This document shows positions 1-64,000 of a DNA stretch of 64,000 nucleotides, one piece after another (position 1 is the first letter of the stretch; each line of letters starts with the position of its first letter). Made by a program: the position numbers and the translations under genes. Source of the DNA: Alteraurantiacibacter aestuarii. GTDB taxonomy: Bacteria > Pseudomonadota > Alphaproteobacteria > Sphingomonadales > Sphingomonadaceae. The stretch is from contig NZ_WTYY01000005.1 in NCBI RefSeq assembly GCF_009827405.1, forward strand, positions 62,001-126,000. The letters run 5' to 3'. The notes beneath the pieces were generated by a model, which was given only the letters and a program-made list of their open reading frames with translations, was not told where the DNA came from and did no database searches.

Positions 1-145
1 GACTTGCCGGTACCAGCCCAGCTGCAGCGAATATGCTATTAATGCGCTGGACAAGCATGGTGCAATCAAGGGTGGATGGCTGGCCCTCAAGCGGCTATTG
101 CGCTGCCACCCTTGGGGGGGACACGGATACGACCCGGTGCCTTGA
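1..145 (+). CDS. yidD: YidD, membrane protein insertion efficiency factor (3' end only)
   Basis: The window opens inside this gene. Frame 2 reads the last 47 residues, including [15 protein letters not shown] and [13 protein letters not shown] before a TGA at 143-145. The Cys-rich CRYxPSCSxYA motif is diagnostic of the YidD family (about 70-90 aa), a small peripheral inner-membrane protein that assists YidC-dependent insertion. It lies 36 bp upstream of yidC on the same strand, the usual rnpA-yidD-yidC order. The 5' end is outside the window. Family assignment is firm; only the partial extent is uncertain. Confidence 0.93.
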
Positions 146-181
146 CGGGCATCGCATGGAATAGAACCGCGGGAAAAAATC

Positions 182-1951
182 TTGGACAATCAGCGTAATC
201 TCATCCTCGCCGTCGTGCTGAGCGCAGCCCTGCTTTTCGGCTGGGACTTCGTCATGACGCGGTTCTTCCCGCAGCCGGTGGTGGCCGAACAGTCGCAAAC
301 CGCCAGTTCCGGGGCAAGTTCCGGGGTGGATACCGGCATCGATGCCAGCGGTGCGCCCGTTGCGCAGGCCGCAGGGCCGGGTGTGGAAGCCGTGCTGGCC
401 CGCGATCTTGATGCAGAGCTGGCCGCACCGGGCCGCCTGCCGATCAACGCACCCGAAATCGTCGGCTCGATCAATCCGGTCGGCGCGCGGATCGATGACA
501 TCGAACTCAAGACCCACCGCCAGACGGTGGACAAGGACAGCGGGCCGATCCGCTGGTTCGCCCCTGCCGGCACCGATGTGCAGCAATTCGCGCAATTCGG
601 CTGGGTGGGTGATGGCATTGCCCTGCCCGATGCCCGTACGCAGTGGAGCGGCACCGGCGAGCTGACGCAGGAAACGCCGCTGACGCTGAGCTGGGATAAT
701 GGCCAGGGCCAGACCTTCATCCTGACCTTCTCCATCGATGAGCATTACATGCTGACCGTGGAGCAGAGTGTGCGCAATGACAGCGATGGCTCGATTGCGC
801 TGCGTCCCTATGCCTTCGTCAACCGCACCAGCCTGACCGCCAGCCACAGCACGTGGAATGTTCATTCTGGCCCAATCGCGGCGATTGACAACGAAGTCGA
901 TTTTGACTGGAATTATGACGAGGTGGCCGAGGAAGGCCCCGTCAACATGCCCGGCCGCACAGAGTGGGTCGGCTTTACCGATATCTACTGGATGTCCGCG
1001 CTGATTGCGGATGACGATTTTGCCGCCACCAGCGCGTTTCGATCCACCGGCAATGATACCTATCGTGCCGACCTGCTGTATGAGACCGTCTCCGTGCCTG
1101 CTGGCGCAACGATGACGCGCAGCACGCGGCTGTTCGCGGGCGCCAAGGAAAGCGCTGTGCTGGACGCCTATGAGGATCAGGGCGTGGAGAAGTTCGGCCT
1201 CGCCATCGACTGGGGCTGGTTCCGCTTCATCGCCTGGCCGATGTGGCAGGTGCTGATCTTCCTGTTCGGCCTGGTGGGCAATTTTGGCGTGGCGATCATC
1301 TGCCTGACCATCATCATTCGCGGCCTGATGTTCCCCATCGCGCAAAAGCAGTTTGCCTCCATGGCGCAGATGCGCGCGGTGCAGCCCAAGATGAAGGCGC
1401 TGCAGGAACGCTACAAGGATGACAAGCCGCAGCTGCAGCAGGAAATGGCCAAGCTGTACAAGGAAGAAAAGGTCAATCCGCTGGCCGGCTGCCTGCCGAT
1501 CTTCATCCAGATCCCGATCTTCTTCGCGCTGTACAAGTCGCTGTTGCTGGCCATCGAGATGCGCCATGAGCCGTTCGTGCTGTGGATCAAGGATCTGTCC
1601 GCACCCGATCCGGCAACCATCCTCAACCTGTTCGGCCTGCTCGATTTCACCCCGCCCGGCTTCCTGTCGATTGGCGTGCTGGCGGTGCTGCTGGGCCTGA
1701 CCATGTGGCTGCAGTTCAAGCTGAACCCGGCGGCGATGGACCCGATGCAGCAGCAGATCTTCATGATCATGCCGTGGGTGCTGATGTTCGTCATGGCGCC
1801 GTTTGCCGCAGGCCTGCTGCTGTACTGGATCACCTCCAACCTGCTCACGCTGGGGCAGCAGAAATATCTCTATTCGCGCCACCCGCAATTGCGCGCGCAG
1901 GCAGAGAAGGACGCCGCCGAAAAGGCGCGCAACGCAGAGCGCAAGGGGTGA
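182..1951 (+). CDS. yidC: YidC membrane protein insertase
   Basis: 589 aa. YidC inserts and folds inner-membrane proteins, alone or with SecYEG. The N-terminus MDNQRNLILAVVLSAALLFG is the standard first transmembrane helix, which forces a TTG start at 182; the nearest upstream ATG (156) is followed at once by a stop. Residues about 60-340 form the large periplasmic beta domain. The C-terminal core has about five helices (near residues 352-380, 430-455, 480-515, 525-550) with the conserved positively charged cytoplasmic loop (QMRAVQPKMKALQERYKDD) and ends in a basic tail. Length is normal for a Gram-negative YidC. The stop overlaps the engB start by 4 bp, so the two are translationally coupled. 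Confidence 0.97.
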   Translation: MDNQRNLILAVVLSAALLFGWDFVMTRFFPQPVVAEQSQTASSGASSGVDTGIDASGAPVAQAAGPGVEAVLARDLDAELAAPGRLPINAPEIVGSINPVGARIDDIELKTHRQTVDKDSGPIRWFAPAGTDVQQFAQFGWVGDGIALPDARTQWSGTGELTQETPLTLSWDNGQGQTFILTFSIDEHYMLTVEQSVRNDSDGSIALRPYAFVNRTSLTASHSTWNVHSGPIAAIDNEVDFDWNYDEVAEEGPVNMPGRTEWVGFTDIYWMSALIADDDFAATSAFRSTGNDTYRADLLYETVSVPAGATMTRSTRLFAGAKESAVLDAYEDQGVEKFGLAIDWGWFRFIAWPMWQVLIFLFGLVGNFGVAIICLTIIIRGLMFPIAQKQFASMAQMRAVQPKMKALQERYKDDKPQLQQEMAKLYKEEKVNPLAGCLPIFIQIPIFFALYKSLLLAIEMRHEPFVLWIKDLSAPDPATILNLFGLLDFTPPGFLSIGVLAVLLGLTMWLQFKLNPAAMDPMQQQIFMIMPWVLMFVMAPFAAGLLLYWITSNLLTLGQQKYLYSRHPQLRAQAEKDAAEKARNAERKG

Positions 1952-2589
1952 CGGACGACGAACAGGATCTGGCGGAAGAGGCGCGCAAGCTGTTTTCAGG
2001 CCGCGTCGAATTCCTGCTGTCGGCACCGCAGCTGAAGTTCATCCCGGGGGCGGATTTCCCCGAGGTGGCCTTTTGCGGGCGCAGTAATGTGGGCAAGAGC
2101 TCGCTGCTCAATGCGCTGACCGGGCGCAAGGCGATTGCCCGCACATCGGTTACGCCGGGCCGCACGCAGGAGCTCAACTTCTTCGAAGTGGGGGAGCCCA
2201 CGCAGTTCCGGCTGGTGGACATGCCCGGCTATGGCTTTGCCAAGGCACCGGTGAAAGTGGTCGAGAAATGGCGCAGCCTGGTGCGCACCTTCCTGCGCGG
2301 GCGGGTGGTGCTCAAACGCACGCTGGTGCTGATCGATGCGCGCCATGGCATCAAGCCGGTCGACGAAGAGATGATGAAGATGCTCGACGAGGCAGCGGTC
2401 GGCTATCGGCTGGTGCTGACCAAGGCGGACAAGATCAAGGCATCGGAGCTGGAGGCAACGGCGGACAAGGTCCGGGCCGAAGCGCGCAAGCACCCCGCGG
2501 CCCATCCGCACCTGCACATCACCAGTTCCGAAAAAGGAATGGGCATCGCCGAATTGCGCGCTGCCGTTCTCGCCGACCTGAGGACCTGA
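1948..2589 (+). CDS. engB: EngB/YsxC ribosome-biogenesis GTPase
   Basis: 213 aa, a small TRAFAC GTPase needed for large ribosomal subunit assembly. G1 is GRSNVGKSS, followed by the G2 threonine region (TSVTPGRTQ), G3 DMPGYGFA, G4 TKAD and a G5-like TSS, all at normal spacing. The open frame extends far upstream inside yidC, but the GTG at 1948 overlaps the yidC stop as GTGA and gives the usual family length, so I chose it. It follows yidD and yidC in one operon. The stop codon (2587-2589) lies in the first unit of a 15-bp tandem repeat that repeats the stop twice more downstream. Confidence 0.95.
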   Translation: MTDDEQDLAEEARKLFSGRVEFLLSAPQLKFIPGADFPEVAFCGRSNVGKSSLLNALTGRKAIARTSVTPGRTQELNFFEVGEPTQFRLVDMPGYGFAKAPVKVVEKWRSLVRTFLRGRVVLKRTLVLIDARHGIKPVDEEMMKMLDEAAVGYRLVLTKADKIKASELEATADKVRAEARKHPAAHPHLHITSSEKGMGIAELRAAVLADLRT

Positions 2590-2627
2590 CGCCTGAGGAC
2601 CTGACGCCTGAGGACCTGACGCCTGAG
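2581..2627. repeat. 15-bp tandem repeat x3 over the engB stop codon
   Basis: Three perfect copies of AGGACCTGACGCCTG at 2581-2595, 2596-2610 and 2611-2625, followed by AG. The engB stop TGA is in copy 1. Because the unit is 15 bp, copies 2 and 3 place further TGA codons in the same frame (2602, 2617). The 11-mer CTGACGCCTGA also occurs in the repeat after the GST gene at 6124-6134. Confidence 0.95.
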
Positions 2628-2762
2628 CGCCGCACCTGTCGGTCGCCCAGCTTGCCAGTATTCCAGCGATCCACTCAGTGACGAGATGACCTCGGGAAGA
2701 GGCATGATTCCCTAGGGAAGCTGGCGTCCGCGAAACGCGTAATCGGCTGCGGACAGCAGACG

Positions 2763-2792
2763 AAAAAAAGGGCACCCGAAAGCACCCTTTTC
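2763..2792 (-). terminator. Intrinsic terminator after the CHASE2-EAL/micro-ORF unit
   Basis: On the minus strand the sequence reads AAAGGG, then TGC, a short loop, GTG and CCC followed by TTTTTTT. This is a stem with six Watson-Crick pairs plus wobbles and a long U-run. It lies 20 bp past the stop of the micro-ORF at 2812-2859. The plus strand also has an A-run and a short T-run around the same stem, so some activity against engB read-through is possible. Confidence 0.75.
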
Positions 2793-2811
2793 TATCTGAA
2801 TTTTTTGAGGA

Positions 2812-2859
2812 TTAGCCCCGGCGACCGCCGAAAAGCCAATCATAAATGCTGCCACCCAT
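2812..2859 (-). CDS. Candidate 15-residue microprotein (MGGSIYDWLFGGRRG)
   Basis: A very short frame: ATG at 2859, TAA at 2812, product MGGSIYDWLFGGRRG. It is preceded by a near-perfect Shine-Dalgarno AAGGAG with 7 nt spacing, and followed 20 bp later by an intrinsic terminator. It sits 58 bp downstream of the CHASE2-EAL gene on the same strand, so it would be the last cistron of that transcript. The peptide has an aromatic, amphipathic centre and a basic end. I do not recognise a family and assign no function. A chance ORF is the main alternative, but the ribosome site and terminator both argue for expression. Confidence 0.5.
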   Translation of the reverse strand: MGGSIYDWLFGGRRG

Positions 2860-2917
2860 GGTTAGTCTCCTTGCTTGGACACCTTCCATATGGGTTAACC
2901 ATTTATATTTGTAAAGT

Positions 2918-5251
2918 TTAAACCATTTTTCTTAATTCTTCTGGAATACTAAACCTCTGAAATTTAAGGATTTCATCGAATGAAATGGGTCTCGAAATTG
3001 CGAAACCCTGAGCCACAAGACACCCCGAATCGCGCAATAAGGTTAACGTTGATCCGTCTTCCACCCCTTCCGCTACCACTATGATTCGCAATTCTTTTCC
3101 GAGTCGCAGCACGTGGCGAACGATGCCCGCGGCCTTGGCATCGGTATTCATGGCCGACGTGAACATGCGGTCGATCTTCAGTTCGGAAAATGGCAGGCGC
3201 TGCAGCGCTTCAAGGCTGGCCGCACCGACGCCGAAATCATCCATCGATATCTTCGGACCAAGCGCTGCCAGCTCGCTCAGCACATCGTGTGCCGCTTCGA
3301 AATTGGATATGCGATAGGTCTCGGTAATCTCCAGCGTCAGGCGAAGCGGATCGAAGCCGGTCTCATCCAGCACTTCGCGCACCATCCGCACAATATCGCG
3401 TTCATGGACCAGCGTGGCCGAGATGTTGACAGCGATCGGCAGCTTGAGGCCGCGGTCCTCGAATGCATTGCCGGCCAGGCAGGCCTCTTCCAGCACGTGG
3501 CGGGTGAGGTGGGTCATGCGGCCGGCATTCTCGCACTGGCGGATGAAGTGATCGGGCGGGATCAGGCCCTTCACCGGATCGCGCCAGCGCACCAGAGCCT
3601 CCACGCCCACCAGTTCCCCTGACTGGACGAGGATCTTGGGCTGATAGATCAGATATATCTCGCCGTTGGAAAGCGCGGAATCGATGCGGGCCTGCAGGGA
3701 AATGTTCCAGATCAGGTCTTCATCGCTGGCCAGTTCGGCGATCTCTATCGGTTCATATGTCTCTGTCGTGCGCTCTGCGGCGGAAACGGCGGCAGCCACG
3801 CGGCGCGTGACATTGGGGCTGGGGGTGATGTCCACGCCAAAGGTGATGCCAACGTCCACCTGGTTTTCGCCCACCAGCAATGGAGACGAGAACAGGGCTC
3901 TGAGGCCCTCGAGGTGTTCACGAATAAGTGCCGGTTCCTTCTCGGGGAAGGTCCATGCGATCAGGTGACCCTGCCCGAGATAGATGGTGGCTTCTTTCTT
4001 TGCCGCCTTCAGCCGTCCGACTATACGCAGCAGATATTCCGCATGCAGGTCTGCCGGCAGCGTCTTGCGCACTTCCTCGAACCGGTGGATCTTCGCAACG
4101 ATGATGGTCGGAACCGTCTCTGCCGTTGCCTTGTCCGCTTCCAGCGCGGCAAAGGTGGGCAGGTTGGTGTCAGGATCGACCATGCGGAAGCTGCTCTTCC
4201 ACTTGGTGCGGGCGCGGAACAGTCCGAAGATCAGCAATTGGGCGATGGCCGCTGCAATGCTGATTTTCGCGCCCATCTGCGCCGCAACGAAGGCGCTGGC
4301 CAGCAGGCCAATGAACATGGCCGCATAATAGGAATGGCGCAGGCGCGAATTTTGCGTCTGGCTGAGAATACACAGCACCAGAAAGGCAAACAGCAGTACA
4401 AGATAACCGCTAATTACCTTGGTAAGGCCAGCCATCAGCGTTTCGGCCGCATAGATGCTGACCAGTGAGTTGGGCACGCCCATGTGACCGGGAATATTGG
4501 CGCTGTTGGTCTGGCTCCGGTTCGATACACCCAGCACCACCAGCTTGCCTGCTACGTCCGCGGCAATGCCATCGCGCTGGCCCAGAGGAGCCTTTTCAAG
4601 CTGCAGATCCTGGTATCGGTATGACGGGATGGAGGCCAGATCGAAGCTGTAGTTGATCGGGAACTGTTCGTGGCTGTTGCTGGTCAGTCCGGCCAGCGAT
4701 GCCGGCAGGCTGGTGAACTGTTCATCCCTGTGGGTGACAATGAACGGCATCTGCCAGGTAAAGCCGAGGTAGTTTTCCCACCGGTTGGTGGCAACCTGGG
4801 CAACATTGCGGGATACGCTGCTGGCCGATCGTTCCAGCCTGTCTTCACCGTTGAGGCCGGTGGCATAATTCTGCACCAGTACGATATTTTCGCCACCTGC
4901 ACGCATCGCAGCATTCAGCACTTCATCGGCCTTGACCGTGGACGGGCGATTGAAAACCATGTCGATGTAGACGCGGCTGACGCCTTCTTCCCGCAGCCGG
5001 TCGAGCGTTTCTGCCAGTTCAACGCGGCGCTGGGGGTAGCCGGGATCGGTCAGGTCCTCATCCGTGCCGACATAGACGATGTCGCCCGACGCCTCGAACG
5101 TGGCGAGGCGCGACTGGGCAACCCAGGTTAGCTGGTCGAAGACGTCGAAGACGGTAAGGAACGACAGGACGAGCGCAATGAGGCCGGCCCAGAAGGCGTG
5201 CCGCATGCGTTCACTCGCACTGTTTCGTTCCTTGCTTGTCGGCATATGCAC
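2918..5251 (-). CDS. CHASE2 - degenerate GGDEF - EAL membrane c-di-GMP phosphodiesterase
   Basis: 777 aa. The N-terminal helix (about 18-40) precedes an extracytoplasmic region of about 240 residues with CHASE2 character (VYVGTDED, then VSRVYIDMVFNRPS). Three helices (about 285-350) follow, then a cytoplasmic GGDEF-like domain whose signature is lost, so it should not make c-di-GMP. The C-terminal EAL domain keeps GVEALVRW, the ITET, DDFGVG and KIDR motifs and the EGVE motif, so hydrolysis of c-di-GMP to pGpG is expected. The envelope sensor domain probably controls this activity. Transcribed alone, away from the GST gene. ATG at 5251 or at 5245 (second Met) could be the start. Confidence 0.88.
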   Translation of the reverse strand: MHMPTSKERNSASERMRHAFWAGLIALVLSFLTVFDVFDQLTWVAQSRLATFEASGDIVYVGTDEDLTDPGYPQRRVELAETLDRLREEGVSRVYIDMVFNRPSTVKADEVLNAAMRAGGENIVLVQNYATGLNGEDRLERSASSVSRNVAQVATNRWENYLGFTWQMPFIVTHRDEQFTSLPASLAGLTSNSHEQFPINYSFDLASIPSYRYQDLQLEKAPLGQRDGIAADVAGKLVVLGVSNRSQTNSANIPGHMGVPNSLVSIYAAETLMAGLTKVISGYLVLLFAFLVLCILSQTQNSRLRHSYYAAMFIGLLASAFVAAQMGAKISIAAAIAQLLIFGLFRARTKWKSSFRMVDPDTNLPTFAALEADKATAETVPTIIVAKIHRFEEVRKTLPADLHAEYLLRIVGRLKAAKKEATIYLGQGHLIAWTFPEKEPALIREHLEGLRALFSSPLLVGENQVDVGITFGVDITPSPNVTRRVAAAVSAAERTTETYEPIEIAELASDEDLIWNISLQARIDSALSNGEIYLIYQPKILVQSGELVGVEALVRWRDPVKGLIPPDHFIRQCENAGRMTHLTRHVLEEACLAGNAFEDRGLKLPIAVNISATLVHERDIVRMVREVLDETGFDPLRLTLEITETYRISNFEAAHDVLSELAALGPKISMDDFGVGAASLEALQRLPFSELKIDRMFTSAMNTDAKAAGIVRHVLRLGKELRIIVVAEGVEDGSTLTLLRDSGCLVAQGFAISRPISFDEILKFQRFSIPEELRKMV

Positions 5252-5452
5252 GACCCTCGTTCACCATTTTTCCGGCGCATTCGCCGCTGTGGATGGGTTT
5301 CCTTAGCAACACGATGGTAAACAAACCCCTGACAACGGCGAGATGAGTGAGCATGCTGAATCAAGGTGCCTAACACCGGCTTCACATCTGTTCAGGCTCG
5401 ACAGGCTTTGTCTGAATCCCTAGGGCTGCGCCAAGGCAGACAGGGACCCCAC

Positions 5453-6118
5453 ATGAAGCTGATCATCGGTAACAAGAATTACTCCAGCTGGTCCTTGCGC
5501 GGATGGCTGGCTGCCAAGCAATCGGGCATCTCCTTCGAGGAACTGACGGTTCATATCGATGGCGATGACTGGCAGGCGATGAAGCGCCAGCAGGATGAAT
5601 TCCAGCCTTCGGCGGGCAAGGTGCCGGTGCTGTGGGATGGCGACGTGGTGGTGTGGGATTCCATGGCGATCATGGAATATCTGGCAGACAAGGTCGGCCG
5701 CGACCGCTTCTGGCCCAAGGATGACGCAGCGCGCGGCATGGCCCGTGCCATGGTGGCCGAAATGCACTCCTCCTACTTGCCGCTGCGGCGTCTGTGTCCG
5801 ATGAATATCCGCCGCTCGATACCCATTGAGCTGACCGATGACGCCAAGGCGGACATCATTCGCATTCTGGGCCTGTGGGCAGAGGCGCGCGCGCGTTTTG
5901 GCAAGGGTGGCCCGTTCCTGTTCGGCACATTTGGCGCAGCGGACATCTTCTACGCCCCTATCGTCAGCCGCTTCATCACCTATGGCATTGGCGTGCCCGG
6001 CTTTGCCCAGGCCTATATGCAGGCGATCTGGGAGCATGAATGGATGCAGGCGTGGATTGCCGCCGCCGAAGCGGAAGAATGGACGATCTCCGCCTTCGAA
6101 GTGCCAGTGGACGCCTGA
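5453..6118 (+). CDS. Glutathione S-transferase family protein
   Basis: 221 aa. The N-terminal thioredoxin-fold domain begins MKLIIGNKNYSSWSLRGW, a start seen in a bacterial GST subgroup, with the cis-proline region KVPVLWDGDVVVWDSMAIMEYL near residues 60-80 that binds glutathione. The all-helical C-terminal domain includes FLFGTFGAADIFYAPIVSRF. The open frame continues upstream, but the ATG at 5453 with a GGGA-type ribosome site fits the family. It is a single gene between divergent and downstream units. The substrate is not predictable. The stop codon lies in a two-copy 15-bp repeat. Confidence 0.88.
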   Translation: MKLIIGNKNYSSWSLRGWLAAKQSGISFEELTVHIDGDDWQAMKRQQDEFQPSAGKVPVLWDGDVVVWDSMAIMEYLADKVGRDRFWPKDDAARGMARAMVAEMHSSYLPLRRLCPMNIRRSIPIELTDDAKADIIRILGLWAEARARFGKGGPFLFGTFGAADIFYAPIVSRFITYGIGVPGFAQAYMQAIWEHEWMQAWIAAAEAEEWTISAFEVPVDA

Positions 6119-6136
6119 TTTTCTGACGCCTGATCT
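6110..6136. repeat. 15-bp near-duplication over the GST stop codon
   Basis: GACGCCTGATTTTCT at 6110-6124 is followed by a second GACGCCTGATCT at 6125-6136. The true stop TGA (6116-6118) is repeated in frame at 6131-6133. It shares the 11-mer CTGACGCCTGA with the repeat after engB. Confidence 0.85.
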
Positions 6137-6262
6137 CAGTGCGACCGTCCGGGCGGATCAACAGGGCGTGCCGTCTGTGGGCGGGACCGCTTCAAGATCA
6201 GGCTTGGGCATTTCTTCCTCCCTGTCTGGAAAGCTGCGCGGCTCTGGTATAGCGCATGCGCC

Positions 6263-7411
6263 ATGATCAACTCCAGCAATCCGGCACAGATCGCGCACGC
6301 GCTGATCGCCTGTGACAGTGTGACCCCCGCCACCGGCGCGGTGTTTGACCTCATGCAGCAGATGCTGGAGCCGCTCGGCTTCGAAGTCGTCCGCTTCCTG
6401 GCAGGCGAGGGACCGGAAGGCAGTGACGAGGCGCCGGTGGAGAACCTGTTCGCCATCCGCCGCGGGCCCACCGGATCGCGCCACTTCGCCTTTGCCGGCC
6501 ATGTCGATGTGGTGCCGCCCGGCGCGGGCTGGGCCTCCGATGCCTTTGCTCCTGAAATTCGCGGCGGCCTGCTGTACGGGCGCGGCGCGGTGGACATGAA
6601 GGGGTCGATCGCCTGCATGCTGGCGGCGCTGGTCGATATTCCCGCAGATGCCGGCACCATCAGCCTGATCATCACCGGGGACGAGGAAGGCCCGGCGCTC
6701 AACGGCACGCGCGCGCTGATCGATCTGATGCGTGAGCGCGGAGATATTCCGGACCTGTGCCTGGTGGGCGAACCCACCAGCGTCAACCGGCTGGGCGATA
6801 CGATGAAGATCGGCCGGCGCGGATCGGTCAACATCCTGCTGGAAGTGGAAGGCGTGCAGGGCCACGTCGCCTATCCGCACCTGGCCCGCAACCCGCTGCC
6901 GCCGATGATCGCCATGCTGGCCGAACTGGATGCGCTGGTGCTGGATGAGGGGACCGACTGGTTCCAGCCGAGCAATCTGGAAATAACCGAGATCGATGCC
7001 ACCAACCGCGCACACAATGTCATTCCGGCGATGGCCAAGGCACGGATTTCCATTCGTTTCAACGATTTGCATACAGGCGCGGAACTGTCCGAGCGTGTGT
7101 GCACCATTGCCGGAAAACATGGCGGACGGGCGTTGCCAATCGTTTCAGGAGAGGCTTTCCTGACCCCGCCGGGTGAATTCTCGCAGCTTATCGCCAAGGC
7201 GGTAGAGGCCGAGATCGGCATCGTCCCCGAAGCATCCACCAGTGGCGGCACCTCCGATGCGCGCTTCCTGAAGGACCTGTGCCCGGTGATCGAATTTGGC
7301 CTTGTCAACGCAACCATGCATAAGACCGATGAAGCAGTGGCGCTGGATGATCTGGACGCGCTGGTGAGGATCTATCGGCGCGTCGTCACAGATGCGCTGA
7401 AGGGGGGATAG
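6263..7411 (+). CDS. dapE: Succinyl-diaminopimelate desuccinylase
   Basis: 382 aa M20 metallopeptidase that hydrolyses N-succinyl-LL-diaminopimelate in the lysine and peptidoglycan precursor pathway. Metal-site motifs are visible in order: FAGHVDVVPPG (about residue 75), GRGAVDMKG (about 108), TGDEEGPALNGT (about 136), and the C-terminal GGTSDARF plus MHKTDE. Length is normal. ATG at 6263 was chosen because it gives the typical DapE N-terminus. The symporter gene begins 2 bp past the stop, suggesting cotranscription. dapB, in the same pathway, lies 2.4 kb away on the other strand. Confidence 0.95.
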   Translation: MINSSNPAQIAHALIACDSVTPATGAVFDLMQQMLEPLGFEVVRFLAGEGPEGSDEAPVENLFAIRRGPTGSRHFAFAGHVDVVPPGAGWASDAFAPEIRGGLLYGRGAVDMKGSIACMLAALVDIPADAGTISLIITGDEEGPALNGTRALIDLMRERGDIPDLCLVGEPTSVNRLGDTMKIGRRGSVNILLEVEGVQGHVAYPHLARNPLPPMIAMLAELDALVLDEGTDWFQPSNLEITEIDATNRAHNVIPAMAKARISIRFNDLHTGAELSERVCTIAGKHGGRALPIVSGEAFLTPPGEFSQLIAKAVEAEIGIVPEASTSGGTSDARFLKDLCPVIEFGLVNATMHKTDEAVALDDLDALVRIYRRVVTDALKGG

Positions 7412-7413
7412 CG

Positions 7414-8727
7414 ATGACAGCCGAAGCCGAAGATATCGCCCGCGAAGCTGCGCCCATCGGGCATGGCAAACTGCAATTGCGCATCTTGATCGGCTTCATC
7501 GCCGGCCTCACAGCGGGCCTGCTGACCTATACATTCGCGCCCGGCGCAGACTGGGTGAACACCGTGGTGACATATGTCACCGGCCCCATCGGACAGGTTT
7601 TCCTGCGGCTGCTGTTCATGCTGGTGATCCCGCTGCTGTTCAGCGCTCTGGTGGTGGGCATTGCCGAAATGGGCGAGATTCGCGCGCTCAAGCAGATCGG
7701 CATTCGCACGCTGGTCTATACCATCATCGTCTCCAGCATCGCGGTGGCGATCTCCATCGCGCTGGTGAACCTGATCCGTCCGGGAGACGGCGTGGACCCC
7801 GCAGCCGCGGCAGACCTGCTGGCACAGGGTGCGGGCGGCGCTGCCAGCATTGTCGAGGCATCGGCCAACAGCGATGCGGGTGTGAACCAGCTGATCAATA
7901 TCGTGCCCAGCAACATCATCTCGGCCATGTCGAGCAACGATATTCTGGCGGTTATGTTCTTCGCGCTGTTCTTCGGCATCGGCATGCTGCTGGTGCAGAC
8001 CACGCGCACAGAAGTGCTGAAGGACGCGATAGAGGGTATTTTCGAAGTGGCGATGAAGCTGATCGGCATCGTCATCCAGCTGGCGCCGATTGCCATCTTC
8101 TGCTTCATGTTCAACCTGTCCGCGCAGTTCGGCTGGGACCTGCTGTTCAAGCTGGCGGCTTTCGTGGCGGTGGTGCTGCTGGCGCTGGGCCTGCAGATGT
8201 TCGGCGTGTTCCCGCTGCTGCTGAAATTCGTGGCCAGGAAAAGCCCCGTCGCCTTCTTCAAGGAAACGCGTGAGGCGAGCCTGATGGCTTTCTCCACCGC
8301 CAGTTCCAACGCCACTCTGCCCACCGCGCTGCGGGTGGCCGATACCGAGCTGAAACTGCCGCGCCGGATCGCCCGCTTCGTGCTCACCATCGGCGCCACC
8401 GCCAACCAGAACGGCACCGCCATGTTCGAAGGCGTGACGGTGCTGTTCCTGGCGCAGTTCTTCGGCGTGGAGCTGGGGCTGAGCGATCAGATCTTCGTGA
8501 TGGTGGTGTGCATTCTGGCGGGCATCGGTACGGCGGGCGTGCCCGGCGGATCGCTGCCGGTGATCGCGCTCATATTGGCCGGCGTTGGCGTGCCGCCCGA
8601 AGGTATCGGCCTGATCCTGGGCGTGGACCGCTTCCTCGACATGTGCCGCACCACGCTCAACGTGGTGGGTGATCTCGTCGCGGCGCAGGTAATCGCCGCG
8701 ACGAGTTCGGAAACCGTGGGGACCTAG
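7414..8727 (+). CDS. Dicarboxylate/amino acid:cation symporter (DAACS family)
   Basis: 437 aa polytopic inner-membrane protein with about eight helices and two re-entrant hairpins. Family motifs are clear: the serine-rich hairpin TASSNATLPTALRVA, the NMDGT-like core ATANQNGTAMFEG (here NQNGT), and the C-terminal DRFLDMCRTTLNVVGD segment that binds substrate. It couples uptake of a C4-dicarboxylate or acidic/neutral amino acid to sodium or protons; the actual substrate cannot be read from sequence. A strong AGGGGGG ribosome site lies 6 nt before the ATG. Its stop overlaps the convergent lipoprotein gene by 4 bp. Confidence 0.9.
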   Translation: MTAEAEDIAREAAPIGHGKLQLRILIGFIAGLTAGLLTYTFAPGADWVNTVVTYVTGPIGQVFLRLLFMLVIPLLFSALVVGIAEMGEIRALKQIGIRTLVYTIIVSSIAVAISIALVNLIRPGDGVDPAAAADLLAQGAGGAASIVEASANSDAGVNQLINIVPSNIISAMSSNDILAVMFFALFFGIGMLLVQTTRTEVLKDAIEGIFEVAMKLIGIVIQLAPIAIFCFMFNLSAQFGWDLLFKLAAFVAVVLLALGLQMFGVFPLLLKFVARKSPVAFFKETREASLMAFSTASSNATLPTALRVADTELKLPRRIARFVLTIGATANQNGTAMFEGVTVLFLAQFFGVELGLSDQIFVMVVCILAGIGTAGVPGGSLPVIALILAGVGVPPEGIGLILGVDRFLDMCRTTLNVVGDLVAAQVIAATSSETVGT

Positions 8728-9119
8728 TTGCCCGCTGCCAGCTCGACCGGCAGGAATGTACCCAGCCCGCAGGTGGTTACGCGCGCACCATCGGGATTGA
8801 TCACGTCGATCGTATCCTGGCTGCACAGGCGGCCGGTGGTGGCGGTGTAGGCAATGCGCTTTTCGATGCCCAGCGTATGGCACCGCGCGGGCAGCGTGTT
8901 GCGATAGCGGGTGTTGTCCAGCATCACGAAATCGATCGTGTAATCGTCATGCACGACGGTGCGATCGATCTGGCTCAGCGTGACGCAGCTTACAGCTTCG
9001 CCAACGGCTGTGGCCTGCGGAGCGCGGACTTGCTGTTCGCGGTCCATCTGGGCGGAGCAGGCGGCCAGCGGCAGCAGCACACCAAGCGCCAGGGCAGGTC
9101 GGAGGGGGTTTTTGAGCAT
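8724..9119 (-). CDS. Small lipoprotein of unknown function
   Basis: 131 aa from the ATG at 9119, which has a GGGAGA ribosome site; a longer start at 9137 is less likely. A signal peptide ends in the lipobox LLPLAAC, so it should be lipid-anchored in the envelope. The mature part has conserved-looking cysteines (AVSCVTL, ARCHTLG, GRLCSQD, VTTCGLG) and an IDRTVVHDDYTIDFVM stretch. This resembles a family of short alphaproteobacterial lipoproteins (DUF6491-like, from memory). No enzymatic motif is seen. It is monocistronic and convergent with the symporter gene. Confidence 0.72.
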   Translation of the reverse strand: MLKNPLRPALALGVLLPLAACSAQMDREQQVRAPQATAVGEAVSCVTLSQIDRTVVHDDYTIDFVMLDNTRYRNTLPARCHTLGIEKRIAYTATTGRLCSQDTIDVINPDGARVTTCGLGTFLPVELAAGN

Positions 9120-9154
9120 TATTGTTCTCCCGGTCACTCATTGAATGAAGCGGA

Positions 9155-9802
9155 TCACTTGCGCGGCTGTTCCAGTACCTTGTTCCTGAAACTGCACAGG
9201 TCCGCCACATTGCAGCGCCAGCACTCCGGCGTCCGCGCCTTGCATATATACCTTCCGTGCAGAATCAGCCAGTGGTGCGCGTGCAGGCGAAACGGTTGGG
9301 GCACGCGTTTTTCCAGCTTGGCTTCCACCGCTTCGGGAGTCTTGCCCTTGGCCAGGCCCGTGCGGTTGCCCACGCGGAAGATATGGGTGTCGACCGCAAA
9401 GGTTTCCTGCCCAAACCAGCAATTGAGGACGACGTTGGCGGTCTTGCGGCCCACACCGGGCAGGCGGACAAGGTCTTCAAGCGTGCCGGGCACTTCGCCG
9501 CCATATTCGTCCACCAGCAACCGCGACATGGCGATCACGTTCTTCGCCTTGGAATTGAACAGGCCGATGGTCTTGATGTGCTCCTTCAGCCCCTCCTCCC
9601 CCAGGTCGAGCATCTGCTGCGGAGTCTTCACCCTGGCAAACAGCTCCCGCGTGGCCTTGTTGACGCCAACATCGGTGGATTGTGCGCTCAGCGCCACGGC
9701 CACCACCAGCTGAAAGGCATTGCCATATTCCAGCTCGGTCTCGGGCGCGGGATTTTCCTCGGCCAGACGGCGGAAGAATTCGAAGATCTGGTCCCTGGTC
9801 AT
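9155..9802 (-). CDS. nth: Endonuclease III (base-excision repair DNA glycosylase/AP lyase)
   Basis: 215 aa. It removes oxidised pyrimidines and nicks abasic sites. The helix-hairpin-helix LPGVGRKTANVVL carries the catalytic Lys, and AVDTHIFRVGNR carries the catalytic Asp. A [4Fe-4S] cluster is shown by C-x6-C-x2-C-x5-C at the C-terminus (CKARTPECWRCNVADLC). The ATG at 9802, 10 bp after the dapB stop, gives the family length; the longer open frame runs back into dapB. dapB-nth form one operon. Confidence 0.95.
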   Translation of the reverse strand: MTRDQIFEFFRRLAEENPAPETELEYGNAFQLVVAVALSAQSTDVGVNKATRELFARVKTPQQMLDLGEEGLKEHIKTIGLFNSKAKNVIAMSRLLVDEYGGEVPGTLEDLVRLPGVGRKTANVVLNCWFGQETFAVDTHIFRVGNRTGLAKGKTPEAVEAKLEKRVPQPFRLHAHHWLILHGRYICKARTPECWRCNVADLCSFRNKVLEQPRK

Positions 9803-9812
9803 CTGCTGAGGG

Positions 9813-10553
9813 TCAAATGCCGAGCACGTCCTGCATGGTATAGCGGCCCGCATCCCTGCCGATCAGCCAGTCGGCACCCCTGATGGCGCCATTGGCGAAG
9901 ATGGCGCGGTTTTCGGCGCTGTGGGACAGGGTGATGCGCTCCTGATCGCCTGCCAGGATCACCGAATGCTCGCCCGCCACCGTGCCGCCGCGAAGGGCCG
10001 CAAAGCCGATTGCGCCGGGCTTGCGCGCGCCGGTGTGGCCGTCCCGCCCGCTTTCTGTGTGGCTGGCGAGGTCTATCCCGCGCGCTGCCGCTGCGGCTTC
10101 GCCCAGCAGGATGGCGGTGCCCGATGGCGCATCCACCTTGTTGCGGTGATGCATCTCGACAATTTCGATATCCCAGTCCGTGCCCAGCCGCGCCGCCGCC
10201 TCTGCCACCAGATGCGACAGCAGCGTCACGCCCAGCGAGGTATTGCCGGTTTGCAGCACGGCAATCGCGCGCGCGGCATTGTCTATCGCCAGATGATGTT
10301 CGCCAGATATGCCGGTGGTGCCGATCAATATCGGAATGCCCGCACCAATCGCCGCGTGGAGGTTGTCCTTCAGCGCGCCGGGCACGGAGAAATCCACCAG
10401 CACATCGCTGGCATCGGCCAGGTTGGCCACATCGTCGCCCCTGTCCACGCCGCCGGCACATTCATGTCCGGCCGCCGCAATGGCTTCCAACAGCACATGG
10501 CCCATGCGCCCCTCGCTGCCGATGATTCCAATTCTGGCCACGTCTTTCCCCAT
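9813..10553 (-). CDS. dapB: 4-hydroxy-tetrahydrodipicolinate reductase
   Basis: 246 aa, NAD(P)H-dependent step of the diaminopimelate/lysine pathway. The Rossmann start is IGIIGSEGRMG, with the catalytic loop EMHHRNKVDAPSGTA and the substrate-binding Lys therein. The ATG at 10553 (MGKDVARIGI) gives the normal N-terminus. The in-frame extension upstream (a WMLKQVQHDE-type peptide) is encoded by a REP palindrome, so I excluded it. nth follows by 10 bp. dapE is nearby at 6.3-7.4 kb. Confidence 0.95.
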   Translation of the reverse strand: MGKDVARIGIIGSEGRMGHVLLEAIAAAGHECAGGVDRGDDVANLADASDVLVDFSVPGALKDNLHAAIGAGIPILIGTTGISGEHHLAIDNAARAIAVLQTGNTSLGVTLLSHLVAEAAARLGTDWDIEIVEMHHRNKVDAPSGTAILLGEAAAAARGIDLASHTESGRDGHTGARKPGAIGFAALRGGTVAGEHSVILAGDQERITLSHSAENRAIFANGAIRGADWLIGRDAGRYTMQDVLGI

Positions 10554-10554
10554 T

Positions 10555-10646
10555 TCGTCATGCTGAACTTGTTTCAGCATCCATTCGACCGCACACTCCA
10601 TAGTGCATGGGACGAAATGGACCCTGAAACAAGTTCAGGGTGACAG
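10555..10646. repeat. Inverted pair of REP palindromes (REPIN-like)
   Basis: REP copy 1 is at 10555-10584 (TCGTCATGCTGAACTTGTTT then CAGCATCCAT), with an 8-bp stem ATGCTGAA/TTCAGCAT. Copy 2 is at 10617-10646 in the opposite orientation, with stem ACCCTGAA/TTCAGGGT. They are separated by 32 bp. Both fit the consensus CGTCATSSTGAACTYGTTTC followed by AGSRTCCAT, also found at 45054 and 45429. The pair fills the gap between the divergent dapB and sirtuin genes and could form a long hairpin. Confidence 0.9.
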
Positions 10647-10658
10647 CAGGTGAGGGCA

Positions 10659-11369
10659 ATGAACGAAATCGGCAACATCGTGATCCTGACCGGCGCGGGG
10701 ATCAGCGCCGAATCCGGCCTGCGCACCTTTCGCGCGGAGGATGGATTGTGGGAGGATCATCCGGTGGAGCAGGTGGCCACGCCGCAAGGCTTCGCCCATG
10801 ATCCCGGCCTTGTGCAGCGCTTTTACGATGAGCGGCGGGCGAATGTGCGCGGGGCCAGTCCCAACGCCGCGCATCTGGCGCTGGGACGGCTCGATGCGCA
10901 ATGGAAGGGCGAGTTGCTGATCGTCACCCAGAACATCGATGATCTGCATGAGCGCGGCGGTGCGGCCCGTGTGCTGCACATGCATGGCGAGGCGCTGAGC
11001 GTGTGGTGTGTTGCCTGCGATGCGCGCCACCACTGGACAGGCACGCTCAGCGATGGTCCGCCATGCCCGGCCTGCGGGCAGGTGGCGATGCGGCCCGATA
11101 TCGTGTGGTTTGGTGAAATGCCCTATCGCATGGAGGAGATTTTCGCCGCCATCGCGCGCGCGGACCTGTTCGTTTCCATCGGCACATCGGGCGCGGTCTA
11201 TCCGGCGGCGGGGTTTGTGCAGCAGGCCAGCGCCAGCGGCGCGCGAACGCTGGAGCTGAACCTGGAAGAAAGTCTGGGCAGCCGCCTGTTCGATGAAACG
11301 CGGCTGGGTATGGCGAGCGAACTGGTGCCCGCATGGGTCGATCAGCTGCTGGGCGCGCCCTTGCCGTAA
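10659..11369 (+). CDS. cobB: Sir2-family NAD-dependent protein deacylase
   Basis: 236 aa. NAD-binding motifs GAGISAESGLRTFR and TQNIDDLHERGG are present, with the catalytic His in VLHMHGE. A four-Cys zinc site is visible (CVACDARHHW, then CPACGQ). DIVWFGEMPYRMEEI is typical of bacterial CobB and carries class III (desuccinylase-type) character. ATG at 10659 has an AGGTGAGG ribosome site; GTG at 10650 is an alternative. Divergent from dapB across the REP pair. The 3' end overlaps the convergent sulfotransferase by 28 bp. Confidence 0.93.
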   Translation: MNEIGNIVILTGAGISAESGLRTFRAEDGLWEDHPVEQVATPQGFAHDPGLVQRFYDERRANVRGASPNAAHLALGRLDAQWKGELLIVTQNIDDLHERGGAARVLHMHGEALSVWCVACDARHHWTGTLSDGPPCPACGQVAMRPDIVWFGEMPYRMEEIFAAIARADLFVSIGTSGAVYPAAGFVQQASASGARTLELNLEESLGSRLFDETRLGMASELVPAWVDQLLGAPLP

Positions 11370-12835
11370 TAGGCATCGCTGAAGGGCGTGAGGAACTGCG
11401 CATAGGGCTGCGCTGAGCCGATGGCGCTGCGACTGATCGGCTGGCGCACCTGCATCACGCTGCTGGTGGCGACCACGTGGCGGTTTTCATGCGGAGCGAA
11501 GGCCTGGCTTTCCGGCGCCAGATCGCAATGCGCCAGCAGGCGCGCGATGGCGGTGGCAGGCTCACTCACCAGCGTTTCGTAATCCATCACCAGCAGCCGG
11601 TCGCCCAGCAGGTCCTGCCACTGGCGCAACAAGGCGTCCTCCAGCGCGAAATGATGGGCGATGTCCTCCAGGTCATGGCTCCACGGATAGGACCCGTTGA
11701 AGCGCGTGCGGAAGCACGACCATGCGCAGTCCAGCGGGTCACGCCGCAGCCAGACCAGCGGTGCCTGCGGCAACAGCGATGCAGCAATGCCCAGCAGGCG
11801 GCTGGTGCCGATGGTCTTGTCGACGATGCGGCCTTGCGCCCCGAACCGCTCTGCCAGCCAGTGGTCCCACAGCCGGGCGAGGGCGGGCGCGCCTTCCCGT
11901 GCCACATGGCGCTCCAGCGCTTCGAATGAATTGCCGCCCATGTCGCTTGCCAGCAGGCCCAGCCGGTTGATCTCCCCGCCGTCTGCAACCTCGCTGTGGG
12001 CGGTGAGGATCTGTTCCACCAGCGTGGTGCCCGATCGCGGCAGGCCGGTGACGAAGATCGTGCGCCCGGTCGGCTCGCCCTGCTGCGCGGCGATCTGCGC
12101 CATGCGCCGGGGGTCATATCCGTCGATGGCATCGCGGGCGATCCGGCTGTCGCGATCCGGGTCATAGCCGCCCGCCGGACGGGTCAGCCGTGCCCCGCGC
12201 GAAAATGCCGCGAAGGCGCGTTCATGCTCGCCGCGGTCGGCGTGCATCTTGCCCAGCGCATAGAGGTAAATCCCGAAGTCGGTCTGCGAGGCGAAGGCCA
12301 TCTGCCGCTCCGCCGCCAGCAGCCGGTCCGCCTCCTGCGGCTCCTGTACATAGTCGATCATGGTCGACAGCGAATGCCAGGTGGGGCCGGAAGCGGGGCG
12401 CAGTCGGGTCGCTTCCTCCAACATGCGGCGGGCCTCTGCCGTGTCACCCACGGCCAGCGCGGCGGTGCCGCTGCTGTGCGCCAGCGCCGCCGGTTCGGGC
12501 TGACCAGCGGGCAGGGCGCTCAGGATCGCGCGCGCATCGTTCCACAGGCCCAGCTGCGCCAGCACGGCGGCCTGCTGGTACAGCGCCATGGCGCTGCGCC
12601 CGGAAAAATCGACGAACAGCTCCAGCGCCGCGCGCGCGCTGGTGATCTCCCCGCGGTCGCCCGCCAGCTTCGCCAGCGCCAGCCACTGCTCACCCATCGG
12701 TGCGCGCAGAGCCAGCAATTTTGCGATGATGCCGACCACTTCCGCGCGGTCATGGCGTTCGATTGCCGGACGCAGGCCGTCAACCAGTCCAAGGACCGCA
12801 GCCTGTTCGCTATCCGATTTGCGGTGAATATCCAT
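11342..12835 (-). CDS. TPR-repeat sulfotransferase
   Basis: 497 aa from the ATG at 12835; an in-frame TTG at 12871 would add 12 residues. Residues about 10-230 are Ala/Leu-rich helical pairs of TPR type. The C-terminal sulfotransferase domain has the PAPS 5'-phosphate loop FVTGLPRSGTTLVEQIL (about residue 255) and a 3'-phosphate motif RRDPLDCAWSCFRTRF. The architecture matches bacterial tyrosyl/glycan sulfotransferase-like proteins; the acceptor is unknown. It is monocistronic and convergent with cobB. Confidence 0.87.
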   Translation of the reverse strand: MDIHRKSDSEQAAVLGLVDGLRPAIERHDRAEVVGIIAKLLALRAPMGEQWLALAKLAGDRGEITSARAALELFVDFSGRSAMALYQQAAVLAQLGLWNDARAILSALPAGQPEPAALAHSSGTAALAVGDTAEARRMLEEATRLRPASGPTWHSLSTMIDYVQEPQEADRLLAAERQMAFASQTDFGIYLYALGKMHADRGEHERAFAAFSRGARLTRPAGGYDPDRDSRIARDAIDGYDPRRMAQIAAQQGEPTGRTIFVTGLPRSGTTLVEQILTAHSEVADGGEINRLGLLASDMGGNSFEALERHVAREGAPALARLWDHWLAERFGAQGRIVDKTIGTSRLLGIAASLLPQAPLVWLRRDPLDCAWSCFRTRFNGSYPWSHDLEDIAHHFALEDALLRQWQDLLGDRLLVMDYETLVSEPATAIARLLAHCDLAPESQAFAPHENRHVVATSSVMQVRQPISRSAIGSAQPYAQFLTPFSDAYYGKGAPSS

Positions 12836-13164
12836 TGGGGGTTGTTGCGAATACTTCTCACTGGGATCCAATGGCGCGTCTGTGCCTGCTGTGTGAGGGC
12901 GGCAACGTCATAAATGTCGCAAATTGTCTCAAAACGTCGCAGAATCGTCTTGCGCCCTCTGGAGCCGGGGTCCATGTTCGAAATTGAGGATGGGTCGCGT
13001 GCCATGCCGAAATAACGGCAGGCCGCAAACTGGGGGGTGCCGGGGCTATCGCCAATCGGGTCGACAGGGACGATACGCGCATTGCGCGGATTCAGATCAG
13101 GTCACAGGCATTGCGGGAAACGCAATTGCTGGCGCGTTTGGGCGATACGCCAGGCTTCGAGCTT
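12836..13164. other. Intergenic stretch without a recognised gene
   Basis: 329 bp between the divergent sulfotransferase and the small ORF at 13165. Frames that stay open here (for example on the plus strand from 12924) give Cys/Arg-rich low-quality translations typical of shadow frames. No tRNA, terminator or clear repeat was seen. Confidence 0.5.
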
Positions 13165-13380
13165 ATGCCGAACAAAGACAAACAACCCGAAGTGGGGTGC
13201 GCGCAAGGCCAAGGTGTGTTCACGCAAGTGGATGTGCAGCGTGCCATTTCAGCCGCGCGCGATGCCGGGCTGAGGGATTACCGGGTGGAAATTGCACCTG
13301 ATGGCACCATCGCCATCGTGGTCGGTGCCGCAGCAAGGGCCGCCGATGGAACCACCGTTTTTGACAGTTCCGCCGACTAG
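13165..13380 (+). CDS. Small hypothetical protein, similar in style to phage-integrase-associated proteins
   Basis: 71 aa from the ATG at 13165; a TTG at 13111 would add 18 residues. The central part GVFTQVDVQRAISAARDAGL followed by RDYRVEIAPDGTIAIVVG resembles the short 'FTQADVTRAIKGAxxAG...V.I.PDGRI.I' proteins that sit beside tyrosine integrases in many alphaproteobacteria. No integrase or att site was found here, so it could be a relic of a lost element. The ribosome site is weak. Function unknown. Confidence 0.55.
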   Translation: MPNKDKQPEVGCAQGQGVFTQVDVQRAISAARDAGLRDYRVEIAPDGTIAIVVGAAARAADGTTVFDSSAD

Positions 13381-13423
13381 CTGATCCGCCTGGCCGATCT
13401 GCCCTGGCCGGTCGCGCCGTTGC

Positions 13424-13468
13424 GCTGCTCACTCCTTTTCGCCGCTCACTCCTTTTCGCTGCTCACTG
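13424..13468. repeat. 17-bp tandem repeat over the dioxygenase stop codon
   Basis: GCTGCTCACTCCTTTTC (13424-13440), GCCGCTCACTCCTTTTC (13441-13457) and a partial third copy GCTGCTCACTG (13458-13468). The minus-strand dioxygenase stop (TGA, 13463-13465) lies in the partial copy, and the same TGA is repeated, out of frame, in the other units. Confidence 0.9.
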
Positions 13469-14329
13469 GCCTTCCAGCACAAAGTCCAGCGTCAGCACCT
13501 TGAATGGTCGGTCCACCGCCTCTCCATTGGGGGCGGTGCCAGCGGGATGATCCACCAGATCGACGACCAGTTCAGGCCGTGTGCCGAACACCACATCGCT
13601 CTCGATCTTCGGTGAGGTGCTGTCGAACACGTGGGTGGTCAGCGGCTTGCAGCCATCGGCGCGGACGATGAAATGGATATGCGCGGGGCGAAATTCGCTG
13701 ATCGTGGTCCGGGCGATCAGATCGCCCACCGGGCCGTCCACCGGGATCGCATAATCCACCGGCGCAACCGTGCGGAACAGATATGATCCGTCTGCCCGCG
13801 TGGCCACCAGCCCGCGGTGGCGCGCATCGCTGCCGATCAGCTGCGCCTCGTAAATGCCTTCCTGATCGTTCTGCCACACATCCAGCACCGCGCCCGCCAG
13901 CGGGCGGCCGTCCTGATCGCTCACTCGCCCCTGCACGAACAGCGGCGCGCCATCTTCGTCGGCGATGCCGGGAAGCCGTTCGCCAAAGGGGATCTCGGGC
14001 GAGTCCGGAATATAGAACGGGCCGAGCAAGGTCGGCTTGGTGGCGGCATCGCCCACCTGGTTGTTCATCAGCGTGACCAGCATGGACAGGCCCAGCGTAT
14101 CCGACAGCAGGATGAATTCCTTGCGCTTGTCATTGGACATCTGCCCCACGCGGCTGAGGAATTCGGTCGCCTCGAACCATTCGCCCTCGGTCAGCTCATT
14201 CTCGCGCGCGAAAGCGTGCAGGTGGCGGATCAGCGATGCCATCAGCTGGCCCAGCCGCGGGTCCCTGGCGCCCTTCTCCCACCGCTCGGCAGCGATATCG
14301 GTAATGGTATCAACGGTTGCAAATGGCAT
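13463..14329 (-). CDS. Intradiol ring-cleavage dioxygenase (catechol / hydroxyquinol 1,2-dioxygenase type)
   Basis: 288 aa from the ATG at 14329 (MPFATVDTITDIAAERW). An N-terminal dioxygenase_N-type helical domain (residues about 1-110) precedes the beta-sandwich. The non-haem Fe(III) ligands are visible: Tyr in GIYEAQL, Tyr in APVDYAIPVDGPVG, and both His in FRPAHIHF. VLDVWQNDQEGIYEAQ is closest to hydroxyquinol-type enzymes, which cleave the aromatic ring between two hydroxyls to give muconate or maleylacetate. No other aromatic catabolism gene is nearby. The longer open frame upstream is antisense to the Gre-like gene and is rejected. Confidence 0.88.
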   Translation of the reverse strand: MPFATVDTITDIAAERWEKGARDPRLGQLMASLIRHLHAFARENELTEGEWFEATEFLSRVGQMSNDKRKEFILLSDTLGLSMLVTLMNNQVGDAATKPTLLGPFYIPDSPEIPFGERLPGIADEDGAPLFVQGRVSDQDGRPLAGAVLDVWQNDQEGIYEAQLIGSDARHRGLVATRADGSYLFRTVAPVDYAIPVDGPVGDLIARTTISEFRPAHIHFIVRADGCKPLTTHVFDSTSPKIESDVVFGTRPELVVDLVDHPAGTAPNGEAVDRPFKVLTLDFVLEGQ

Positions 14330-14416
14330 GTGCTGGTTCGCCCTCTTCCCGGTTGCGGCTTTGGCGTGAGTGTCAGCGTGCTTTTTGCCAGAGTCAATCC
14401 GCGGCGCATTCACAGC

Positions 14417-14449
14417 GGCGGCAGGGTGGCGGCAGGGTGGTGGCAGGGC
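14417..14449. repeat. 11-bp tandem repeat x3 in a divergent promoter region
   Basis: GGCGGCAGGGT at 14417-14427 and 14428-14438, then GGTGGCAGGGC at 14439-14449. It lies in the 205-bp spacer between the divergent dioxygenase and Gre-like genes. The 11-bp period is close to one DNA helical turn. Confidence 0.85.
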
Positions 14450-14534
14450 CGTTGTGCATTGGGCGGCGGATGGGCAAAGAGGGAAAGACGCATGGAGATT
14501 TGCAGATGAACGGTCCGCGATTGAGAGAAACCAG

Positions 14535-15005
14535 ATGAGCGTGGCCTTTCGCCGGGAAGGCGATGAGGAACATCTTGAACCCAAGTTCGAGATTCCCATC
14601 CCCACCGGTCCCAATCTGGTGACTGCGCGCGGGCTGGCGCTGATTGCGCAGCGGGTGGCCGATCTGGAAGCGCAGCTGGTGCCGGGCGGCGATGAGACGA
14701 CGGTAAAGGCGCTCAAGCGAGACCTGCGGTACTGGCAGACGCGGCAGATCACCGCCGAAGTGGTCCCTGCTGCCAGCGGCGAGACGGTGGAATTCGGCAC
14801 CACGGTGACGTTCAGGCTCAACGGCAAGGAAAACACCCTGCAACTGGTGGGCGATGACGAGGCCGATCCGGCGCAGGGCCTGATATCCTTTTCCGCCCCG
14901 CTGGCGCGCGCGCTGATCGGTGCCGAGGCCGGGGAGTTCCTGCCATTCGGCGGCAGGGAAGATGCTATTGAAGTGGTTTCGGTAAAGGTGTCGCCAACAG
15001 AGTAG
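14535..15005 (+). CDS. GreA/GreB/Rnk-family transcription factor
   Basis: 156 aa from the ATG at 14535 (MSVAFRREGDEEHLEPKF). The C-terminal FKBP-like domain is clear (VEFGTTVTFRLNGKENTLQLVGDDEAD, then GLISFSAPLARALIGAEAGE). The N-terminal coiled coil is short (about residues 28-75), shorter than in GreA, with an acidic tip (GGDET). Gre factors enter the RNA polymerase secondary channel and restart backtracked complexes; Rnk proteins have a short coil and lack cleavage activity, so the exact role is open. Monocistronic, divergent from the dioxygenase. Confidence 0.82.
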   Translation: MSVAFRREGDEEHLEPKFEIPIPTGPNLVTARGLALIAQRVADLEAQLVPGGDETTVKALKRDLRYWQTRQITAEVVPAASGETVEFGTTVTFRLNGKENTLQLVGDDEADPAQGLISFSAPLARALIGAEAGEFLPFGGREDAIEVVSVKVSPTE

Positions 15006-15011
15006 CGCGCG

Positions 15012-15272
15012 TCACTCGGGCGCAGCACGCTCCAGCAATTCCATCAGGTTGCGGGCGCTGTTGCGGTCTTCCTCATTATCGAACGCCACGTCCAGATCGG
15101 GCGCGGCGCCGAACATGTGCAGCATCGCCCACAGCGCAAAACGCCGCTCACCATCCTGTGCCAGACCGAAATCGACGCGCATGTGCTCGATCCCGGACGC
15201 AAGCACATCGGGGGTGACGCTCATCAGGTCATCGGTGGCGAAATAGCGCCGCAGCTGGTCGTCAAAATCCAT
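15012..15272 (-). CDS. Hypothetical protein, 86 aa
   Basis: Starts MDFDDQLRRYFATDDL at 15272 with a GAAGGAA ribosome site; the frame is open to 15314. It is acidic and predicted helical (RFALWAMLHMFGAAPDLDVAF, ending RNLMELLERAAPE), with no transmembrane segment or cofactor motif. It follows moeB on the same strand with a 48-bp gap and may be cotranscribed. I do not recognise a named family, though similar short proteins near moeB occur in sphingomonads as far as I recall. Confidence 0.75.
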   Translation of the reverse strand: MDFDDQLRRYFATDDLMSVTPDVLASGIEHMRVDFGLAQDGERRFALWAMLHMFGAAPDLDVAFDNEEDRNSARNLMELLERAAPE

Positions 15273-15320
15273 CGCAAGTTCCTTCGTAAACCAGCCTTGC
15301 GGTTTTGCCCGCACGGCCCA

Positions 15321-16112
15321 TCAGCCAGCGCCGCTCCCGCAGGCCTTGCAGCCGGGGTCCTTGGCGATTCTCATCGTGCGCATTTCGGGTTTCAGCCCGT
15401 CCATCAGGTGAAGCTTGCCCCACCCTGGCTCGCCCATGCCGCCGGTGCCGGCGATGAGGATGCGGATGGCCTGCATGGCGGCGAAGCTGGCGGTCCAGCC
15501 AGCCATCGCGCCCAGCATGCCGTCTTCGGCGCAGGTGTCGCAATCCTCGGCATCGAAGGCATCGCCGACATAGCAGCGATAGCACGGGCTGGAGACCATG
15601 TGCCCGGCAAAGGCGCCAACCTGTCCCTGAAACCGTCCCACGGCGGCGGACAGCAGCGGCACGCGCTCGGCCACGCAGGCATCGGACACGGCGAGGCGGG
15701 TGGCGAAATTGTCGGTCCCGTCCAGCACCAGGTCCACGCCTTCGAGCAGGTCCGGCGCGGTTTGCGGCGTTACGCGGCGGTCGGAAATGGTGACCGCCAG
15801 CTTCTCATCGAAATTGCTCACCCAGCGGCGCGCGGCCACTGCCTTGCCGTGGCCAATGTCGCGCGTGGTGTAGATGGTCTGGCGTTGCAGGTTGCTGATA
15901 TCGACCACGTCGTCATCCACCAGCGTCAGCGTGCCGATCCCGGCGGCGGCCAGATATTGCAGCGCTGGCGCGCCGATGCCGCCAAGGCCCAGCAGCAGCA
16001 CATGACTTGCCGCCAGCGCGGCCTGTCCTGAGCCGCCCACTTCGGGCAGCACGATATGGCGCGCGAAGCGGGAAAGCCGTTCGGGAGACATGTGGACAGG
16101 CGGTTGATCCAT
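15321..16112 (-). CDS. moeB: MoeB/ThiF/HesA family E1-like adenylyltransferase
   Basis: 263 aa. The nucleotide-binding loop is LLLGLGGIGAPALQYLAAAGIG, followed by the DDDVVDISNLQRQ motif that contacts ATP and Mg. Two CxxC pairs for structural zinc are present (CYRCYVGDAFDAEDCDTC region and the C-terminal CKAC). The family adenylates the C-terminal Gly-Gly of MoaD or ThiS in molybdopterin or thiamin synthesis; which partner is used here is not shown by context. Normal length. The region upstream, toward dnaA, is non-coding. Confidence 0.9.
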   Translation of the reverse strand: MDQPPVHMSPERLSRFARHIVLPEVGGSGQAALAASHVLLLGLGGIGAPALQYLAAAGIGTLTLVDDDVVDISNLQRQTIYTTRDIGHGKAVAARRWVSNFDEKLAVTISDRRVTPQTAPDLLEGVDLVLDGTDNFATRLAVSDACVAERVPLLSAAVGRFQGQVGAFAGHMVSSPCYRCYVGDAFDAEDCDTCAEDGMLGAMAGWTASFAAMQAIRILIAGTGGMGEPGWGKLHLMDGLKPEMRTMRIAKDPGCKACGSGAG

Positions 16113-16260
16113 CGCAGCATCCCTAGCCGCAAAAGCCGCGCGGTAAAGCTGTTCACGCCTTTCCTACAGATTGTGGACCGTGCAAGCAGGGCGCCAGCTC
16201 TTTGAAACAGGTGGAACTTGCCTATGCGTGCGGCAGATTTTGTGCGCGGTCCCGGCCAGG

Positions 16261-16350
16261 TGTCACCTTGTTTGATTTCAAATAAGATATTGGAAATACA
16301 ACGATTAACTTCGCACCATCAAGGTGACAGCGTGTCACCTTTGTCACCTT
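16261..16350. repeat. Iteron-like 9-mer TGTCACCTT, three direct and one inverted
   Basis: Direct copies at 16261-16269, 16333-16341 and 16342-16350 (the last two abut). An inverted copy AAGGTGACA at 16321-16329 makes a perfect 9-bp palindrome with the 16333 copy around a 3-bp centre. The AT-rich tract lies between the first copy and the cluster. Confidence 0.9.
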
Positions 16351-16414
16351 CGGGGCTTATGCGCGCTTGTGCACATGACTGTGGGCAGAGCTGTGGACAG
16401 GCTGCGCACAAGCC

Positions 16415-16451
16415 TGTGCACCGCGCCGGGACAAGTCCCGGGCGGTGCACA
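16415..16451. repeat. 37-bp near-perfect palindrome
   Basis: The left arm TGTGCACCGCGCCGGGAC (16415-16432) and right arm GTCCCGGGCGGTGCACA (16435-16451) pair over 17 bp, with one bulged base and AA at the centre. It has no adjacent T-run, so it is not a simple terminator. Confidence 0.9.
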
Positions 16452-16586
16452 TGTTGGCAGGTTTGTGGAAATTCTGTGAACACAGACGGGACCGCGAGGT
16501 CCCGCAAGGCCGACCGGCCGCCGCGCCTTATGGCGCGTAAGCCAAAGCCGCGGATGCGGCTGCCGGCGCCTGAGGCTCAAATAAAA

Positions 16587-17990
16587 TCAGCTTTCCAACT
16601 GGCGCAGCAGGCTGCGCACGTCACCGTCCATATCGGCATCGCGGGTGCGCAGGTCCTCGATCAGGCGCACGGCGTGAATCACCGTGGAATGATCGCGGCC
16701 ACCGAACTTGCGGCCGATTTCCGGATAGGAGCGCGGCGTCAGCACCTTGGCCAGATACATCGCCACCTGGCGCGGACGCACCACCGCGCGGGCGCGGCGC
16801 TTGGATGACATCTCGCTGCGATCGATGCGGTAGAACTGGCAAACCGTGCGCTGGATCTCGTCAATCGTGATCCGGCGGCGGTTGGCCGAGAGGATATCGG
16901 TCAGCTGTTCCTCGGCCAGCTGCAAGGTCACTTCCTGACCGGTCAGCTGGGCATAGGCGATCAGCTTGTTCAGGCCGCCCACCAGTTCGCGCACATTGCG
17001 GTTGATCGTGCGGGCGAGGAAATCGATCACGTCGCCGGGCACGTCCAGCGGGGCAAAGCGGGTCAGCTTGCTCTCCAGGATCAGGCGGCGCAGTTCGATG
17101 TCGGCGGACTGGATGTCAGCCACCAGCCCCATCGACAGGCGGCTGAGCAGGCGCGGTTCAACGCCGTCCAGTGCCTGCGGCGCGCGGTCGGCGGCAAACA
17201 CCAGACGCTTGCCCTCGGCCAGCAGCGCGTCGATCGTGTAGAGAAGCTCCTCCTGCGCGGAAGCCTTGCCGATGATGAACTGTATATCGTCCACCAGCAG
17301 CAGGTCGAAACCGCGCAGCCGGGCCTTGAACTCGATCATCTCGTTCGACTTCAGCGCCTGCACGAATTCGACCATGAAGCGCTCTGCGCTGCAATAGAAG
17401 ATCCGCGCCCGCGGGTGCGCCTGCATATAGGAATGGCCGATGGCGTGCATCAGGTGCGTCTTGCCCTGGCCGGTGGCGGCCTTGAGGTAGAGCGGGCTGA
17501 ACTGCGGCTTCTCGGTCTTGGCCATGCGCTCCGCCGCATTCTTGGCGAGCACGTTGGTGGAACCGGTGACGAAGGCGGCAAAGGTCAGCGACGGATCGAG
17601 GCCGACGCTGGAGGTGAAGCCATCATCGCCGATCGATTCCATCGCCAGCGTGGCATCATTGGCAGCACGGTGGCCAAAGCCATCATCGCCGCGCAGGTCC
17701 AGATCAGCCAGCTTGCGGCGACCGGGATGGACCTTGATGGCAACGTGGCGCACTTCGCTGCGGGCAATCTTCCACGCCAGCGAAAGCCGGTCATGGAATC
17801 GGTCCAGCACCCAGTTTGCGGAAAAATCGGTGGGCAGGAACAGTTCCAGCGTGCCGGTTTCCTTGTTGAAACTGCCAAGCTGGATCGGACGAATCCACTG
17901 CGTGAAAAGCTGGTTGCCCAGGTCCTTGCGCAGACCCTGGCTGATGTCAGCCCAGTCCGCGGCGAGATCCAGTGCTTCGCGCTCTTCCAT
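16587..17990 (-). CDS. dnaA: Chromosomal replication initiator protein DnaA
   Basis: 467 aa from the ATG at 17990 (MEEREALDLAADW), which has a GAGG ribosome site; an ATG at 18056 would add 22 residues of no obvious homology. Domain I includes LFTQWIRPIQLG. The AAA+ domain has Walker A as ATGQGKTHLMHAIGH and Walker B as LLVDDIQFI. Domain IV carries the DNA-binding signature KFGGRDHSTVIHAVRLIE. DnaA-ATP unwinds oriC. The P-loop has Ala where the first Gly of GxxxxGKT is expected. rpsT lies upstream on the same strand, a common alphaproteobacterial pairing. Confidence 0.95.
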   Translation of the reverse strand: MEEREALDLAADWADISQGLRKDLGNQLFTQWIRPIQLGSFNKETGTLELFLPTDFSANWVLDRFHDRLSLAWKIARSEVRHVAIKVHPGRRKLADLDLRGDDGFGHRAANDATLAMESIGDDGFTSSVGLDPSLTFAAFVTGSTNVLAKNAAERMAKTEKPQFSPLYLKAATGQGKTHLMHAIGHSYMQAHPRARIFYCSAERFMVEFVQALKSNEMIEFKARLRGFDLLLVDDIQFIIGKASAQEELLYTIDALLAEGKRLVFAADRAPQALDGVEPRLLSRLSMGLVADIQSADIELRRLILESKLTRFAPLDVPGDVIDFLARTINRNVRELVGGLNKLIAYAQLTGQEVTLQLAEEQLTDILSANRRRITIDEIQRTVCQFYRIDRSEMSSKRRARAVVRPRQVAMYLAKVLTPRSYPEIGRKFGGRDHSTVIHAVRLIEDLRTRDADMDGDVRSLLRQLES

Positions 17991-18411
17991 CTTGTCCTCA
18001 ACTTCATCGCGCTTGCCCGGAACATCACGTCCGGCATGCGGTCCAACTCGAATCATTATCCGCTCTTCCCTATCCGAAGGCCTGCCCAGCTGCTTCCCCC
18101 ACGAACCAGGATCGGAGACACAACTTCCCCGGTCCGGGAATCCGCATAAACGGACCACCGGAGCTCCAATGCTGGCTCGGCTATAAAAAATCGGGACGCA
18201 TCGGTCCCAACCGGATTTCAGTTATGAAGACTGCTGCGCGATGGGCAAGAGGCGCACTGTCAAAAAAATTTAATTTATGCGGTTGACTCGGCTCTGACCC
18301 GCAGAGAACCATTCAACGCATTGTTTTCGCACGATAGATTTGTGACAGTCTCGCGAATCGCGGGTTTCCCTGCACTTGTTGCGTTGCAAAGGTCGCGCAT
18401 GCTGCAGATGC
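17991..18411 (-). promoter_or_regulatory. dnaA upstream region
   Basis: About 420 bp of non-coding DNA between the rpsT terminator and dnaA. On the minus strand it holds an AT-rich run (around 18258-18280) ending in TTTTTTTGACA, which supplies a TTGACA -35 candidate; no convincing -10 hexamer lies at the right spacing. I see no full TTATCCACA DnaA box. A long 5' leader for dnaA is likely. Confidence 0.4.
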
Positions 18412-18441
18412 GAAAAGGGCCGGTGGAAAAACCACCAGCCC
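18412..18441 (-). terminator. rpsT intrinsic terminator
   Basis: On the minus strand GGGCTGGTGG, loop TTTTT, CCACCGGCCC, then TTTT: a 10-bp stem with one mismatch and a short U-run, 44 bp after the rpsT stop. It separates rpsT from the dnaA promoter region. Confidence 0.8.
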
Positions 18442-18484
18442 CGTTCCAATTTCGTTCCTGCAATTCGCCGTCAGGCGAAGCGAA

Positions 18485-18745
18485 TCAGATCGCTGCGACT
18501 CGCTTGGTCAGGCGACTCAGCTTGCGCGATGCGGTGTTCTTGTGGAGCACGCCGCGAGCAACACCGCGCGCCAGTTCAGGCTGGGCATGCTTGAGAGCGA
18601 TTTCGGCAGCCTGCTTGTCGCCTTCGGTGCAGGCGGTTTCCACCTTCTTCACGAAGGAGCGGATGCGGCTCATGCGGGCACCGTTGATTTCGGCGCGCTT
18701 GTCATTGCGACGGATGCGCTTCTTGGCTTGCAGCGTATTGGCCAT
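18485..18745 (-). CDS. rpsT: 30S ribosomal protein S20
   Basis: 86 aa, highly basic, starting [20 protein letters not shown] and ending [12 protein letters not shown], the standard S20 sequence with two long helices that bind 16S rRNA in the body of the 30S subunit. Normal length. It stands alone between mutM and dnaA, all three on the minus strand, and has its own terminator downstream. The 126 bp between mutM and rpsT contains a GGCGG/CCGCC hairpin that may end mutM transcription. Confidence 0.97.
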
Positions 18746-18871
18746 GTTCGTCCTTGTCTCGGGCCGCAGCAGCGACCGGATTATTCTTAAATGTTAAAAC
18801 TGCTGGAACGGCGGAAAGCCGCCGGAAAGCGCGCGCATTAGCCGCGCCCCTGCGAATCGTCAAGTAATCGC

Positions 18872-19687
18872 TTACGACTGGCATTCCGGGCAGAACCAGG
18901 TGCTGCGCCCTCCTTGCACGATCCGGCGGATGATTCCACCCTCGCAGCGCATGCAGGACTGATTCTCCCGCCCATAGACGCTGAAGCGCGTGGCGAAGTA
19001 GCCCAGCTGCCCGTCGGGCCGGGCATAATCGCGCAAGGTGGAGCCGCCATCGGCAATCGAGCGGGTCAGCACATCGCGAATGGCGACCACCAGCCGCTCC
19101 AGCGCGGGAAGGTAGATTCGCCCGCCTGCCTTGCGCGGATCGATCCCGGCCATGAACAGCGCCTCGCACACATATATATTGCCAAGGCCCGCCACCACTT
19201 TCTGATCGAGCAGCAGCAGCTTGATCGCCTGCTTGCGGCCCTTGATGGCGGATCGCAGGTGCTGCGCCGTCAGGTCGGCGCCCAGTGGCTCGGGCCCCAT
19301 GGAGGCAAAGGCCGGCCACCTGTCCAGCTGCGGCGTCTGCACCAGATCGACAAATCCGAACCGGCGCGGATCGCACAGGGCAAAGCTGTGGCCTGCGGTC
19401 TCGATCACCATATGGTCATGCTTGTCGGGGGTTTCAGGATCGATCCGCCAGCGCCCGCTCATGCCCAGGTGGAAGATCAGCGTGCTGTCACGGTCCGTAT
19501 GGATCAGCCCGTATTTGGCGCGCCGACCCAGCGAAGAGACGCGCGCCCCGGTCAGCGATTGCACCAGACCTTGCGGAAAGGGGAAGCGCATGTCCGGACG
19601 GTTCAGGGCCACGCGCGTGATCCGTTCCCCATCAAGGAAGCGCGCCAGCCCGCGCACGGTTGTTTCGACTTCAGGCAGTTCTGGCAT
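18872..19687 (-). CDS. mutM: Formamidopyrimidine-DNA glycosylase (8-oxoguanine repair)
   Basis: 271 aa. The ATG at 19687 gives MPELPEVETTVRGL, with the catalytic Pro and Glu exposed after Met removal; the longer open frame (to 19723) would block them, so this start is well determined. HLGMSGRW, the helix-two-turn-helix segment VVAGLGNIYVCEALF and the C-terminal zinc finger (CMRC...CPEC) are present. It excises 8-oxoG and FaPy lesions. Divergent from ubiE with a 78-bp spacer. Confidence 0.96.
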   Translation of the reverse strand: MPELPEVETTVRGLARFLDGERITRVALNRPDMRFPFPQGLVQSLTGARVSSLGRRAKYGLIHTDRDSTLIFHLGMSGRWRIDPETPDKHDHMVIETAGHSFALCDPRRFGFVDLVQTPQLDRWPAFASMGPEPLGADLTAQHLRSAIKGRKQAIKLLLLDQKVVAGLGNIYVCEALFMAGIDPRKAGGRIYLPALERLVVAIRDVLTRSIADGGSTLRDYARPDGQLGYFATRFSVYGRENQSCMRCEGGIIRRIVQGGRSTWFCPECQS

Positions 19688-19765
19688 GGCCCCAGCCTTT
19701 ATCACCCTTTGATTGCGCGGCAATTCCCCTTAAGGCGCCACACGCAATGAAAGAGTTTGGTGCCC

Positions 19766-20497
19766 ATGAGTGAAGAAGTCTCCTTCGGCTATGAGAATGT
19801 CGATCCGGTAGAGAAGACCCGGCGCGTGGGCGCGGTGTTTTCCAATGTCGCGGCCAAATATGACATCATGAACGATGCCATGTCCGGCGGCATGCACCGT
19901 TTGTGGAAGGACCGCTTCGTCAGCCGCGTCAAGCCGCAGCCGGGCGAGGCGATTCTGGATATGGCCGGCGGCACTGGCGACATCGCCTTTCGCATGGCTG
20001 ACCGGGGCGCCGAAGTGGTGGTGGCCGATATCAATCAGGACATGCTGGATGTGGGCGTGGAACGCGCCATGCAGCGCGGGATCGATGGCCTCGTCTGGTC
20101 ATGCCAGAACGCCGAGCAGCTGACCTATATCGACAAGCAGTTCGATGCCTACACAATCGCCTTCGGTATTCGCAACGTGACCCATATCGACCGCGCGCTG
20201 GCCGAAGCATATCGCGTGCTGAAATATGGCGGGCGCTTCTACTGCCTGGAATTCTCCACCATGACCTGGCCAGGCATGAAAGAGGCGTATGATTTCTATT
20301 CGCACAGACTGGTGCCGCAGATCGGCAAGATCGTGGCGGGTGACGAGGAAAGCTATCGCTATCTGATCGAATCGATCCGCCGCTTCCCGCCAATGCCCGA
20401 GTTCGAACGGATGATCCGCGATGCAGGCTTCGTGAGAACCAGAGTGGAGCCGATCATGGGCGGGCTGGTGGCGATCCATTCGGGGTGGAAAGCGTAA
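19766..20497 (+). CDS. ubiE: Ubiquinone/menaquinone biosynthesis C-methyltransferase UbiE
   Basis: 243 aa SAM-dependent methyltransferase acting on the quinone ring carbon. Motif I is LDMAGGTGDIAFRMA; UbiE signatures SNVAAKYDIMNDAMSGGMHRLWKD and FGIRNVTHIDRALAEAYRVLKYGGRFYCLEFS follow. ATG at 19766 (MSEEVSFGYENV) is preferred over the TTG/GTG codons just upstream. ubiB overlaps or directly follows the 3' end, so both quinone genes form one operon. Confidence 0.96.
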   Translation: MSEEVSFGYENVDPVEKTRRVGAVFSNVAAKYDIMNDAMSGGMHRLWKDRFVSRVKPQPGEAILDMAGGTGDIAFRMADRGAEVVVADINQDMLDVGVERAMQRGIDGLVWSCQNAEQLTYIDKQFDAYTIAFGIRNVTHIDRALAEAYRVLKYGGRFYCLEFSTMTWPGMKEAYDFYSHRLVPQIGKIVAGDEESYRYLIESIRRFPPMPEFERMIRDAGFVRTRVEPIMGGLVAIHSGWKA

Positions 20498-22059
20498 GCC
20501 GCGTGACCAGACCTTCAACGCATATCTGGCGGCTGCTGAAATGGGGCCGCACACTGGCAAGGCATGGCGCGCTGCGCGGGATCGAGGCTGATCCCAACAC
20601 GCCGCCGCAGGTCCGCCGACTGGTGCGCATTGCCCGCTTCGGCACGCGCCAGCCGCGGGTTCCCGATTATGCCGCGGCCTTCCAGGCCATCGGTCCCGCC
20701 GCGATCAAGCTGGGCCAGACGCTGGCCACCCGGCCCGATCTGGTTGGTGAGGATGCCGCGCGCAATCTGCTCAGCCTTCAGGATTCACTCCCTCCCGTTC
20801 CCTATGCCGCCATCGAAAAGCAGATTGAATCGAGCTTCGAAGCGCCGGTGTCCTCGCTGTTCTCCTCCATTGATCCAGATCCGGTGGGCGCGGCCTCGAT
20901 CGCGCAGGTGCACAAGGCGGTGACGAAAGAAGGCCGCACCGTGGCCATCAAGGTGCTGCGCCCCGGCATTCGCGAGCGTTTTGAGCGCGATATCGCCACC
21001 TATGAATGGGCTGCTGCCCATCTGGAGGCGCTGGGCGGAGAGGCCACGCGCCTGCGTCCGCGGCTGACCATTGCCAACTTCAAGCGTTGGACCAATCGCG
21101 AGCTGGACCTGCGGCGCGAGGCCGCATCGGCATCCGAGCTGGACGATGCCATGCGCGGTATCCCCGATTATCGCACTCCCGCTATCGACTGGGACCGTAC
21201 CAATGGCCGCGTGCTGACGATCGAATGGATCGACGGGGTCAAGATCAGCAATGTCGATGAATTGCGCGCTGCCGGTCATGACCTGCCCGATATCGCGCGG
21301 CGGCTGGTGCTGGCCTTCCTGACGCAGGCGATCAGCGCCGGATTCTTCCACGCAGACATGCACCAGGGCAATCTGTTCGTGCGCGCGGACGGGGCCATCG
21401 TGGCCATCGATTTTGGGATCATGGGCCGGATCGACCGGCGCGCCCGGCAATGGCTGGCGGAGATTCTGTACGGCCTGACCACCGGCAATTACAAACGCGT
21501 GGCAGAGATCCATTTCGAGGCGCAATATGTGCCCAGCTATCACTCTGTCGATGAGTTCGCGACCGCCCTGCGCGCCGTGGGCGAACCGATGCGCGGCAAG
21601 CCGGTGAGCGAGCTTTCCGTGGGCCAGATGCTGGACGGCTTGTTCGCCATCACCCGCGATTTCGACATGCAGACCCAGCCGCACCTGCTGCTGCTGCAAA
21701 AGACCATGGTGATGGTGGAGGGGATCGCCACCCAGCTCGATCCGCAGATCAACATGTGGGACGTTTCCGGCCCGTTCGTGAAGAACTGGATCCGCGATGA
21801 GCTGGGGCCGGAGGCCGCGCTGGCAGACCGGATCAGGCAGGACGGCGAAACCCTGCTGCGCATCCCCGCGCTGATACGGCGGCTGGAGGAGCAATATCCG
21901 CCCAAGGGCGGCGCACCCGAACCGCCGCCTCTGCCCGATATCGAACTGGTGTGGGAACGCCGGGCCAGCGCCAGCCGCGTCTGGCCGGGTTACCTGCTGG
22001 CCGCTGCCGTGGGCGGCGCGCTGGTCTGGGCGGGGAGCATGGCAGGATGGCTGGGCTAG
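20485..22059 (+). CDS. ubiB: UbiB, ABC1/ADCK-like atypical kinase for ubiquinone biosynthesis
   Basis: 524 aa from GTG at 20485, overlapping ubiE by 13 bp; GTG at 20503, just past the ubiE stop, is an equal alternative. The family KxGQ motif is seen in AIKLGQTLATRPDL, the ATP-site Lys in VAIKVLRPGI, the catalytic loop in FFHADMHQGNLF and the metal Asp in AIDFGIMG. Two C-terminal membrane helices (VWPGYLLAAAVGG...) anchor it. It supports quinone assembly. The stop (22057-22059) is duplicated 30 bp downstream in a tandem repeat that also overlaps the start of the next gene. Confidence 0.94.
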   Translation: MESVSRVTRPSTHIWRLLKWGRTLARHGALRGIEADPNTPPQVRRLVRIARFGTRQPRVPDYAAAFQAIGPAAIKLGQTLATRPDLVGEDAARNLLSLQDSLPPVPYAAIEKQIESSFEAPVSSLFSSIDPDPVGAASIAQVHKAVTKEGRTVAIKVLRPGIRERFERDIATYEWAAAHLEALGGEATRLRPRLTIANFKRWTNRELDLRREAASASELDDAMRGIPDYRTPAIDWDRTNGRVLTIEWIDGVKISNVDELRAAGHDLPDIARRLVLAFLTQAISAGFFHADMHQGNLFVRADGAIVAIDFGIMGRIDRRARQWLAEILYGLTTGNYKRVAEIHFEAQYVPSYHSVDEFATALRAVGEPMRGKPVSELSVGQMLDGLFAITRDFDMQTQPHLLLLQKTMVMVEGIATQLDPQINMWDVSGPFVKNWIRDELGPEAALADRIRQDGETLLRIPALIRRLEEQYPPKGGAPEPPPLPDIELVWERRASASRVWPGYLLAAAVGGALVWAGSMAGWLG

Positions 22060-22095
22060 GCAGGCAGCGTGGCAGGAGAGTGGGGCTAGGCGGAA
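22036..22095. repeat. 30-bp tandem duplication over the ubiB stop codon
   Basis: Copy 1 (22036-22065) and copy 2 (22066-22095) share AGC(A/G)TGGCAGGA, a variable middle of 5 bp, and GGGCTAGGC. The ubiB stop TAG at 22057 recurs in frame at 22087. Copy 1 also contains the likely ATG (22047) of the following gene. Confidence 0.8.
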
Positions 22096-23204
22096 GGGCG
22101 CTGGCCTGGGACCGCTTTGCCCATTGGGCGCCGGGCGCGGCCATGCTGGTGCTGATCGGTTTTGCCCTGCTGCTGGTTGTGGCGGCACTGACCGACAGGT
22201 CTGATGCGGGCAGCGAGACAGCGCCTGTATCATCTGCCCCGGTCTCAACGTCACAGACCGTTTCGACCGCGCCAGCCGCCTCCACCACGCAGGGCGACAA
22301 CGATCTGCAACTCTATCACCGGATTGCCGAGCGCGTTGCCGCGGGTGAGAATTACTACCAGGTGGCGGTTGAGGAACAGCGCGCGCGCGATTTTCCCGTG
22401 CGGCCCGGCTTTACCGTGCGCCTGCCCACGCTGGCCTTCATCACCGCTTTGGTCGGCACCGGTGGGCTGATCGTGCTGGCGGTGCTGCTGGGCATTCTGA
22501 CGCTGGTGGTCTGGTGGCGGCGGCTGGGCGATGAACCGGGCGGAGAGGAGCATCGCACGATATCGCTGCTGCTGCTGGTGATCGGCACAGGTGTCGGCTT
22601 CAAGGCGCAATATCTGGTGCTGCACGAGGTGTGGGCGGGCGTTCTGCTGGCGCTGTCCTTTGGCCTTTACCGGCGCAGGCACTGGCACTGGGCATGGCTT
22701 GCCGCTGCCCTGGCGCTGGCGATCCGCGAACATGCGCTGCCTTTCGTACTGCTTATGGGCGCGCTGGCCGGCTGGCGGCGTGACTGGCGGGAGGCCGCCG
22801 CATGGGGCGGACTGGTGCTTCTGTTCCTGATCGGCCATGGCGTGCATCTGGCGCAGGTGAACCCGCTGATTTCCGATTCCGATCCTGCATCTCCTGCATG
22901 GCTGGTGTTTCGCGGGCTGGGTGGCTGGACGTCCAGCATCATCCTGTCGAGCCCGCTCTACCTGCTGCCCGGTGTGATTGCCGCGCCGCTGGCGCTTCTG
23001 CCGCTGCTGGGCTGGGCCGGGTGGAAAAGCGACATGGGGCTGTTCGGCCTGCTGCTGTTTACCGGCTATGGCCTGCTGTTCATGATCGCTGGGCGTGACA
23101 ACAACTTCTACTGGGCGCTGATGGTCACCCCGGCGTGGTTTGTTGGCCTTTCCTTCCTGCCGCGCAGCGTCACATCGCTGTGGAATTCGGCGCGGGGCAA
23201 TTGA
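22047..23204 (+). CDS. Polytopic membrane protein, paralogue A (possible GT-C-type)
   Basis: 385 aa from ATG 22047, which overlaps the ubiB stop; GTG 22080 or ATG 22143 are alternatives. A first helix (about 33-50) is followed by a soluble segment with LYHRIAERVAAGENYYQVAV, EEQRARDFPVRPGFTVRLPTL, then about eight more helices. The segment is shared with the next gene. The layout of helix 1, a conserved charged loop and many short helices resembles GT-C membrane glycosyltransferases, but no catalytic motif is proven and the function is unknown. Probably cotranscribed with ubiE-ubiB. Confidence 0.75.
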   Translation: MAGLGRQRGRRVGLGGRALAWDRFAHWAPGAAMLVLIGFALLLVVAALTDRSDAGSETAPVSSAPVSTSQTVSTAPAASTTQGDNDLQLYHRIAERVAAGENYYQVAVEEQRARDFPVRPGFTVRLPTLAFITALVGTGGLIVLAVLLGILTLVVWWRRLGDEPGGEEHRTISLLLLVIGTGVGFKAQYLVLHEVWAGVLLALSFGLYRRRHWHWAWLAAALALAIREHALPFVLLMGALAGWRRDWREAAAWGGLVLLFLIGHGVHLAQVNPLISDSDPASPAWLVFRGLGGWTSSIILSSPLYLLPGVIAAPLALLPLLGWAGWKSDMGLFGLLLFTGYGLLFMIAGRDNNFYWALMVTPAWFVGLSFLPRSVTSLWNSARGN

Positions 23205-23229
23205 GCCGCAGCGCGGGGTGGGGCACACG

Positions 23230-24354
23230 ATGATGATGACGACGATCTGGCGCGATCCTGTTGGCTGGTGGTGTTCGCTGGGGCGGCCGCTGCAACATCT
23301 ATCCCCCAGAGCTGCAATGGGCGTGTTGCTGGCGCTGGTGCTGGCGCTGGGCTGGGCAAGCTGGGCAACGGGCGATCTGGGACGCGCCGATGATGCCCGC
23401 ATTGCCGCCAAGACCGGTGAGCGCATTGGCGATCTGGAGCTCTATGCGCGCATTCATGAGCGGTTTCATGATGGTGAGAACTACTATGCCGCCGCGATGG
23501 CGGAACAGCGCGAGCACAATTATCCCACCAGGCCGTTCGTCACCGTGCGCCTGCCCACGCTGGCGTGGATCGATGGCCAGCTGAATGCCAAGAGCTGGCG
23601 GGTGATCGCCACCGTCCTGCTGATAGGCATGGTGCTGATCTGGCTGTCCGCATTCACCCCGCTTGCAACCATGGCGGAACGGGCGGGCGCGGTGGTGGTG
23701 CTGTTCCTCAGCGGAGCAGGGGCCTATGACGCGCGCGCCATGGTGTTCCACGAACTTGTGGCCGGGCTGCTGCTGACGCTGTCACTGGGGCTGTACCGCC
23801 CGCAGCGCTGGTGGCCCAGCCTGATCCTGGCGGCGTTGGCGCTGGCCGTGCGCGAACTGGCGTTGCCGTTCGTCATGCTGTGGGGCGCATTCACGCTGTG
23901 GCAAAGGAAGTGGGCGGAGGCGCTGGCCATTGCCGGTGTGATCCTCGCCTTTGTCATCGCCCTGTTTTTCCACGCGCAGGGCGTTGCCGCCCACGCCATG
24001 CCCGGCGATCTGGCGTCGCCCGGCTGGGCTGCGTTCAATGGGCCGCAAATGGGCCTGCTGGCCATGGCCAAGCTCACGCCCTTGCTGTTCCTGCCGGTTC
24101 CGCTGGCGGCGCCGATCGCGCTGATTGCGCTGCTGGGCTGGATAGCGCTGGGCGGCAGGCTGGGGCTGTTTGCCTCGCTGTGGTTCATCGGTTTTGGCAT
24201 TGCCCTGTCACTGTTCGCGCGGACCAACAATTTCTACTGGGTGCTGCTGCTGCTGCCCGCCTATGCGGCGGGGCTGGCATTCGTGCCGCGCGCATTGGTG
24301 GAGCTGGTGCAGCGTGCAACAGGCGCGCGTGCAACAGGGAAGCAAACAAGCTAA
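23230..24354 (+). CDS. Polytopic membrane protein, paralogue B
   Basis: 374 aa from the first of three successive ATGs at 23230. It repeats the organisation of the preceding gene: LYARIHERFHDGENYYAAAM, AEQREHNYPTRPFVTVRLPT, then multiple helices and a matching end (FARTNNFYWVLLLLPAYAAGLAFVPRALVELV against GRDNNFYWALMVTPAWFVGLSFLPRSVTSLW). The pair is therefore a tandem duplication that has diverged. Near the C-terminus a 15-bp in-frame duplication (24313-24342) encodes RATGARATG. Function unknown. Confidence 0.75.
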   Translation: MMMTTIWRDPVGWWCSLGRPLQHLSPRAAMGVLLALVLALGWASWATGDLGRADDARIAAKTGERIGDLELYARIHERFHDGENYYAAAMAEQREHNYPTRPFVTVRLPTLAWIDGQLNAKSWRVIATVLLIGMVLIWLSAFTPLATMAERAGAVVVLFLSGAGAYDARAMVFHELVAGLLLTLSLGLYRPQRWWPSLILAALALAVRELALPFVMLWGAFTLWQRKWAEALAIAGVILAFVIALFFHAQGVAAHAMPGDLASPGWAAFNGPQMGLLAMAKLTPLLFLPVPLAAPIALIALLGWIALGGRLGLFASLWFIGFGIALSLFARTNNFYWVLLLLPAYAAGLAFVPRALVELVQRATGARATGKQTS

Positions 24355-24447
24355 TCTTAACCATCGTGCGGCAAAGCTGGTCTTGGCAGGATACCAAAGC
24401 TAGGCTTGCTGCCGAAACAGAACCACCGGGAGGACCGGGAAGAATTC

Positions 24448-26133
24448 ATGGCTAACCCACGGGTGCTCTTGGTCGTGGGCGGAGGAATTGCCGCCTACAA
24501 ATCGTGCGAACTGGTGCGTCTCATCCGCAAGGGTGGGGCCGATGTCACCTGCGTGCTGACCAATGGCGGCTCGCAATTCGTCACGCCGATGAGCCTCGCC
24601 GCCCTGTCCGGCAACCAGGTCCACACCTCGCTGTGGGACCTGAAGAATGAGGCTGAGATCGGCCATATCCAGCTCAGCCGGGAGGCCGACCTGGTGGTGG
24701 TGTGCCCGGCCACGGCGGACCTGATGGCCAAGATGGCGGCGGGCATTGCCGATGATCTGGGCACCACGCTGATCCTTGCGACAGACAAGCCCGTGCTGGC
24801 TGTTCCGGCCATGAACGTGCGCATGTGGGAACATGAAGCGACGCAGCGCAACATCGCCTGGCTGATCGATGCCGGTGTGCGGGTGATGCAGCCTGACGAG
24901 GGCGAAATGGCCTGCGGCGAATTTGGCCCCGGCCGCCTCCCCGACCCGGAAATGGTGTGGCTGGAAATCGCCGACATGCTGGGGCTGGACCCCGGCGATG
25001 CGGGCCATGAACAGATCGCCGATTACCTGCGCAAGATGGCCGAGGCCGAGGTCGAGGACGAGGATGACGAGGAGGACAATCTCGGCTATGCTCCTACTCC
25101 CGCCAAGACCGGCGGTCTGGGCGGATTGATCGGATCGCTCATCCAGCGCTCCACCCCGCGCCGGATCGAGGATGACGAAACCACTTACGAGGATATGGCG
25201 GACCTGCCCGAAGCGGCCGAGCTGGACGATGGCGAGCCTTATATCGGCCCCGACCTGCCCGAGCCTGACCTGAGCGCGGGCGGCCCGGTGCTGGCCAGAA
25301 AGGGCGCCGCCGCCGCCGCTCCGCCGACAGACCGCGAAGCCATCAATCACGAGGTCAACGCCCGCCAGGCCGCGCCGCAGCCTTTCGATGGGGAAGACGC
25401 TGCTGCCCCGGTCGGCGCGCTGGCCAAAAGCATGGCAGACCCGCTTGATGGCCAGCCTGCGTTCGACGAAGATCCGGCCCACCGCCCGCTCTATGGCAAG
25501 CATGTGCTGATTACCGCCGGCCCGACGCATGAGCCGATCGATCCGGTGCGCTATCTCGCCAATCGCTCTTCAGGACGGCAGGGCTTCGCTATTGCCGAAG
25601 CGGCTGCGGCTGCCGGTGCGCGCGTCACGCTGGTGGCAGGCCCGGTCCATCTCGACACCCCGCCCGGCGTCGACCGCATCGATGTGGAAAGCGCCGAAGA
25701 CATGGCTGCGGCGGTCAAGAAGGCGCTGCCCGCCGACTGCGCGATCATGGTCGCTGCCGTGGCGGACTGGCGGACCAGGGATTATCAGGGTGAGAAGATC
25801 AAGAAGCGTGGATCGGCTCCGCCTTCGCTGATGCTCACCGAAAACCCCGATATTCTGGCGATGGTTTCCGCCAGTTCCAAGCGGCCCGACCTGCTGATCG
25901 GCTTTGCCGCCGAGACGGAGAACGTGGTCGAGAATGCGCGCAAGAAGCGCAAGAGCAAGGGCGTGGACTGGATTGTTGCCAACGATGTGTCTGGCGATGT
26001 GATGGGCGGGACCGAAAACAAGGTCCACATTATCCGTGAACGCAAGGTCGAGGATTGGGATCAGATGAGCAAGATGGATGTGGCATGGAAACTGGTCGAG
26101 AGAATCGCCGACCACCTGAACGCCCATGACTGA
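24448..26133 (+). CDS. coaBC: Bifunctional phosphopantothenoylcysteine decarboxylase/synthetase with a long acidic linker
   Basis: 561 aa from the ATG at 24448, against about 400 aa for typical CoaBC. The CoaC domain (residues about 1-185) has [14 protein letters not shown], the PAMN motif VPAMNVRMW and the active-site [11 protein letters not shown]. The CoaB domain (from about residue 347) starts [27 protein letters not shown] and keeps the KIKK lysine. Between them lies an insert of about 160 residues rich in Asp/Glu/Pro/Ala ([13 protein letters not shown] onward) containing [16 protein letters not shown]. It makes 4'-phosphopantetheine for CoA. dut overlaps its 3' end by 8 bp. Confidence 0.94.
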
Positions 26134-26584
26134 GCGCGTCCCCGTGCGCATCAAGCGCCTGCCGCACAGCCACGGGCTGGATATGCCGGCCTACGCCACG
26201 CAAGGCGCGGCGGGCATGGATGTGCTGGCCGCAGAGGGCGTGATCCTGCGCCCCGGCACGCGCCACGCCGTCGCCACCGGTTTCGCCGTCGCCATTCCAT
26301 CGGGTTACGAGATTCAGGTGCGCCCAAGATCGGGCCTTGCGCTAAAGCATGGCATTACCGTCCCCAATACGCCGGGCACGGTGGACTCCGATTATCGCGG
26401 TGAAGTGAAGGTGATCCTGATCAACCATTCGGATGACAATTTCACCATCCAGCGCGGTGACCGCATCGCCCAGCTGGTCGTTTCCCCCGTCACGCTGGCG
26501 CGCTGGGAGGAAGTTGACGAACTGGACGATACCGCACGCGGCGCCGGTGGCTTTGGGTCCACCGGCGGCCACGCGTCGCTTTAG
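26126..26584 (+). CDS. dut: dUTP diphosphatase
   Basis: 152 aa homotrimeric dUTPase that keeps uracil out of DNA and supplies dUMP. The five motifs are present: [45 protein letters not shown] and the C-terminal P-loop-like [10 protein letters not shown]. The ATG overlaps the coaBC stop, an arrangement common in bacteria. It converges on the esterase gene at 26592. Confidence 0.97.
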
Positions 26585-26591
26585 GCAAGGC

Positions 26592-27551
26592 TCAGGAAAG
26601 CCCCCGCATCCACGCCAGGAACGGGCCGGAAAGGCTCTCGTCAACCGAACCGATGCTTGCGCCTTCGGTCATGTGGTTGTGGTCCTTCAGCATCAGCACC
26701 ATCGGGCAATTGGTGTCGCTGTCCACCGCGCACAGCCGCTGCTGCGCGGCTTCAGCGAATGTGTGGAACATGTCCGGGTCATATTCGGCATAGCCCAGCA
26801 TCAGCGGAATGGTGCTGGCACCCAGTCGATCGATCACCGGCCCCATCGTCTGCAATGATGCATCGGTGCCATAATAGGCATGCGGTTCTGCGGCCATTTC
26901 CGCCGCATAGGCGGGAGACAGCAGCAGCGCTCCCTTGACGGATGCAGCCTCCGCGCCCTGTAAATCCGTATGCTGGACATAGTCGGCCACATGGTCGGCC
27001 CCTGCCGAATGGCCCCACAGCACGATATTGTCCGGATCGCCGCCATATTGGGCGATATTGTCGCGCACCCACTGAATCGCGGCGGCCAGATCATTGCGCG
27101 CGGCGGGGAAGGCGGCGGCGGGGGCGAGGCGATAATCGATGTTCACGCCCACCATGCCATTGCGCGCGGCCCATGCGGTGGCGCTTTGCGGGTAGTAAGC
27201 ACCCACCTTGCTGCCGCCGACAAAGCCGCCGCCGTGGACATACAGCAGCACGGGACGCCGCTCACCCTCTGCCGCAGCGTTGAGCGTATAGACGTCGAGG
27301 ATCTGCGCGGGATCGCTGCCATAGGCGACATTCTCGGCAATCGAGACATCGTCATAAGGCGGTGCGGGCACCAGCGGGGCAAAGATATCGAAGCTGGCCG
27401 GATCGATCACCTGGCCTGCCGCGCGAATTTGCGCAGCCTGTTCCTCGGGCACGCCGGGATAGCTGACCTGCTCATCGGCTGCGGGCTGCTCTGCCGCCTC
27501 CCCGCAGGACATCAGTGCCATTGCCGCTGCAGCGACCAGAATCATACGCAT
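26592..27551 (-). CDS. Alpha/beta hydrolase lipoprotein (HSL/carboxylesterase type)
   Basis: 319 aa from the ATG at 27551 with a GGAGAG ribosome site. A signal peptide ends in a lipobox-like ALMSC, so it is probably lipid-anchored. The oxyanion motif YVHGGGFVGGS, nucleophile elbow LWGHSAGADHVADY (Ser), the acid region YAEYDPDMF and the His in KDHNHMTEG complete a hydrolase triad of the hormone-sensitive-lipase/BD-FAE class. It likely acts on short-chain esters in the envelope; the substrate is unknown. Confidence 0.87.
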   Translation of the reverse strand: MRMILVAAAAMALMSCGEAAEQPAADEQVSYPGVPEEQAAQIRAAGQVIDPASFDIFAPLVPAPPYDDVSIAENVAYGSDPAQILDVYTLNAAAEGERRPVLLYVHGGGFVGGSKVGAYYPQSATAWAARNGMVGVNIDYRLAPAAAFPAARNDLAAAIQWVRDNIAQYGGDPDNIVLWGHSAGADHVADYVQHTDLQGAEAASVKGALLLSPAYAAEMAAEPHAYYGTDASLQTMGPVIDRLGASTIPLMLGYAEYDPDMFHTFAEAAQQRLCAVDSDTNCPMVLMLKDHNHMTEGASIGSVDESLSGPFLAWMRGLS

Positions 27552-27620
27552 CGCATTCTCTCCCCATTTCCCATTGGCGCGCAGATTGACGCAAATGGCC
27601 CGGAAAGAAAAGGCGGCCAC

Positions 27621-27665
27621 AAAAAAGGCGGGCCTGCCGCCCCGAAAAGGAGAGGAAGGCCCGCC
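27621..27665 (-). terminator. Intrinsic terminator after the DUF4136 lipoprotein gene
   Basis: On the minus strand GGCGGGCCT, a loop of about 21 nt, then AGGCCCGCC followed by TTTTTT. It lies 45 bp past the stop at 27710 and upstream of the esterase gene, separating the two. Confidence 0.85.
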
Positions 27666-27709
27666 CGACGTCCCCGGAGCCATGCTCCGAAGTCTGGTGT
27701 CTGGTTTGT

Positions 27710-28423
27710 CTAGTCGCGGCTGTCGCGGCGCACCGGCTGGTCTTCCGGCGCGATGGAGATGCGCACCGTCTCACCCGAATTGCCGGGGAAATCGGTAAAC
27801 ATCGCCTCGATCAGATTGGGCACCAGATATTGCAGCCGGTCGGTGGTCGAAACCGCCTCTGCACTGCCTTCGAACAGGCGTTCACCCGTCTGGCCATCGT
27901 CGATCTTCAGCTCAATGCCGCTGGTGAAGATGGTGTAGCTTTCCACGTCGGAGCGACCGAATAGATCGTCCTGAAAGCCGTAACCCCAGTGGCGATTGGG
28001 CACATAGGCCACGCGCGCCTGACCGGTCCGGTCACGGTAGATGATCGGTGAATAGCTGTACCACGGGCTGTAGAAGGGATCGCGATAGCGCAGGCCTGAC
28101 GAGCGAACGCGCTCGCGCCCGTTATCCACCCCGTAATCGAAACGCACCAGCAGCGTGGCCTGTTCGGGAGATGCGGCCTGGGTGTATCCCAGCGCGGCCA
28201 TCTGGGCCTCGACCTGATCGGCATAGAGTGCGAACTCCAGCCCGCCGGCCAGCGCCGGATCATCCGCCACAACCGCGAAGGTCTGGCCCTGCGGGGCGGG
28301 AAGTTGTGATTGAAAGCGCGATACGTCGGCGCGGAAAGGGGTGGCGCATGCGGCCAGCGCACCCAGCATCAGCGGCACCGCTGCCAGCTTCAAACCGCGC
28401 GTAAGCTTGCTGAATATGGACAT
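27710..28423 (-). CDS. DUF4136 family lipoprotein
   Basis: 237 aa from the ATG at 28423 (AGAGAG ribosome site). The signal peptide ends GALAACAT, a clear lipobox. The mature part, FRADVSRFQSQLPAPQGQTF onward, then VEAQMAALGYTQAASPEQATLLVRFDYGV and repeated aromatic loops (RDPFYSPWYSYSP), fits the DUF4136 pattern of outer-membrane-associated lipoproteins. The exact role is unknown. Monocistronic with its own terminator. Confidence 0.85.
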   Translation of the reverse strand: MSIFSKLTRGLKLAAVPLMLGALAACATPFRADVSRFQSQLPAPQGQTFAVVADDPALAGGLEFALYADQVEAQMAALGYTQAASPEQATLLVRFDYGVDNGRERVRSSGLRYRDPFYSPWYSYSPIIYRDRTGQARVAYVPNRHWGYGFQDDLFGRSDVESYTIFTSGIELKIDDGQTGERLFEGSAEAVSTTDRLQYLVPNLIEAMFTDFPGNSGETVRISIAPEDQPVRRDSRD

Positions 28424-28587
28424 GGTATTTCTCTCTGTAGATCCGGGCTGCACACCCGGATGCGACCTTGTTCTGAAGACGTGAGTCTTCATCATGGGAC
28501 GCGCAATAGCAAGCGCGGCCTGAACCGCGATTGAATGGGTTTTCAATGAAAACCTAGCAATAACAGCGCCTTCAGCGCTCCGGCGAG

Positions 28588-29631
28588 CTACCCGCGGATC
28601 AGGCCCAGCGCATCATAGGCGGCCTTGAGCGTGGGAGAGGCAATCTCACGCGCCTGTGCAGCGCCTCTGGCCAGAATCGCATCGAGCGATTCCCGGTCCG
28701 ATTTCAGCTCCACAAAGCGGCTGCGGATCGGGCCCAGCGTGGACACCATCAGCTCCGCCAGCGCAGGCTTGAACGCGCCGAAGCCCTGCCCGCCATATTG
28801 CGCCAGCACCTGCTCCGCCTCGATATCCGCCAGAGCGGCAAAGATGGTGACGAGGTTGAGCGCCTCGGGCCGATCGGCGAGGCCCGCCAGTTCGCCGGGC
28901 AGGGGCTCGGGATCGGTCTTGGCCTTTTTCACCTTCTTCGCCATCAGATCCTCATCATCGGTCAGATTGATGCGGCTCATGTCGGAAGGATCGGACTTGC
29001 TCATCTTGGCGCTGCCATCGCGCAGCGACATGATGCGCGCGGCAGAGGGCGGAATATAGGGATCGGGCAGGGTGAAAACGCCCGCCACGTCCTGGTTCTG
29101 ATCGGCATAGCCGGGCACGAAATCGACGTTGAACTTCTGCGCGATGTCGCGCGCCAGTTCCAGATGCTGCTTCTGGTCTTCGCCCACGGGAACATGGGTG
29201 GCCTGATACAGCAGCACGTCCGCTGCCTGCAGCACGGGATAGGTGAACAGCGCCACGCTGGCGCCTTCGCGGTTCTTGCCCGATTTGTCCTTGAACTGCG
29301 TCATCCGGCTCAACCAGCCCATCCGCGCAGTTCCCGTCAGCAGCCATTGTAGCTCCGCATGGGCAGGCACCTGCGCCTGGTTGAACAGGATCGAGCGCTG
29401 CGGATCGACGCCGCAGGCCACCAGCGCCGCAGTCATTTCCAGCGTGGCCGACTTCAGCTCCGCCGGGTCATGCGGCATGGATATGGCGTGCAGATCCGCC
29501 AGGAAGAACAGGCACTGGCCATTGCCAGACGCGGTGATTTCTTCCTGCATGCGCACCCAGTTACGGATCGCGCCCAGGTAATTTCCCAGATGAAGCGAAC
29601 CAGTGGGCTGAATGCCGGATACAACGCGCAT
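28588..29631 (-). CDS. trpS: Tryptophanyl-tRNA synthetase
   Basis: 347 aa class I synthetase. The N-terminal GIQPTGSLHLGNYLGAIRNW contains the HIGH-equivalent HLGN, and SLRDGSAKMSKSDPSD contains KMSKS. Length and ends are normal. ATG at 29631, 13 bp after the murJ stop, so murJ-trpS form an operon. No T-box-like leader was seen. Confidence 0.96.
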   Translation of the reverse strand: MRVVSGIQPTGSLHLGNYLGAIRNWVRMQEEITASGNGQCLFFLADLHAISMPHDPAELKSATLEMTAALVACGVDPQRSILFNQAQVPAHAELQWLLTGTARMGWLSRMTQFKDKSGKNREGASVALFTYPVLQAADVLLYQATHVPVGEDQKQHLELARDIAQKFNVDFVPGYADQNQDVAGVFTLPDPYIPPSAARIMSLRDGSAKMSKSDPSDMSRINLTDDEDLMAKKVKKAKTDPEPLPGELAGLADRPEALNLVTIFAALADIEAEQVLAQYGGQGFGAFKPALAELMVSTLGPIRSRFVELKSDRESLDAILARGAAQAREIASPTLKAAYDALGLIRG

Positions 29632-29644
29632 GATATGTCCTGAA

Positions 29645-31249
29645 TTATTCCTGTGGCTTGGGATCGGCGGCGGCTGCCGCCTTGGGCTTGCGCCGTAGCT
29701 GAGCGATCAGGTCCTTGTCGAGCGCGCCGAGCAGATAGGCGAAGACGAAGAAGGTGATCGCGCCCGATGTAACCAGCCCGCCCAGCGCCAGCACACGGGC
29801 CACCACGCTGCCTGACCAGTAGGGTTGCAGCAGAGGCACTAGAAACCACAGCAGCGCCGCCATTACCGCGCAGGCCAGAGCCTGCCGCATGATCCGCCCG
29901 AGCAATTTCCTGCTGACATCGAACCAGCCGCGGATGTGCAGGATGGTCATCAGGGTCGCCACGTTGAGCGAGGAGGTGATGGCGGTGGCTGCCGCCAGCC
30001 CGACAATGCCGAACCGCGGCACGACATAGAAGTTGAGCGCAATGTTGAATGTCAGCGCTCCGGCGGCGACGAACACCGGCGTGCGCGTATCCTCGCGGCT
30101 GAAGAAGGCGGGCTGGAACACCTTGACCAGCACATAGGCAGGCAGGCCCGCCACCAGCGCCATGACGATATTGCCCATGATCGCGGTATCGGCTGCGGTC
30201 ATCTTGCCGCCCTGGAAAATGCCGGTGGTGAAGGCCGGGGCGCAGATCGCCAGCGCAACGGCGGACGGCAGGCACAGCAGCATGGCGATCTCCACCGCAT
30301 TGCTTTGCAGGCGCTGCGCTTCGGACTTGTTGTCCGCCTGGATATGGCGCGCCAGCATCGGCAGGATTGCCGTGCCCAGCGCAATGCCGAAAATGCCCAG
30401 CGGCATCTGGTTGAGCCGGTCTGCCAGCTTGAGCAGGGTGAGCGAGCCCTGCGGCAGGCTGGTGGCAAAGAAGGTGTCGACCAGCTGGCTGATCTGGTAA
30501 ATCCCCGCGCCAAAGGTGGCGGGCAGGATCAGCATGCCCATGCGTTTCACATCGGGCGTGATCTTCGGCAGATGCACCTTGAAACGTACGCCTGCCTTGC
30601 GTGTGGCCCAGAACATGTAGAGCAGCTGCACCACACCGGCCAGCGCCAGCGCGATTGCCTGCGCATAGGCCACCGCCACATCGCCGCCGCCGATATTCTC
30701 CCGCCAGTACCAGCCGGCCAGAATGCCGGTGATCAGCGTGATGTTGAGCAGCACGGGAACAATGGCGCCGGGCGCGAACTTTGACCGCGCATTGAGCACG
30801 CCCGACAGCATCGCCACAAGGCTCACCAGCCCCAGATATGGGAAGGTGATGGTCGAAAGGTTGGTCGCCAGTTCAAACTTGCCGGGCACGTTCTGATATT
30901 CGCGGGCCAGCGCCCACACGATGCCGGGCATGACGATCATGCAGATCGCGGAAAAGCCCAGCAGCACCCAGACGAAGATCGCCAGCACGTCACTGGCGAA
31001 TTTCTGCGCCGCCGCGCCATCGTCGTCCTCGCCCAGTCGGCGGGTGTACATCGGCACGAAGGCGACCGAGAAGGCGCCTTCTGCAAACAGGCGGCGGAAG
31101 GTGTTGGGCAGGGTGAAGGCCAGCTGCCAGGCATCGGCCGCCATCCCTGCGCCAAGCACGCGCGCCACCAGCATGTCTCGGGCAAAGCCGAACACGCGGC
31201 TGACTGCTGTCAGTCCGCCGATCGTGCCGACATTCCTGACCAGGCTCAT
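29645..31249 (-). CDS. murJ: Lipid II flippase MurJ
   Basis: 534 aa MOP-family protein with about 14 helices. The N-terminus SLVRNVGTIGGLTAVSRVFG, FARDMLVARVLGAG is characteristic, with conserved Arg and Asp residues lining the cavity, and LPNTFRRLFAEGAFSVAFVPMY follows. It moves the peptidoglycan precursor lipid II across the inner membrane. It lies between secB (upstream, 27-bp gap) and trpS, all minus strand. Confidence 0.95.
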   Translation of the reverse strand: MSLVRNVGTIGGLTAVSRVFGFARDMLVARVLGAGMAADAWQLAFTLPNTFRRLFAEGAFSVAFVPMYTRRLGEDDDGAAAQKFASDVLAIFVWVLLGFSAICMIVMPGIVWALAREYQNVPGKFELATNLSTITFPYLGLVSLVAMLSGVLNARSKFAPGAIVPVLLNITLITGILAGWYWRENIGGGDVAVAYAQAIALALAGVVQLLYMFWATRKAGVRFKVHLPKITPDVKRMGMLILPATFGAGIYQISQLVDTFFATSLPQGSLTLLKLADRLNQMPLGIFGIALGTAILPMLARHIQADNKSEAQRLQSNAVEIAMLLCLPSAVALAICAPAFTTGIFQGGKMTAADTAIMGNIVMALVAGLPAYVLVKVFQPAFFSREDTRTPVFVAAGALTFNIALNFYVVPRFGIVGLAAATAITSSLNVATLMTILHIRGWFDVSRKLLGRIMRQALACAVMAALLWFLVPLLQPYWSGSVVARVLALGGLVTSGAITFFVFAYLLGALDKDLIAQLRRKPKAAAAADPKPQE

Positions 31250-31276
31250 TGCAGCTGGCCCGCCATCAGGTCCGGA

Positions 31277-31816
31277 TCAGTTCTCGTCGCCGGTGGGGGC
31301 AGCAGCCTCGCCGCCAGCCTGCGCAGCATCCTGCGCCTGCTTGTTGCGCAGCTGGTTGATGTACAGGCCGTTGAAATCGATCGGATCGAGCAGCAGCGGC
31401 GCAAAACCGGCATCGCGCACCGCATCGGCAATCACCCGGCGGGCGAAGGGGAACAGGATGCGCGGCGCTTCGGCATAGGTGAAGGCGTGCATCTGGTCTT
31501 CAGGCATGTTGCGCATGCCCACCAGCCCGCAGAAGGCCAGTTCCACGATATAGGCAATGCCCTCGGCAGTCTTGGCGGTGGCGGAAATCTTCAGTTCCAC
31601 CTCGGACACTTCCTCGTTCACCTTGCGCGCGGCAATGTTGAACTGCACGTCCATTTCCGGCTGGCTGTTCCACTGGAAGCTTTCGGGAGCCTTGGGATTC
31701 TCTACCGAAAGGTCCTTCACATATTGCGAGATAACGCCGGCCACAGGCTGGGTATCCGCGCCATTGGCAGCAGGATTGGTGTTGAGATTGGTGAGAACGT
31801 CGCCTTCTTCGGCCAT
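31277..31816 (-). CDS. secB: Protein-export chaperone SecB
   Basis: 179 aa from the ATG at 31816. QYVKDLSVENPKAPESFQW and the long beta region with EVELKISATAKTAEGIAYIVELAFCG are typical. It holds preproteins unfolded and delivers them to SecA. The C-terminal tail is Ala/Gly-rich with an acidic end. It is first in a secB-murJ-trpS run and diverges from the Tim44 gene. Confidence 0.94.
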   Translation of the reverse strand: MAEEGDVLTNLNTNPAANGADTQPVAGVISQYVKDLSVENPKAPESFQWNSQPEMDVQFNIAARKVNEEVSEVELKISATAKTAEGIAYIVELAFCGLVGMRNMPEDQMHAFTYAEAPRILFPFARRVIADAVRDAGFAPLLLDPIDFNGLYINQLRNKQAQDAAQAGGEAAAPTGDEN

Positions 31817-31920
31817 GATTATCGTCTTTCGTAACGCTTGTGCCGCGCGTGGTGGCGGCGCTGGATGAATGGTTATCGCACTGGCTGGCGCGCCTAGCAC
31901 CCGCGCGCCGCGCCCGCAAT

Positions 31921-31956
31921 GTCGGGAGTTGGGTCGGGAGTTGGGTCAGGAGTTGG
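31921..31956. repeat. 12-bp tandem repeat x3
   Basis: GTCGGGAGTTGG at 31921-31932 and 31933-31944, then GTCAGGAGTTGG at 31945-31956. It sits in the 298-bp divergent spacer between secB and the Tim44-domain gene. The rest of that spacer is AT-richer toward the Tim44 side; no promoter is clear. Confidence 0.9.
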
Positions 31957-32114
31957 GCTATTCAGCCTGTATTATGCCCGATTGTTGCAGCTTTGATCCG
32001 CCTCGCGGTTTTGTTACCGGATTGGTCGTTGTCCATTTGTAATTGAACCCTATCTGGGTCACAATTGCATTGTTTGCGGCAGATAGCAGAAAATCGCCGC
32101 TCGCGAATCGGGAA

Positions 32115-32774
32115 ATGCCTGTGATTGTTGAAATTGTCATCCTCGCCATGATCGCTGCCTTTTTGGGCATGCGACTCTATTCCGTGCTTGGCCGCCGTGC
32201 AGAGCATGAGGAAGAAATCGTGCCCAAGGGATATGAGCTGGGAGAGGAGCGCCAACCGCAAAGCGCGCCCGCGCCAGTGGCAGAGCTGGTGCGCAATGAA
32301 CGCCAGATCGCCGGTTTCCCGCCCGCCATCGAACAGGGCCTGCGCGAAATTTCCGCCGTGGATCGCCGGTTCGACCTGCTGACCTTCCTCGAAGGTGCCA
32401 AGGGCGCCTATGGCATGGTGCTGGAAGCTTTCTGGCGCGGTGACAAGGAAGAGCTGAAACAGCTGTGCGACGATGATGTCTATGCCAGCTTCGTGGCCGC
32501 CATCGATGCCCGCGAAAAAGCCGGTGAAACGCTGGAGAACCGGCTGGTGCGGATTGAGGATACTACGGTCCATTCAGCCGTGCTGGAAGGCCGGATGGCG
32601 CGTATCGCCGTTCGCTTCGTAGCCGATATTGCCGCCCTCACCCGCGACAAGGATGGCAATATGATCGGCGGATCGCTGGATGATGCCGTGGAGAGCCGCG
32701 ATATCTGGACCTTCAGCCGCGACGTTCGCAGTGCTGATCCCGATTGGCTGCTCGACGAAACCGACGCCGCTTGA
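32115..32774 (+). CDS. Tim44/TimA-domain membrane-anchored protein
   Basis: 219 aa from the ATG at 32115 (MPVIVEIVILAMIAAFLGMR), where one membrane helix is followed by RLYSVLGRRAEHEEE, an N-terminus typical of alphaproteobacterial Tim44-like proteins. The C-terminal Tim44 domain (about residues 75-210) includes FLEGAKGAYGMVLEAFWRGD. Mitochondrial Tim44 helps import at the membrane; the bacterial role is uncertain. The mltA start lies 17 bp downstream. The ribosome site is poor, so an upstream start (to 32043) is possible. Confidence 0.88.
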   Translation: MPVIVEIVILAMIAAFLGMRLYSVLGRRAEHEEEIVPKGYELGEERQPQSAPAPVAELVRNERQIAGFPPAIEQGLREISAVDRRFDLLTFLEGAKGAYGMVLEAFWRGDKEELKQLCDDDVYASFVAAIDAREKAGETLENRLVRIEDTTVHSAVLEGRMARIAVRFVADIAALTRDKDGNMIGGSLDDAVESRDIWTFSRDVRSADPDWLLDETDAA

Positions 32775-32791
32775 GACGAGGAGCGCGGGTG

Positions 32792-33997
32792 ATGCCACAC
32801 GCGCGCCTTTCCCTGCCAAAGAAGTCCCTTGCCACGGCAATGTCGCTGGCCCTGCTGGCCGCTTGCGCCAGCCTGGTGCCCGGCGGCAGGCCCGCTACCG
32901 GTCCCGCTGCTCCTGCTGGCGCATCGGCTGCGCTGCTGGGTGTTGCGCGCGGTCCGGCGATTGTCAGCTTTGGCCTGCTGCCGCGTGACAGTGCCGATGC
33001 GCTGGATGCCTTCACCCAAAGCTGCGGCGTCGTCACCAGCCGCCAGGATGCCTCTGGCCTCACCCGCCCCACCGATTGGCAGCCTTCCTGTCGCAGCGCC
33101 GCCGCATGGCCGCGCACGGAGGCTGCGCGCTTCTTCGAAACCTATTTTGAGGCTGCGCGCGTGGGCGATGGCGCGGCCTTTGCCACCGGTTATTTTGAGC
33201 CCGAGATCAGCGGTTCGCGCACGCGCCGTGTGGGATTTGACGTGCCTGTCTACCGCGTCCCCGATGATCTGGTCCGTGCATGGCCGGACGGCGTGCCGGA
33301 AGGTGAGCGGACAGGGCGTGCGCCTCTGGGCCGCTACGATGCCAGCGGCAATTTCGTGGAATATTACACCCGCGCCCAGATCGAGGATGGCGCATTGGCC
33401 GGGCGCGGGCTGGAAATCGCCTGGGCGGCAGACCCGGTGGAATTCTTCTTCCTGCAGGTGCAGGGGTCCGGCCGCCTGATCACGCCGGAAGGCGACGTGA
33501 TCCGCATCGGCTATGCCGGGCAGAACGGCCACGGCTACACCGGCATTGGCGGGGTGATGCGCGAACGCGGGCTGCTGGGCGAAGGCCCCGGCAAATATGC
33601 CGGATCGATGCAGGGCATCATGCAATATATCCGCGAAAACCCCGAAGATGGCGCCGCGCTGATGCGCCTCAATGAAAGCTGGGTGTTCTTTACCGAACTG
33701 ACCGGCGATGGTCCGCTGGGCTCCATCGGCGTGCCCGTGCGCGGGGAAAGCTCGGTCGCGGTGGACCCGAAATTCGTGCCCTATGGTGCGCCCGTGTTCC
33801 TGTCCACTGACCGCGTGGAAGCGCGCGGATTATGGGTGGCGCAGGATACCGGCGGAGCCATTCGCGGTGCCAACAGGTTTGACACATTCTGGGGTGCAGG
33901 CGATCAGGCGCGAGAGATTGCCGGCGGCATGAGCGCGCGTGGTGAAGCCACTATCTTCCTGCCGCGCGGGACGCTGGACCGACTGGGCGTACGATGA
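32792..33997 (+). CDS. mltA: Membrane-bound lytic murein transglycosylase A
   Basis: 401 aa from the ATG at 32792 with a GAGGAG ribosome site; GTG at 32789 is an alternative. The lipobox LALLAAC places it in the envelope, probably the outer membrane. MltA features include GYFEPEISGSR, FFFLQVQGSGRLITPEG, and the C-terminal 3D domain AVDPKFVPYGAPVF, GLWVAQDTGGAIRGANRFDTFWG with catalytic Asp residues. It cleaves peptidoglycan to 1,6-anhydromuropeptides. smr overlaps its stop by 4 bp. Confidence 0.94.
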   Translation: MPHARLSLPKKSLATAMSLALLAACASLVPGGRPATGPAAPAGASAALLGVARGPAIVSFGLLPRDSADALDAFTQSCGVVTSRQDASGLTRPTDWQPSCRSAAAWPRTEAARFFETYFEAARVGDGAAFATGYFEPEISGSRTRRVGFDVPVYRVPDDLVRAWPDGVPEGERTGRAPLGRYDASGNFVEYYTRAQIEDGALAGRGLEIAWAADPVEFFFLQVQGSGRLITPEGDVIRIGYAGQNGHGYTGIGGVMRERGLLGEGPGKYAGSMQGIMQYIRENPEDGAALMRLNESWVFFTELTGDGPLGSIGVPVRGESSVAVDPKFVPYGAPVFLSTDRVEARGLWVAQDTGGAIRGANRFDTFWGAGDQAREIAGGMSARGEATIFLPRGTLDRLGVR

Positions 33998-34578
33998 AAT
34001 CACCCCGCGGACTGAGCGCGGAAGAGGCTGCGCTATGGGCCAGGCTGGCGCAAAGTGTGACCCCGCTGGAAAAGCGCGCCACGCCAAAGCCCGTGCCGCT
34101 GGTCCATCCGCCAGCCGCCACGCCCATGCCCCATCCACGGTCATCCCCGCCGCGCAAGGTGAAGGGCCGCGTCCCCCCGCCGCTGGTGAAGGCCGCGCCC
34201 GCATCGGTTCCGGCACCGGTGCATGCGCCGGGTACGGGGCTTGATTCGCACTGGGAGCGGCGCCTGGCGCGCACGTCGACAGAGCCGGAATTCACCCTCG
34301 ACCTGCATGGCCACACGCTCGATCAGGCGCACAGGCGGCTGGATCAGGGACTGATGCAGGCCAAGGCGATGGGGGCGCGGCTGGTGCTGGTCATTACCGG
34401 CAAGTCCCGCCCGGTCGATGCCGCGGACCGGGGAGATCGGCGCGGCGCGATCCGCGCCAAGATCCTCGACTGGCTGGCCGCCGGACCGCATGGCAGTGAC
34501 ATCGCCGCCATCCGCAAAGCGCACCGCCGCCACGGGGGCGAGGGCGCGCTCTATCTGGTGCTGCGGCGGCGGGGGTAA
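33994..34578 (+). CDS. Smr-domain protein
   Basis: 194 aa starting in the mltA stop (ATGA). Residues about 1-80 are Pro/Ala-rich and likely disordered. The C-terminal Smr domain has FTLDLHGHTLDQAHRRLDQG and VLVITGKSRP, with the LDxHG and TGxG signature positions. Smr domains are nicking endonucleases or RNA-binding modules (MutS2 C-terminus); stand-alone forms are poorly defined. Third gene of the Tim44-mltA-smr operon. The 213 bp beyond it hold no gene. Confidence 0.9.
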   Translation: MKSPRGLSAEEAALWARLAQSVTPLEKRATPKPVPLVHPPAATPMPHPRSSPPRKVKGRVPPPLVKAAPASVPAPVHAPGTGLDSHWERRLARTSTEPEFTLDLHGHTLDQAHRRLDQGLMQAKAMGARLVLVITGKSRPVDAADRGDRRGAIRAKILDWLAAGPHGSDIAAIRKAHRRHGGEGALYLVLRRRG

Positions 34579-34791
34579 TTCAAGGACGGTCTACATGCCG
34601 GCCGATTGCGTTGCTTCACTGGTTCGGCAGCTTTGCGCCCTCTTCCAAGATATGAAAGGAAGTCTGTCCGCTACCTTGAAGTGGACATTCGTTTATCTGC
34701 GGGCCCGATGTCCGCTAACGATTCAAAGGGAACACATTGCGGGTGTTCTCGCTGTGCGAACGTAACTTGGCGTGGTGTCCCTAAATCTTCG

Positions 34792-36444
34792 CTAACCACC
34801 CGGCGAACTCGGTCCGGTCTGCCAGCCAACCAGAAGTCCCTCCGGATCCAGCATCACTGTCATCACTCGTGTTCCATTGGCGAAGGCAACTTCGAAGGCG
34901 TCTCCGGTCGGCAAGCCCGGTCCGATGAAGCTGACTGACCTGATCTCGCCCAAGGGGCGAAGCTGGGCCTGCAGCGCTGGCAGTTGAGGGCGCAACATAT
35001 CGGCCTGCCGGGGGTTCATTGCGGTCAAGTCTGGTGGCTCATTCGTGACGCCTGCCACTATAGAGCGCAGCGCCGCTTCAGAGCCGGGAAGGGGAGCGGT
35101 GCGCGGCGTGAATACGTTTCGCTGCGAGGCCGCGGCGATATCGGACACGGCATCCTGGCCAAGCATTTGCAGCACGACTCCAAGTGCGTCGGCAGCGGGC
35201 GCCGCCACGTTGGGCTCGACACCGTGACCTTCCCAGTTGCCCTTTGTGAACGCGTTCTCCGCTCGCGCCAGCGGGATCATCGCGATCAAATCATTACCGA
35301 GCGGCGCTGGCCCTGTCAGATTGCCACCACCGGCCGTAAGTTCACCTACGAGCACGCCGAGGCCGAGTGATTTGACGTCGTAGGCGAACTCCTCGCCTCC
35401 CGAGAAGGTTTGGCTGCTGGTCAGTACGTAGACGGGGCGATCGGCGAAGCTCACCGGTGTTGGCTGACTCGTAAAGGATTCGCGGTCGAAGTCGTTGGTC
35501 CCCGCGATGCGAGTGATGACGTCGTTGATGTGCACTGTCTCGTCCCCCGGCAGCAGGAAGCTGACCAGATATGCGACCCCCTCGGGCAAACCGCCGATGT
35601 TACGACGCAGGTCGATGATCAGAGCGCTGCAATCTGCAAGGCTCGACATGGCCCTGTCGATCGGCGGCTTGAAACCTGCTCGTCGCGGAAATGCGACCAC
35701 CTCTAGGTAGCCGATACCCCCAGCAAGCATGTCGGCCCGCACGATACCGCTTTCCGAGCGCGGCAATGCCGTCCCGGCTGACGCAGGCGCGGATGGAAGG
35801 GCGCTCATCGAACTGATCACGAGGTGTTTGTCGTGCGCAATGGCTCTCACGTCGGAGCTCAGCCGCGCTGCGAACGCCGCGGGATCGCCTAAGCTGTCGT
35901 ATTCGCCGGCCGCGAGCGCGGCGTCGATCTGTTCGGCAGCCTGCTCGCCGACGTCAGGGAATACATAGCGGTCGCGCAACGCCATTGCGAGTTGCGTCAC
36001 CACTGCCTGCCGCGCTGCCCCGTCGAGCAAGTCGGAAAAGGGCGCAGTCGCAGAGGCAAGGTCCGGCGCGTCGGCAATTCGGGTGCCGACGACTTCGCTA
36101 CCATTATACACGCTCCTGATCCGGGTGGTGTTGGGGCCTTCGTCTTCGAAGAAAACACGCACTCCTGCCGCGTCATTCGCGAACTCGCTCGCACTTACCG
36201 TCCGCATCGGCGGTCCGGCGGGCTGGCCAGCCAGTTGGATGTTCATCCGACCGTCTTCGGTCACCGTTACCGTTACGATCGTGTCGTTGAGCTGGTAGCG
36301 GCCGGCGTAGCGTTCGAGCACCTCTCTCGCCACCGACACAGTGGGATCGGCCGGGGCTGCTGTCGATTGGGCAACGGCCGGCAGCGTGTTCAAAGGCTCC
36401 GTGACTATCATGGTCACGATCGCGAAAGACATTCGTTTGAGCAT
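34792..36444 (-). CDS. S41-family (C-terminal processing type) peptidase-like secreted protein
   Basis: 550 aa. The signal peptide ends AVAQ. After an N-terminal beta region (residues about 30-130) comes an IRBP/tricorn-like S41 core: GGIGYLEVVAFP, ALIIDLRRNIGGLPEG and YVLTSSQTFSGGEEFAYDVKSL, whose TFSGGEE carries the probable catalytic Ser. A C-terminal extension (about 450-550) ends with FANGTRVMTVMLDPEGLLVG. This resembles bacterial S41 proteins with DUF-type tails. It is the second gene of a PadR-controlled unit, 27 bp after the upstream gene. Substrate unknown. Confidence 0.8.
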   Translation of the reverse strand: MLKRMSFAIVTMIVTEPLNTLPAVAQSTAAPADPTVSVAREVLERYAGRYQLNDTIVTVTVTEDGRMNIQLAGQPAGPPMRTVSASEFANDAAGVRVFFEDEGPNTTRIRSVYNGSEVVGTRIADAPDLASATAPFSDLLDGAARQAVVTQLAMALRDRYVFPDVGEQAAEQIDAALAAGEYDSLGDPAAFAARLSSDVRAIAHDKHLVISSMSALPSAPASAGTALPRSESGIVRADMLAGGIGYLEVVAFPRRAGFKPPIDRAMSSLADCSALIIDLRRNIGGLPEGVAYLVSFLLPGDETVHINDVITRIAGTNDFDRESFTSQPTPVSFADRPVYVLTSSQTFSGGEEFAYDVKSLGLGVLVGELTAGGGNLTGPAPLGNDLIAMIPLARAENAFTKGNWEGHGVEPNVAAPAADALGVVLQMLGQDAVSDIAAASQRNVFTPRTAPLPGSEAALRSIVAGVTNEPPDLTAMNPRQADMLRPQLPALQAQLRPLGEIRSVSFIGPGLPTGDAFEVAFANGTRVMTVMLDPEGLLVGWQTGPSSPGG

Positions 36445-36471
36445 GCCAAACCCTCCTCATTGCAGTGTCGG

Positions 36472-36987
36472 TCAAAAGTCGATGAGCGGCTCGCTCAAGC
36501 AGCGCTCGATCGCGGCTGCCAGAGCGCGTATTTCCCGGCGATCGCCTTGTCGCGACAAGGTGGAATACCGCCGGGTGTAGAAATTCAGTTTGTCGGCCAT
36601 CAGCTTTTCGGCGTCATCAGGCGTCAGTTCGAGCCACTCCTCAGCCTGAAATACCGACTGTCTTGCCGCTTGGACCCCTCGGGAGACTCGCAGCGGATCG
36701 AATTCTCTTTCGAGCTCTCCGAGGCTCTGCAAAGCGCCAACTCTTCCAAAGCAGTCTGCCGAGTGCTCCAGACCGCGCTCGAAACCGCGCTGGAAATACC
36801 AGGTACTCCACAGCGCGGCTGGCACGGCAAGCGCGCAGGCGACGATGAACAGCAGCGGTTCGCCGCGCAGGAGCTTGTCCCGGAACGTCGGCTCGGCAGT
36901 TCCAAACCCCGGCCGGGCAACAAAAAAGTACTGGAGGAACTTGAGCACCAGGTAGGTGCAGAGCGACCATAGCAAGGCCTTGGCCAT
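36472..36987 (-). CDS. Hypothetical membrane protein, 171 aa
   Basis: Starts at ATG 36987 with a strong GGAGGAGG ribosome site. Two likely membrane helices (ALLWSLCTYLVLKFLQYFFV and LLFIVACALAVPAALWSTWYF) precede a charged cytoplasmic half with EWLELTPDDAEKLMADKLNFYTR. I do not recognise it. Upstream lies the A copy of the putative PadR operator; downstream is the S41 peptidase gene, so the two likely form one regulated operon. Confidence 0.7.
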   Translation of the reverse strand: MAKALLWSLCTYLVLKFLQYFFVARPGFGTAEPTFRDKLLRGEPLLFIVACALAVPAALWSTWYFQRGFERGLEHSADCFGRVGALQSLGELEREFDPLRVSRGVQAARQSVFQAEEWLELTPDDAEKLMADKLNFYTRRYSTLSRQGDRREIRALAAAIERCLSEPLIDF

Positions 36988-37035
36988 CGATAACTCCTCC
37001 TCCCCCGATGCGACCCGGCAATCGGCCCTCATCAA

Positions 37036-37080
37036 ACATGTGAGAGTTATAGCAACATATGTAGAGTTAAGAGTCAAGCA
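37036..37080 (-). promoter_or_regulatory. Putative PadR operator/promoter A
   Basis: Plus-strand CAACATATGTAGAGTT (37053-37068), then AGTCAAG (37072-37078), matches 23 of 28 positions of the sequence in front of padR. An abutting imperfect copy ACATGTGAGAGTTAT lies at 37036-37050. Read on the minus strand it gives TTGACT as -35 and TGCTAT (17-bp spacer) as -10, with the shared ACATATGT palindrome between them. The next gene starts about 50 bp downstream. Confidence 0.65.
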
Positions 37081-37132
37081 TGACGGGTGCGGCCGTTACG
37101 GTCCTCTGCCTGTCAGGGTGATGCTGAAGAGA

Positions 37133-37777
37133 TTACCGCGCGGGAATTTCCGCGTCCGCATTCGGAAATATCCGCGCATGCTGCCGTGCGACGACGATGA
37201 GAACCGAAAGTTCAATCGCCAGCGCCGCCGCCTGCAGGATCACGAAGGTTTCGTCGAGAAACAGTGCTCCCGTGATAATGAATAAGGCTACAAGGGTCGC
37301 GCCGACGAAGGCGCTGACCTTGACCACGCGTGCCCAGTTGCGCTCGACGAGCGCCCACGCAAGGTGCAAGTGACCGGTGCCGAGCATGAGCCAAAGAGCC
37401 AGCAGGCACGGTGCAGCTTTGATCTGGGACGAGGCAAGCAGGGGGTGGTGCGTGGCACCGGCCAGGAGGACGCTGCTGAATGCTTCCCCTCCGAAGAATA
37501 CCGATGAAGAACCGAACGCCAGCGCGAACTGGAGAACCGCCATGGGAATTAGCAAGCCCAGCGCGACCGCGTAGTTCGTCAGGACAAGGCGCCCTTCCCC
37601 ATGGTTCGGCATCTCGCTCCACGCTGCGACCAGGCAACCGGCCGCGAATGCGAAAGGCCGCCCCTCCAGTACCGCCACGTGAAACTCGGCCCTCATGGCG
37701 AGTGCCCACTCACGGCGACACTCGCCGAGACAGCAGCTGGCGAGCCAAACCACGGCCCGTGAAACAGGCGCCGTCAT
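37133..37777 (-). CDS. Hypothetical polytopic membrane protein in a PadR operon
   Basis: 214 aa from the ATG at 37777, which overlaps the padR stop as ATGA. LASCCLGECRREWALAMRAEF near residues 12-32 is followed by about five helices (YAVALGLLIPMAVLQFALAF, CLLALWLMLGTGHLHLAWAL, VSAFVGATLVALFIITGALF and others). PadR-linked membrane proteins with a 'RREWALAMRAEF' style N-terminus are common in proteobacteria but unnamed to me. It is probably the direct target or effector of the PadR unit. Confidence 0.75.
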   Translation of the reverse strand: MTAPVSRAVVWLASCCLGECRREWALAMRAEFHVAVLEGRPFAFAAGCLVAAWSEMPNHGEGRLVLTNYAVALGLLIPMAVLQFALAFGSSSVFFGGEAFSSVLLAGATHHPLLASSQIKAAPCLLALWLMLGTGHLHLAWALVERNWARVVKVSAFVGATLVALFIITGALFLDETFVILQAAALAIELSVLIVVARQHARIFPNADAEIPAR

Positions 37778-38076
37778 GCGAGGGCGCTCTTGGCAGGAAT
37801 GTCGGCGCCGGAGCATTCGACCGTCTGCGCGAGGGCGATCCCTGCAGGGGTCAACCGGTAAGCGTGGCGCGCAGGCCGACCAGGCCGTTCCGGATCACGC
37901 CATTCGGCTTCGACAAGTCCCTTGTCGGCCATGCGCATCAGCAGAGGGTAGAGAGTACCTGACGAAAGGCCGGTTTCCTTCATCAGGTCATAGCCATGAC
38001 GCCATTGCTGTGTCCTTTTGGAGAACGCGTCCAACAGGATGAACATCTGCTTGGAAGGCGGTCTGTTGCGAGACAT
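37774..38076 (-). CDS. PadR-family transcriptional regulator
   Basis: 100 aa single winged-helix protein: FILLDAFSKRTQQWRHGYDL then TGLSSGTLYPLLMRMADKGLVEAEW, the PadR recognition helix and wing, and YRLTPAGIALAQ. PadR proteins usually repress an adjacent operon. Its stop overlaps the next gene by 4 bp. The -10 candidate TGATAT ends only 6 nt before the ATG at 38076, so the mRNA is likely leaderless. The shared upstream motif suggests self-control and control of the unit at 36987. Confidence 0.9.
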   Translation of the reverse strand: MSRNRPPSKQMFILLDAFSKRTQQWRHGYDLMKETGLSSGTLYPLLMRMADKGLVEAEWRDPERPGRPARHAYRLTPAGIALAQTVECSGADIPAKSALA

Positions 38077-38082
38077 GAAAGC

Positions 38083-38114
38083 ATATCAACTTATGTAGAG
38101 TTCGAAGTCAAGGA
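38083..38114 (-). promoter_or_regulatory. Putative PadR operator/promoter B (leaderless start)
   Basis: Plus-strand CAACTTATGTAGAGTT (38087-38102), then AGTCAAG, is nearly identical to site A. On the minus strand -35 is TTGACT and -10 is TGATAT (38083-38088) with a 17-bp spacer that holds the shared ACATAAGT element. Transcription would start at or next to the padR ATG. Confidence 0.68.
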
Positions 38115-38296
38115 GCTTGGCCACAGGCCTGCAACAAGCTGTCATCCTATCAAAAACTGGATGGTGCGCGAAAGGGCGCCTCGTTTTACTATCACGGCAA
38201 CTTGCCTGTAAGCCGACTGCCCGCTCCCGGTCCCAACCCCGTGGCCTCGGTGACCGCCTGCAATGTCCGCTTTCCTCCCAAATCCAGACGCCCACG

Positions 38297-38329
38297 AAAA
38301 AGCCCCCGACATCGCTGCCGGGGGCTTTT
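38297..38329 (-). terminator. katG intrinsic terminator (bidirectional form)
   Basis: AGCCCCCGAC, a 6-nt loop, GCCGGGGGCT, flanked by AAAAA and TTTT. It starts 18 bp past the katG stop on the minus strand; the plus-strand reading also has a T-run. Confidence 0.88.
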
Positions 38330-38346
38330 GCTGATTGGTGCGGGAC

Positions 38347-40554
<2,208 letters not shown>

Positions 40555-40693
40555 TCACACAGGGACTCGTGTCCCAATCAATCCTACCTGTGCAAGATGA
40601 CCCTTCCGCGATGATGCGTCCAATCGATTAGTTGGCATTCATTGATCGATTTTGCCATTTTGCGGCAAAACGAATTTTGGCTGCGACCAGACG

Positions 40694-40730
40694 CAAAAAT
40701 CCCGCCCTCGCTGCATGGGCGAGGGCGGGA
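40694..40730 (-). terminator. ahpF intrinsic terminator
   Basis: On the minus strand CCCGCCCTCGC, a short loop, GCGAGGGCGGG, then ATTTTT. This is a perfect 11-bp stem beginning 29 bp after the ahpF stop. Confidence 0.92.
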
Positions 40731-40757
40731 TGATGTATTGCCTTGAAGGGTGTGGGG

Positions 40758-42347
40758 TCAGACCGCTTCGGCCAGATCCTCGACCTTTTCGTTGCGGATC
40801 AGATAGTCGAAGGCGGACAGGGCAGCCTTCGATCCATCGCCCATGGCGATGATGATCTGCTTGTAGGGAACGGTGGTGCAATCGCCTGCGGCAAACACGC
40901 CATTCAGATTGGTGGCGGCATGATTGTCCACCTCGATCTCGCCATGTTTGCTCAGCGCGATACCGCTGTCCTTGAGCCATTCGGTGTTGGGCACCAGGCC
41001 GATCTGGACGAACACACCTTCCAGGTCGACGCGCTTTTCGGCGCCGGTGTCGCGGTCCTTGTAGAGCAGGCCGTCCACCTTGGTGCCATCGCCGCTGATC
41101 TGCGTGGTCTGCGCCGATACGATGATGTCGACATTGGCCATCGATCGCAGCTTGCGTTGCAGCACTTCGTCCGCGCGCAATTTGCTGTCGAATTCCACCA
41201 GCGTGACATGGCCGACGATCCCGGCAAGATCGATTGCAGCCTCGACGCCGCTGTTGCCGCCGCCGATCACCGCTACGCGCTTGCCCTTGTACAAGGGGCC
41301 GTCGCAATGCGGGCAATAGGCCACGCCCTTGTTGCGATATTCCTGCTCGCCCGGAACGCCCAGGTTGCGCCAGCGCGCGCCGGTGGAAAGGATCACCGTG
41401 CGCGCCTTCAGCGATGCGCCATTGTCCATCACCACTTCGTGATAGCCGCCCTTTTGGGCAGCGGGGATCAGCCTGGTGGCGGTCTGCAAGTTCATCACGT
41501 CGATATCATATTCGCCGACATGCGCTTCCAACTGGGCGGCCAGCTTGGGGCCTTCGGTATAGGGGACGGAGATGAAGTTCTCGATGCCCATGGTGTCCAG
41601 CACCTGTCCGCCGAACCGCTCTGCCGCGATGCCGGTGCTGAAGCCCTTGCGCGCGGTATAGACGCTGGCAGCGGCGCCAGCGGGACCGCCGCCGACAATG
41701 AGCACTTCAAACGGCTTCTTTTCGGCGATCCTGGCTGCGGCGCGGGCGGAGGCATTGCCGTCCAGCTTGGCCAGAAGCTCCTCCACGCTCATCTTGCCGC
41801 TGGCGAACATCTCACCGTTCAGGAAGGTTGCGGGCACGGCCATCACGCCGCGTTCCTCCACCTCGTCCTGAAAGGTTCCGCCTTCGATCAGCGTGGCGGT
41901 GATGCGCGGGTTGAACAGTGCCAGCAGCGTCAGCGCCTGCACCACGTCCGGGCAATTGTGGCAGGACAGGGAGAAGAACATCTCGAAGGCATAATCGCCT
42001 TCCAGCGCGGCAATCTGCTCCAGAATTTCAGGTTCGACCTTGGGCGGATGACCGCCGGCCCACAGCAGGGCCAGCACCAGCGAGGTGAATTCGTGCCCCA
42101 TCGGCAGGCCGCCGAAGCGAACCCATTTGCTGGCATCGGATGCGCGGCGGATGATGAAGCTGGGCTTGCGCTCATGGTCGCCGTCGAAAGAGGCGGTGAC
42201 CTTGTCAGAAAGCGCGGAAATCTGTTCCAGCAGCGCGCGCGTATCGGCCGACTTGGGATCATTGCCAAGGCTGGCGACAAGCTCGATCGGCTCGCGCAGG
42301 TTGCCGAGATATTGCTGCAGCTGCTGGGTCAGGTTTGCATCAAGCAT
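40758..42347 (-). CDS. ahpF: Alkyl hydroperoxide reductase subunit F
   Basis: 529 aa flavoprotein that transfers electrons from NADH to AhpC. The N-terminal thioredoxin-like pair (residues about 1-200) has the [11 protein letters not shown] disulfide centre. The C-terminal thioredoxin-reductase-like part has [18 protein letters not shown], the redox CPHC in [15 protein letters not shown] and [19 protein letters not shown]. Length is normal. It follows ahpC with a terminator-like hairpin between them. Confidence 0.97.
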
Positions 42348-42378
42348 ATCGGTTTCCTCTGCCGGGGTTGGTCAGTGC

Positions 42379-42433
42379 AAAAAAACGGTCCGGGGCTTCC
42401 GGGAGGGGGGGGAGGGGAATACCCCGGACCGTT
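42379..42433 (-). terminator. Terminator/attenuator between ahpC and ahpF
   Basis: Perfect 12-bp arms AACGGTCCGGGG (42384-42395) and CCCCGGACCGTT (42422-42433), followed on the minus strand by a T-run. A G/C-rich spacer forms the loop. It lies past the ahpC stop, so ahpF would be expressed by partial read-through. A second hairpin CCCGTCG/CGACGGG lies at about 42441-42461. Confidence 0.82.
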
Positions 42434-42477
42434 CATGCGACCCGTCGGGGGGCGACGGGCGGTTCAAGTCAGCGAGA

Positions 42478-43044
42478 TCAGATCTTGCCGACAAGGTCGA
42501 GCGAGGGAGCAAGCGTATCGGCGCCTTCTTCCCACGCAGCCGGGCAAACCTGGCCCGGGTTGTTACGGACGTACTGCGCCGCCTTGATCTTGCGGGTCAG
42601 TTCGTTGGCGTTGCGGCCAACGCCTTCGCAGGTGATTTCCATGATCTGGATCACGCCATCGGGATCGATCACGAAGGTCGCGCGGTCGGCCAGGCCCATT
42701 TCTTCGCGCAGAACGCCGAAGTTGTTGGACAGCGTGTGCAGCTGGTCACCCAGGAAGGCATAGTTGATCTTGCCGATCTTCTCGGACGTGTCGTGCCAAG
42801 CCTTGTGGCTGAAATGCGTGTCGGTCGACACGGCGAACACTTCCACGCCCATGCTCTGCAGCATGTCGTACTTCTCGTTCAGGTCTTCCAGCTCGGTCGG
42901 GCACACGAAGGTGAAATCGGCCGGGTAGAAGAAGAAGATCGCCCACTTGCCGGAGATGTCGGCTTCGGTGACGTCGAAAAAGTCCTTGCCGGCCTGGAAG
43001 GCGGTGGCCTTGAACGGCTTTATGGTGCTGCCGATGATACCCAT
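42478..43044 (-). CDS. ahpC: Alkyl hydroperoxide reductase subunit C (2-Cys peroxiredoxin)
   Basis: 188 aa. The peroxidatic Cys is in [12 protein letters not shown] and the resolving Cys in [11 protein letters not shown]; the start is [19 protein letters not shown]. It reduces peroxides and is recycled by AhpF, encoded downstream. ATG at 43044. The 209-bp upstream region carries palindromes that may control the gene. Confidence 0.98.
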
Positions 43045-43119
43045 GTGAAAACTCCTGTCGCGGGTTTGAAACTCGCGGCCCAGATAGGAGGCAGGACTGA
43101 TCTGAAAAGGGCTTTGTTA

Positions 43120-43196
43120 CGATTGGATAGATCGACGCAATCGATCATATCCGTAAGCGTTCAGTTTATTGCAACACCTGTTGCGATAATTGCAAC
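43120..43196 (-). promoter_or_regulatory. ahpC upstream palindromes
   Basis: GTTGCGATAATTGCAAC (43180-43196) is a 5+7+5 palindrome with another TTGCAAC half at 43169. A second imperfect palindrome GGATAGATCG...CGATCATATCC spans about 43124-43152 and includes AATCGATCA (43139-43147), the complement of TGATCGATT upstream of katG (40643-40651). Which regulator binds is unknown. Confidence 0.45.
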
Positions 43197-43227
43197 GACA
43201 GCGTTGTTTACGCCTTGGCCACCGGGC

Positions 43228-43256
43228 TCAACCACACACCTCAACCACACACCTCA
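43228..43256. repeat. 13-bp tandem repeat abutting the aroC stop codon
   Basis: TCAACCACACACC at 43228-43240 and 43241-43253; the aroC stop (TCA on the plus strand, 43254-43256) begins a degenerate third copy. Each unit carries the same TGA on the minus strand, out of frame by one. Confidence 0.9.
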
Positions 43257-44342
43257 GCCACATTGCGCACGGTGGAGCATTTTGTGGTCCGCCAGCACCA
43301 GCGCCATCATCGCTTCGACCACGGGTGTGCCCCTGATTCCCACGCAAGGGTCATGGCGGCCCTTGGTGCGCACGGTCGTCTCTTCGCCAGCTGAATTGAT
43401 CGACGCGCGCGGGATCAGGATGGAACTGGTCGGCTTGAACGCCACCCGGCACACCACCGGCTGACCGGTGGAAATGCCGCCCGCAATGCCGCCGGCATGA
43501 TTGGCGAGGAATTCCGGACCTTCGCCTGCTGCGCCCGGACGCATCTCGTCGGCATTGTCCTCACCGCGCAGGCGGGCGGCGTTGAAACCTTCGCCGATCT
43601 CGACCGCCTTCACCGCATTGATGCCCATCATGGCAGCGGCAAGGTCTGCATCCAGCTTGGCATAGACCGGTGCGCCCCAGCCCGCGGGAACGCCCGTGGC
43701 CACGCATTCGACAACCGCGCCCAAAGACGATCCGTCCTTGCGGCAATCATCCACCAGCTTTTCCCAGCGCTTCACCGCTTCCACGTCGGGACAGAAGAAC
43801 GGGTTCTGGCCGATCTGGCCGGCATCGAAATTGCCCATGTCGATCGCATCGCCGCCAATTTCGGAGACATAGGTGGTGATGGTCACTTCGGGCACCACCA
43901 GCCGCGCCACGGCACCTGCGGCCACCCGCGCCGCCGTTTCGCGCGCGGAAGACCTGCCGCCGCCGCGATAATCGCGAATGCCGTATTTGGCATCATAGGC
44001 ATAATCGGCATGGCCGGGGCGGTATGCATGGGCGATCTCCGAATAATCCTTTGATCGCTGATCGGTATTCTCGATCATCAGGCTGATCGGCGTGCCGGTG
44101 GTGCGCTGCGTTCCGTCAGGGCCTGCAAACACGCCTGAAAGAATGCGGACCTGGTCCGCCTCCTGCCGCTGCGTGGTGTATTTGCTGGTGCCCGGACGGC
44201 GCGCGTCGAGGAAGGGCTGGATCGCCGCTTCGTCCAGCGCCAATCCCGGCGGACACCCGTCCACAACCGCGCCCAGCGCCGGCCCGTGGCTCTCGCCCCA
44301 GGTGGTAAACCGCAAAACCCTGCCAAATGTGTTTACGCTCAT
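43254..44342 (-). CDS. aroC: Chorismate synthase
   Basis: 362 aa from the ATG at 44342 ([20 protein letters not shown]), the canonical N-terminus with FMN-binding [18 protein letters not shown]. Further signatures are [38 protein letters not shown] and [23 protein letters not shown]-like regions. It makes chorismate, the last shared step of aromatic synthesis. Divergent from ruvA with a 92-bp spacer. Confidence 0.96.
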
Positions 44343-44434
44343 GGCGATGCTGTTGGCGCAAGACTTCGCCGGTGTCCACAATCAGATGTCCATATTCTCT
44401 GGACCCCGCACCGCCTGTGAGGCAAGAACATAAC

Positions 44435-45037
44435 ATGATCGCAAAGCTCAAAGGCCTGCTCGATGAAACCGGTGAAGACTGGGCGGTGATCGATGTGCAG
44501 GGCGTGGGCTATCTGGTCCATTGCTCCAACCGCACGCTCAGCGCACTGGGAGAGCGGGGGCAGGCCTGCGTGGTCTACACCGATCTGCAGGTGAGCGAGA
44601 ACGACATGCGCCTGCTCGGCTTTGCCGACGCGGGAGAGCGCGACTGGTTCCGTCTGCTCAATTCGGTGCAGGGCGTGGGCAGCAAGGTCGGCCTCGCCAT
44701 CCTTTCGGCCCTCTCCACCGCCGAACTGCGCGATGCCTGCGCCGCGCAGGATGCCGCCACCGTGGCCCGCGCGCAGGGCGTGGGGCCGAAACTGGCAGGG
44801 CGGATCGTCAATGAACTGAAGGACAAGGCTGGCGCGCTTCCAGGTGGCGGGGCTGTCGGCGGAGGCTTTGTTGCGCCTGCTGGCGGAGTAAGCGCCGATG
44901 CCGTGTCAGCCTTGCAGAGTTTGGGTTTCAAGCCGGCCGTGGCGGCGAGTGCCGTGGCTGGAGCGCAGAGCGATCTGGGCGAAGGCGCGGATTTGAACGC
45001 ACTGATCAAGGCGGCGCTGAAGAGGGCGGCGGGGTGA
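44435..45037 (+). CDS. ruvA: Holliday junction DNA helicase subunit RuvA
   Basis: 200 aa from ATG 44435 (MIAKLKGLLDETGEDWAVID). Domain I is an OB fold, domain II has helix-hairpin-helix motifs (LLNSVQGVGSKVGLAILSAL; ARAQGVGPKLAGRIVNELKD), and domain III at the C-terminus binds RuvB. RuvA tetramers hold the junction for RuvB-driven branch migration. ruvB lies 1 kb downstream, separated by an inserted REP-GIY-YIG unit and dsrE. No alphaproteobacterial LexA box (GTTC-N7-GTTC) was seen upstream. Confidence 0.96.
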   Translation: MIAKLKGLLDETGEDWAVIDVQGVGYLVHCSNRTLSALGERGQACVVYTDLQVSENDMRLLGFADAGERDWFRLLNSVQGVGSKVGLAILSALSTAELRDACAAQDAATVARAQGVGPKLAGRIVNELKDKAGALPGGGAVGGGFVAPAGGVSADAVSALQSLGFKPAVAASAVAGAQSDLGEGADLNALIKAALKRAAG

Positions 45038-45053
45038 TGGAATCCGATCCTTC

Positions 45054-45083
45054 CCGTCATCCTGAACTCGTTTCAGGATCCAT
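45054..45083. repeat. REP palindrome, copy 3
   Basis: CCGTCATCCTGAACTCGTTT then CAGGATCCAT, stem ATCCTGAA/TTCAGGAT. Same family and orientation as the copy at 10555. It contains the stop codon of the GIY-YIG reading frame (45073-45075). Confidence 0.92.
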
Positions 45084-45408
45084 CTCCCGGCGCGCGCTGC
45101 TCAAGCGGATCAAAGCCCAAGCCAACGGCCAAGTCTTCCCAATGCGGATTGCCAGTTTCGATCAAATTGATCTTCCACTGCCGGTGCCAGTTCTTGAGCT
45201 GCTTCTCGCGCGCGATGGCAGCCTCCATGGTGTCGAACATGTCGAAATGGACGAGGCGGTGGATTTTATAGCGCCCGGTGAAGCCGCCTGTGGTTCCGCT
45301 CCGGTGCTGGTGCAGCCGTCCCATCAGGTCCGACGTGACGCCAATGTAGAGCGTTCCGTAATGCCCGCTGGCGAGGATATAGGCGCACGGGTTGCGTTCG
45401 AATTGCAT
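45073..45408 (-). CDS. Stand-alone GIY-YIG nuclease (URI-domain) protein flanked by REP elements
   Basis: 111 aa from ATG 45408 (MQFERNPCAYILASGHYGTL); the frame is open from ATG 45453. The GIY-YIG core is YILASGHYGTLYIGVTSDL, with Arg in DLMGRLHQH and Glu in TMEAAIAREKQLKNWHRQWK, the catalytic and metal residues of the family. Such short proteins are frequent in sphingomonads, but their role is unclear. Both ends of the open frame fall in inverted REP palindromes, which suggests that gene and REPs move as one unit. Placed antisense between ruvA and dsrE-ruvB. Confidence 0.87.
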   Translation of the reverse strand: MQFERNPCAYILASGHYGTLYIGVTSDLMGRLHQHRSGTTGGFTGRYKIHRLVHFDMFDTMEAAIAREKQLKNWHRQWKINLIETGNPHWEDLAVGLGFDPLEQRAPGDGS

Positions 45409-45428
45409 GCACGGGATTGTGCCGCTGG

Positions 45429-45458
45429 ATGGATGCTGAAACAAGTTCACCATGACGA
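45429..45458. repeat. REP palindrome, copy 4 (inverted)
   Basis: ATGGATGCTGAAACAAGTTC then ACCATGACGA, inverted relative to copy 3, with one mismatch in the 8-bp stem. Its minus strand encodes the start of the longest GIY-YIG frame (MVNLFQHP). Confidence 0.9.
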
Positions 45459-45497
45459 TTGGTTTATCGAAACCCCACTGAAGGAGGCAAACCGACC

Positions 45498-46049
45498 ATG
45501 CGTATAATCAGGAATGTCGCACTTGGCCTTGCTGGCTTGGCTTTCGCCACAGGCGCTTATGCGCAGCAGCCGGCGGGCTTCACGATGGGGCCGGTATTCA
45601 CCGAATATGGCCGGGTCGCCGATGTCGATTACGACATGGAGTTGCCACAGGACTTGGCGCTGCGGGTGGCTTTCGATGTGGCGGATCAGGCGGATGTGGG
45701 CGCGCTCAATCGCTCGCTCGACAGTGCGGCGCGCTTCATCAACATGCATGTGCGAAATGGCGTGCCGGAGGAGCGCGTGCAGGTAGCGATCGTGGTGCAT
45801 GGGCGCGCGGGCAATGACCTGCTGAATGCGCAGGCTTATGCGGCGCGCTTCGATGGGGCGGAAAACATCAACCTCCCGCTGATCGCGGCGCTGACGCAGC
45901 ACGGCGTGCAGATCTATCTGTGCGGCCAGAGCGCGGCGGGGATGGGCATCGCCAAGTCCGAAATCGCACCCGGTGTGCAGCTGGCGCTGTCGGCCATGAC
46001 TGCGCATGCCCTGCTCCAGCAACGCGGCTATACGCTCAACCCGTCCTGA
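45498..46049 (+). CDS. Secreted DsrE-family protein
   Basis: 183 aa from ATG 45498 with a GAAGGAGG ribosome site. The signal peptide ends AYAQ, so it is periplasmic. The DsrE fold includes [21 protein letters not shown] and [12 protein letters not shown] with the single conserved Cys. DsrE/TusD proteins relay sulfur or have unknown periplasmic roles. Its stop overlaps the ruvB start (TGATG), so it shares an mRNA with ruvB; a functional link to recombination is not evident. Confidence 0.86.
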
Positions 46050-47089
46050 TGAGCGCCAACCCCGATCTTGCCCCCGATCGCCAGCCGGAAGACCCGGATG
46101 CGGCCCTGCGTCCCAAGACCCTGCGCGAATTCGTGGGGCAGGAGGCGGCGCGCGAAAACCTGCGCGTGTTTATCGAGGCGGCCAGGTCCCGCGCAGAGGC
46201 GATGGACCATGTGCTGTTCTTCGGCCCGCCCGGCCTTGGCAAGACCACGCTGGCGCAGATCGTGGCCAAGGAGCTGGGCGTGGGCTTTCGCGCCACCAGC
46301 GGGCCGGTGATCGCCAAGGCGGGCGACCTTGCCGCCCTGCTGACCAATCTTGAACCGCATGACGTGCTGTTCATTGACGAGATTCACCGCCTCAACCCGG
46401 TGGTCGAGGAAATCCTCTATCCGGCGATGGAGGACCGCGCGCTCGATATCATCATCGGCGAGGGGCCATCGGCACGCAGTGTGCGGATCGATCTGCCGCC
46501 GTTCACGCTGGTGGGGGCGACCACGCGGCAAGGCCTGCTGACCACGCCCCTGCGCGACCGGTTCGGCATTCCCGTGCGGCTTAATTTCTACACCGTGGAC
46601 GAGCTGGAGCTGGTGGTGAGGCGCGGTGCCGGCCTGCTCGGGCTGGACATGGACCCCGCGGGCGCGCGCGAGATTGCCCGCCGCAGCCGCGGCACACCGC
46701 GCGTGGCCGGGCGGCTGATGCGCCGCGTGCGCGATTTTGCCCATGTCGATGGGGACGGGCTGGTTACCGCTCCGGTCGCCGATGCGGCGCTGACGAAGCT
46801 GGAGATTGACGGGCTGGGCCTTGATGCGATGGACCGGCGCTATCTCACCATGATCGCCGATATCTACAAGGGTGGTCCGGTGGGGGTGGAGACGCTGGCA
46901 GCGGGGCTTTCCGAACCGCGCGACACGGTGGAAGAAGTGATCGAGCCGTACCTGATCCAGCTGGGCCTGGTGGCCCGCACCGCGCGCGGGCGCTGCCTCA
47001 ACGATGCCGGCTGGACGCACCTTGGTATCGCTCCGCCTGCCGATTCGCCGAACGGGGCGCAGGGCGGGCTGTTCGACCCCTCAAAATGA
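46049..47089 (+). CDS. ruvB: Holliday junction DNA helicase ATPase RuvB
   Basis: 346 aa AAA+ motor of branch migration. Walker [15 protein letters not shown], Walker [12 protein letters not shown], sensor [18 protein letters not shown] and arginine-finger region [16 protein letters not shown] are all present. The C-terminal winged helix ends in [16 protein letters not shown]. The ATG overlaps the dsrE stop. Normal length. Confidence 0.97.
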
Positions 47090-47316
47090 GCGCCGGGCGT
47101 TAACCACTGTTGGGGAATGGCGCCTATTCGGTTCCATTGTGGGACAAAGCCGCGCAATTGCCCGAATTCAGCCAAAAAATTCGTCTTCGAGCGCCAAAAT
47201 CAAGGTTAAAATGATTGCCGTGACAGGCGCCATACGTCTCTGGTGAAGCTGCAAAAGTATCTGAATGGCGATTTAGCCAGACCGGTGCTTGGGGAAAAGC
47301 TGAAGAGAGACAGTCC

Positions 47317-48348
47317 ATGTCGGTAAGAATGGCCTTGGCGAAATTGTCAGCCGCTGCTGCGGGAAGCGCATTGCTTGCGGGCGGTGCGGTACATGTCGCC
47401 GAACCGCAGACCGCGCAGGTTGGCTACAAGTCAGACAAGCACGAGGCTGCGCCTGAACTGACCTATGTGAAGGACCGGCCCGCCCGCCGTGAGATCCCGC
47501 CGCGGGTGACGCGCCGGGTGCACACGGTGGTAGAGGCAGAGCCTCTGCCCCTGCCGCTTCCTCCGCTTCCCCTGCCTGAACTGCCGCGCGCATCGCGCGT
47601 TGTTGCAGGCGGCGGCGGTCAGCCGATCATCATCGGCGGCAGTGGCGGCTTTGGCGGTGGTTTTGGCGGCGGCTTCTTCGGCGGCTTCTTTGGCGGCAGC
47701 GGTGGCGGCTCAGCCAATATCGATATGTCGACCACCACCACGACATCGGGTTCCAGTTCGACTTCTGGTTCCAGCTCCGGCTCCGGCACATCATCGGGCG
47801 ATATCATCATCGATATCGATATCGACAATTCCAGCACCGGTTCGTCCACCTCCACGTCATCGGGCGCGACGTCCACTTCGACGTCCACCGGCGGCTCCTC
47901 CACGTCGACCTCGTCAACGACTGGCGGCGTGAGCACCAGCACCGGCAGCGTTTCGACTTCGACCGGAAGCGTCAGCACCAGCACGGGCAGCGTGTCGACC
48001 TCGACCGGCAGCGTTTCGACCTCCACCGGCAGTGTCTCCACTTCAACCGGCGCTGTGTCGACGTCCAGCTCTACGTCGAGCTCGACCAGCTCTTCGACAT
48101 CCACGTCCAGTTCAACCTCGACTTCGACCAGTTCGAGCACATCGACGTCCACTTCGTCGAGCGGCGGATGCAACAAGTGCGGCAATCACGGCTCCAGCAG
48201 TCATGGCTCCAGCAGCCACGGCTCGTCATCGGGCACGCAGGTGCCGGAACCCGGCATGCTGCTGCTGTTCGGTGCCGGCGCGGGCGCAGTGTTCATGCGT
48301 CGTCGCCGCAAGAAGACCGGCGATCAGGACCGCGCCCAGGCCGCCTGA
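47317..48348 (+). CDS. PEP-CTERM surface protein with Ser/Thr repeats
   Basis: 343 aa. A signal peptide (to about residue 28) leads into a Pro-rich stretch (LPLPLPPLPLPELP), a Gly/Phe-rich segment (FGGGFGGGFFGGFFGG), and about 180 residues almost wholly Ser, Thr and Gly, including tandem GSVSTST units. The C-terminus VPEPGMLLLFGAGAGAVFMR followed by a basic tail is the exosortase/archaeosortase sorting signal: PEP motif, one helix, arginines. The product should be cleaved, possibly glycosylated, and displayed at the surface or in matrix. No exosortase is in the window. ATG at 47317 after a GAGAGA site; an acidic frame on the other strand is a shadow. Confidence 0.9.
   Translation: MSVRMALAKLSAAAAGSALLAGGAVHVAEPQTAQVGYKSDKHEAAPELTYVKDRPARREIPPRVTRRVHTVVEAEPLPLPLPPLPLPELPRASRVVAGGGGQPIIIGGSGGFGGGFGGGFFGGFFGGSGGGSANIDMSTTTTTSGSSSTSGSSSGSGTSSGDIIIDIDIDNSSTGSSTSTSSGATSTSTSTGGSSTSTSSTTGGVSTSTGSVSTSTGSVSTSTGSVSTSTGSVSTSTGSVSTSTGAVSTSSSTSSSTSSSTSTSSSTSTSTSSSTSTSTSSSGGCNKCGNHGSSSHGSSSHGSSSGTQVPEPGMLLLFGAGAGAVFMRRRRKKTGDQDRAQAA
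47922..48064 (+). repeat. Coding 21-bp repeats (GSVSTST x about 6)
   Basis: Tandem units of about 21 bp encode GSVSTST, with synonymous changes between copies (for example GTTTCGACTTCGACC versus GTGTCGACCTCGACC). Silent differences with constant protein sequence point to selection on the repeat. It lies in the middle of the PEP-CTERM gene. Confidence 0.88.
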
Positions 48349-48486
48349 TCCAGCCAACCATCTCCAAGCAGGGGGGAGGGCGGTTTGTCCTTGGGGGCAA
48401 ATCGTCCTTTCATGCGCCCGCAATTACAGGCTCGCCAGATCACAAGGCGCGCGAGCCAACTGACCCGCCAACACAGTCGCCGAAAC

Positions 48487-48516
48487 AAAAAGGCCCCGCA
48501 CGATGGCGGGGCCTTT
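48487..48516 (-). terminator. acnA intrinsic terminator (bidirectional)
   Basis: GGCCCCGC, loop ACGATG, GCGGGGCC, flanked by AAAAA and TTTG on the plus strand, giving TTTTT on the minus strand. It is 22 bp past the acnA stop and can also end the PEP-CTERM transcript. Confidence 0.9.
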
Positions 48517-48538
48517 GTTGTTTGGATGAGAGCTGGAT

Positions 48539-51211
48539 TCAGGCAGCCAGCTTCCTGAGCACGTACTGCAGGATGCCGCCGTTGCGGTAATATTCCATTT
48601 CGTTCGCGGTATCGATGCGCGATGCGGCGGTGAAGCTGAAGGTGCTGCCATCCGCGCGGGTGACTTCAACTTCCACGTCCTGCTGCGGAACCATGTTCGC
48701 CAGGCCCTTGATGGTGAAGCTGTCATCGCCCGTCAGGCCCAGCGTCTCACGCGTGTCGCCGCCCTTGAACTGCAGGGGCAGCACGCCCATGCCGATCAGG
48801 TTGGAGCGGTGGATGCGCTCGAAGCTCTCCACGATCACGGCGCGCACGCCCAGCAGGATGGTGCCCTTGGCTGCCCAGTCGCGGCTGGAGCCGGTGCCAT
48901 ATTCCTTGCCGCCCACAACCACCAGCGGCGTGCCGTCGGCCTTGTGCTTCATGGCGGCATCGTAAATCGCCATCTGCTCACCGTTGTAAGTGGTGTAGCC
49001 ACCCTCGACTCCGGGGACCATTTCGTTCTTGATGCGGATGTTGGCGAAAGTGCCGCGCATCATCACTTCATGGTTGCCGCGGCGGCTGCCGTAGGAATTG
49101 AAGTCTGCCTTGGCCACCTGGTTTTCCAGCAGGTAGCGGCCGCCGGGGCTGTCTTCCTTGATGGAGCCGGCGGGACTGATGTGATCGGTGGTGACGCTGT
49201 CACCCAGGATCGCCAGCGGCTTTGCCTCGACAATGTCGTTCACCACATCGGGCGTCATGCCCATGCCATCGAAATAGGGCGGGTTGGCGATATAGGTGCT
49301 GCCCGGCTTCCACGCATAGGTGTCAGACGCTTCGACCGTAATCGCCTGCCAGTGCTCATCGCCCTTGTAGACATCGGCATAGCGCGCTTCGAACATGGTG
49401 CGATCGATGCTGGAGGCGCGCAGTTCGGCGATTTCCAGATTGCTGGGCCAGATATCGGCCAGCATCACGTCCTTGCCGTCCTGATCCTGACCGATCGGCG
49501 TGGTGGTGATATCCTGCGTGACGGTGCCCTTCAGCGCATAGGCCACCACCAGCGGCGGCGATGCGAGGAAATTGGCGCGCACATCGGGAGACACGCGGCC
49601 CTCGAAGTTGCGGTTGCCCGACAGGACAGAAGCGGCGACCAGATCATTGTTGTTGATCGCAGCGCTGATGGGCGGGGCCAGCGGGCCGGAATTGCCGATG
49701 CAGGTGGTGCAGCCATAGCCGACCAGATCGAAGCCGATGGCGTCCAGATCGTCCTGCAATCCGGCCTTCACCAGATAGTCTGTGACCACCTGCGATCCGG
49801 GGGCGAGGCTGGTCTTGACCCACGGCTTGGGCGTCAGGCCCCGCGCGCGCGCCTTGCGGGCAACCAGGCCGGCGGCGATCAGCACATCGGGATTGGAGGT
49901 GTTGGTGCAGCTGGTGATGGCCGCGATCACAACGTCGCCATCGCCAACGTCATGGTCCTTGCCCTCAACCGCCACGCGGGCGGGGGCGGACTTGCCGTAA
50001 ACGGTCTTGAGATCGGAATTGAACAGCTCGTCCACTTCGGGCAGCGCCACCTTGTCCTGCGGGCGCTTGGGACCTGCCAGCGAAGGCACGACCGATGCCA
50101 TGTCCAGACCCAGCGTGCTGGTGAAGATCGGCTCATTCTCCGGCGTGAACCACATACCCTGCTTCCTAGCATAGGCTTCGACCAGCGCGATGTCTGCTTC
50201 GGCGCGGCCCGTCAGGCGCAGATATTCCAGCGTCTTGTCGTCAATGCCGAAGAAGCCGCAGGTGGCGCCATATTCAGGGGCCATGTTGGCGATGGTAGCA
50301 CGGTCCGCCAGGCTGAGGTTGGACACGCCGGGGCCGTAGAACTCCACGAAGCGGCCCACCACGCCGTGCGCGCGCAGCATCTGCACGCAGGTCAGCACCA
50401 GATCGGTGGCGGTCACGCCTTCGGCCATCGCGCCGGTCAGCTTGAAGCCGACGACTTCGGGCACCAGCATGGAAATCGGCTGGCCAAGCATGGCTGCCTC
50501 CGCCTCGATCCCGCCGACGCCCCAGCCCAGTACGCCCAGGCCGTTGATCATGGTGGTGTGGCTGTCCGTACCCACGCAGGTATCGGGATAGGCCACCAGC
50601 TCACCGTTCTGATCGACAGAGGACCACACGCCCTTGGCGATGTTTTCCAGGTTCACCTGATGGCAGATGCCGGTGCCGGGGGGCACGGCGTAGAAATTCT
50701 CAAGGCTCTTCGCTCCCCATTTCAGGAAGTCATAGCGCTCCGCATTGCGCTGATATTCCAGCTCCATATTGTGCTGGAAGGCCTTGGGATGGCCGAATTC
50801 GTCGACCATCACCGAGTGATCGATGACGAGGTTGACCGGAACCTGCGGATTGATCTTGGCGGTATCGCCGCCCAGCCTGGCAATCGCATCGCGCATGGCG
50901 GCCAGATCGACAACGCACGGAACGCCGGTGAAGTCCTGCAGCAGCACGCGCGCGGGACGGTATTGAATCTCGTTACCGGTGGCGGGGTTCTTCTGCCAGT
51001 CGGCCAGGCCCTGAATATCGGCCTTGCTGACGGTGAATCCCTGATCCTCGAAACGCAGCAGGTTTTCCAGCAGCACCTTCATGCTGAAAGGCAGGCGGCT
51101 GACATCGCCAATCGTCTCTGCCGCCTTTGCCAATGAGTAATAAGCGTAGGACTTGCCGCCTACTTCCATCGTGCTGCGGGTGGCGAGCGAGTTGGAGCCG
51201 ACCTGGGTCAT
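48539..51211 (-). CDS. acnA: Aconitate hydratase A
   Basis: 890 aa TCA-cycle [4Fe-4S] enzyme of the AcnA/IRP1 type. Cluster cysteines are in [10 protein letters not shown] and [39 protein letters not shown] and [12 protein letters not shown]-like [10 protein letters not shown] motifs are present. ATG at 51211 ([13 protein letters not shown]) was chosen over the longer frame (to 51391) on homology. Monocistronic with its own terminator. Confidence 0.97.
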
Positions 51212-51363
51212 AGATGCCTTGTCCTTTGCCGTTATGGGCTGATGCCAGTTGCTGTTTTGGCCTGTGCCGTGGAGAGGAAGGCCGGTTGGGCGCGAGTTGC
51301 GCGTTTGCGCGCGATTGGTCAAGGGTGCAGGGCCTTTAGGCGTATCAAGGGGAGGTTTTGAGC

Positions 51364-51630
51364 ATGATTCTGGGGGTTCCTGGCAGGCCAAGGGAGAAAC
51401 TGGGGGTGATTCCCATGGCCGTGGCGCTTGTGCTGGCCGCCTTTCTTGGCGCGGCGCTGGGCCTGATCTGGCAGGGATCGAGCTTCCTGCTGGGCGGTGA
51501 AGAGGAACAGCTGACCACGCAGGGCGTGGAAGATGAGGGCAGCGACGATGAGGACGCGGCGTCCAGTGATGCGACCAGCGATACGACCAGCGATACCGGC
51601 ACGTCGGCCAAAATTCCTGTCAGCGGATAA
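51364..51630 (+). CDS. Small membrane protein with acidic tail
   Basis: 88 aa from the ATG at 51364 with a GGGGAGG ribosome site. One helix ([22 protein letters not shown]) is followed by a low-complexity acidic Asp/Glu/Ser/Thr tail ([20 protein letters not shown], then TTSDTGTS). No family recognised. It is divergent from acnA and convergent with the transporter gene at 51657. Confidence 0.65.
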
Positions 51631-51656
51631 AACGCCAATCAGGACACTCAGTGCAA

Positions 51657-52565
51657 TCAGGCCTGGGGCTGGCCCGCGCCCGTCACCGCCTGTTCGGTGT
51701 GTTTTCTGGGGGCGGCGATCCAGCAGCCCAGGATGATCAGCGCCGCGCCGGCCAGCGTGGCGGGCTTCACATCTTCGGCAAAGAACAGCCAGCCAAACAG
51801 CGCGGCCCAGGCAAAGCCGGTATATTCCACCGGAACCAGCACCTGCGCTTCTGCCCGCGCATAGGCCCAGGACAGCGCCAGCGATCCGCACACGCCCAGC
51901 AGCGCGGCAACCGCGATGTCCAGCCACGCCGCGCCGTGGGGCATGGAAAAGAAGAACGGCGCACCCAGCAGCAGGGTCAGGCCCACAATCGCTCCGCCAA
52001 AGGCGGTGATCTCTATCGGCTTGGCCACCAGCGCCTGCTGGCGTTGCAGGATCAGGTTCCACGCATAGAGCACCGCCGATATCAGCACCAGGGCGATGCC
52101 CAGCGCGGCATCGTCGCTCAGGCTCTCGCGCCCGATGCGACCGCCCACGATGATGCCCACGCCGGCAATGCCCATGATCGCGGCAATGATGGCCTTTTTC
52201 TCGATCGTTTCCTTCAGGATCAGCGCGGCCAGCGCCAGCGCGATCAGCGGACTGATGAAGCTGAGCGCAATCGCCTCTGCCAGCGGCAGCAGCACGATGG
52301 CGGAAAAGAACGTCAGCGCCATGAAGGTGGCCACCAGCGAGCGGGTGATGTGGATCTTGAGCACGTGGGGCGCAGGCCATTTGCCGCCGGTTGCCAGCCA
52401 CACCGGCGTGACCAGCGAAACCTGCATGACCGATCGCACCATCAGCGCGCTATAAGCCCCCACCGCGATGGCCGCGCCCTTCATGAACACGTCCATCAGG
52501 CACAGCACGGCAATGGCCAGCAGGGTCACCAGAAAGGGATACAGGTTGGTGCTCTTGTCCATCAC
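51657..52565 (-). CDS. EamA/DMT-family transporter
   Basis: 302 aa with ten predicted helices in two EamA repeats (MDVFMKGAAIAVGAYSALMVRS in the first; VEYTGFAWAALFGWLFFAEDVKPATLAGAALIILGCWI in the second). Drug/metabolite transporters export or import small metabolites; the substrate is not predictable. Two adjacent Met codons at the start make the exact start ambiguous by one residue. Monocistronic. Confidence 0.87.
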   Translation of the reverse strand: MMDKSTNLYPFLVTLLAIAVLCLMDVFMKGAAIAVGAYSALMVRSVMQVSLVTPVWLATGGKWPAPHVLKIHITRSLVATFMALTFFSAIVLLPLAEAIALSFISPLIALALAALILKETIEKKAIIAAIMGIAGVGIIVGGRIGRESLSDDAALGIALVLISAVLYAWNLILQRQQALVAKPIEITAFGGAIVGLTLLLGAPFFFSMPHGAAWLDIAVAALLGVCGSLALSWAYARAEAQVLVPVEYTGFAWAALFGWLFFAEDVKPATLAGAALIILGCWIAAPRKHTEQAVTGAGQPQA

Positions 52566-52671
52566 CGGCTCTTAGGCAGCAGCCGGTGCTGCGTCACGCG
52601 CCATATGATGCCGGTTCCCTGATGAAGCTGGTTCCTTGCCAGAATCGACCGGCAGCGCCACAATCATCGTC

Positions 52672-53985
52672 ATGCTCAATGCCTCCCTTGTCCGGACCGC
52701 CCTGATGTCTGTGGTTGCACTATGCGCCAGCAGTGCGGCGGCGCAGCGCATCGAAACGGCCAATGTGCTGGATGACGATGCGGTGCAGGTGATGGCGGCG
52801 CAGTGGACACAGGGCAGCGCGCGGCGCACCATCCCCCCGCGCATGGCGGAGGAATTCCGCTGGCCGGTGGCGCGCGCACTGGCGCTGCTGGGGGTGGTGG
52901 AATCGATTGACGCAGAGGGCCTCGATCCGGCGGATTACCATCCGCAGGACCTGCGCGAGGCGATGGCGGGCGGACCCGGCGTGCGGCTGGACAATGTTGC
53001 CGGTGCCATCTTCACCTGGCTGGCGCAGGACCTGCGCGACGGGCGCACGCCAGACGATGCGCGGCGCAGCTACCTGATGGATGATCCCGATGCCGAGCGG
53101 CTGCCCATCGGCCCGCTGATGGAACGCGCGCTGGTAACGGGGGACATGGCCGGAGTACTCGCCTCGCTCAATCCGGTGCTGCCCGATTATGCGGCCTTGC
53201 GTGATGCGCTGGCGGCCACTCCTGCGGATGACACGGAGCGGCGCGATGCGATCCGCGCCAACATGGATCGCTGGCGCTGGCTGCCGCGCGATCTGGGCGG
53301 CATTCACCTGATGGTCAATGTGCCGGAATACCGCCTGCGGCTGACGGTAAACGGGCAGGTGCTGCGCAATTACCGCACCATCGTGGGCCAGCCCGGGCGC
53401 AATGCCACCCCGCAATTGTCCGAAATGGTCGAAGGGGTGATCTTCAATCCGACATGGACCGTGCCGCAAAGCATTGTGGTGGGCGAAGGGCTGGGCCGCC
53501 GGGTGCTCAACAATCCCAACTGGGCGCGGGCGCGCGGGTATGTCGCCACGCGCGGGGCCAATGGCCGTGTCAACGTGGTGCAGTCACCTGGGCCGGGCAA
53601 TGCGCTTGGCGCGATGAAGCTGGACATGCCCAATCCGCACGCGATCTTCCTGCATGACACGCCGTCCAAGCAGCTGTTCGACAATGATATGCGCGCGCTC
53701 AGCCACGGCTGCATCAGGGTGCAGGATGCGATGGAGCTGGCGGTGGTGCTCAACCTGCTGGGTCAGGGCGTTTCGGCAGAGGAGGCGCTGAGCATTTCGG
53801 CAAGCGGACAATATACGCGGGTGCCGCTCAGCATGCCGGTGCCGGTCTATATCGCCTATTTCACCATGGGACTGGATGAGAATGGCAGCCTGGTGGAATT
53901 CGACGATATCTATGACCGCGATGCGCCGGTGGTGGCGAGCCTTGGCAGACCGAGCCAGCGCCAGTTGCTGCTGGCCTCTCGCTGA
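52672..53985 (+). CDS. L,D-transpeptidase, YcbB/LdtD type
   Basis: 437 aa from ATG 52672; the ribosome site is weak and the frame is open to 52636. The signal peptide ends SSAAAQ. A helical region of about 170 residues precedes the YkuD catalytic domain (about 210-350): LMVNVPEYRLRLTVNGQVLR, then HDTPSKQLFDNDMRALSHGCIRV with the catalytic Cys and His. It forms 3-3 cross-links in peptidoglycan. Divergent from the DMT gene; convergent with a second L,D-transpeptidase. Confidence 0.9.
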   Translation: MLNASLVRTALMSVVALCASSAAAQRIETANVLDDDAVQVMAAQWTQGSARRTIPPRMAEEFRWPVARALALLGVVESIDAEGLDPADYHPQDLREAMAGGPGVRLDNVAGAIFTWLAQDLRDGRTPDDARRSYLMDDPDAERLPIGPLMERALVTGDMAGVLASLNPVLPDYAALRDALAATPADDTERRDAIRANMDRWRWLPRDLGGIHLMVNVPEYRLRLTVNGQVLRNYRTIVGQPGRNATPQLSEMVEGVIFNPTWTVPQSIVVGEGLGRRVLNNPNWARARGYVATRGANGRVNVVQSPGPGNALGAMKLDMPNPHAIFLHDTPSKQLFDNDMRALSHGCIRVQDAMELAVVLNLLGQGVSAEEALSISASGQYTRVPLSMPVPVYIAYFTMGLDENGSLVEFDDIYDRDAPVVASLGRPSQRQLLLASR

Positions 53986-54013
53986 CAGAAGACTGTCGGC
54001 AGGCGATCACGCC

Positions 54014-54778
54014 TCACCGCAAGTCCGGGTCTGCCTCAATCGGCTCGGCGCTCAATTCGCCCTCCGCTTCCAGCTCCGCCCCCGCCTCCGCCGCTTCGGC
54101 CTGCCGCTGGGCAATGGCGGCATCGAAATCGACCGGTTGCTGCTGCGGGGCGATCACCTGTTCGCCATTTTCGCCTATGCCCAGCGCGTCTGCAAACAGC
54201 AGCCGCCCGCCGGCCAGCATGTATAATGCGCGCGAAAACTCGTCCGGCCCGATGGCGAAGCACCCGTTGGATCGGCCCACCTTGCCCCAGCGATGGACGT
54301 GGGCCGGGGTGGCATAGCTGGCGGCATGCATCACGATGGCGCGGTTGAACGCCTCGGAATTGCTGTCATCCAGACCCTCCAGCCGCATCGAAGTGCCATA
54401 TCGCCCTTCATACCATTCCCAGCTGACATAGGCCCCGCGGCTGGTGGCCCAGCTGTCATGGAGATTGGAAAAGGCGTTCAGCCAGCCATCATGCTCGGGA
54501 TCGGAGCCGCTGCCGTGGCTGACCAGCAGGCTGGTGACGGTGCCGCTTTCCAGATTGGCGAGGTGAAAGCGCGGCACGGCGGAGTGCACGCCAAAATCGA
54601 CGATCGCGGCCAGATCGCGGCGCCACAGAACGCTGCCCGCACGCTCCACCTCGCGCCGGGCGACGGAGAGGATGGCACGGGTCCTGGGATCAGGAGCGGC
54701 CTGCGCGGCCAGCCGCAGGGGCATGGCGCAGGCGGCGGCGCCCAAAGTGCTGGCAGCGATGAACTGGCGGCGGTCCAT
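54014..54778 (-). CDS. Murein L,D-transpeptidase catalytic-domain protein (YkuD_2 type), Tat-like signal
   Basis: 254 aa from ATG 54778. The N-terminus MDRRQFIAASTLGAAACAMP has a twin-arginine RRQFI pattern. The domain contains FHLANLESGTVTSLLVSHGSGSD, HAASYA, and the catalytic GRSNGCFAIGP, matching the YkuD-like family with Cys in SNGCFA. The tail is Glu/Ala-rich. It probably acts on periplasmic peptidoglycan. Start at 54778 because the longer frame (to 55039) is not conserved in type. Confidence 0.85.
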   Translation of the reverse strand: MDRRQFIAASTLGAAACAMPLRLAAQAAPDPRTRAILSVARREVERAGSVLWRRDLAAIVDFGVHSAVPRFHLANLESGTVTSLLVSHGSGSDPEHDGWLNAFSNLHDSWATSRGAYVSWEWYEGRYGTSMRLEGLDDSNSEAFNRAIVMHAASYATPAHVHRWGKVGRSNGCFAIGPDEFSRALYMLAGGRLLFADALGIGENGEQVIAPQQQPVDFDAAIAQRQAEAAEAGAELEAEGELSAEPIEADPDLR

Positions 54779-54818
54779 ACTCCTATTGTGCGCCGTTGAG
54801 CGCCTTTGTGTCCATGCT

Positions 54819-55748
54819 CTATCGCCTGTCGATGGCCGCAATCGCGGCACGGCTCGCCGCCAGATAGGCACCATTTTCGTGTCGCTGCGCGCCGGTAAAA
54901 TGGACGAAGCAACAATCCTGCGGCCACGGCGTGCCGGTATAATTGATATAGCGCGGCCACGGCAGGCACGCTGGCGCGCCCTCATTGGCGATGATGAAGC
55001 TGGAGGCGATATGCTGCATGGTCCAGTGCGCGGCATCATCTTCGCCGATCAGCGCCTGCATCTGGCCAAGAAAGGCGGTGGCCAGGTCCCGCCCGGCATT
55101 GCCCGCGGCAAATCCGGCAAAACCCGCGTTGCCGCGCAGGTATTTCCAGCCCTTGTCCGGTGCCAGCCCGGCCATGCGGCGCTCGATACCAGTCCGGTCA
55201 TCATCGTGCGCGGTGCCGGTGGCAGACTGACGAGCATATGCGCCCAGTTCCATCGGGTGATCGGCGGCATCGGCGCTGTCCATCAGGGTAAAACTGCGAT
55301 TGCTGGACATGGCGGCTTCCACTTCAGGAAGCGCGCCCAGCGTCACGGTGTCGCTGTCCAGCTGCAGCCAGTATTCGCCCGCACGGTGATCGAGAATGGT
55401 CAGCAGCCGCGCCCAGCCGCCGCCGCCGGGGAAGGGTCCGCGCACAACATCGCCCTGCCGCATGATCTGCGGATCGCCGCAATGCTGCGCCAGTATGGTG
55501 CGGTCCTGCGCGGTCAGCGTGCCATCGTCCAATATCGCCACGCGGCCGCGCTGCAAATGCGACCACAACGATTTGACCGCCACCAGAAACGGCAGCACCT
55601 GCGTGCTGCCGATCATCGAAAACAGCACCAGCCCATCGGCCTTTGGGCTGATCGGCGCGGTCATCAGCACATCGATAATCGCGGCATTGTGGCGCCCAGC
55701 CTCGCGCTTCAGTCGCCAGCGACCGGGCAGCAGGCTGGCCATGTTCAT
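54819..55748 (-). CDS. Glycosyltransferase-like protein of unknown specificity
   Basis: 309 aa, no signal peptide. VLFSMIGSTQVLPFLVAVKS and RVAILDDGTLTAQDRTILA resemble the start of a GT-A nucleotide-sugar fold, and YWLQLDSDTVTLGALPEV carries a DxD-type DSD motif that would bind metal and sugar nucleotide. HFTGAQRHENGAYL is near the end. Neighbours on the same strand are a transpeptidase and an aspartic protease, with no sugar operon. The acceptor is unknown. Confidence 0.7.
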   Translation of the reverse strand: MNMASLLPGRWRLKREAGRHNAAIIDVLMTAPISPKADGLVLFSMIGSTQVLPFLVAVKSLWSHLQRGRVAILDDGTLTAQDRTILAQHCGDPQIMRQGDVVRGPFPGGGGWARLLTILDHRAGEYWLQLDSDTVTLGALPEVEAAMSSNRSFTLMDSADAADHPMELGAYARQSATGTAHDDDRTGIERRMAGLAPDKGWKYLRGNAGFAGFAAGNAGRDLATAFLGQMQALIGEDDAAHWTMQHIASSFIIANEGAPACLPWPRYINYTGTPWPQDCCFVHFTGAQRHENGAYLAASRAAIAAIDRR

Positions 55749-55772
55749 GGGGCCATCATCGCCGACGGCAGG

Positions 55773-56324
55773 TCAATTGCCCAGCACCATACGGTCGCCC
55801 GATATCTCCACCGAACGCACCGTGCTGAGGAATGACTGGCCCAGAAGCGAGGTGCTCGCCCCTTCGGGAATGATGATGGCGCGCACGCCGGTTGCCTCAT
55901 GCCCGCCCAGGCTCATGCGATCGATGATGACGTTGACGCCTTCGATCGGGCCGCTGGCCCCTTGCGCTACCGGGGCCACATCGTCTTCATACCACTGCAG
56001 GCCCATGTCTGCCGCATCGGTCCCGGTCAGGGCCACCACGGTGGCGCCAGTATCCACCAGCATGCGGTAGGACCGGTCATCGACGCGCACATCGGCATAG
56101 AAATGGCCGTCGGCCTGCCTTTCGAGCACGGTATTTTCTGCCCAGCCGGTGGCGGTCTGCTGCGCCATGCCGAGCTGGGGTTCAGGCGTGAATTCGCCGC
56201 CGGTAACGAGATTTGCCAGATCCTTGCCGGCCTCCTGCGGATTGCCGTTCGATATCAGCGGCATCGCCAGACCCAGCACACCGCCGGCCATCAGCATGGC
56301 TGCAAGAGGAAGCTTGATATCCAT
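55773..56324 (-). CDS. Clan AA (retropepsin-like) aspartic protease, membrane-anchored
   Basis: 183 aa from ATG 56324. An N-terminal helix (LPLAAMLMAGGVLGLAMPLI) anchors it; the single-domain protease has the active DTGATVVALTG and the hydrophobic-hydrophobic-Gly LLGQSFLS motif, the TIGR02281-like pattern of alphaproteobacteria. It would act as a dimer in the periplasm. Monocistronic or with the thioredoxin-like gene 28 bp upstream. Confidence 0.85.
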   Translation of the reverse strand: MDIKLPLAAMLMAGGVLGLAMPLISNGNPQEAGKDLANLVTGGEFTPEPQLGMAQQTATGWAENTVLERQADGHFYADVRVDDRSYRMLVDTGATVVALTGTDAADMGLQWYEDDVAPVAQGASGPIEGVNVIIDRMSLGGHEATGVRAIIIPEGASTSLLGQSFLSTVRSVEISGDRMVLGN

Positions 56325-56352
56325 TGTGGGCGCGATCTTACGCCCGGTTGGG

Positions 56353-56898
56353 TTACTGGCGAGTAAAGCCTTCCAGCCAGGCGAAGATCTCATCCTCGCT
56401 GCGGCTGGAAGCATTGCGCCAGCTGCGCGCATCGTCGGGCGTGTTGAGCAATTTGCCATCGCTGCCGAGCACCAGGACTGTGGGCGTGCCGGTAACATCG
56501 GCCACGCCATATTCGGCGGCCAGTTCCAGATTGCGGCCTTCTCCCGTCTGCGGAACACCGGCATCGATATAGACCACGCGGTAGCTGCCGTTGATCAGCG
56601 ACTGGAAACGCTCTGTTTGCAGCCAGCCCGCAAGCGCGCGGCTGTCATGGCACCAGTTTGCTCCGAAAATGGCCAGGACGCGCGTTTCCGGCCTGCCCAT
56701 CGCATCGTCCACCACGGCATCCGCCGCAGCCAGAGCCAGCGCAGTATCCAGCGCCAGCGCAGCATCGGCGCTGGCGTCATACAGGGCAGCTTCGGGATAA
56801 TCGCCCGCGTGGGCATGGCGGTGGCTGCCGCCGACTGTGGTGCAGGCGGCGAGTGCAGGCAGGCAAAGCGCCAGAACGGCTGTGAAAAGCCAGCGCAT
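56353..56898 (-). CDS. Thioredoxin-like lipoprotein with CxxS active site
   Basis: 181 aa. The lipobox LPALAAC gives an envelope lipoprotein. The thioredoxin fold has RVLAIFGANWCHDSRALAGWL, where the second Cys of CxxC is Ser (WCHDS), and the cis-Pro motif TGTPTVLVLGSDGK. A CxxS centre cannot do normal dithiol exchange alone; isomerase, glutathionylation or mixed-disulfide roles are possible. It lies just after the pentapeptide-patterned gene (1 bp gap) in an ispG-led operon. Confidence 0.83.
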   Translation of the reverse strand: MRWLFTAVLALCLPALAACTTVGGSHRHAHAGDYPEAALYDASADAALALDTALALAAADAVVDDAMGRPETRVLAIFGANWCHDSRALAGWLQTERFQSLINGSYRVVYIDAGVPQTGEGRNLELAAEYGVADVTGTPTVLVLGSDGKLLNTPDDARSWRNASSRSEDEIFAWLEGFTRQ

Positions 56899-56899
56899 G

Positions 56900-57199
56900 T
56901 TATTCCGCCTCTTCCGAGCCTATTGTGGCAGCGTCTATTTCGAGCGAACCGACCCGCAGGCGATCAATACGCGCCTCACGCAGATGCAATTTGCCGATTG
57001 AAAGTCGTCCGATGGCCATCGCACCGATTGCAACCGCACCCATCGCGATAGCGCCAAGGGCAAAGGCACCCAGGGCCAGTGCCCCGCCAGAGACAGCACC
57101 TACTCTTGCGCCGCGAATAGTGACCAGCTGGCGATTTGCCGCAACCGGCTCCGGCATTGCCGCTTCATCCGTCCTTGGGGAGATGGATTTGCGGCTCAT
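56900..57199 (-). CDS. Small protein with a regular pentapeptide pattern
   Basis: 99 aa from ATG 57199. After about 35 polar residues the sequence runs in near-perfect pentads: GALAL GAFAL GAIAM, then GAVAI, GAMAI, GRLSI, GKLHL, REARI, DRLRV, GSLEI, DAATI. Each pentad ends in a bulky aliphatic residue, which predicts a right-handed beta-helix like pentapeptide-repeat proteins, with a hydrophobic first half and a charged second half. It may insert in a membrane. It starts 7 bp after ispG and is followed by the thioredoxin-like gene. Function unknown. Confidence 0.75.
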   Translation of the reverse strand: MSRKSISPRTDEAAMPEPVAANRQLVTIRGARVGAVSGGALALGAFALGAIAMGAVAIGAMAIGRLSIGKLHLREARIDRLRVGSLEIDAATIGSEEAE

Positions 57200-57206
57200 G
57201 CCCTGC

Positions 57207-58355
57207 TCACTCCGCAGCCTGCGCTGCGGCGCCATCGGCATGGCCTGCATCGATCATCGAATCCTCGATCTCGGCGGCTTTCTTTTCCACCAGATTGACG
57301 ATGTGATCGAGCATGTCGGCGCTTTCCACATGGTGGTCCGTCACGCCGGACAGATAGACCATGTGCTTGCCCGCGCCGCCGCCGGTGATGCCGATATCGG
57401 TCTCTCGCGCTTCGCCGGGGCCATTGACCACGCAGCCCAATACGGACAGCGAAAGCGGGGTCTTGATATGGCTGAGGCGTTCTTCCAGCGCGGTTACCGT
57501 GCGGATCACGTCAAACCCCTGCCGTGCACAGCTGGGGCAGGACACAACGCGCACGCCGCGGGTGCGCAGGCCCAGTGACTTGAGGATTTCGAATCCTACG
57601 CGCACTTCCTGTTCCGGCTCTGCCGAAAGCGATACCCGGATAGTGTCGCCAATGCCGTACCACAGCAGATTGCCCATCCCGATGGCGCTTTTTACCGTGC
57701 CGCCGATCAGGCCGCCCGCTTCGGTAATGCCAAGGTGGAGCGGGCAATCGACCGTTTCGGCCAGCTGCATGTAGGCGGCCACGGCAAGGAACACGTCCGA
57801 TGCCTTCACCGCCACCTTGAATTCGTGGAAATCGTGGTCCTGCAACAGCTTGATATGATCGAGCGCGCTTTCCACCAGAGCTTCGGGGCAGGGCTCGCCG
57901 TATTTCTCCAGCAGGTCGCGTTCGAGCGATCCCGCGTTCACGCCGATGCGGATGGCGCAGCCGTTGGCCTTGGCCGCACGGACCACTTCTGCAACCCGCT
58001 CTGACGAGCCGATATTGCCGGGGTTGATGCGCAGGCAGGCCGCGCCCTTGTCGGCCGCTTCCAGCGCGCGTTTGTAATGGAAATGGATGTCCGCCACGAT
58101 CGGGACATTGGCCCCGCGGGTGATCTGATCGAAATTGGCGGTCGATTCCTCTGTCGGGCAGGACACGCGGATGATGTCTGCGCCCGCATCCTCGCAGCGC
58201 CTGATCTGGTCCAGCGTCGCGCCCACATCTTCGGTGGGGGTATTGGTCATGGTCTGCACGGTAATCGGCGCATCGCCGCCGACAGGAACTTTCCCGACCA
58301 TGATCTGGCGGCTCTTGCGGCGATCTATATCGCGCCAGGGGCGTATTGAAGACAT
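57207..58355 (-). CDS. ispG: 4-hydroxy-3-methylbut-2-enyl diphosphate synthase (flavodoxin)
   Basis: 382 aa [4Fe-4S] enzyme of the MEP isoprenoid pathway. [39 protein letters not shown] and [15 protein letters not shown], then [17 protein letters not shown] carry the cluster cysteines and the signature. ATG at 58355 or 58364 could start it; both ribosome sites are unclear. It leads the ispG-pentapeptide-thioredoxin run. The Ala/Glu-rich C-terminus extends slightly past the usual end. Confidence 0.95.
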
Positions 58356-58413
58356 GTCCTGCATATAGGCGCGCGCGCATGAAGGGGCAATGACATGCGT
58401 GGCGAGTTGCGGC

Positions 58414-59439
58414 ATGATGCCGTTCATGGATCACATGAGCGAGCAGCAGACTGACGAAATCCGGCTGGATGGGCCGCTCCTGTTTGGCCGCGTGCTGGAT
58501 GGCAAGGGCGGTGCCCGGCGGATCAACTGGGCAGAGGCGCAGGTGTGGCAACCGCAGGCTCCCGGTGAAGTCATGTGGTTGCACCTCAGCCGGAACGAGC
58601 CTGAGGTCGAAGTCTGGCTGGAGCATGGTCTGAAAGTGGCCGAACCCACGGTGGAACTGCTGGTCAGCGATTCCACCAGGCCGCGTGCCTTTCGCGAAGG
58701 GGATGCGCTGGTGGGGGTGATGCGCGGGATCAATTTCAATCCCGGGGCCAAACCGGCGGACATGATCGCCATGCAATTGTGGAGCGATGGCACGCGGCTG
58801 GTGACGCTGCGCCGCCATCGCATGCAAAGCCCGCGCGACGTGCTGGCGGCACTGGATGAAGGCCACGGCCCGCGCGATGCCGGGCGGGTGATCACCGAAC
58901 TGGTGGAAGCGCTGATCGTGCGCATGAGCAGCTCCATCGTCGACATGAATGCCGAGATCGACCGGATGGAAGCCACCAGCGAAGATGCCGACGCGGAGGA
59001 AATGTTGGCGAGGATTTCCCAGATCCGTCGCAATTCGCTGGGCCTGCAACGCCACATGGCCCCGCAGCATGAGGCGCTGGAGATCATTTCCCGCGATGCG
59101 CCCGAATGGTTCGACGAGGGCGACCGGCGCGAGATTGCCGAGAGTATCGACCGGTTGCGGCGCTATCTCGACGATATCGATATTTCCAAGGAAAGCGCGC
59201 TGGTGCTGCAGGATGATATCCGCGCTCGTGCCGTGGCCCGGTCTGAACGCACCAACTACCTGCTCACCATCGTGGCCGCCATTTTCCTGCCGCTGGGCTT
59301 CATCACCGGCCTGCTGGGCATCAATGTGGGCGGTATGCCGGGAGTGGAATCGGGTATCGCCTTCTGGGTGGTGGTGGGCATGTGCGGTGCCATTTTCATC
59401 ATGCAGCTGGTGCTGTTCTGGAAATGGAAATGGCTGTGA
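58414..59439 (+). CDS. CorA/ZntB-family divalent-cation transporter
   Basis: 341 aa from ATG 58414 with a GGCGAG site; later Met codons (58426, 58435) are alternatives. The cytoplasmic funnel domain is followed by two C-terminal helices ([23 protein letters not shown] and [21 protein letters not shown]). The pore signature is GINVGG (GxN) rather than GMN, nearer to ZntB, which moves Zn(II). Divergent from ispG; the antiporter gene starts 16 bp downstream. Confidence 0.9.
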
Positions 59440-59455
59440 TTGAAAGCGCGCGCTG

Positions 59456-61228
59456 ATGGCGGAGCACGGCGCGGGCGCATTCCTGCATGACGGGGTGATC
59501 CTGCTGGGCTTTGCCCTGCTGTTCGTGCTGCTGTTCCGCCGCCTGGGGCTGGGTGCGACGCTCGGCTATCTTGTGGCCGGTGCGGTGGTCGGCCCGCAGG
59601 TGCTGGGGCTGGTCGGCGATGCGGAGAGCATGATCTCCATTGCCGAGCTGGGCATCGTGCTGCTGCTGTTCGTGGTCGGGCTGGAGCTGAACCCGGCGCG
59701 GCTGTGGCGCATGCGGCACGTGATCTTCGGCTTTGGCCTGGCGCAGGTGGTGGCCTGCGGGCTGGCGATATTCGCCACTATCCTTGCCATCACCGGCTAT
59801 CCGCTGGCCGCCGCGCTGGCGATTGGCCTGCCGCTGGGCCTGTCCTCCACCGCGCAGGTGCTGCCCATGCTGCAATCGGCGGGGCGGCTGCGCACGCCCT
59901 TTGGTGAGCGCGCCTTTGGCATCCTGCTGTTCCAGGACCTGTCGATCATCCCGCTGATCACCATCGTGGCCGCGCTGGGTAGCCAGTCCGCGCCAGATGA
60001 CGCCATGCCCGGCTGGCAGCTGGCGATTGTGACGATTGTGGTGGTGATCGGACTGGTGGCGGCGGGCCGCTTTGCGCTTCGTCCGCTGTTCCGCCTGATC
60101 GGCGGGCTGGGAGAGCGCGAGATGTTCGTGGTCGCCGGTCTGTTCACCGTGGCGGGATCGGCCTTGCTGATGGAACTGATCGGCCTGTCCACCGCTCTGG
60201 GTGCATTTATCGCCGGGGTGATGCTGGCCGACACGCCCTATCGGCACGAGCTGGAGGCCGATATCGAGCCGTTCCGCTCCATCCTGCTGGGCATGTTCTT
60301 CCTGGCCGTGGGGATGATGCTGGACCTGGGGGCGATTGCCGATCAGCCATTGTTCGTGATCGGCATGGCGCTGGTGCTGATATCGCTCAAGACCGCCATC
60401 ATCGCTGCTCTTGGGATGCTGTTCAGGATGGACTGGCGCAACGCATTGGCGCTGGGCCTGCTGCTGAGCCAGGGCGGCGAGTTCGGCTTTGTGCTGTTCA
60501 CCCAGGCGCGCGGCGCGGGCATCATCGATGCGGAAACCGCCAGCCTGTTCGGTGCGATCGTCACCCTGTCGATGGCCACCACGCCCTTCCTGATGATTAT
60601 CGCCCGACGTTTCCGCAACAAGGGGGCCGCCACGTCAGAGGGCCGCGAAGGTCCGCTGGACCAGCATGCCCGCGCGCTGGTGGTTGGCTATGGCCGGTTT
60701 GGCCAGGGCGTGGCGCAGATGCTGATGGCGGGCGGGATATCGGTGACGCTGATCGACCGCGACGTGGACCGGATCGACATGTCGGGCGAATTTGGCTTCA
60801 AGGTCTATTACGGTGATGGCATGCGGCTGGACCTGCTGCGGCAGGCTGGTGGGGGCGAGGCGCAGCTGATCATGTTCTGCACGGACAAGGACCAGGTGGA
60901 GCCTGAATTCATGTCCGCCGTGCATGAGGCATTTCCGCAGGCGGCCATCTATGTGCGCGGCTTCGATCGTCGCAGCGTGATGAAGCTGGGGCGCGGCCCG
61001 CAGGAATTCGTCATGCGCGAGGTGTACGAATCCGCGATCCGCATGGCGCTGCTGGGGCTGGACCGGATGGGCCTTTCGGCAGAGCAGCTGGATCATGCGG
61101 AAACAGTCTACCGGGACATGGATCGCCGGCGGATGCGGATGCAGATCGATACCGGCGATATCCGCGCCGCCAGCGAAAGCATGGTGCGCAGCCCGGACCG
61201 CAATCCGCTGACCGATCAGGCGGGCTGA
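59456..61228 (+). CDS. CPA2-family cation:proton antiporter with TrkA-N domain
   Basis: 590 aa. Residues about 1-390 form 12-13 helices of the Kef/NhaA fold (LLLGFALLFVLLFRRLGLG onward; LGLSSTAQVLPML; FIAGVMLADTPYRHELEADIEPFRSILLG). The C-terminal Rossmann domain (RALVVGYGRFGQGVAQMLM) is a TrkA-N/RCK nucleotide sensor. It resembles KefB/KefC potassium:proton antiporters, but gating ligand and ion are not determined. A 13-bp imperfect repeat spans its stop (about 61214-61238). Follows the CorA-type gene closely. Confidence 0.9.
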   Translation: MAEHGAGAFLHDGVILLGFALLFVLLFRRLGLGATLGYLVAGAVVGPQVLGLVGDAESMISIAELGIVLLLFVVGLELNPARLWRMRHVIFGFGLAQVVACGLAIFATILAITGYPLAAALAIGLPLGLSSTAQVLPMLQSAGRLRTPFGERAFGILLFQDLSIIPLITIVAALGSQSAPDDAMPGWQLAIVTIVVVIGLVAAGRFALRPLFRLIGGLGEREMFVVAGLFTVAGSALLMELIGLSTALGAFIAGVMLADTPYRHELEADIEPFRSILLGMFFLAVGMMLDLGAIADQPLFVIGMALVLISLKTAIIAALGMLFRMDWRNALALGLLLSQGGEFGFVLFTQARGAGIIDAETASLFGAIVTLSMATTPFLMIIARRFRNKGAATSEGREGPLDQHARALVVGYGRFGQGVAQMLMAGGISVTLIDRDVDRIDMSGEFGFKVYYGDGMRLDLLRQAGGGEAQLIMFCTDKDQVEPEFMSAVHEAFPQAAIYVRGFDRRSVMKLGRGPQEFVMREVYESAIRMALLGLDRMGLSAEQLDHAETVYRDMDRRRMRMQIDTGDIRAASESMVRSPDRNPLTDQAG

Positions 61229-61251
61229 TCAGGCCGGGTCAAACGGACGGC

Positions 61252-62595
61252 TCAGCCATTTGCCGTGCGCGGAACCAGGCCCATGACCGGCTGGTCATTC
61301 TTGCTGGGCGTGCCGCGCGTTTCTTCCGGCGAGAGATCGGGTTCGGCATCATCGTCCACCCGGCCAAGCAGGTGCTGCTGGGCAGCCACCACGGGCAGCG
61401 GGCGGGCATAGAAATAGCCCTGCCCATAATCCACGCCCAGCGCGGCCATCGCATCGCGTTCCTCGATGGTCTCGATCCCCTCGGCCACCAGCTTGCAGCC
61501 GATATCGCGGGACAGTTGCACCAGCGCGCCGGTCAGCGCGCGACGGGCCGGATCGCGGTGGATATCGCGGGTCAGCGCCATGTCCATTTTCAGGATGTCG
61601 GGTTGCAGGTCCACGATGTGGCGCAGGCCGGAATAGCCGGTGCCGACATCATCGATGGCGATGCGTACCTTGCCCTTCAGCCGGGCCAGTTTCTTGGACA
61701 GGGCGGCGAAATCGTCAACCTGCTGATGCTCTGTCACCTCGATCACCAGCTTGGCGCTATCGGCCCCTTCCAGCGCCTCTTCCAGCGCGCCTGAAAGGAT
61801 GGTGGCGGGCGAGACATTGACCGCGGCATATTTGCCCGCCGGGATATGGGAGAGAGTTTCCAGCGCGCCGCGAACAGCCGCCATTTCCAGCTCCACGCCC
61901 AGGCCGACTTTCTCCGCATCCTCAAACCACGCTTCGGGTCCGCGCTTGTTGTTGTTGGGGAAGCGCGCCAGGCACTCCACCCCGATTGCCTCATTGGTGT
62001 CCAGCGCATGGATCGGCTGGTGGAAAATGGTGATGGCATGGCCATCCAGCATGTCCTCGATCCGATTTCTTGTCCGCGCCAGTTCCATATCCTGCTGCAT
62101 GCTCGATTCGATGCGTTCGGCGGCGAGACCGGCGAAGGCGCGGATCACGCCCATGTCGCGCTGGCCCAGGCTGCGGTCAGGCTCCCGGCCCAGTGCGCAG
62201 AAACTGCCCCAAACGCTGCCATCGGTCAGGCGTAGCGGAACATTCAGATGGCAACCCACGGGCAGGAAATCGGTGATCGCCAGCGTCTTGGCAAAAGGAT
62301 GGTCGTCCGCATCCTGAATCAGTTCGGGCAGGCGCCCTTCAAGGATGTGCCAGCAATAGCTGTTCTCCACCGGCTCCTGAAAGCCGGCGCCCATCGGCAG
62401 GTCGAGATCGGTGTGGACATGGGTCAGTTCGCGCAGGCCACCCTCGACATAACGGCTGACAAAGGCGATCTCCAGACCCAGGTGGCCGCGTACGGCCGCG
62501 AGAATCCGGTCAATTGCCCCATCATGCAGCAATTGATCGGCCAGCGGGCCGGTGGGAATTCCCGGTGCGGGCAACTGGATTTCTGCAACAGCCAT
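61252..62595 (-). CDS. GAF-EAL c-di-GMP phosphodiesterase-like protein
   Basis: 447 aa soluble protein. The N-terminal GAF domain (about 20-165) includes NSYCWHILEGRLPELI and GSFCALGREPD. The EAL domain (about 185-420) has GVECLARF, where the catalytic Glu is kept but Ala is Cys, plus VNVSPATI, EVTEHQ, DDVGTGYSGL, KMDMALTRDI and EGIE. Metal ligands look mostly intact, so activity is plausible. A Ser/Glu-rich tail follows. ATG at 62595 has a GAGGA site. Confidence 0.87.
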   Translation of the reverse strand: MAVAEIQLPAPGIPTGPLADQLLHDGAIDRILAAVRGHLGLEIAFVSRYVEGGLRELTHVHTDLDLPMGAGFQEPVENSYCWHILEGRLPELIQDADDHPFAKTLAITDFLPVGCHLNVPLRLTDGSVWGSFCALGREPDRSLGQRDMGVIRAFAGLAAERIESSMQQDMELARTRNRIEDMLDGHAITIFHQPIHALDTNEAIGVECLARFPNNNKRGPEAWFEDAEKVGLGVELEMAAVRGALETLSHIPAGKYAAVNVSPATILSGALEEALEGADSAKLVIEVTEHQQVDDFAALSKKLARLKGKVRIAIDDVGTGYSGLRHIVDLQPDILKMDMALTRDIHRDPARRALTGALVQLSRDIGCKLVAEGIETIEERDAMAALGVDYGQGYFYARPLPVVAAQQHLLGRVDDDAEPDLSPEETRGTPSKNDQPVMGLVPRTANG

Positions 62596-62689
62596 ACGGC
62601 AAGATCCTCTACCTGAGAGCAGGCAGGATGCCGAAAATTCCCTAAGGCCGCATTAAGCCTGCGCCTTCAACCTGAACATTCGGGCCGCG

Positions 62690-63208
62690 CTAAAGCCGCA
62701 ATTCCAGGAGGAATTCCTCATCGCGCTGCTGCCCGACCCAGAAATCAATGTCGGCGATCTTGGTAAAGCCGTGCCGTGCATAGAAGCGCTGGGCGCCGAA
62801 ATTCTCGCTCCACACGGAAAGCTGCACGGCATCGCACTGGCGGGCTTTTGCCTGTTCCAGAGCCCATTCCATCAGCGCCGCGCCAATGCCCTTACCGGTC
62901 ACATCGGGATCGGTGTAAAGCTGCGCCAGCACGATGGGGTTCTGCGCATCGGAATGCCCTTCATAGCTGGCGGGATATTTCATCTTGCAAAAGCCGGTTA
63001 GCGCCCCGCCGGGTGCATCGGAGGTGAGGCAGTATAGTGTCGCGGGATCGGCAATCTGCGAAGCCACTTCCTCTACGGAATAGGCCTTTTCCAGAAAGGC
63101 CGAGAGGTCTTCCGGGCGATAGAGATGTTCAAACGCTGCGCAAAAGCTGTGGCGGCCCAGATGGGCCAGTGCTGCGGCATCTTGCGGTGTTGCGGGGCGA
63201 AGGATCAT
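62690..63208 (-). CDS. GNAT-family N-acetyltransferase
   Basis: 172 aa from ATG 63208 (MILRPATPQDAAALAHLG). Acetyl-CoA motif A is QLYTDPDVTGKGIGAALMEWAL with the Q/RxxGxG/A-type turn, and LSVWSENFGAQRFYARHGF is motif B. It acetylates an amine on an unknown acceptor. It lies 81 bp after the RDD gene on the same strand. Confidence 0.9.
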   Translation of the reverse strand: MILRPATPQDAAALAHLGRHSFCAAFEHLYRPEDLSAFLEKAYSVEEVASQIADPATLYCLTSDAPGGALTGFCKMKYPASYEGHSDAQNPIVLAQLYTDPDVTGKGIGAALMEWALEQAKARQCDAVQLSVWSENFGAQRFYARHGFTKIADIDFWVGQQRDEEFLLELRL

Positions 63209-63289
63209 GACAAGCGCCCTGTAACCAATGCCGCCATGCCTGTGAAGACAGGTGAACGCCTGCCCGGCCATGTGCCAACCTGTGAAGGC

Positions 63290-64000
63290 TCAGGCTCCGG
63301 TGTGCTTGTCGGCCTTGCGCCTGCCCAGCCGCATGCCCCGTTCCAGATGGGCGCGCAGGGCGGCGTAGAATGCTTCCAGGAATTCGCGCTCGTCTCCCTG
63401 TCCCGGGGTCCAGCCGATCTTGCCGCAGATGGTGTCCATCACCTCGCGCATGGTTTCGGCATTGTCCTGCCGCAGCACGCCTTCGAGCACCTGCAATTCA
63501 CGCTCGCCATAGATGGCCAGTTCCGCCTCGCCGAAGCGATAGTCCCTGCTGCGATCGGGGCTGACAGACATGGCTTCGGGCAATCTGGCCGTCTGCGCCT
63601 CCACCACCCATGTGCCCGCCACCAGGTCTCCGGCGCGCAGGGCATCCTTGTTGAAGAACGGAAACAGCACGAAGATCGCCAGCCACAGTGCCGCCGCACC
63701 GCCAGCCACGCCCATGCTGCTGGCCCCGCCAAGCAGCAGGAATGTGGGCAGGAACACTTCCACATCGCGGATCAGGTTGCGGGCAATCACCGCCTCCGCG
63801 CTCAGCCGCCCGCCATCGCGCGCGGCCACGCGAATGCCCAGCATGCGCTTGCCCGGAGTGGCCCCGCGCGGCCCCAGTTCAAACCACAGGAAATAGCCAT
63901 AGCGGGCAAGGAACAGCAGCAGGATCAGCAGCACGCCGACAAATTCCATCGCCCCGCCGGCACTGGCATTGGCGTCAATCCCTGCCAGCTCGATACCGAC
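63290..64000 (-). CDS. RDD-family membrane protein (5' end outside the window)
   Basis: The frame is open from the window edge: 17 codons precede the ATG at 63949, so the true start is beyond 64000. Visible features are the RDD motifs GPRGATPGKRMLGIRVAARDGG, helices (GVLLILLLFLARYGYFLWFE, then FLPTFLLLGGASSMGVAGGAAALWLAIFVL) and a soluble C-terminal part. RDD proteins are small integral membrane proteins of unclear, possibly transport, function. At least 236 residues. Confidence 0.85.
   Translation of the reverse strand, partial: VGIELAGIDANASAGGAMEFVGVLLILLLFLARYGYFLWFELGPRGATPGKRMLGIRVAARDGGRLSAEAVIARNLIRDVEVFLPTFLLLGGASSMGVAGGAAALWLAIFVLFPFFNKDALRAGDLVAGTWVVEAQTARLPEAMSVSPDRSRDYRFGEAELAIYGERELQVLEGVLRQDNAETMREVMDTICGKIGWTPGQGDEREFLEAFYAALRAHLERGMRLGRRKADKHTGA

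Follow-up and report, generated by a model that had tools for sequence, protein, structure and literature searches.

The locus described here raises the question of whether a small stand-alone nuclease of the GIY-YIG type could be the enzyme partner of the short palindromic repeats (REPs) that enclose its gene. It lies in the window, by which we mean the whole stretch of 64,000 nucleotides of Alteraurantiacibacter aestuarii DNA that was analysed, and its repeats are of the CGTC type. According to the part of Di Nocera et al. (2013; PMC3733652) that was available, CGTC REPs are one of two REP superfamilies, apparently have no dedicated transposase, and their mover is left open. The GTAG REPs, as far as the available part of PMC8266576 goes, are cut as single strands by TnpA_REP. 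Among the matches listed, with preprints and most subscription journals outside the scope, there was no literature linking GIY-YIG genes to REPs, and the words 'GIY', 'nuclease' and 'transposase' are absent from the main text of PMC12306157, to which a word search was confined. The features of the window that bear on the question are these:

45054..45458: complete unit of REP, gene and inverted REP, with the tags outward
45054..45083, plus strand: left CGTC-type REP, class A, with its tag at 45055-45058, an 8-bp stem, a 5-nt loop and a CCA tail
45073..45408, minus strand: stand-alone GIY-YIG nuclease gene, 111 codons plus stop
45166..45387, minus strand: GIY-YIG catalytic domain (PF01541 match)
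45429..45458, minus strand: right CGTC-type REP, class A, worn
45451-45453: ATG of the longest open reading frame, inside the right REP
10557..10644: gene-free REP doublet of class A (10557-10583 plus, 10618-10644 minus; the doublet of locus L002)

That a GIY-YIG gene stands between oppositely oriented REPs, as an earlier note on this DNA had claimed, was confirmed: the gene matches PF01541 with 51.4 bits (E 1.3e-13), the REP matches fall at 45056-45082 on the plus strand and 45430-45456 on the minus strand, and both REPs fold as a hairpin with CGTC tag, stem, 5-nt loop and CCA tail. The left REP, folded as single-strand DNA, forms an 8-bp stem at -6.1 kcal/mol (z -3.9), and the right REP reaches -4.4 kcal/mol (z -2.9), each of its stem arms having one unpaired position, for which reason we call it worn. 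The two REP cores are 374 bases apart, a spacing that is equal in other ruv-site units, and the unit encodes the GIY-YIG protein only. The further claim that the reading frame both begins and ends within the REPs held for its end alone: the stop codon TGA (45073-45075, minus strand) is in the 3' stem arm of the left REP, and the start falls in the right REP only if the longest open reading frame is taken. With the nearest start codon upstream of the domain taken as the start, the class A genes begin at 45408 or two codons off (10 aligned genes), so that a true start within the right REP is unlikely and the N-terminus MVNLFQHP of the longest frame is, judging from this alignment, probably not translated. 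The C-terminus runs into the REP (..DGS or ..NGS, then the stop) in 6 of the 10 aligned genes.

Membership of the protein in the GIY-YIG family is indicated by the Pfam domain together with conserved active-site residues; Y10, Y21, G23, R31, E68 and N87 do not vary among 28 aligned relatives, and which of these are catalytic is our own presumption. A profile search found the UPF0213 structures 1zg2 and 1ywl (E 2.7e-10 and 1.1e-6), and the AlphaFold2 model (pLDDT 84) was nearest to 1zg2 (E 9.7e-4) and then to Slx1 (6seh, E 9.2e-3). The fold is thus the same as that of the UPF0213 and other stand-alone GIY-YIG nucleases and of Slx1, a eukaryotic branched-DNA nuclease that works with Slx4; we know of no REP wrapping in any of these.

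The genome from which the window comes (G000, 2.24 Mb, 70% complete) has two PF01541 matches, and the second gene (C3:133640, L009) is also wrapped in REPs, of another type with the core ATTCCCGCGAAGGCGGGAAT. Further gene-free REP doublets stand at other sites of this genome. The REPs beside L009 and those beside a gene of Neisseria gonorrhoeae (L229) share a ATTCCCGCG..GGCGGGAAT core and are, we presume, akin to the dRS3 repeats of Neisseria, for which no gene partner is known to us. A profile search found no Y1_Tnp (PF01797) in G000, within the limits of a 70% complete genome, and across the genus PF01797 occurs in 3 of 40 genomes, where the loci concerned (~3.3 kb) are without any of the six REP cores; no matching RAYT transposase was thus found beyond the window either.

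Wrapping was surveyed by scoring spanning inverted repeats, in the genus between the 250 bases upstream of each gene and the reverse complement of the 350 bases downstream, with a cut-off of at least 20 and with other positions in the same loci as the control. PF01541 matches are present in 39 of the 40 genus genomes, and 81 loci remained after matches that had long open frames and scored low were set aside as UvrC; L088-L090, which are among the 81, lie outside the small GIY-YIG family. A spanning repeat was found in 63 of these 81 loci, as against 22 of 1319 control positions (at a cut-off of at least 18, 68/81 against 54/1319), and the pairing in the window is therefore not a matter of chance. 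Among 80 loci of relatives, mostly Sphingomonadales, that came from a search with the A-type alignment, 71 scored at least 20, compared with 112 of 1624 control positions; at least three of them (L135, L140, L143) look like genus records already counted. A profile built from 28 sequences matched 189 of 299 Pseudomonadota genomes, from which 67 were sampled as the best-scoring matches, one locus per genome and with the own genus excluded. After one locus was dropped for a flank cut by a contig end, 47 of 66 scored at least 20 (29/641 control positions) and 19 scored below, and a few of the scores look like coding-vs-coding matches. The result was weaker for the Bacteroidota, the phylum of Psychroflexus and so labelled from the record title of L204, where 91 of 148 genomes match the profile, some with more than 10 copies, and 13 of 30 loci scored at least 20 (5/281 control positions). 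In a plasmid collection a flanking inverted repeat was seen at 10 of 13 loci, including those of Neisseria gonorrhoeae, Azospirillum, Spirosoma, Planktothrix and Aeromonas; no inverted repeat was found around the gene in the R. tumorigenes, Rhizobium K1/93 and Photobacterium loci of the 13. A finder for tag plus hairpin that makes no use of REP classes returned outward-tagged hairpins on both sides of 26/78 genus, 48/80 relative and 20/67 Pseudomonadota loci, the respective controls giving 0/951, 0/1335 and 0/190; inward ones on both sides were returned at 0, 8 and 4 loci. The small GIY-YIG genes are, then, specifically associated with CGTC-type REPs.

REP classes A-F were defined by the analyst from the arms found in the genus, before the class tests, and for this reason the class-free evidence is that of the spanning-repeat tests and the tag-plus-hairpin finder. 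A named class was present on both sides of 60 of 78 genus genes, and in 58 of the 60 it was the same class, where shuffling gave a mean of 12.2 and a maximum of 23; five of the 78 had no named class at all. On a tree of 77 GIY-YIG domains, many forks of which are unresolved, REP class required 8 changes against a shuffled mean of 48.7, with none of 200 shuffles as low, and 12 changes when 'none' was counted as a class. For two genes whose sides differ in class (L036, L053) the label was set by hand after the left REP, and class B is scattered on the tree, with 7 changes. Since a common position alone could produce a match of class and lineage, the flanks were clustered into contexts, which placed the 77 genus genes in at least 29 of them. 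With one gene drawn per context (26 per draw) the mean was 6.5 changes against 16.4 shuffled (0/2000 as low), and with labels shuffled within genomes, 20 of which carry more than one REP class, the 8 changes stood against a mean of 38.4 and a minimum of 28 (0/1000 as low). REP class follows GIY-YIG lineage. The exception is G024: here the ruv site carries an A-lineage gene that is flanked left and right by REPs of class D, from which it follows that both ends changed together. The proposal that a GIY-YIG nuclease takes the place of a RAYT as REP partner gains support from this match; mobilisation has not been shown.

The reading that we prefer, and think rather probable, is that CGTC-type REPs have a dedicated partner in the stand-alone GIY-YIG nuclease, the gene and its outward inverted REPs being one unit of a widespread element family. 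That the nuclease mobilises the REPs is an inference, no cleavage or movement having been observed; it is the best reading available, and we hold it with moderate confidence. The nuclease would recognise REPs of its own class in their hairpin or cruciform form and nick at the REP, whereupon host replication or repair may copy or release the unit between the two inverted REPs, and short REP doublets (~62 or 111 bases spacing) could be non-autonomous copies moved by the same enzyme. As to the chemistry, hairpin nicking is our tentative first choice among single-strand nicking, homing-like break repair and excision.

The doublets are the commonest setting of REP-A away from the gene. There are 98 copies of REP-A in 16 of the 40 genus genomes, of which 80 lie more than 500 bp from any A-type gene, and most of these 80 belong to short doublets, as is expected of non-autonomous copies; the doublet at 10557..10644 in the window is a candidate for such a copy. 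Neighbouring REP-A pairs are plus-minus in 33 of 34 cases, with spacings of 61-65 (16 pairs), 110-114 (9) and 374 (6) and single pairs at 55, 78 and 428, and the inner sequences of the doublets vary between sites. Of 61 REP-E copies, 53 are without a gene alongside. REP-A outside the unit was found in 8 of 10 genomes with an A-type gene versus 7 of 30 without (p 0.002), and REP-E in 5 of 6 with an E-type gene versus 7 of 34 without (p 0.006), by Fisher tests that ignore the kinship of the genomes. Several genomes carry REPs without the cognate gene; in G005, where the genus scan gave no match to a small GIY-YIG gene, there are 9 copies of REP-A and 3 of REP-E. The earlier note had held that REPs occurring mostly without a link to GIY-YIG genes, together with a RAYT of matching REP type elsewhere, would refute its idea, and the 80 distant REP-A copies go some way towards this without being fatal to it.

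Whole units are present at some sites and absent from the same sites in kin, which, along with the recurrence of inverted REPs around relatives, supports the view of gene and REPs as one unit. In Sphingobium plasmids a unit lies between fnrL and a response-regulator gene in seven records, of which four were read (TomMM7A, TomMM15, TomTYG46, TomTYG73). In TomTYG64 and TomTYG74 a single palindrome stands there, made up of the outer half of each REP, and both unit and palindrome are missing from TomTYG72, TomTYG65 and S. herbicidovorans. The junction in TomTYG64 and TomTYG74 falls within 8 bases that the two REPs have in common as a direct repeat, so this REP-only state can be a plain deletion, which counts against its use as support for a moving unit; in two 50-kb Sphingobium stretches no REP difference was found beyond the fnrL site. 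In Azospirillum lipoferum 4B the gene, with REP doublets to its left and right, is located between sufB and sufC, the sufB-sufC gap of A. oryzae, A. ramasamyi and strain B510 is without the gene (flanks 94-95% identical), and in Shinella PSBB067 this gap contains an independent unit whose REPs are different ones. For the unit of Rhizobium CIAT894, a plasmid comparison of its surroundings gave no clean empty site.

The REPs could instead be kept rather than moved by the enzyme. A structure-specific nuclease, Slx1- or UvrC-like, would cut REP hairpins or cruciforms, and the REPs would be its substrate or regulatory sites, spread by slippage, recombination or other enzymes. The similarity in fold to Slx1 and UPF0213 fits such a role, as does a hydrolytic GIY-YIG chemistry for which we know of no strand-transfer step; the REP-only Sphingobium state is explainable by deletion, and the R. 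tumorigenes and Rhizobium K1/93 genes have no REPs. By itself, however, a keeper leaves unexplained that a gene lineage keeps its REP class from one site to another, and its role alone does not account for a duplication in G427 (L383). Here two units flank another gene and are 91% identical from CGTC to GACG, and their flanks are at shuffle level (left 39% vs 34%, right 35% vs 39%), so that in this one duplication, L383, each breakpoint lies at a REP tag, which also speaks for the preferred reading. No target duplication was seen by eye at the L383 junctions and the unit has no DDE transposase, in both of which it is unlike a DDE insertion sequence. L383 is the sole close within-genome duplicate outside tandem arrays with both ends at tags: the L407/L410 copies remain similar for ~68 bases beyond the right REP, the L394/L395 copies (80%) begin at the tag and end early, and several other close duplicates are tandem. 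We consider a pure keeper role unlikely.

A second alternative is that the nuclease breaks a REP-like target in an empty allele and repair copies the unit in, with the REPs as recognition site and homology arms. GIY-YIG homing enzymes are a known class; the unit shares with them the catalytic domain and presence or absence at one site, and Sphingobium sister plasmids carry units at the same site as the REP-only alleles. The ruv region could be read likewise. Of the 80 relatives, 26, spread over several genera, have ruvA or ruvB within 3 kb of the GIY-YIG gene (21 antisense, 5 sense), and the site holds 10 genes in the genus, namely 9 of the 10 labelled A and the G024 gene. The earlier note had named conservation of the gene at this site across distant genera as a refutation; that was met in part, by these 26 relatives, and is not fatal. 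Where the gene stands with respect to the dsrE-like gene varies: in G000 it comes immediately after ruvA, in G026 and G027 it lies further downstream. In 22 of 30 congeneric ruvA loci the 1.5 kb that follow ruvA are without such a gene. As the ruvA-ruvB site is common to several genera, the window copy is a long-standing or recurring inhabitant of the ruv region and not a fresh insertion, and a recent insertion at a unique site was dropped for the same 26 relatives. Homing of this kind has against it the outgroup-like empty alleles (TomTYG65, S. herbicidovorans, TomTYG72), which are without REP; REP-only alleles occur in 2 Sphingobium plasmids and REP-free ones in these 3. Unlike GIY-YIG homing endonucleases, the gene is not in an intron or intein, is bounded by REPs and occupies at least 29 contexts in one genus. 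Doubly tagged palindromes are also rare (0 of class A and 2 of class D in 319 loci), for which they were dropped as the usual target. We find the homing variant doubtful.

It is possible, too, that the paired hairpins are terminators or control elements that insulate or switch a cargo gene and are inherited along with it, with no role in movement. REPs stand at both gene ends, often overlapping the stop codon, and can fold in RNA or DNA, folding having been computed here for DNA. The same classes are, however, abundant without the gene (80/98 REP-A, 53/61 REP-E), the tags point outward on both sides, and the L383 duplication ends at the tags, all of which makes this account very improbable. 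To a coincidental or hitch-hiking pairing of gene and REPs in shared intergenic niches we give next to no credence: both REPs and accessory genes are indeed intergenic and the ruv site is common to many species, but the same-locus controls were low in the genus, relative and Pseudomonadota surveys and with the hairpin finder, the class was the same on both sides in 58 of 60, and the match of class and lineage within genomes strongly disfavours it.

The reading of the unit as mobilised by its nuclease also has evidence against it. The class A of the window is mostly bound to the ruv site (9 of 10 genus genes labelled A), which counts against it, as do genomes with REPs and no cognate gene (G005), genes without REPs, the class mismatch of G024, the scatter of class B and the scarcity of clean duplications.

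In architecture the GIY-YIG/CGTC-REP units resemble the RAYT or TnpA_REP systems (GTAG-REPs, REPINs, REPtrons): a gene for a DNA-cutting enzyme stands between inverted REPs, REP type is matched to enzyme lineage, and gene-free short doublets occur elsewhere in the genome at fixed spacings (REP-A 61-65, 110-114). They fail two defining features of those systems, having a GIY-YIG enzyme where RAYT-REP has a Y1 HUH transposase and a CGTC tag where it has GTAG. With the CGTC superfamily they share the tag, an 8-9 bp stem that opens with A-T pairs, a 4-5 nt loop, a CCA tail and a mostly head-to-head dimeric arrangement. These features are met for class A; the other classes vary in stem and tail, and class C has no plain CGTC hairpin. 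The difference from the superfamily as described in the available part of PMC3733652, where no transposase gene is associated, is the associated GIY-YIG gene.

One of the two large families of bacterial palindromic repeats has been missing its partner, and the GIY-YIG enzyme is a good candidate for that role, since related genes are wrapped alike and each lineage has its own palindrome type. With a candidate gene and matched REP classes in several lineages, the mover of CGTC REPs becomes testable at the bench. We lean, by a little, towards a new class of mobile element, in which CGTC-REP units are moved by a GIY-YIG equivalent of a transposase, doublets are the offspring, and enzyme and palindrome coevolve class by class, in Pseudomonadota, Bacteroidota, a cyanobacterial plasmid and Neisseria; if true, this would explain the origin of a large share of bacterial short palindromic repeats. 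Should the enzyme move REPs, a hydrolytic nuclease fold would have a role so far given to HUH transposases, and should it merely cut them, CGTC repeats would still gain a dedicated enzyme.

Some further observations concern particular loci. The class C frames read stop-free through the REP (PSTSSG or similar) into a domain that we take from its motif to be JAMM-like, giving fused frames of ~230 residues (L011, L012, L017, L019, L020, L022, L023, L031, L040, L044). Many small GIY-YIG copies in the genus, Pseudomonadota and Bacteroidota scans are broken by internal stop codons, as is expected of a family with fast turnover. A genome of 0.8 Mb labelled candidate division Kazan (G337; including L384) has 14 profile matches to small GIY-YIG genes, and in L379 (1431-2750) three tandem GIY-YIG units, ~93% identical, repeat with a period of ~411-420 bases and with REPs between them. 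On a Planktothrix plasmid (L231) inverted repeats surround the gene, whose neighbours are an MmeI-type restriction gene on one side and the DISARM gene drmA on the other. Finally, the REP-GIY-YIG unit copies at L413 890-1495 and L414 891-1497 are 93% identical and were dropped as a REP-bounded duplication, their ends resembling what we take, from the motif, to be integron attC sites; the unit may therefore ride in gene cassettes.
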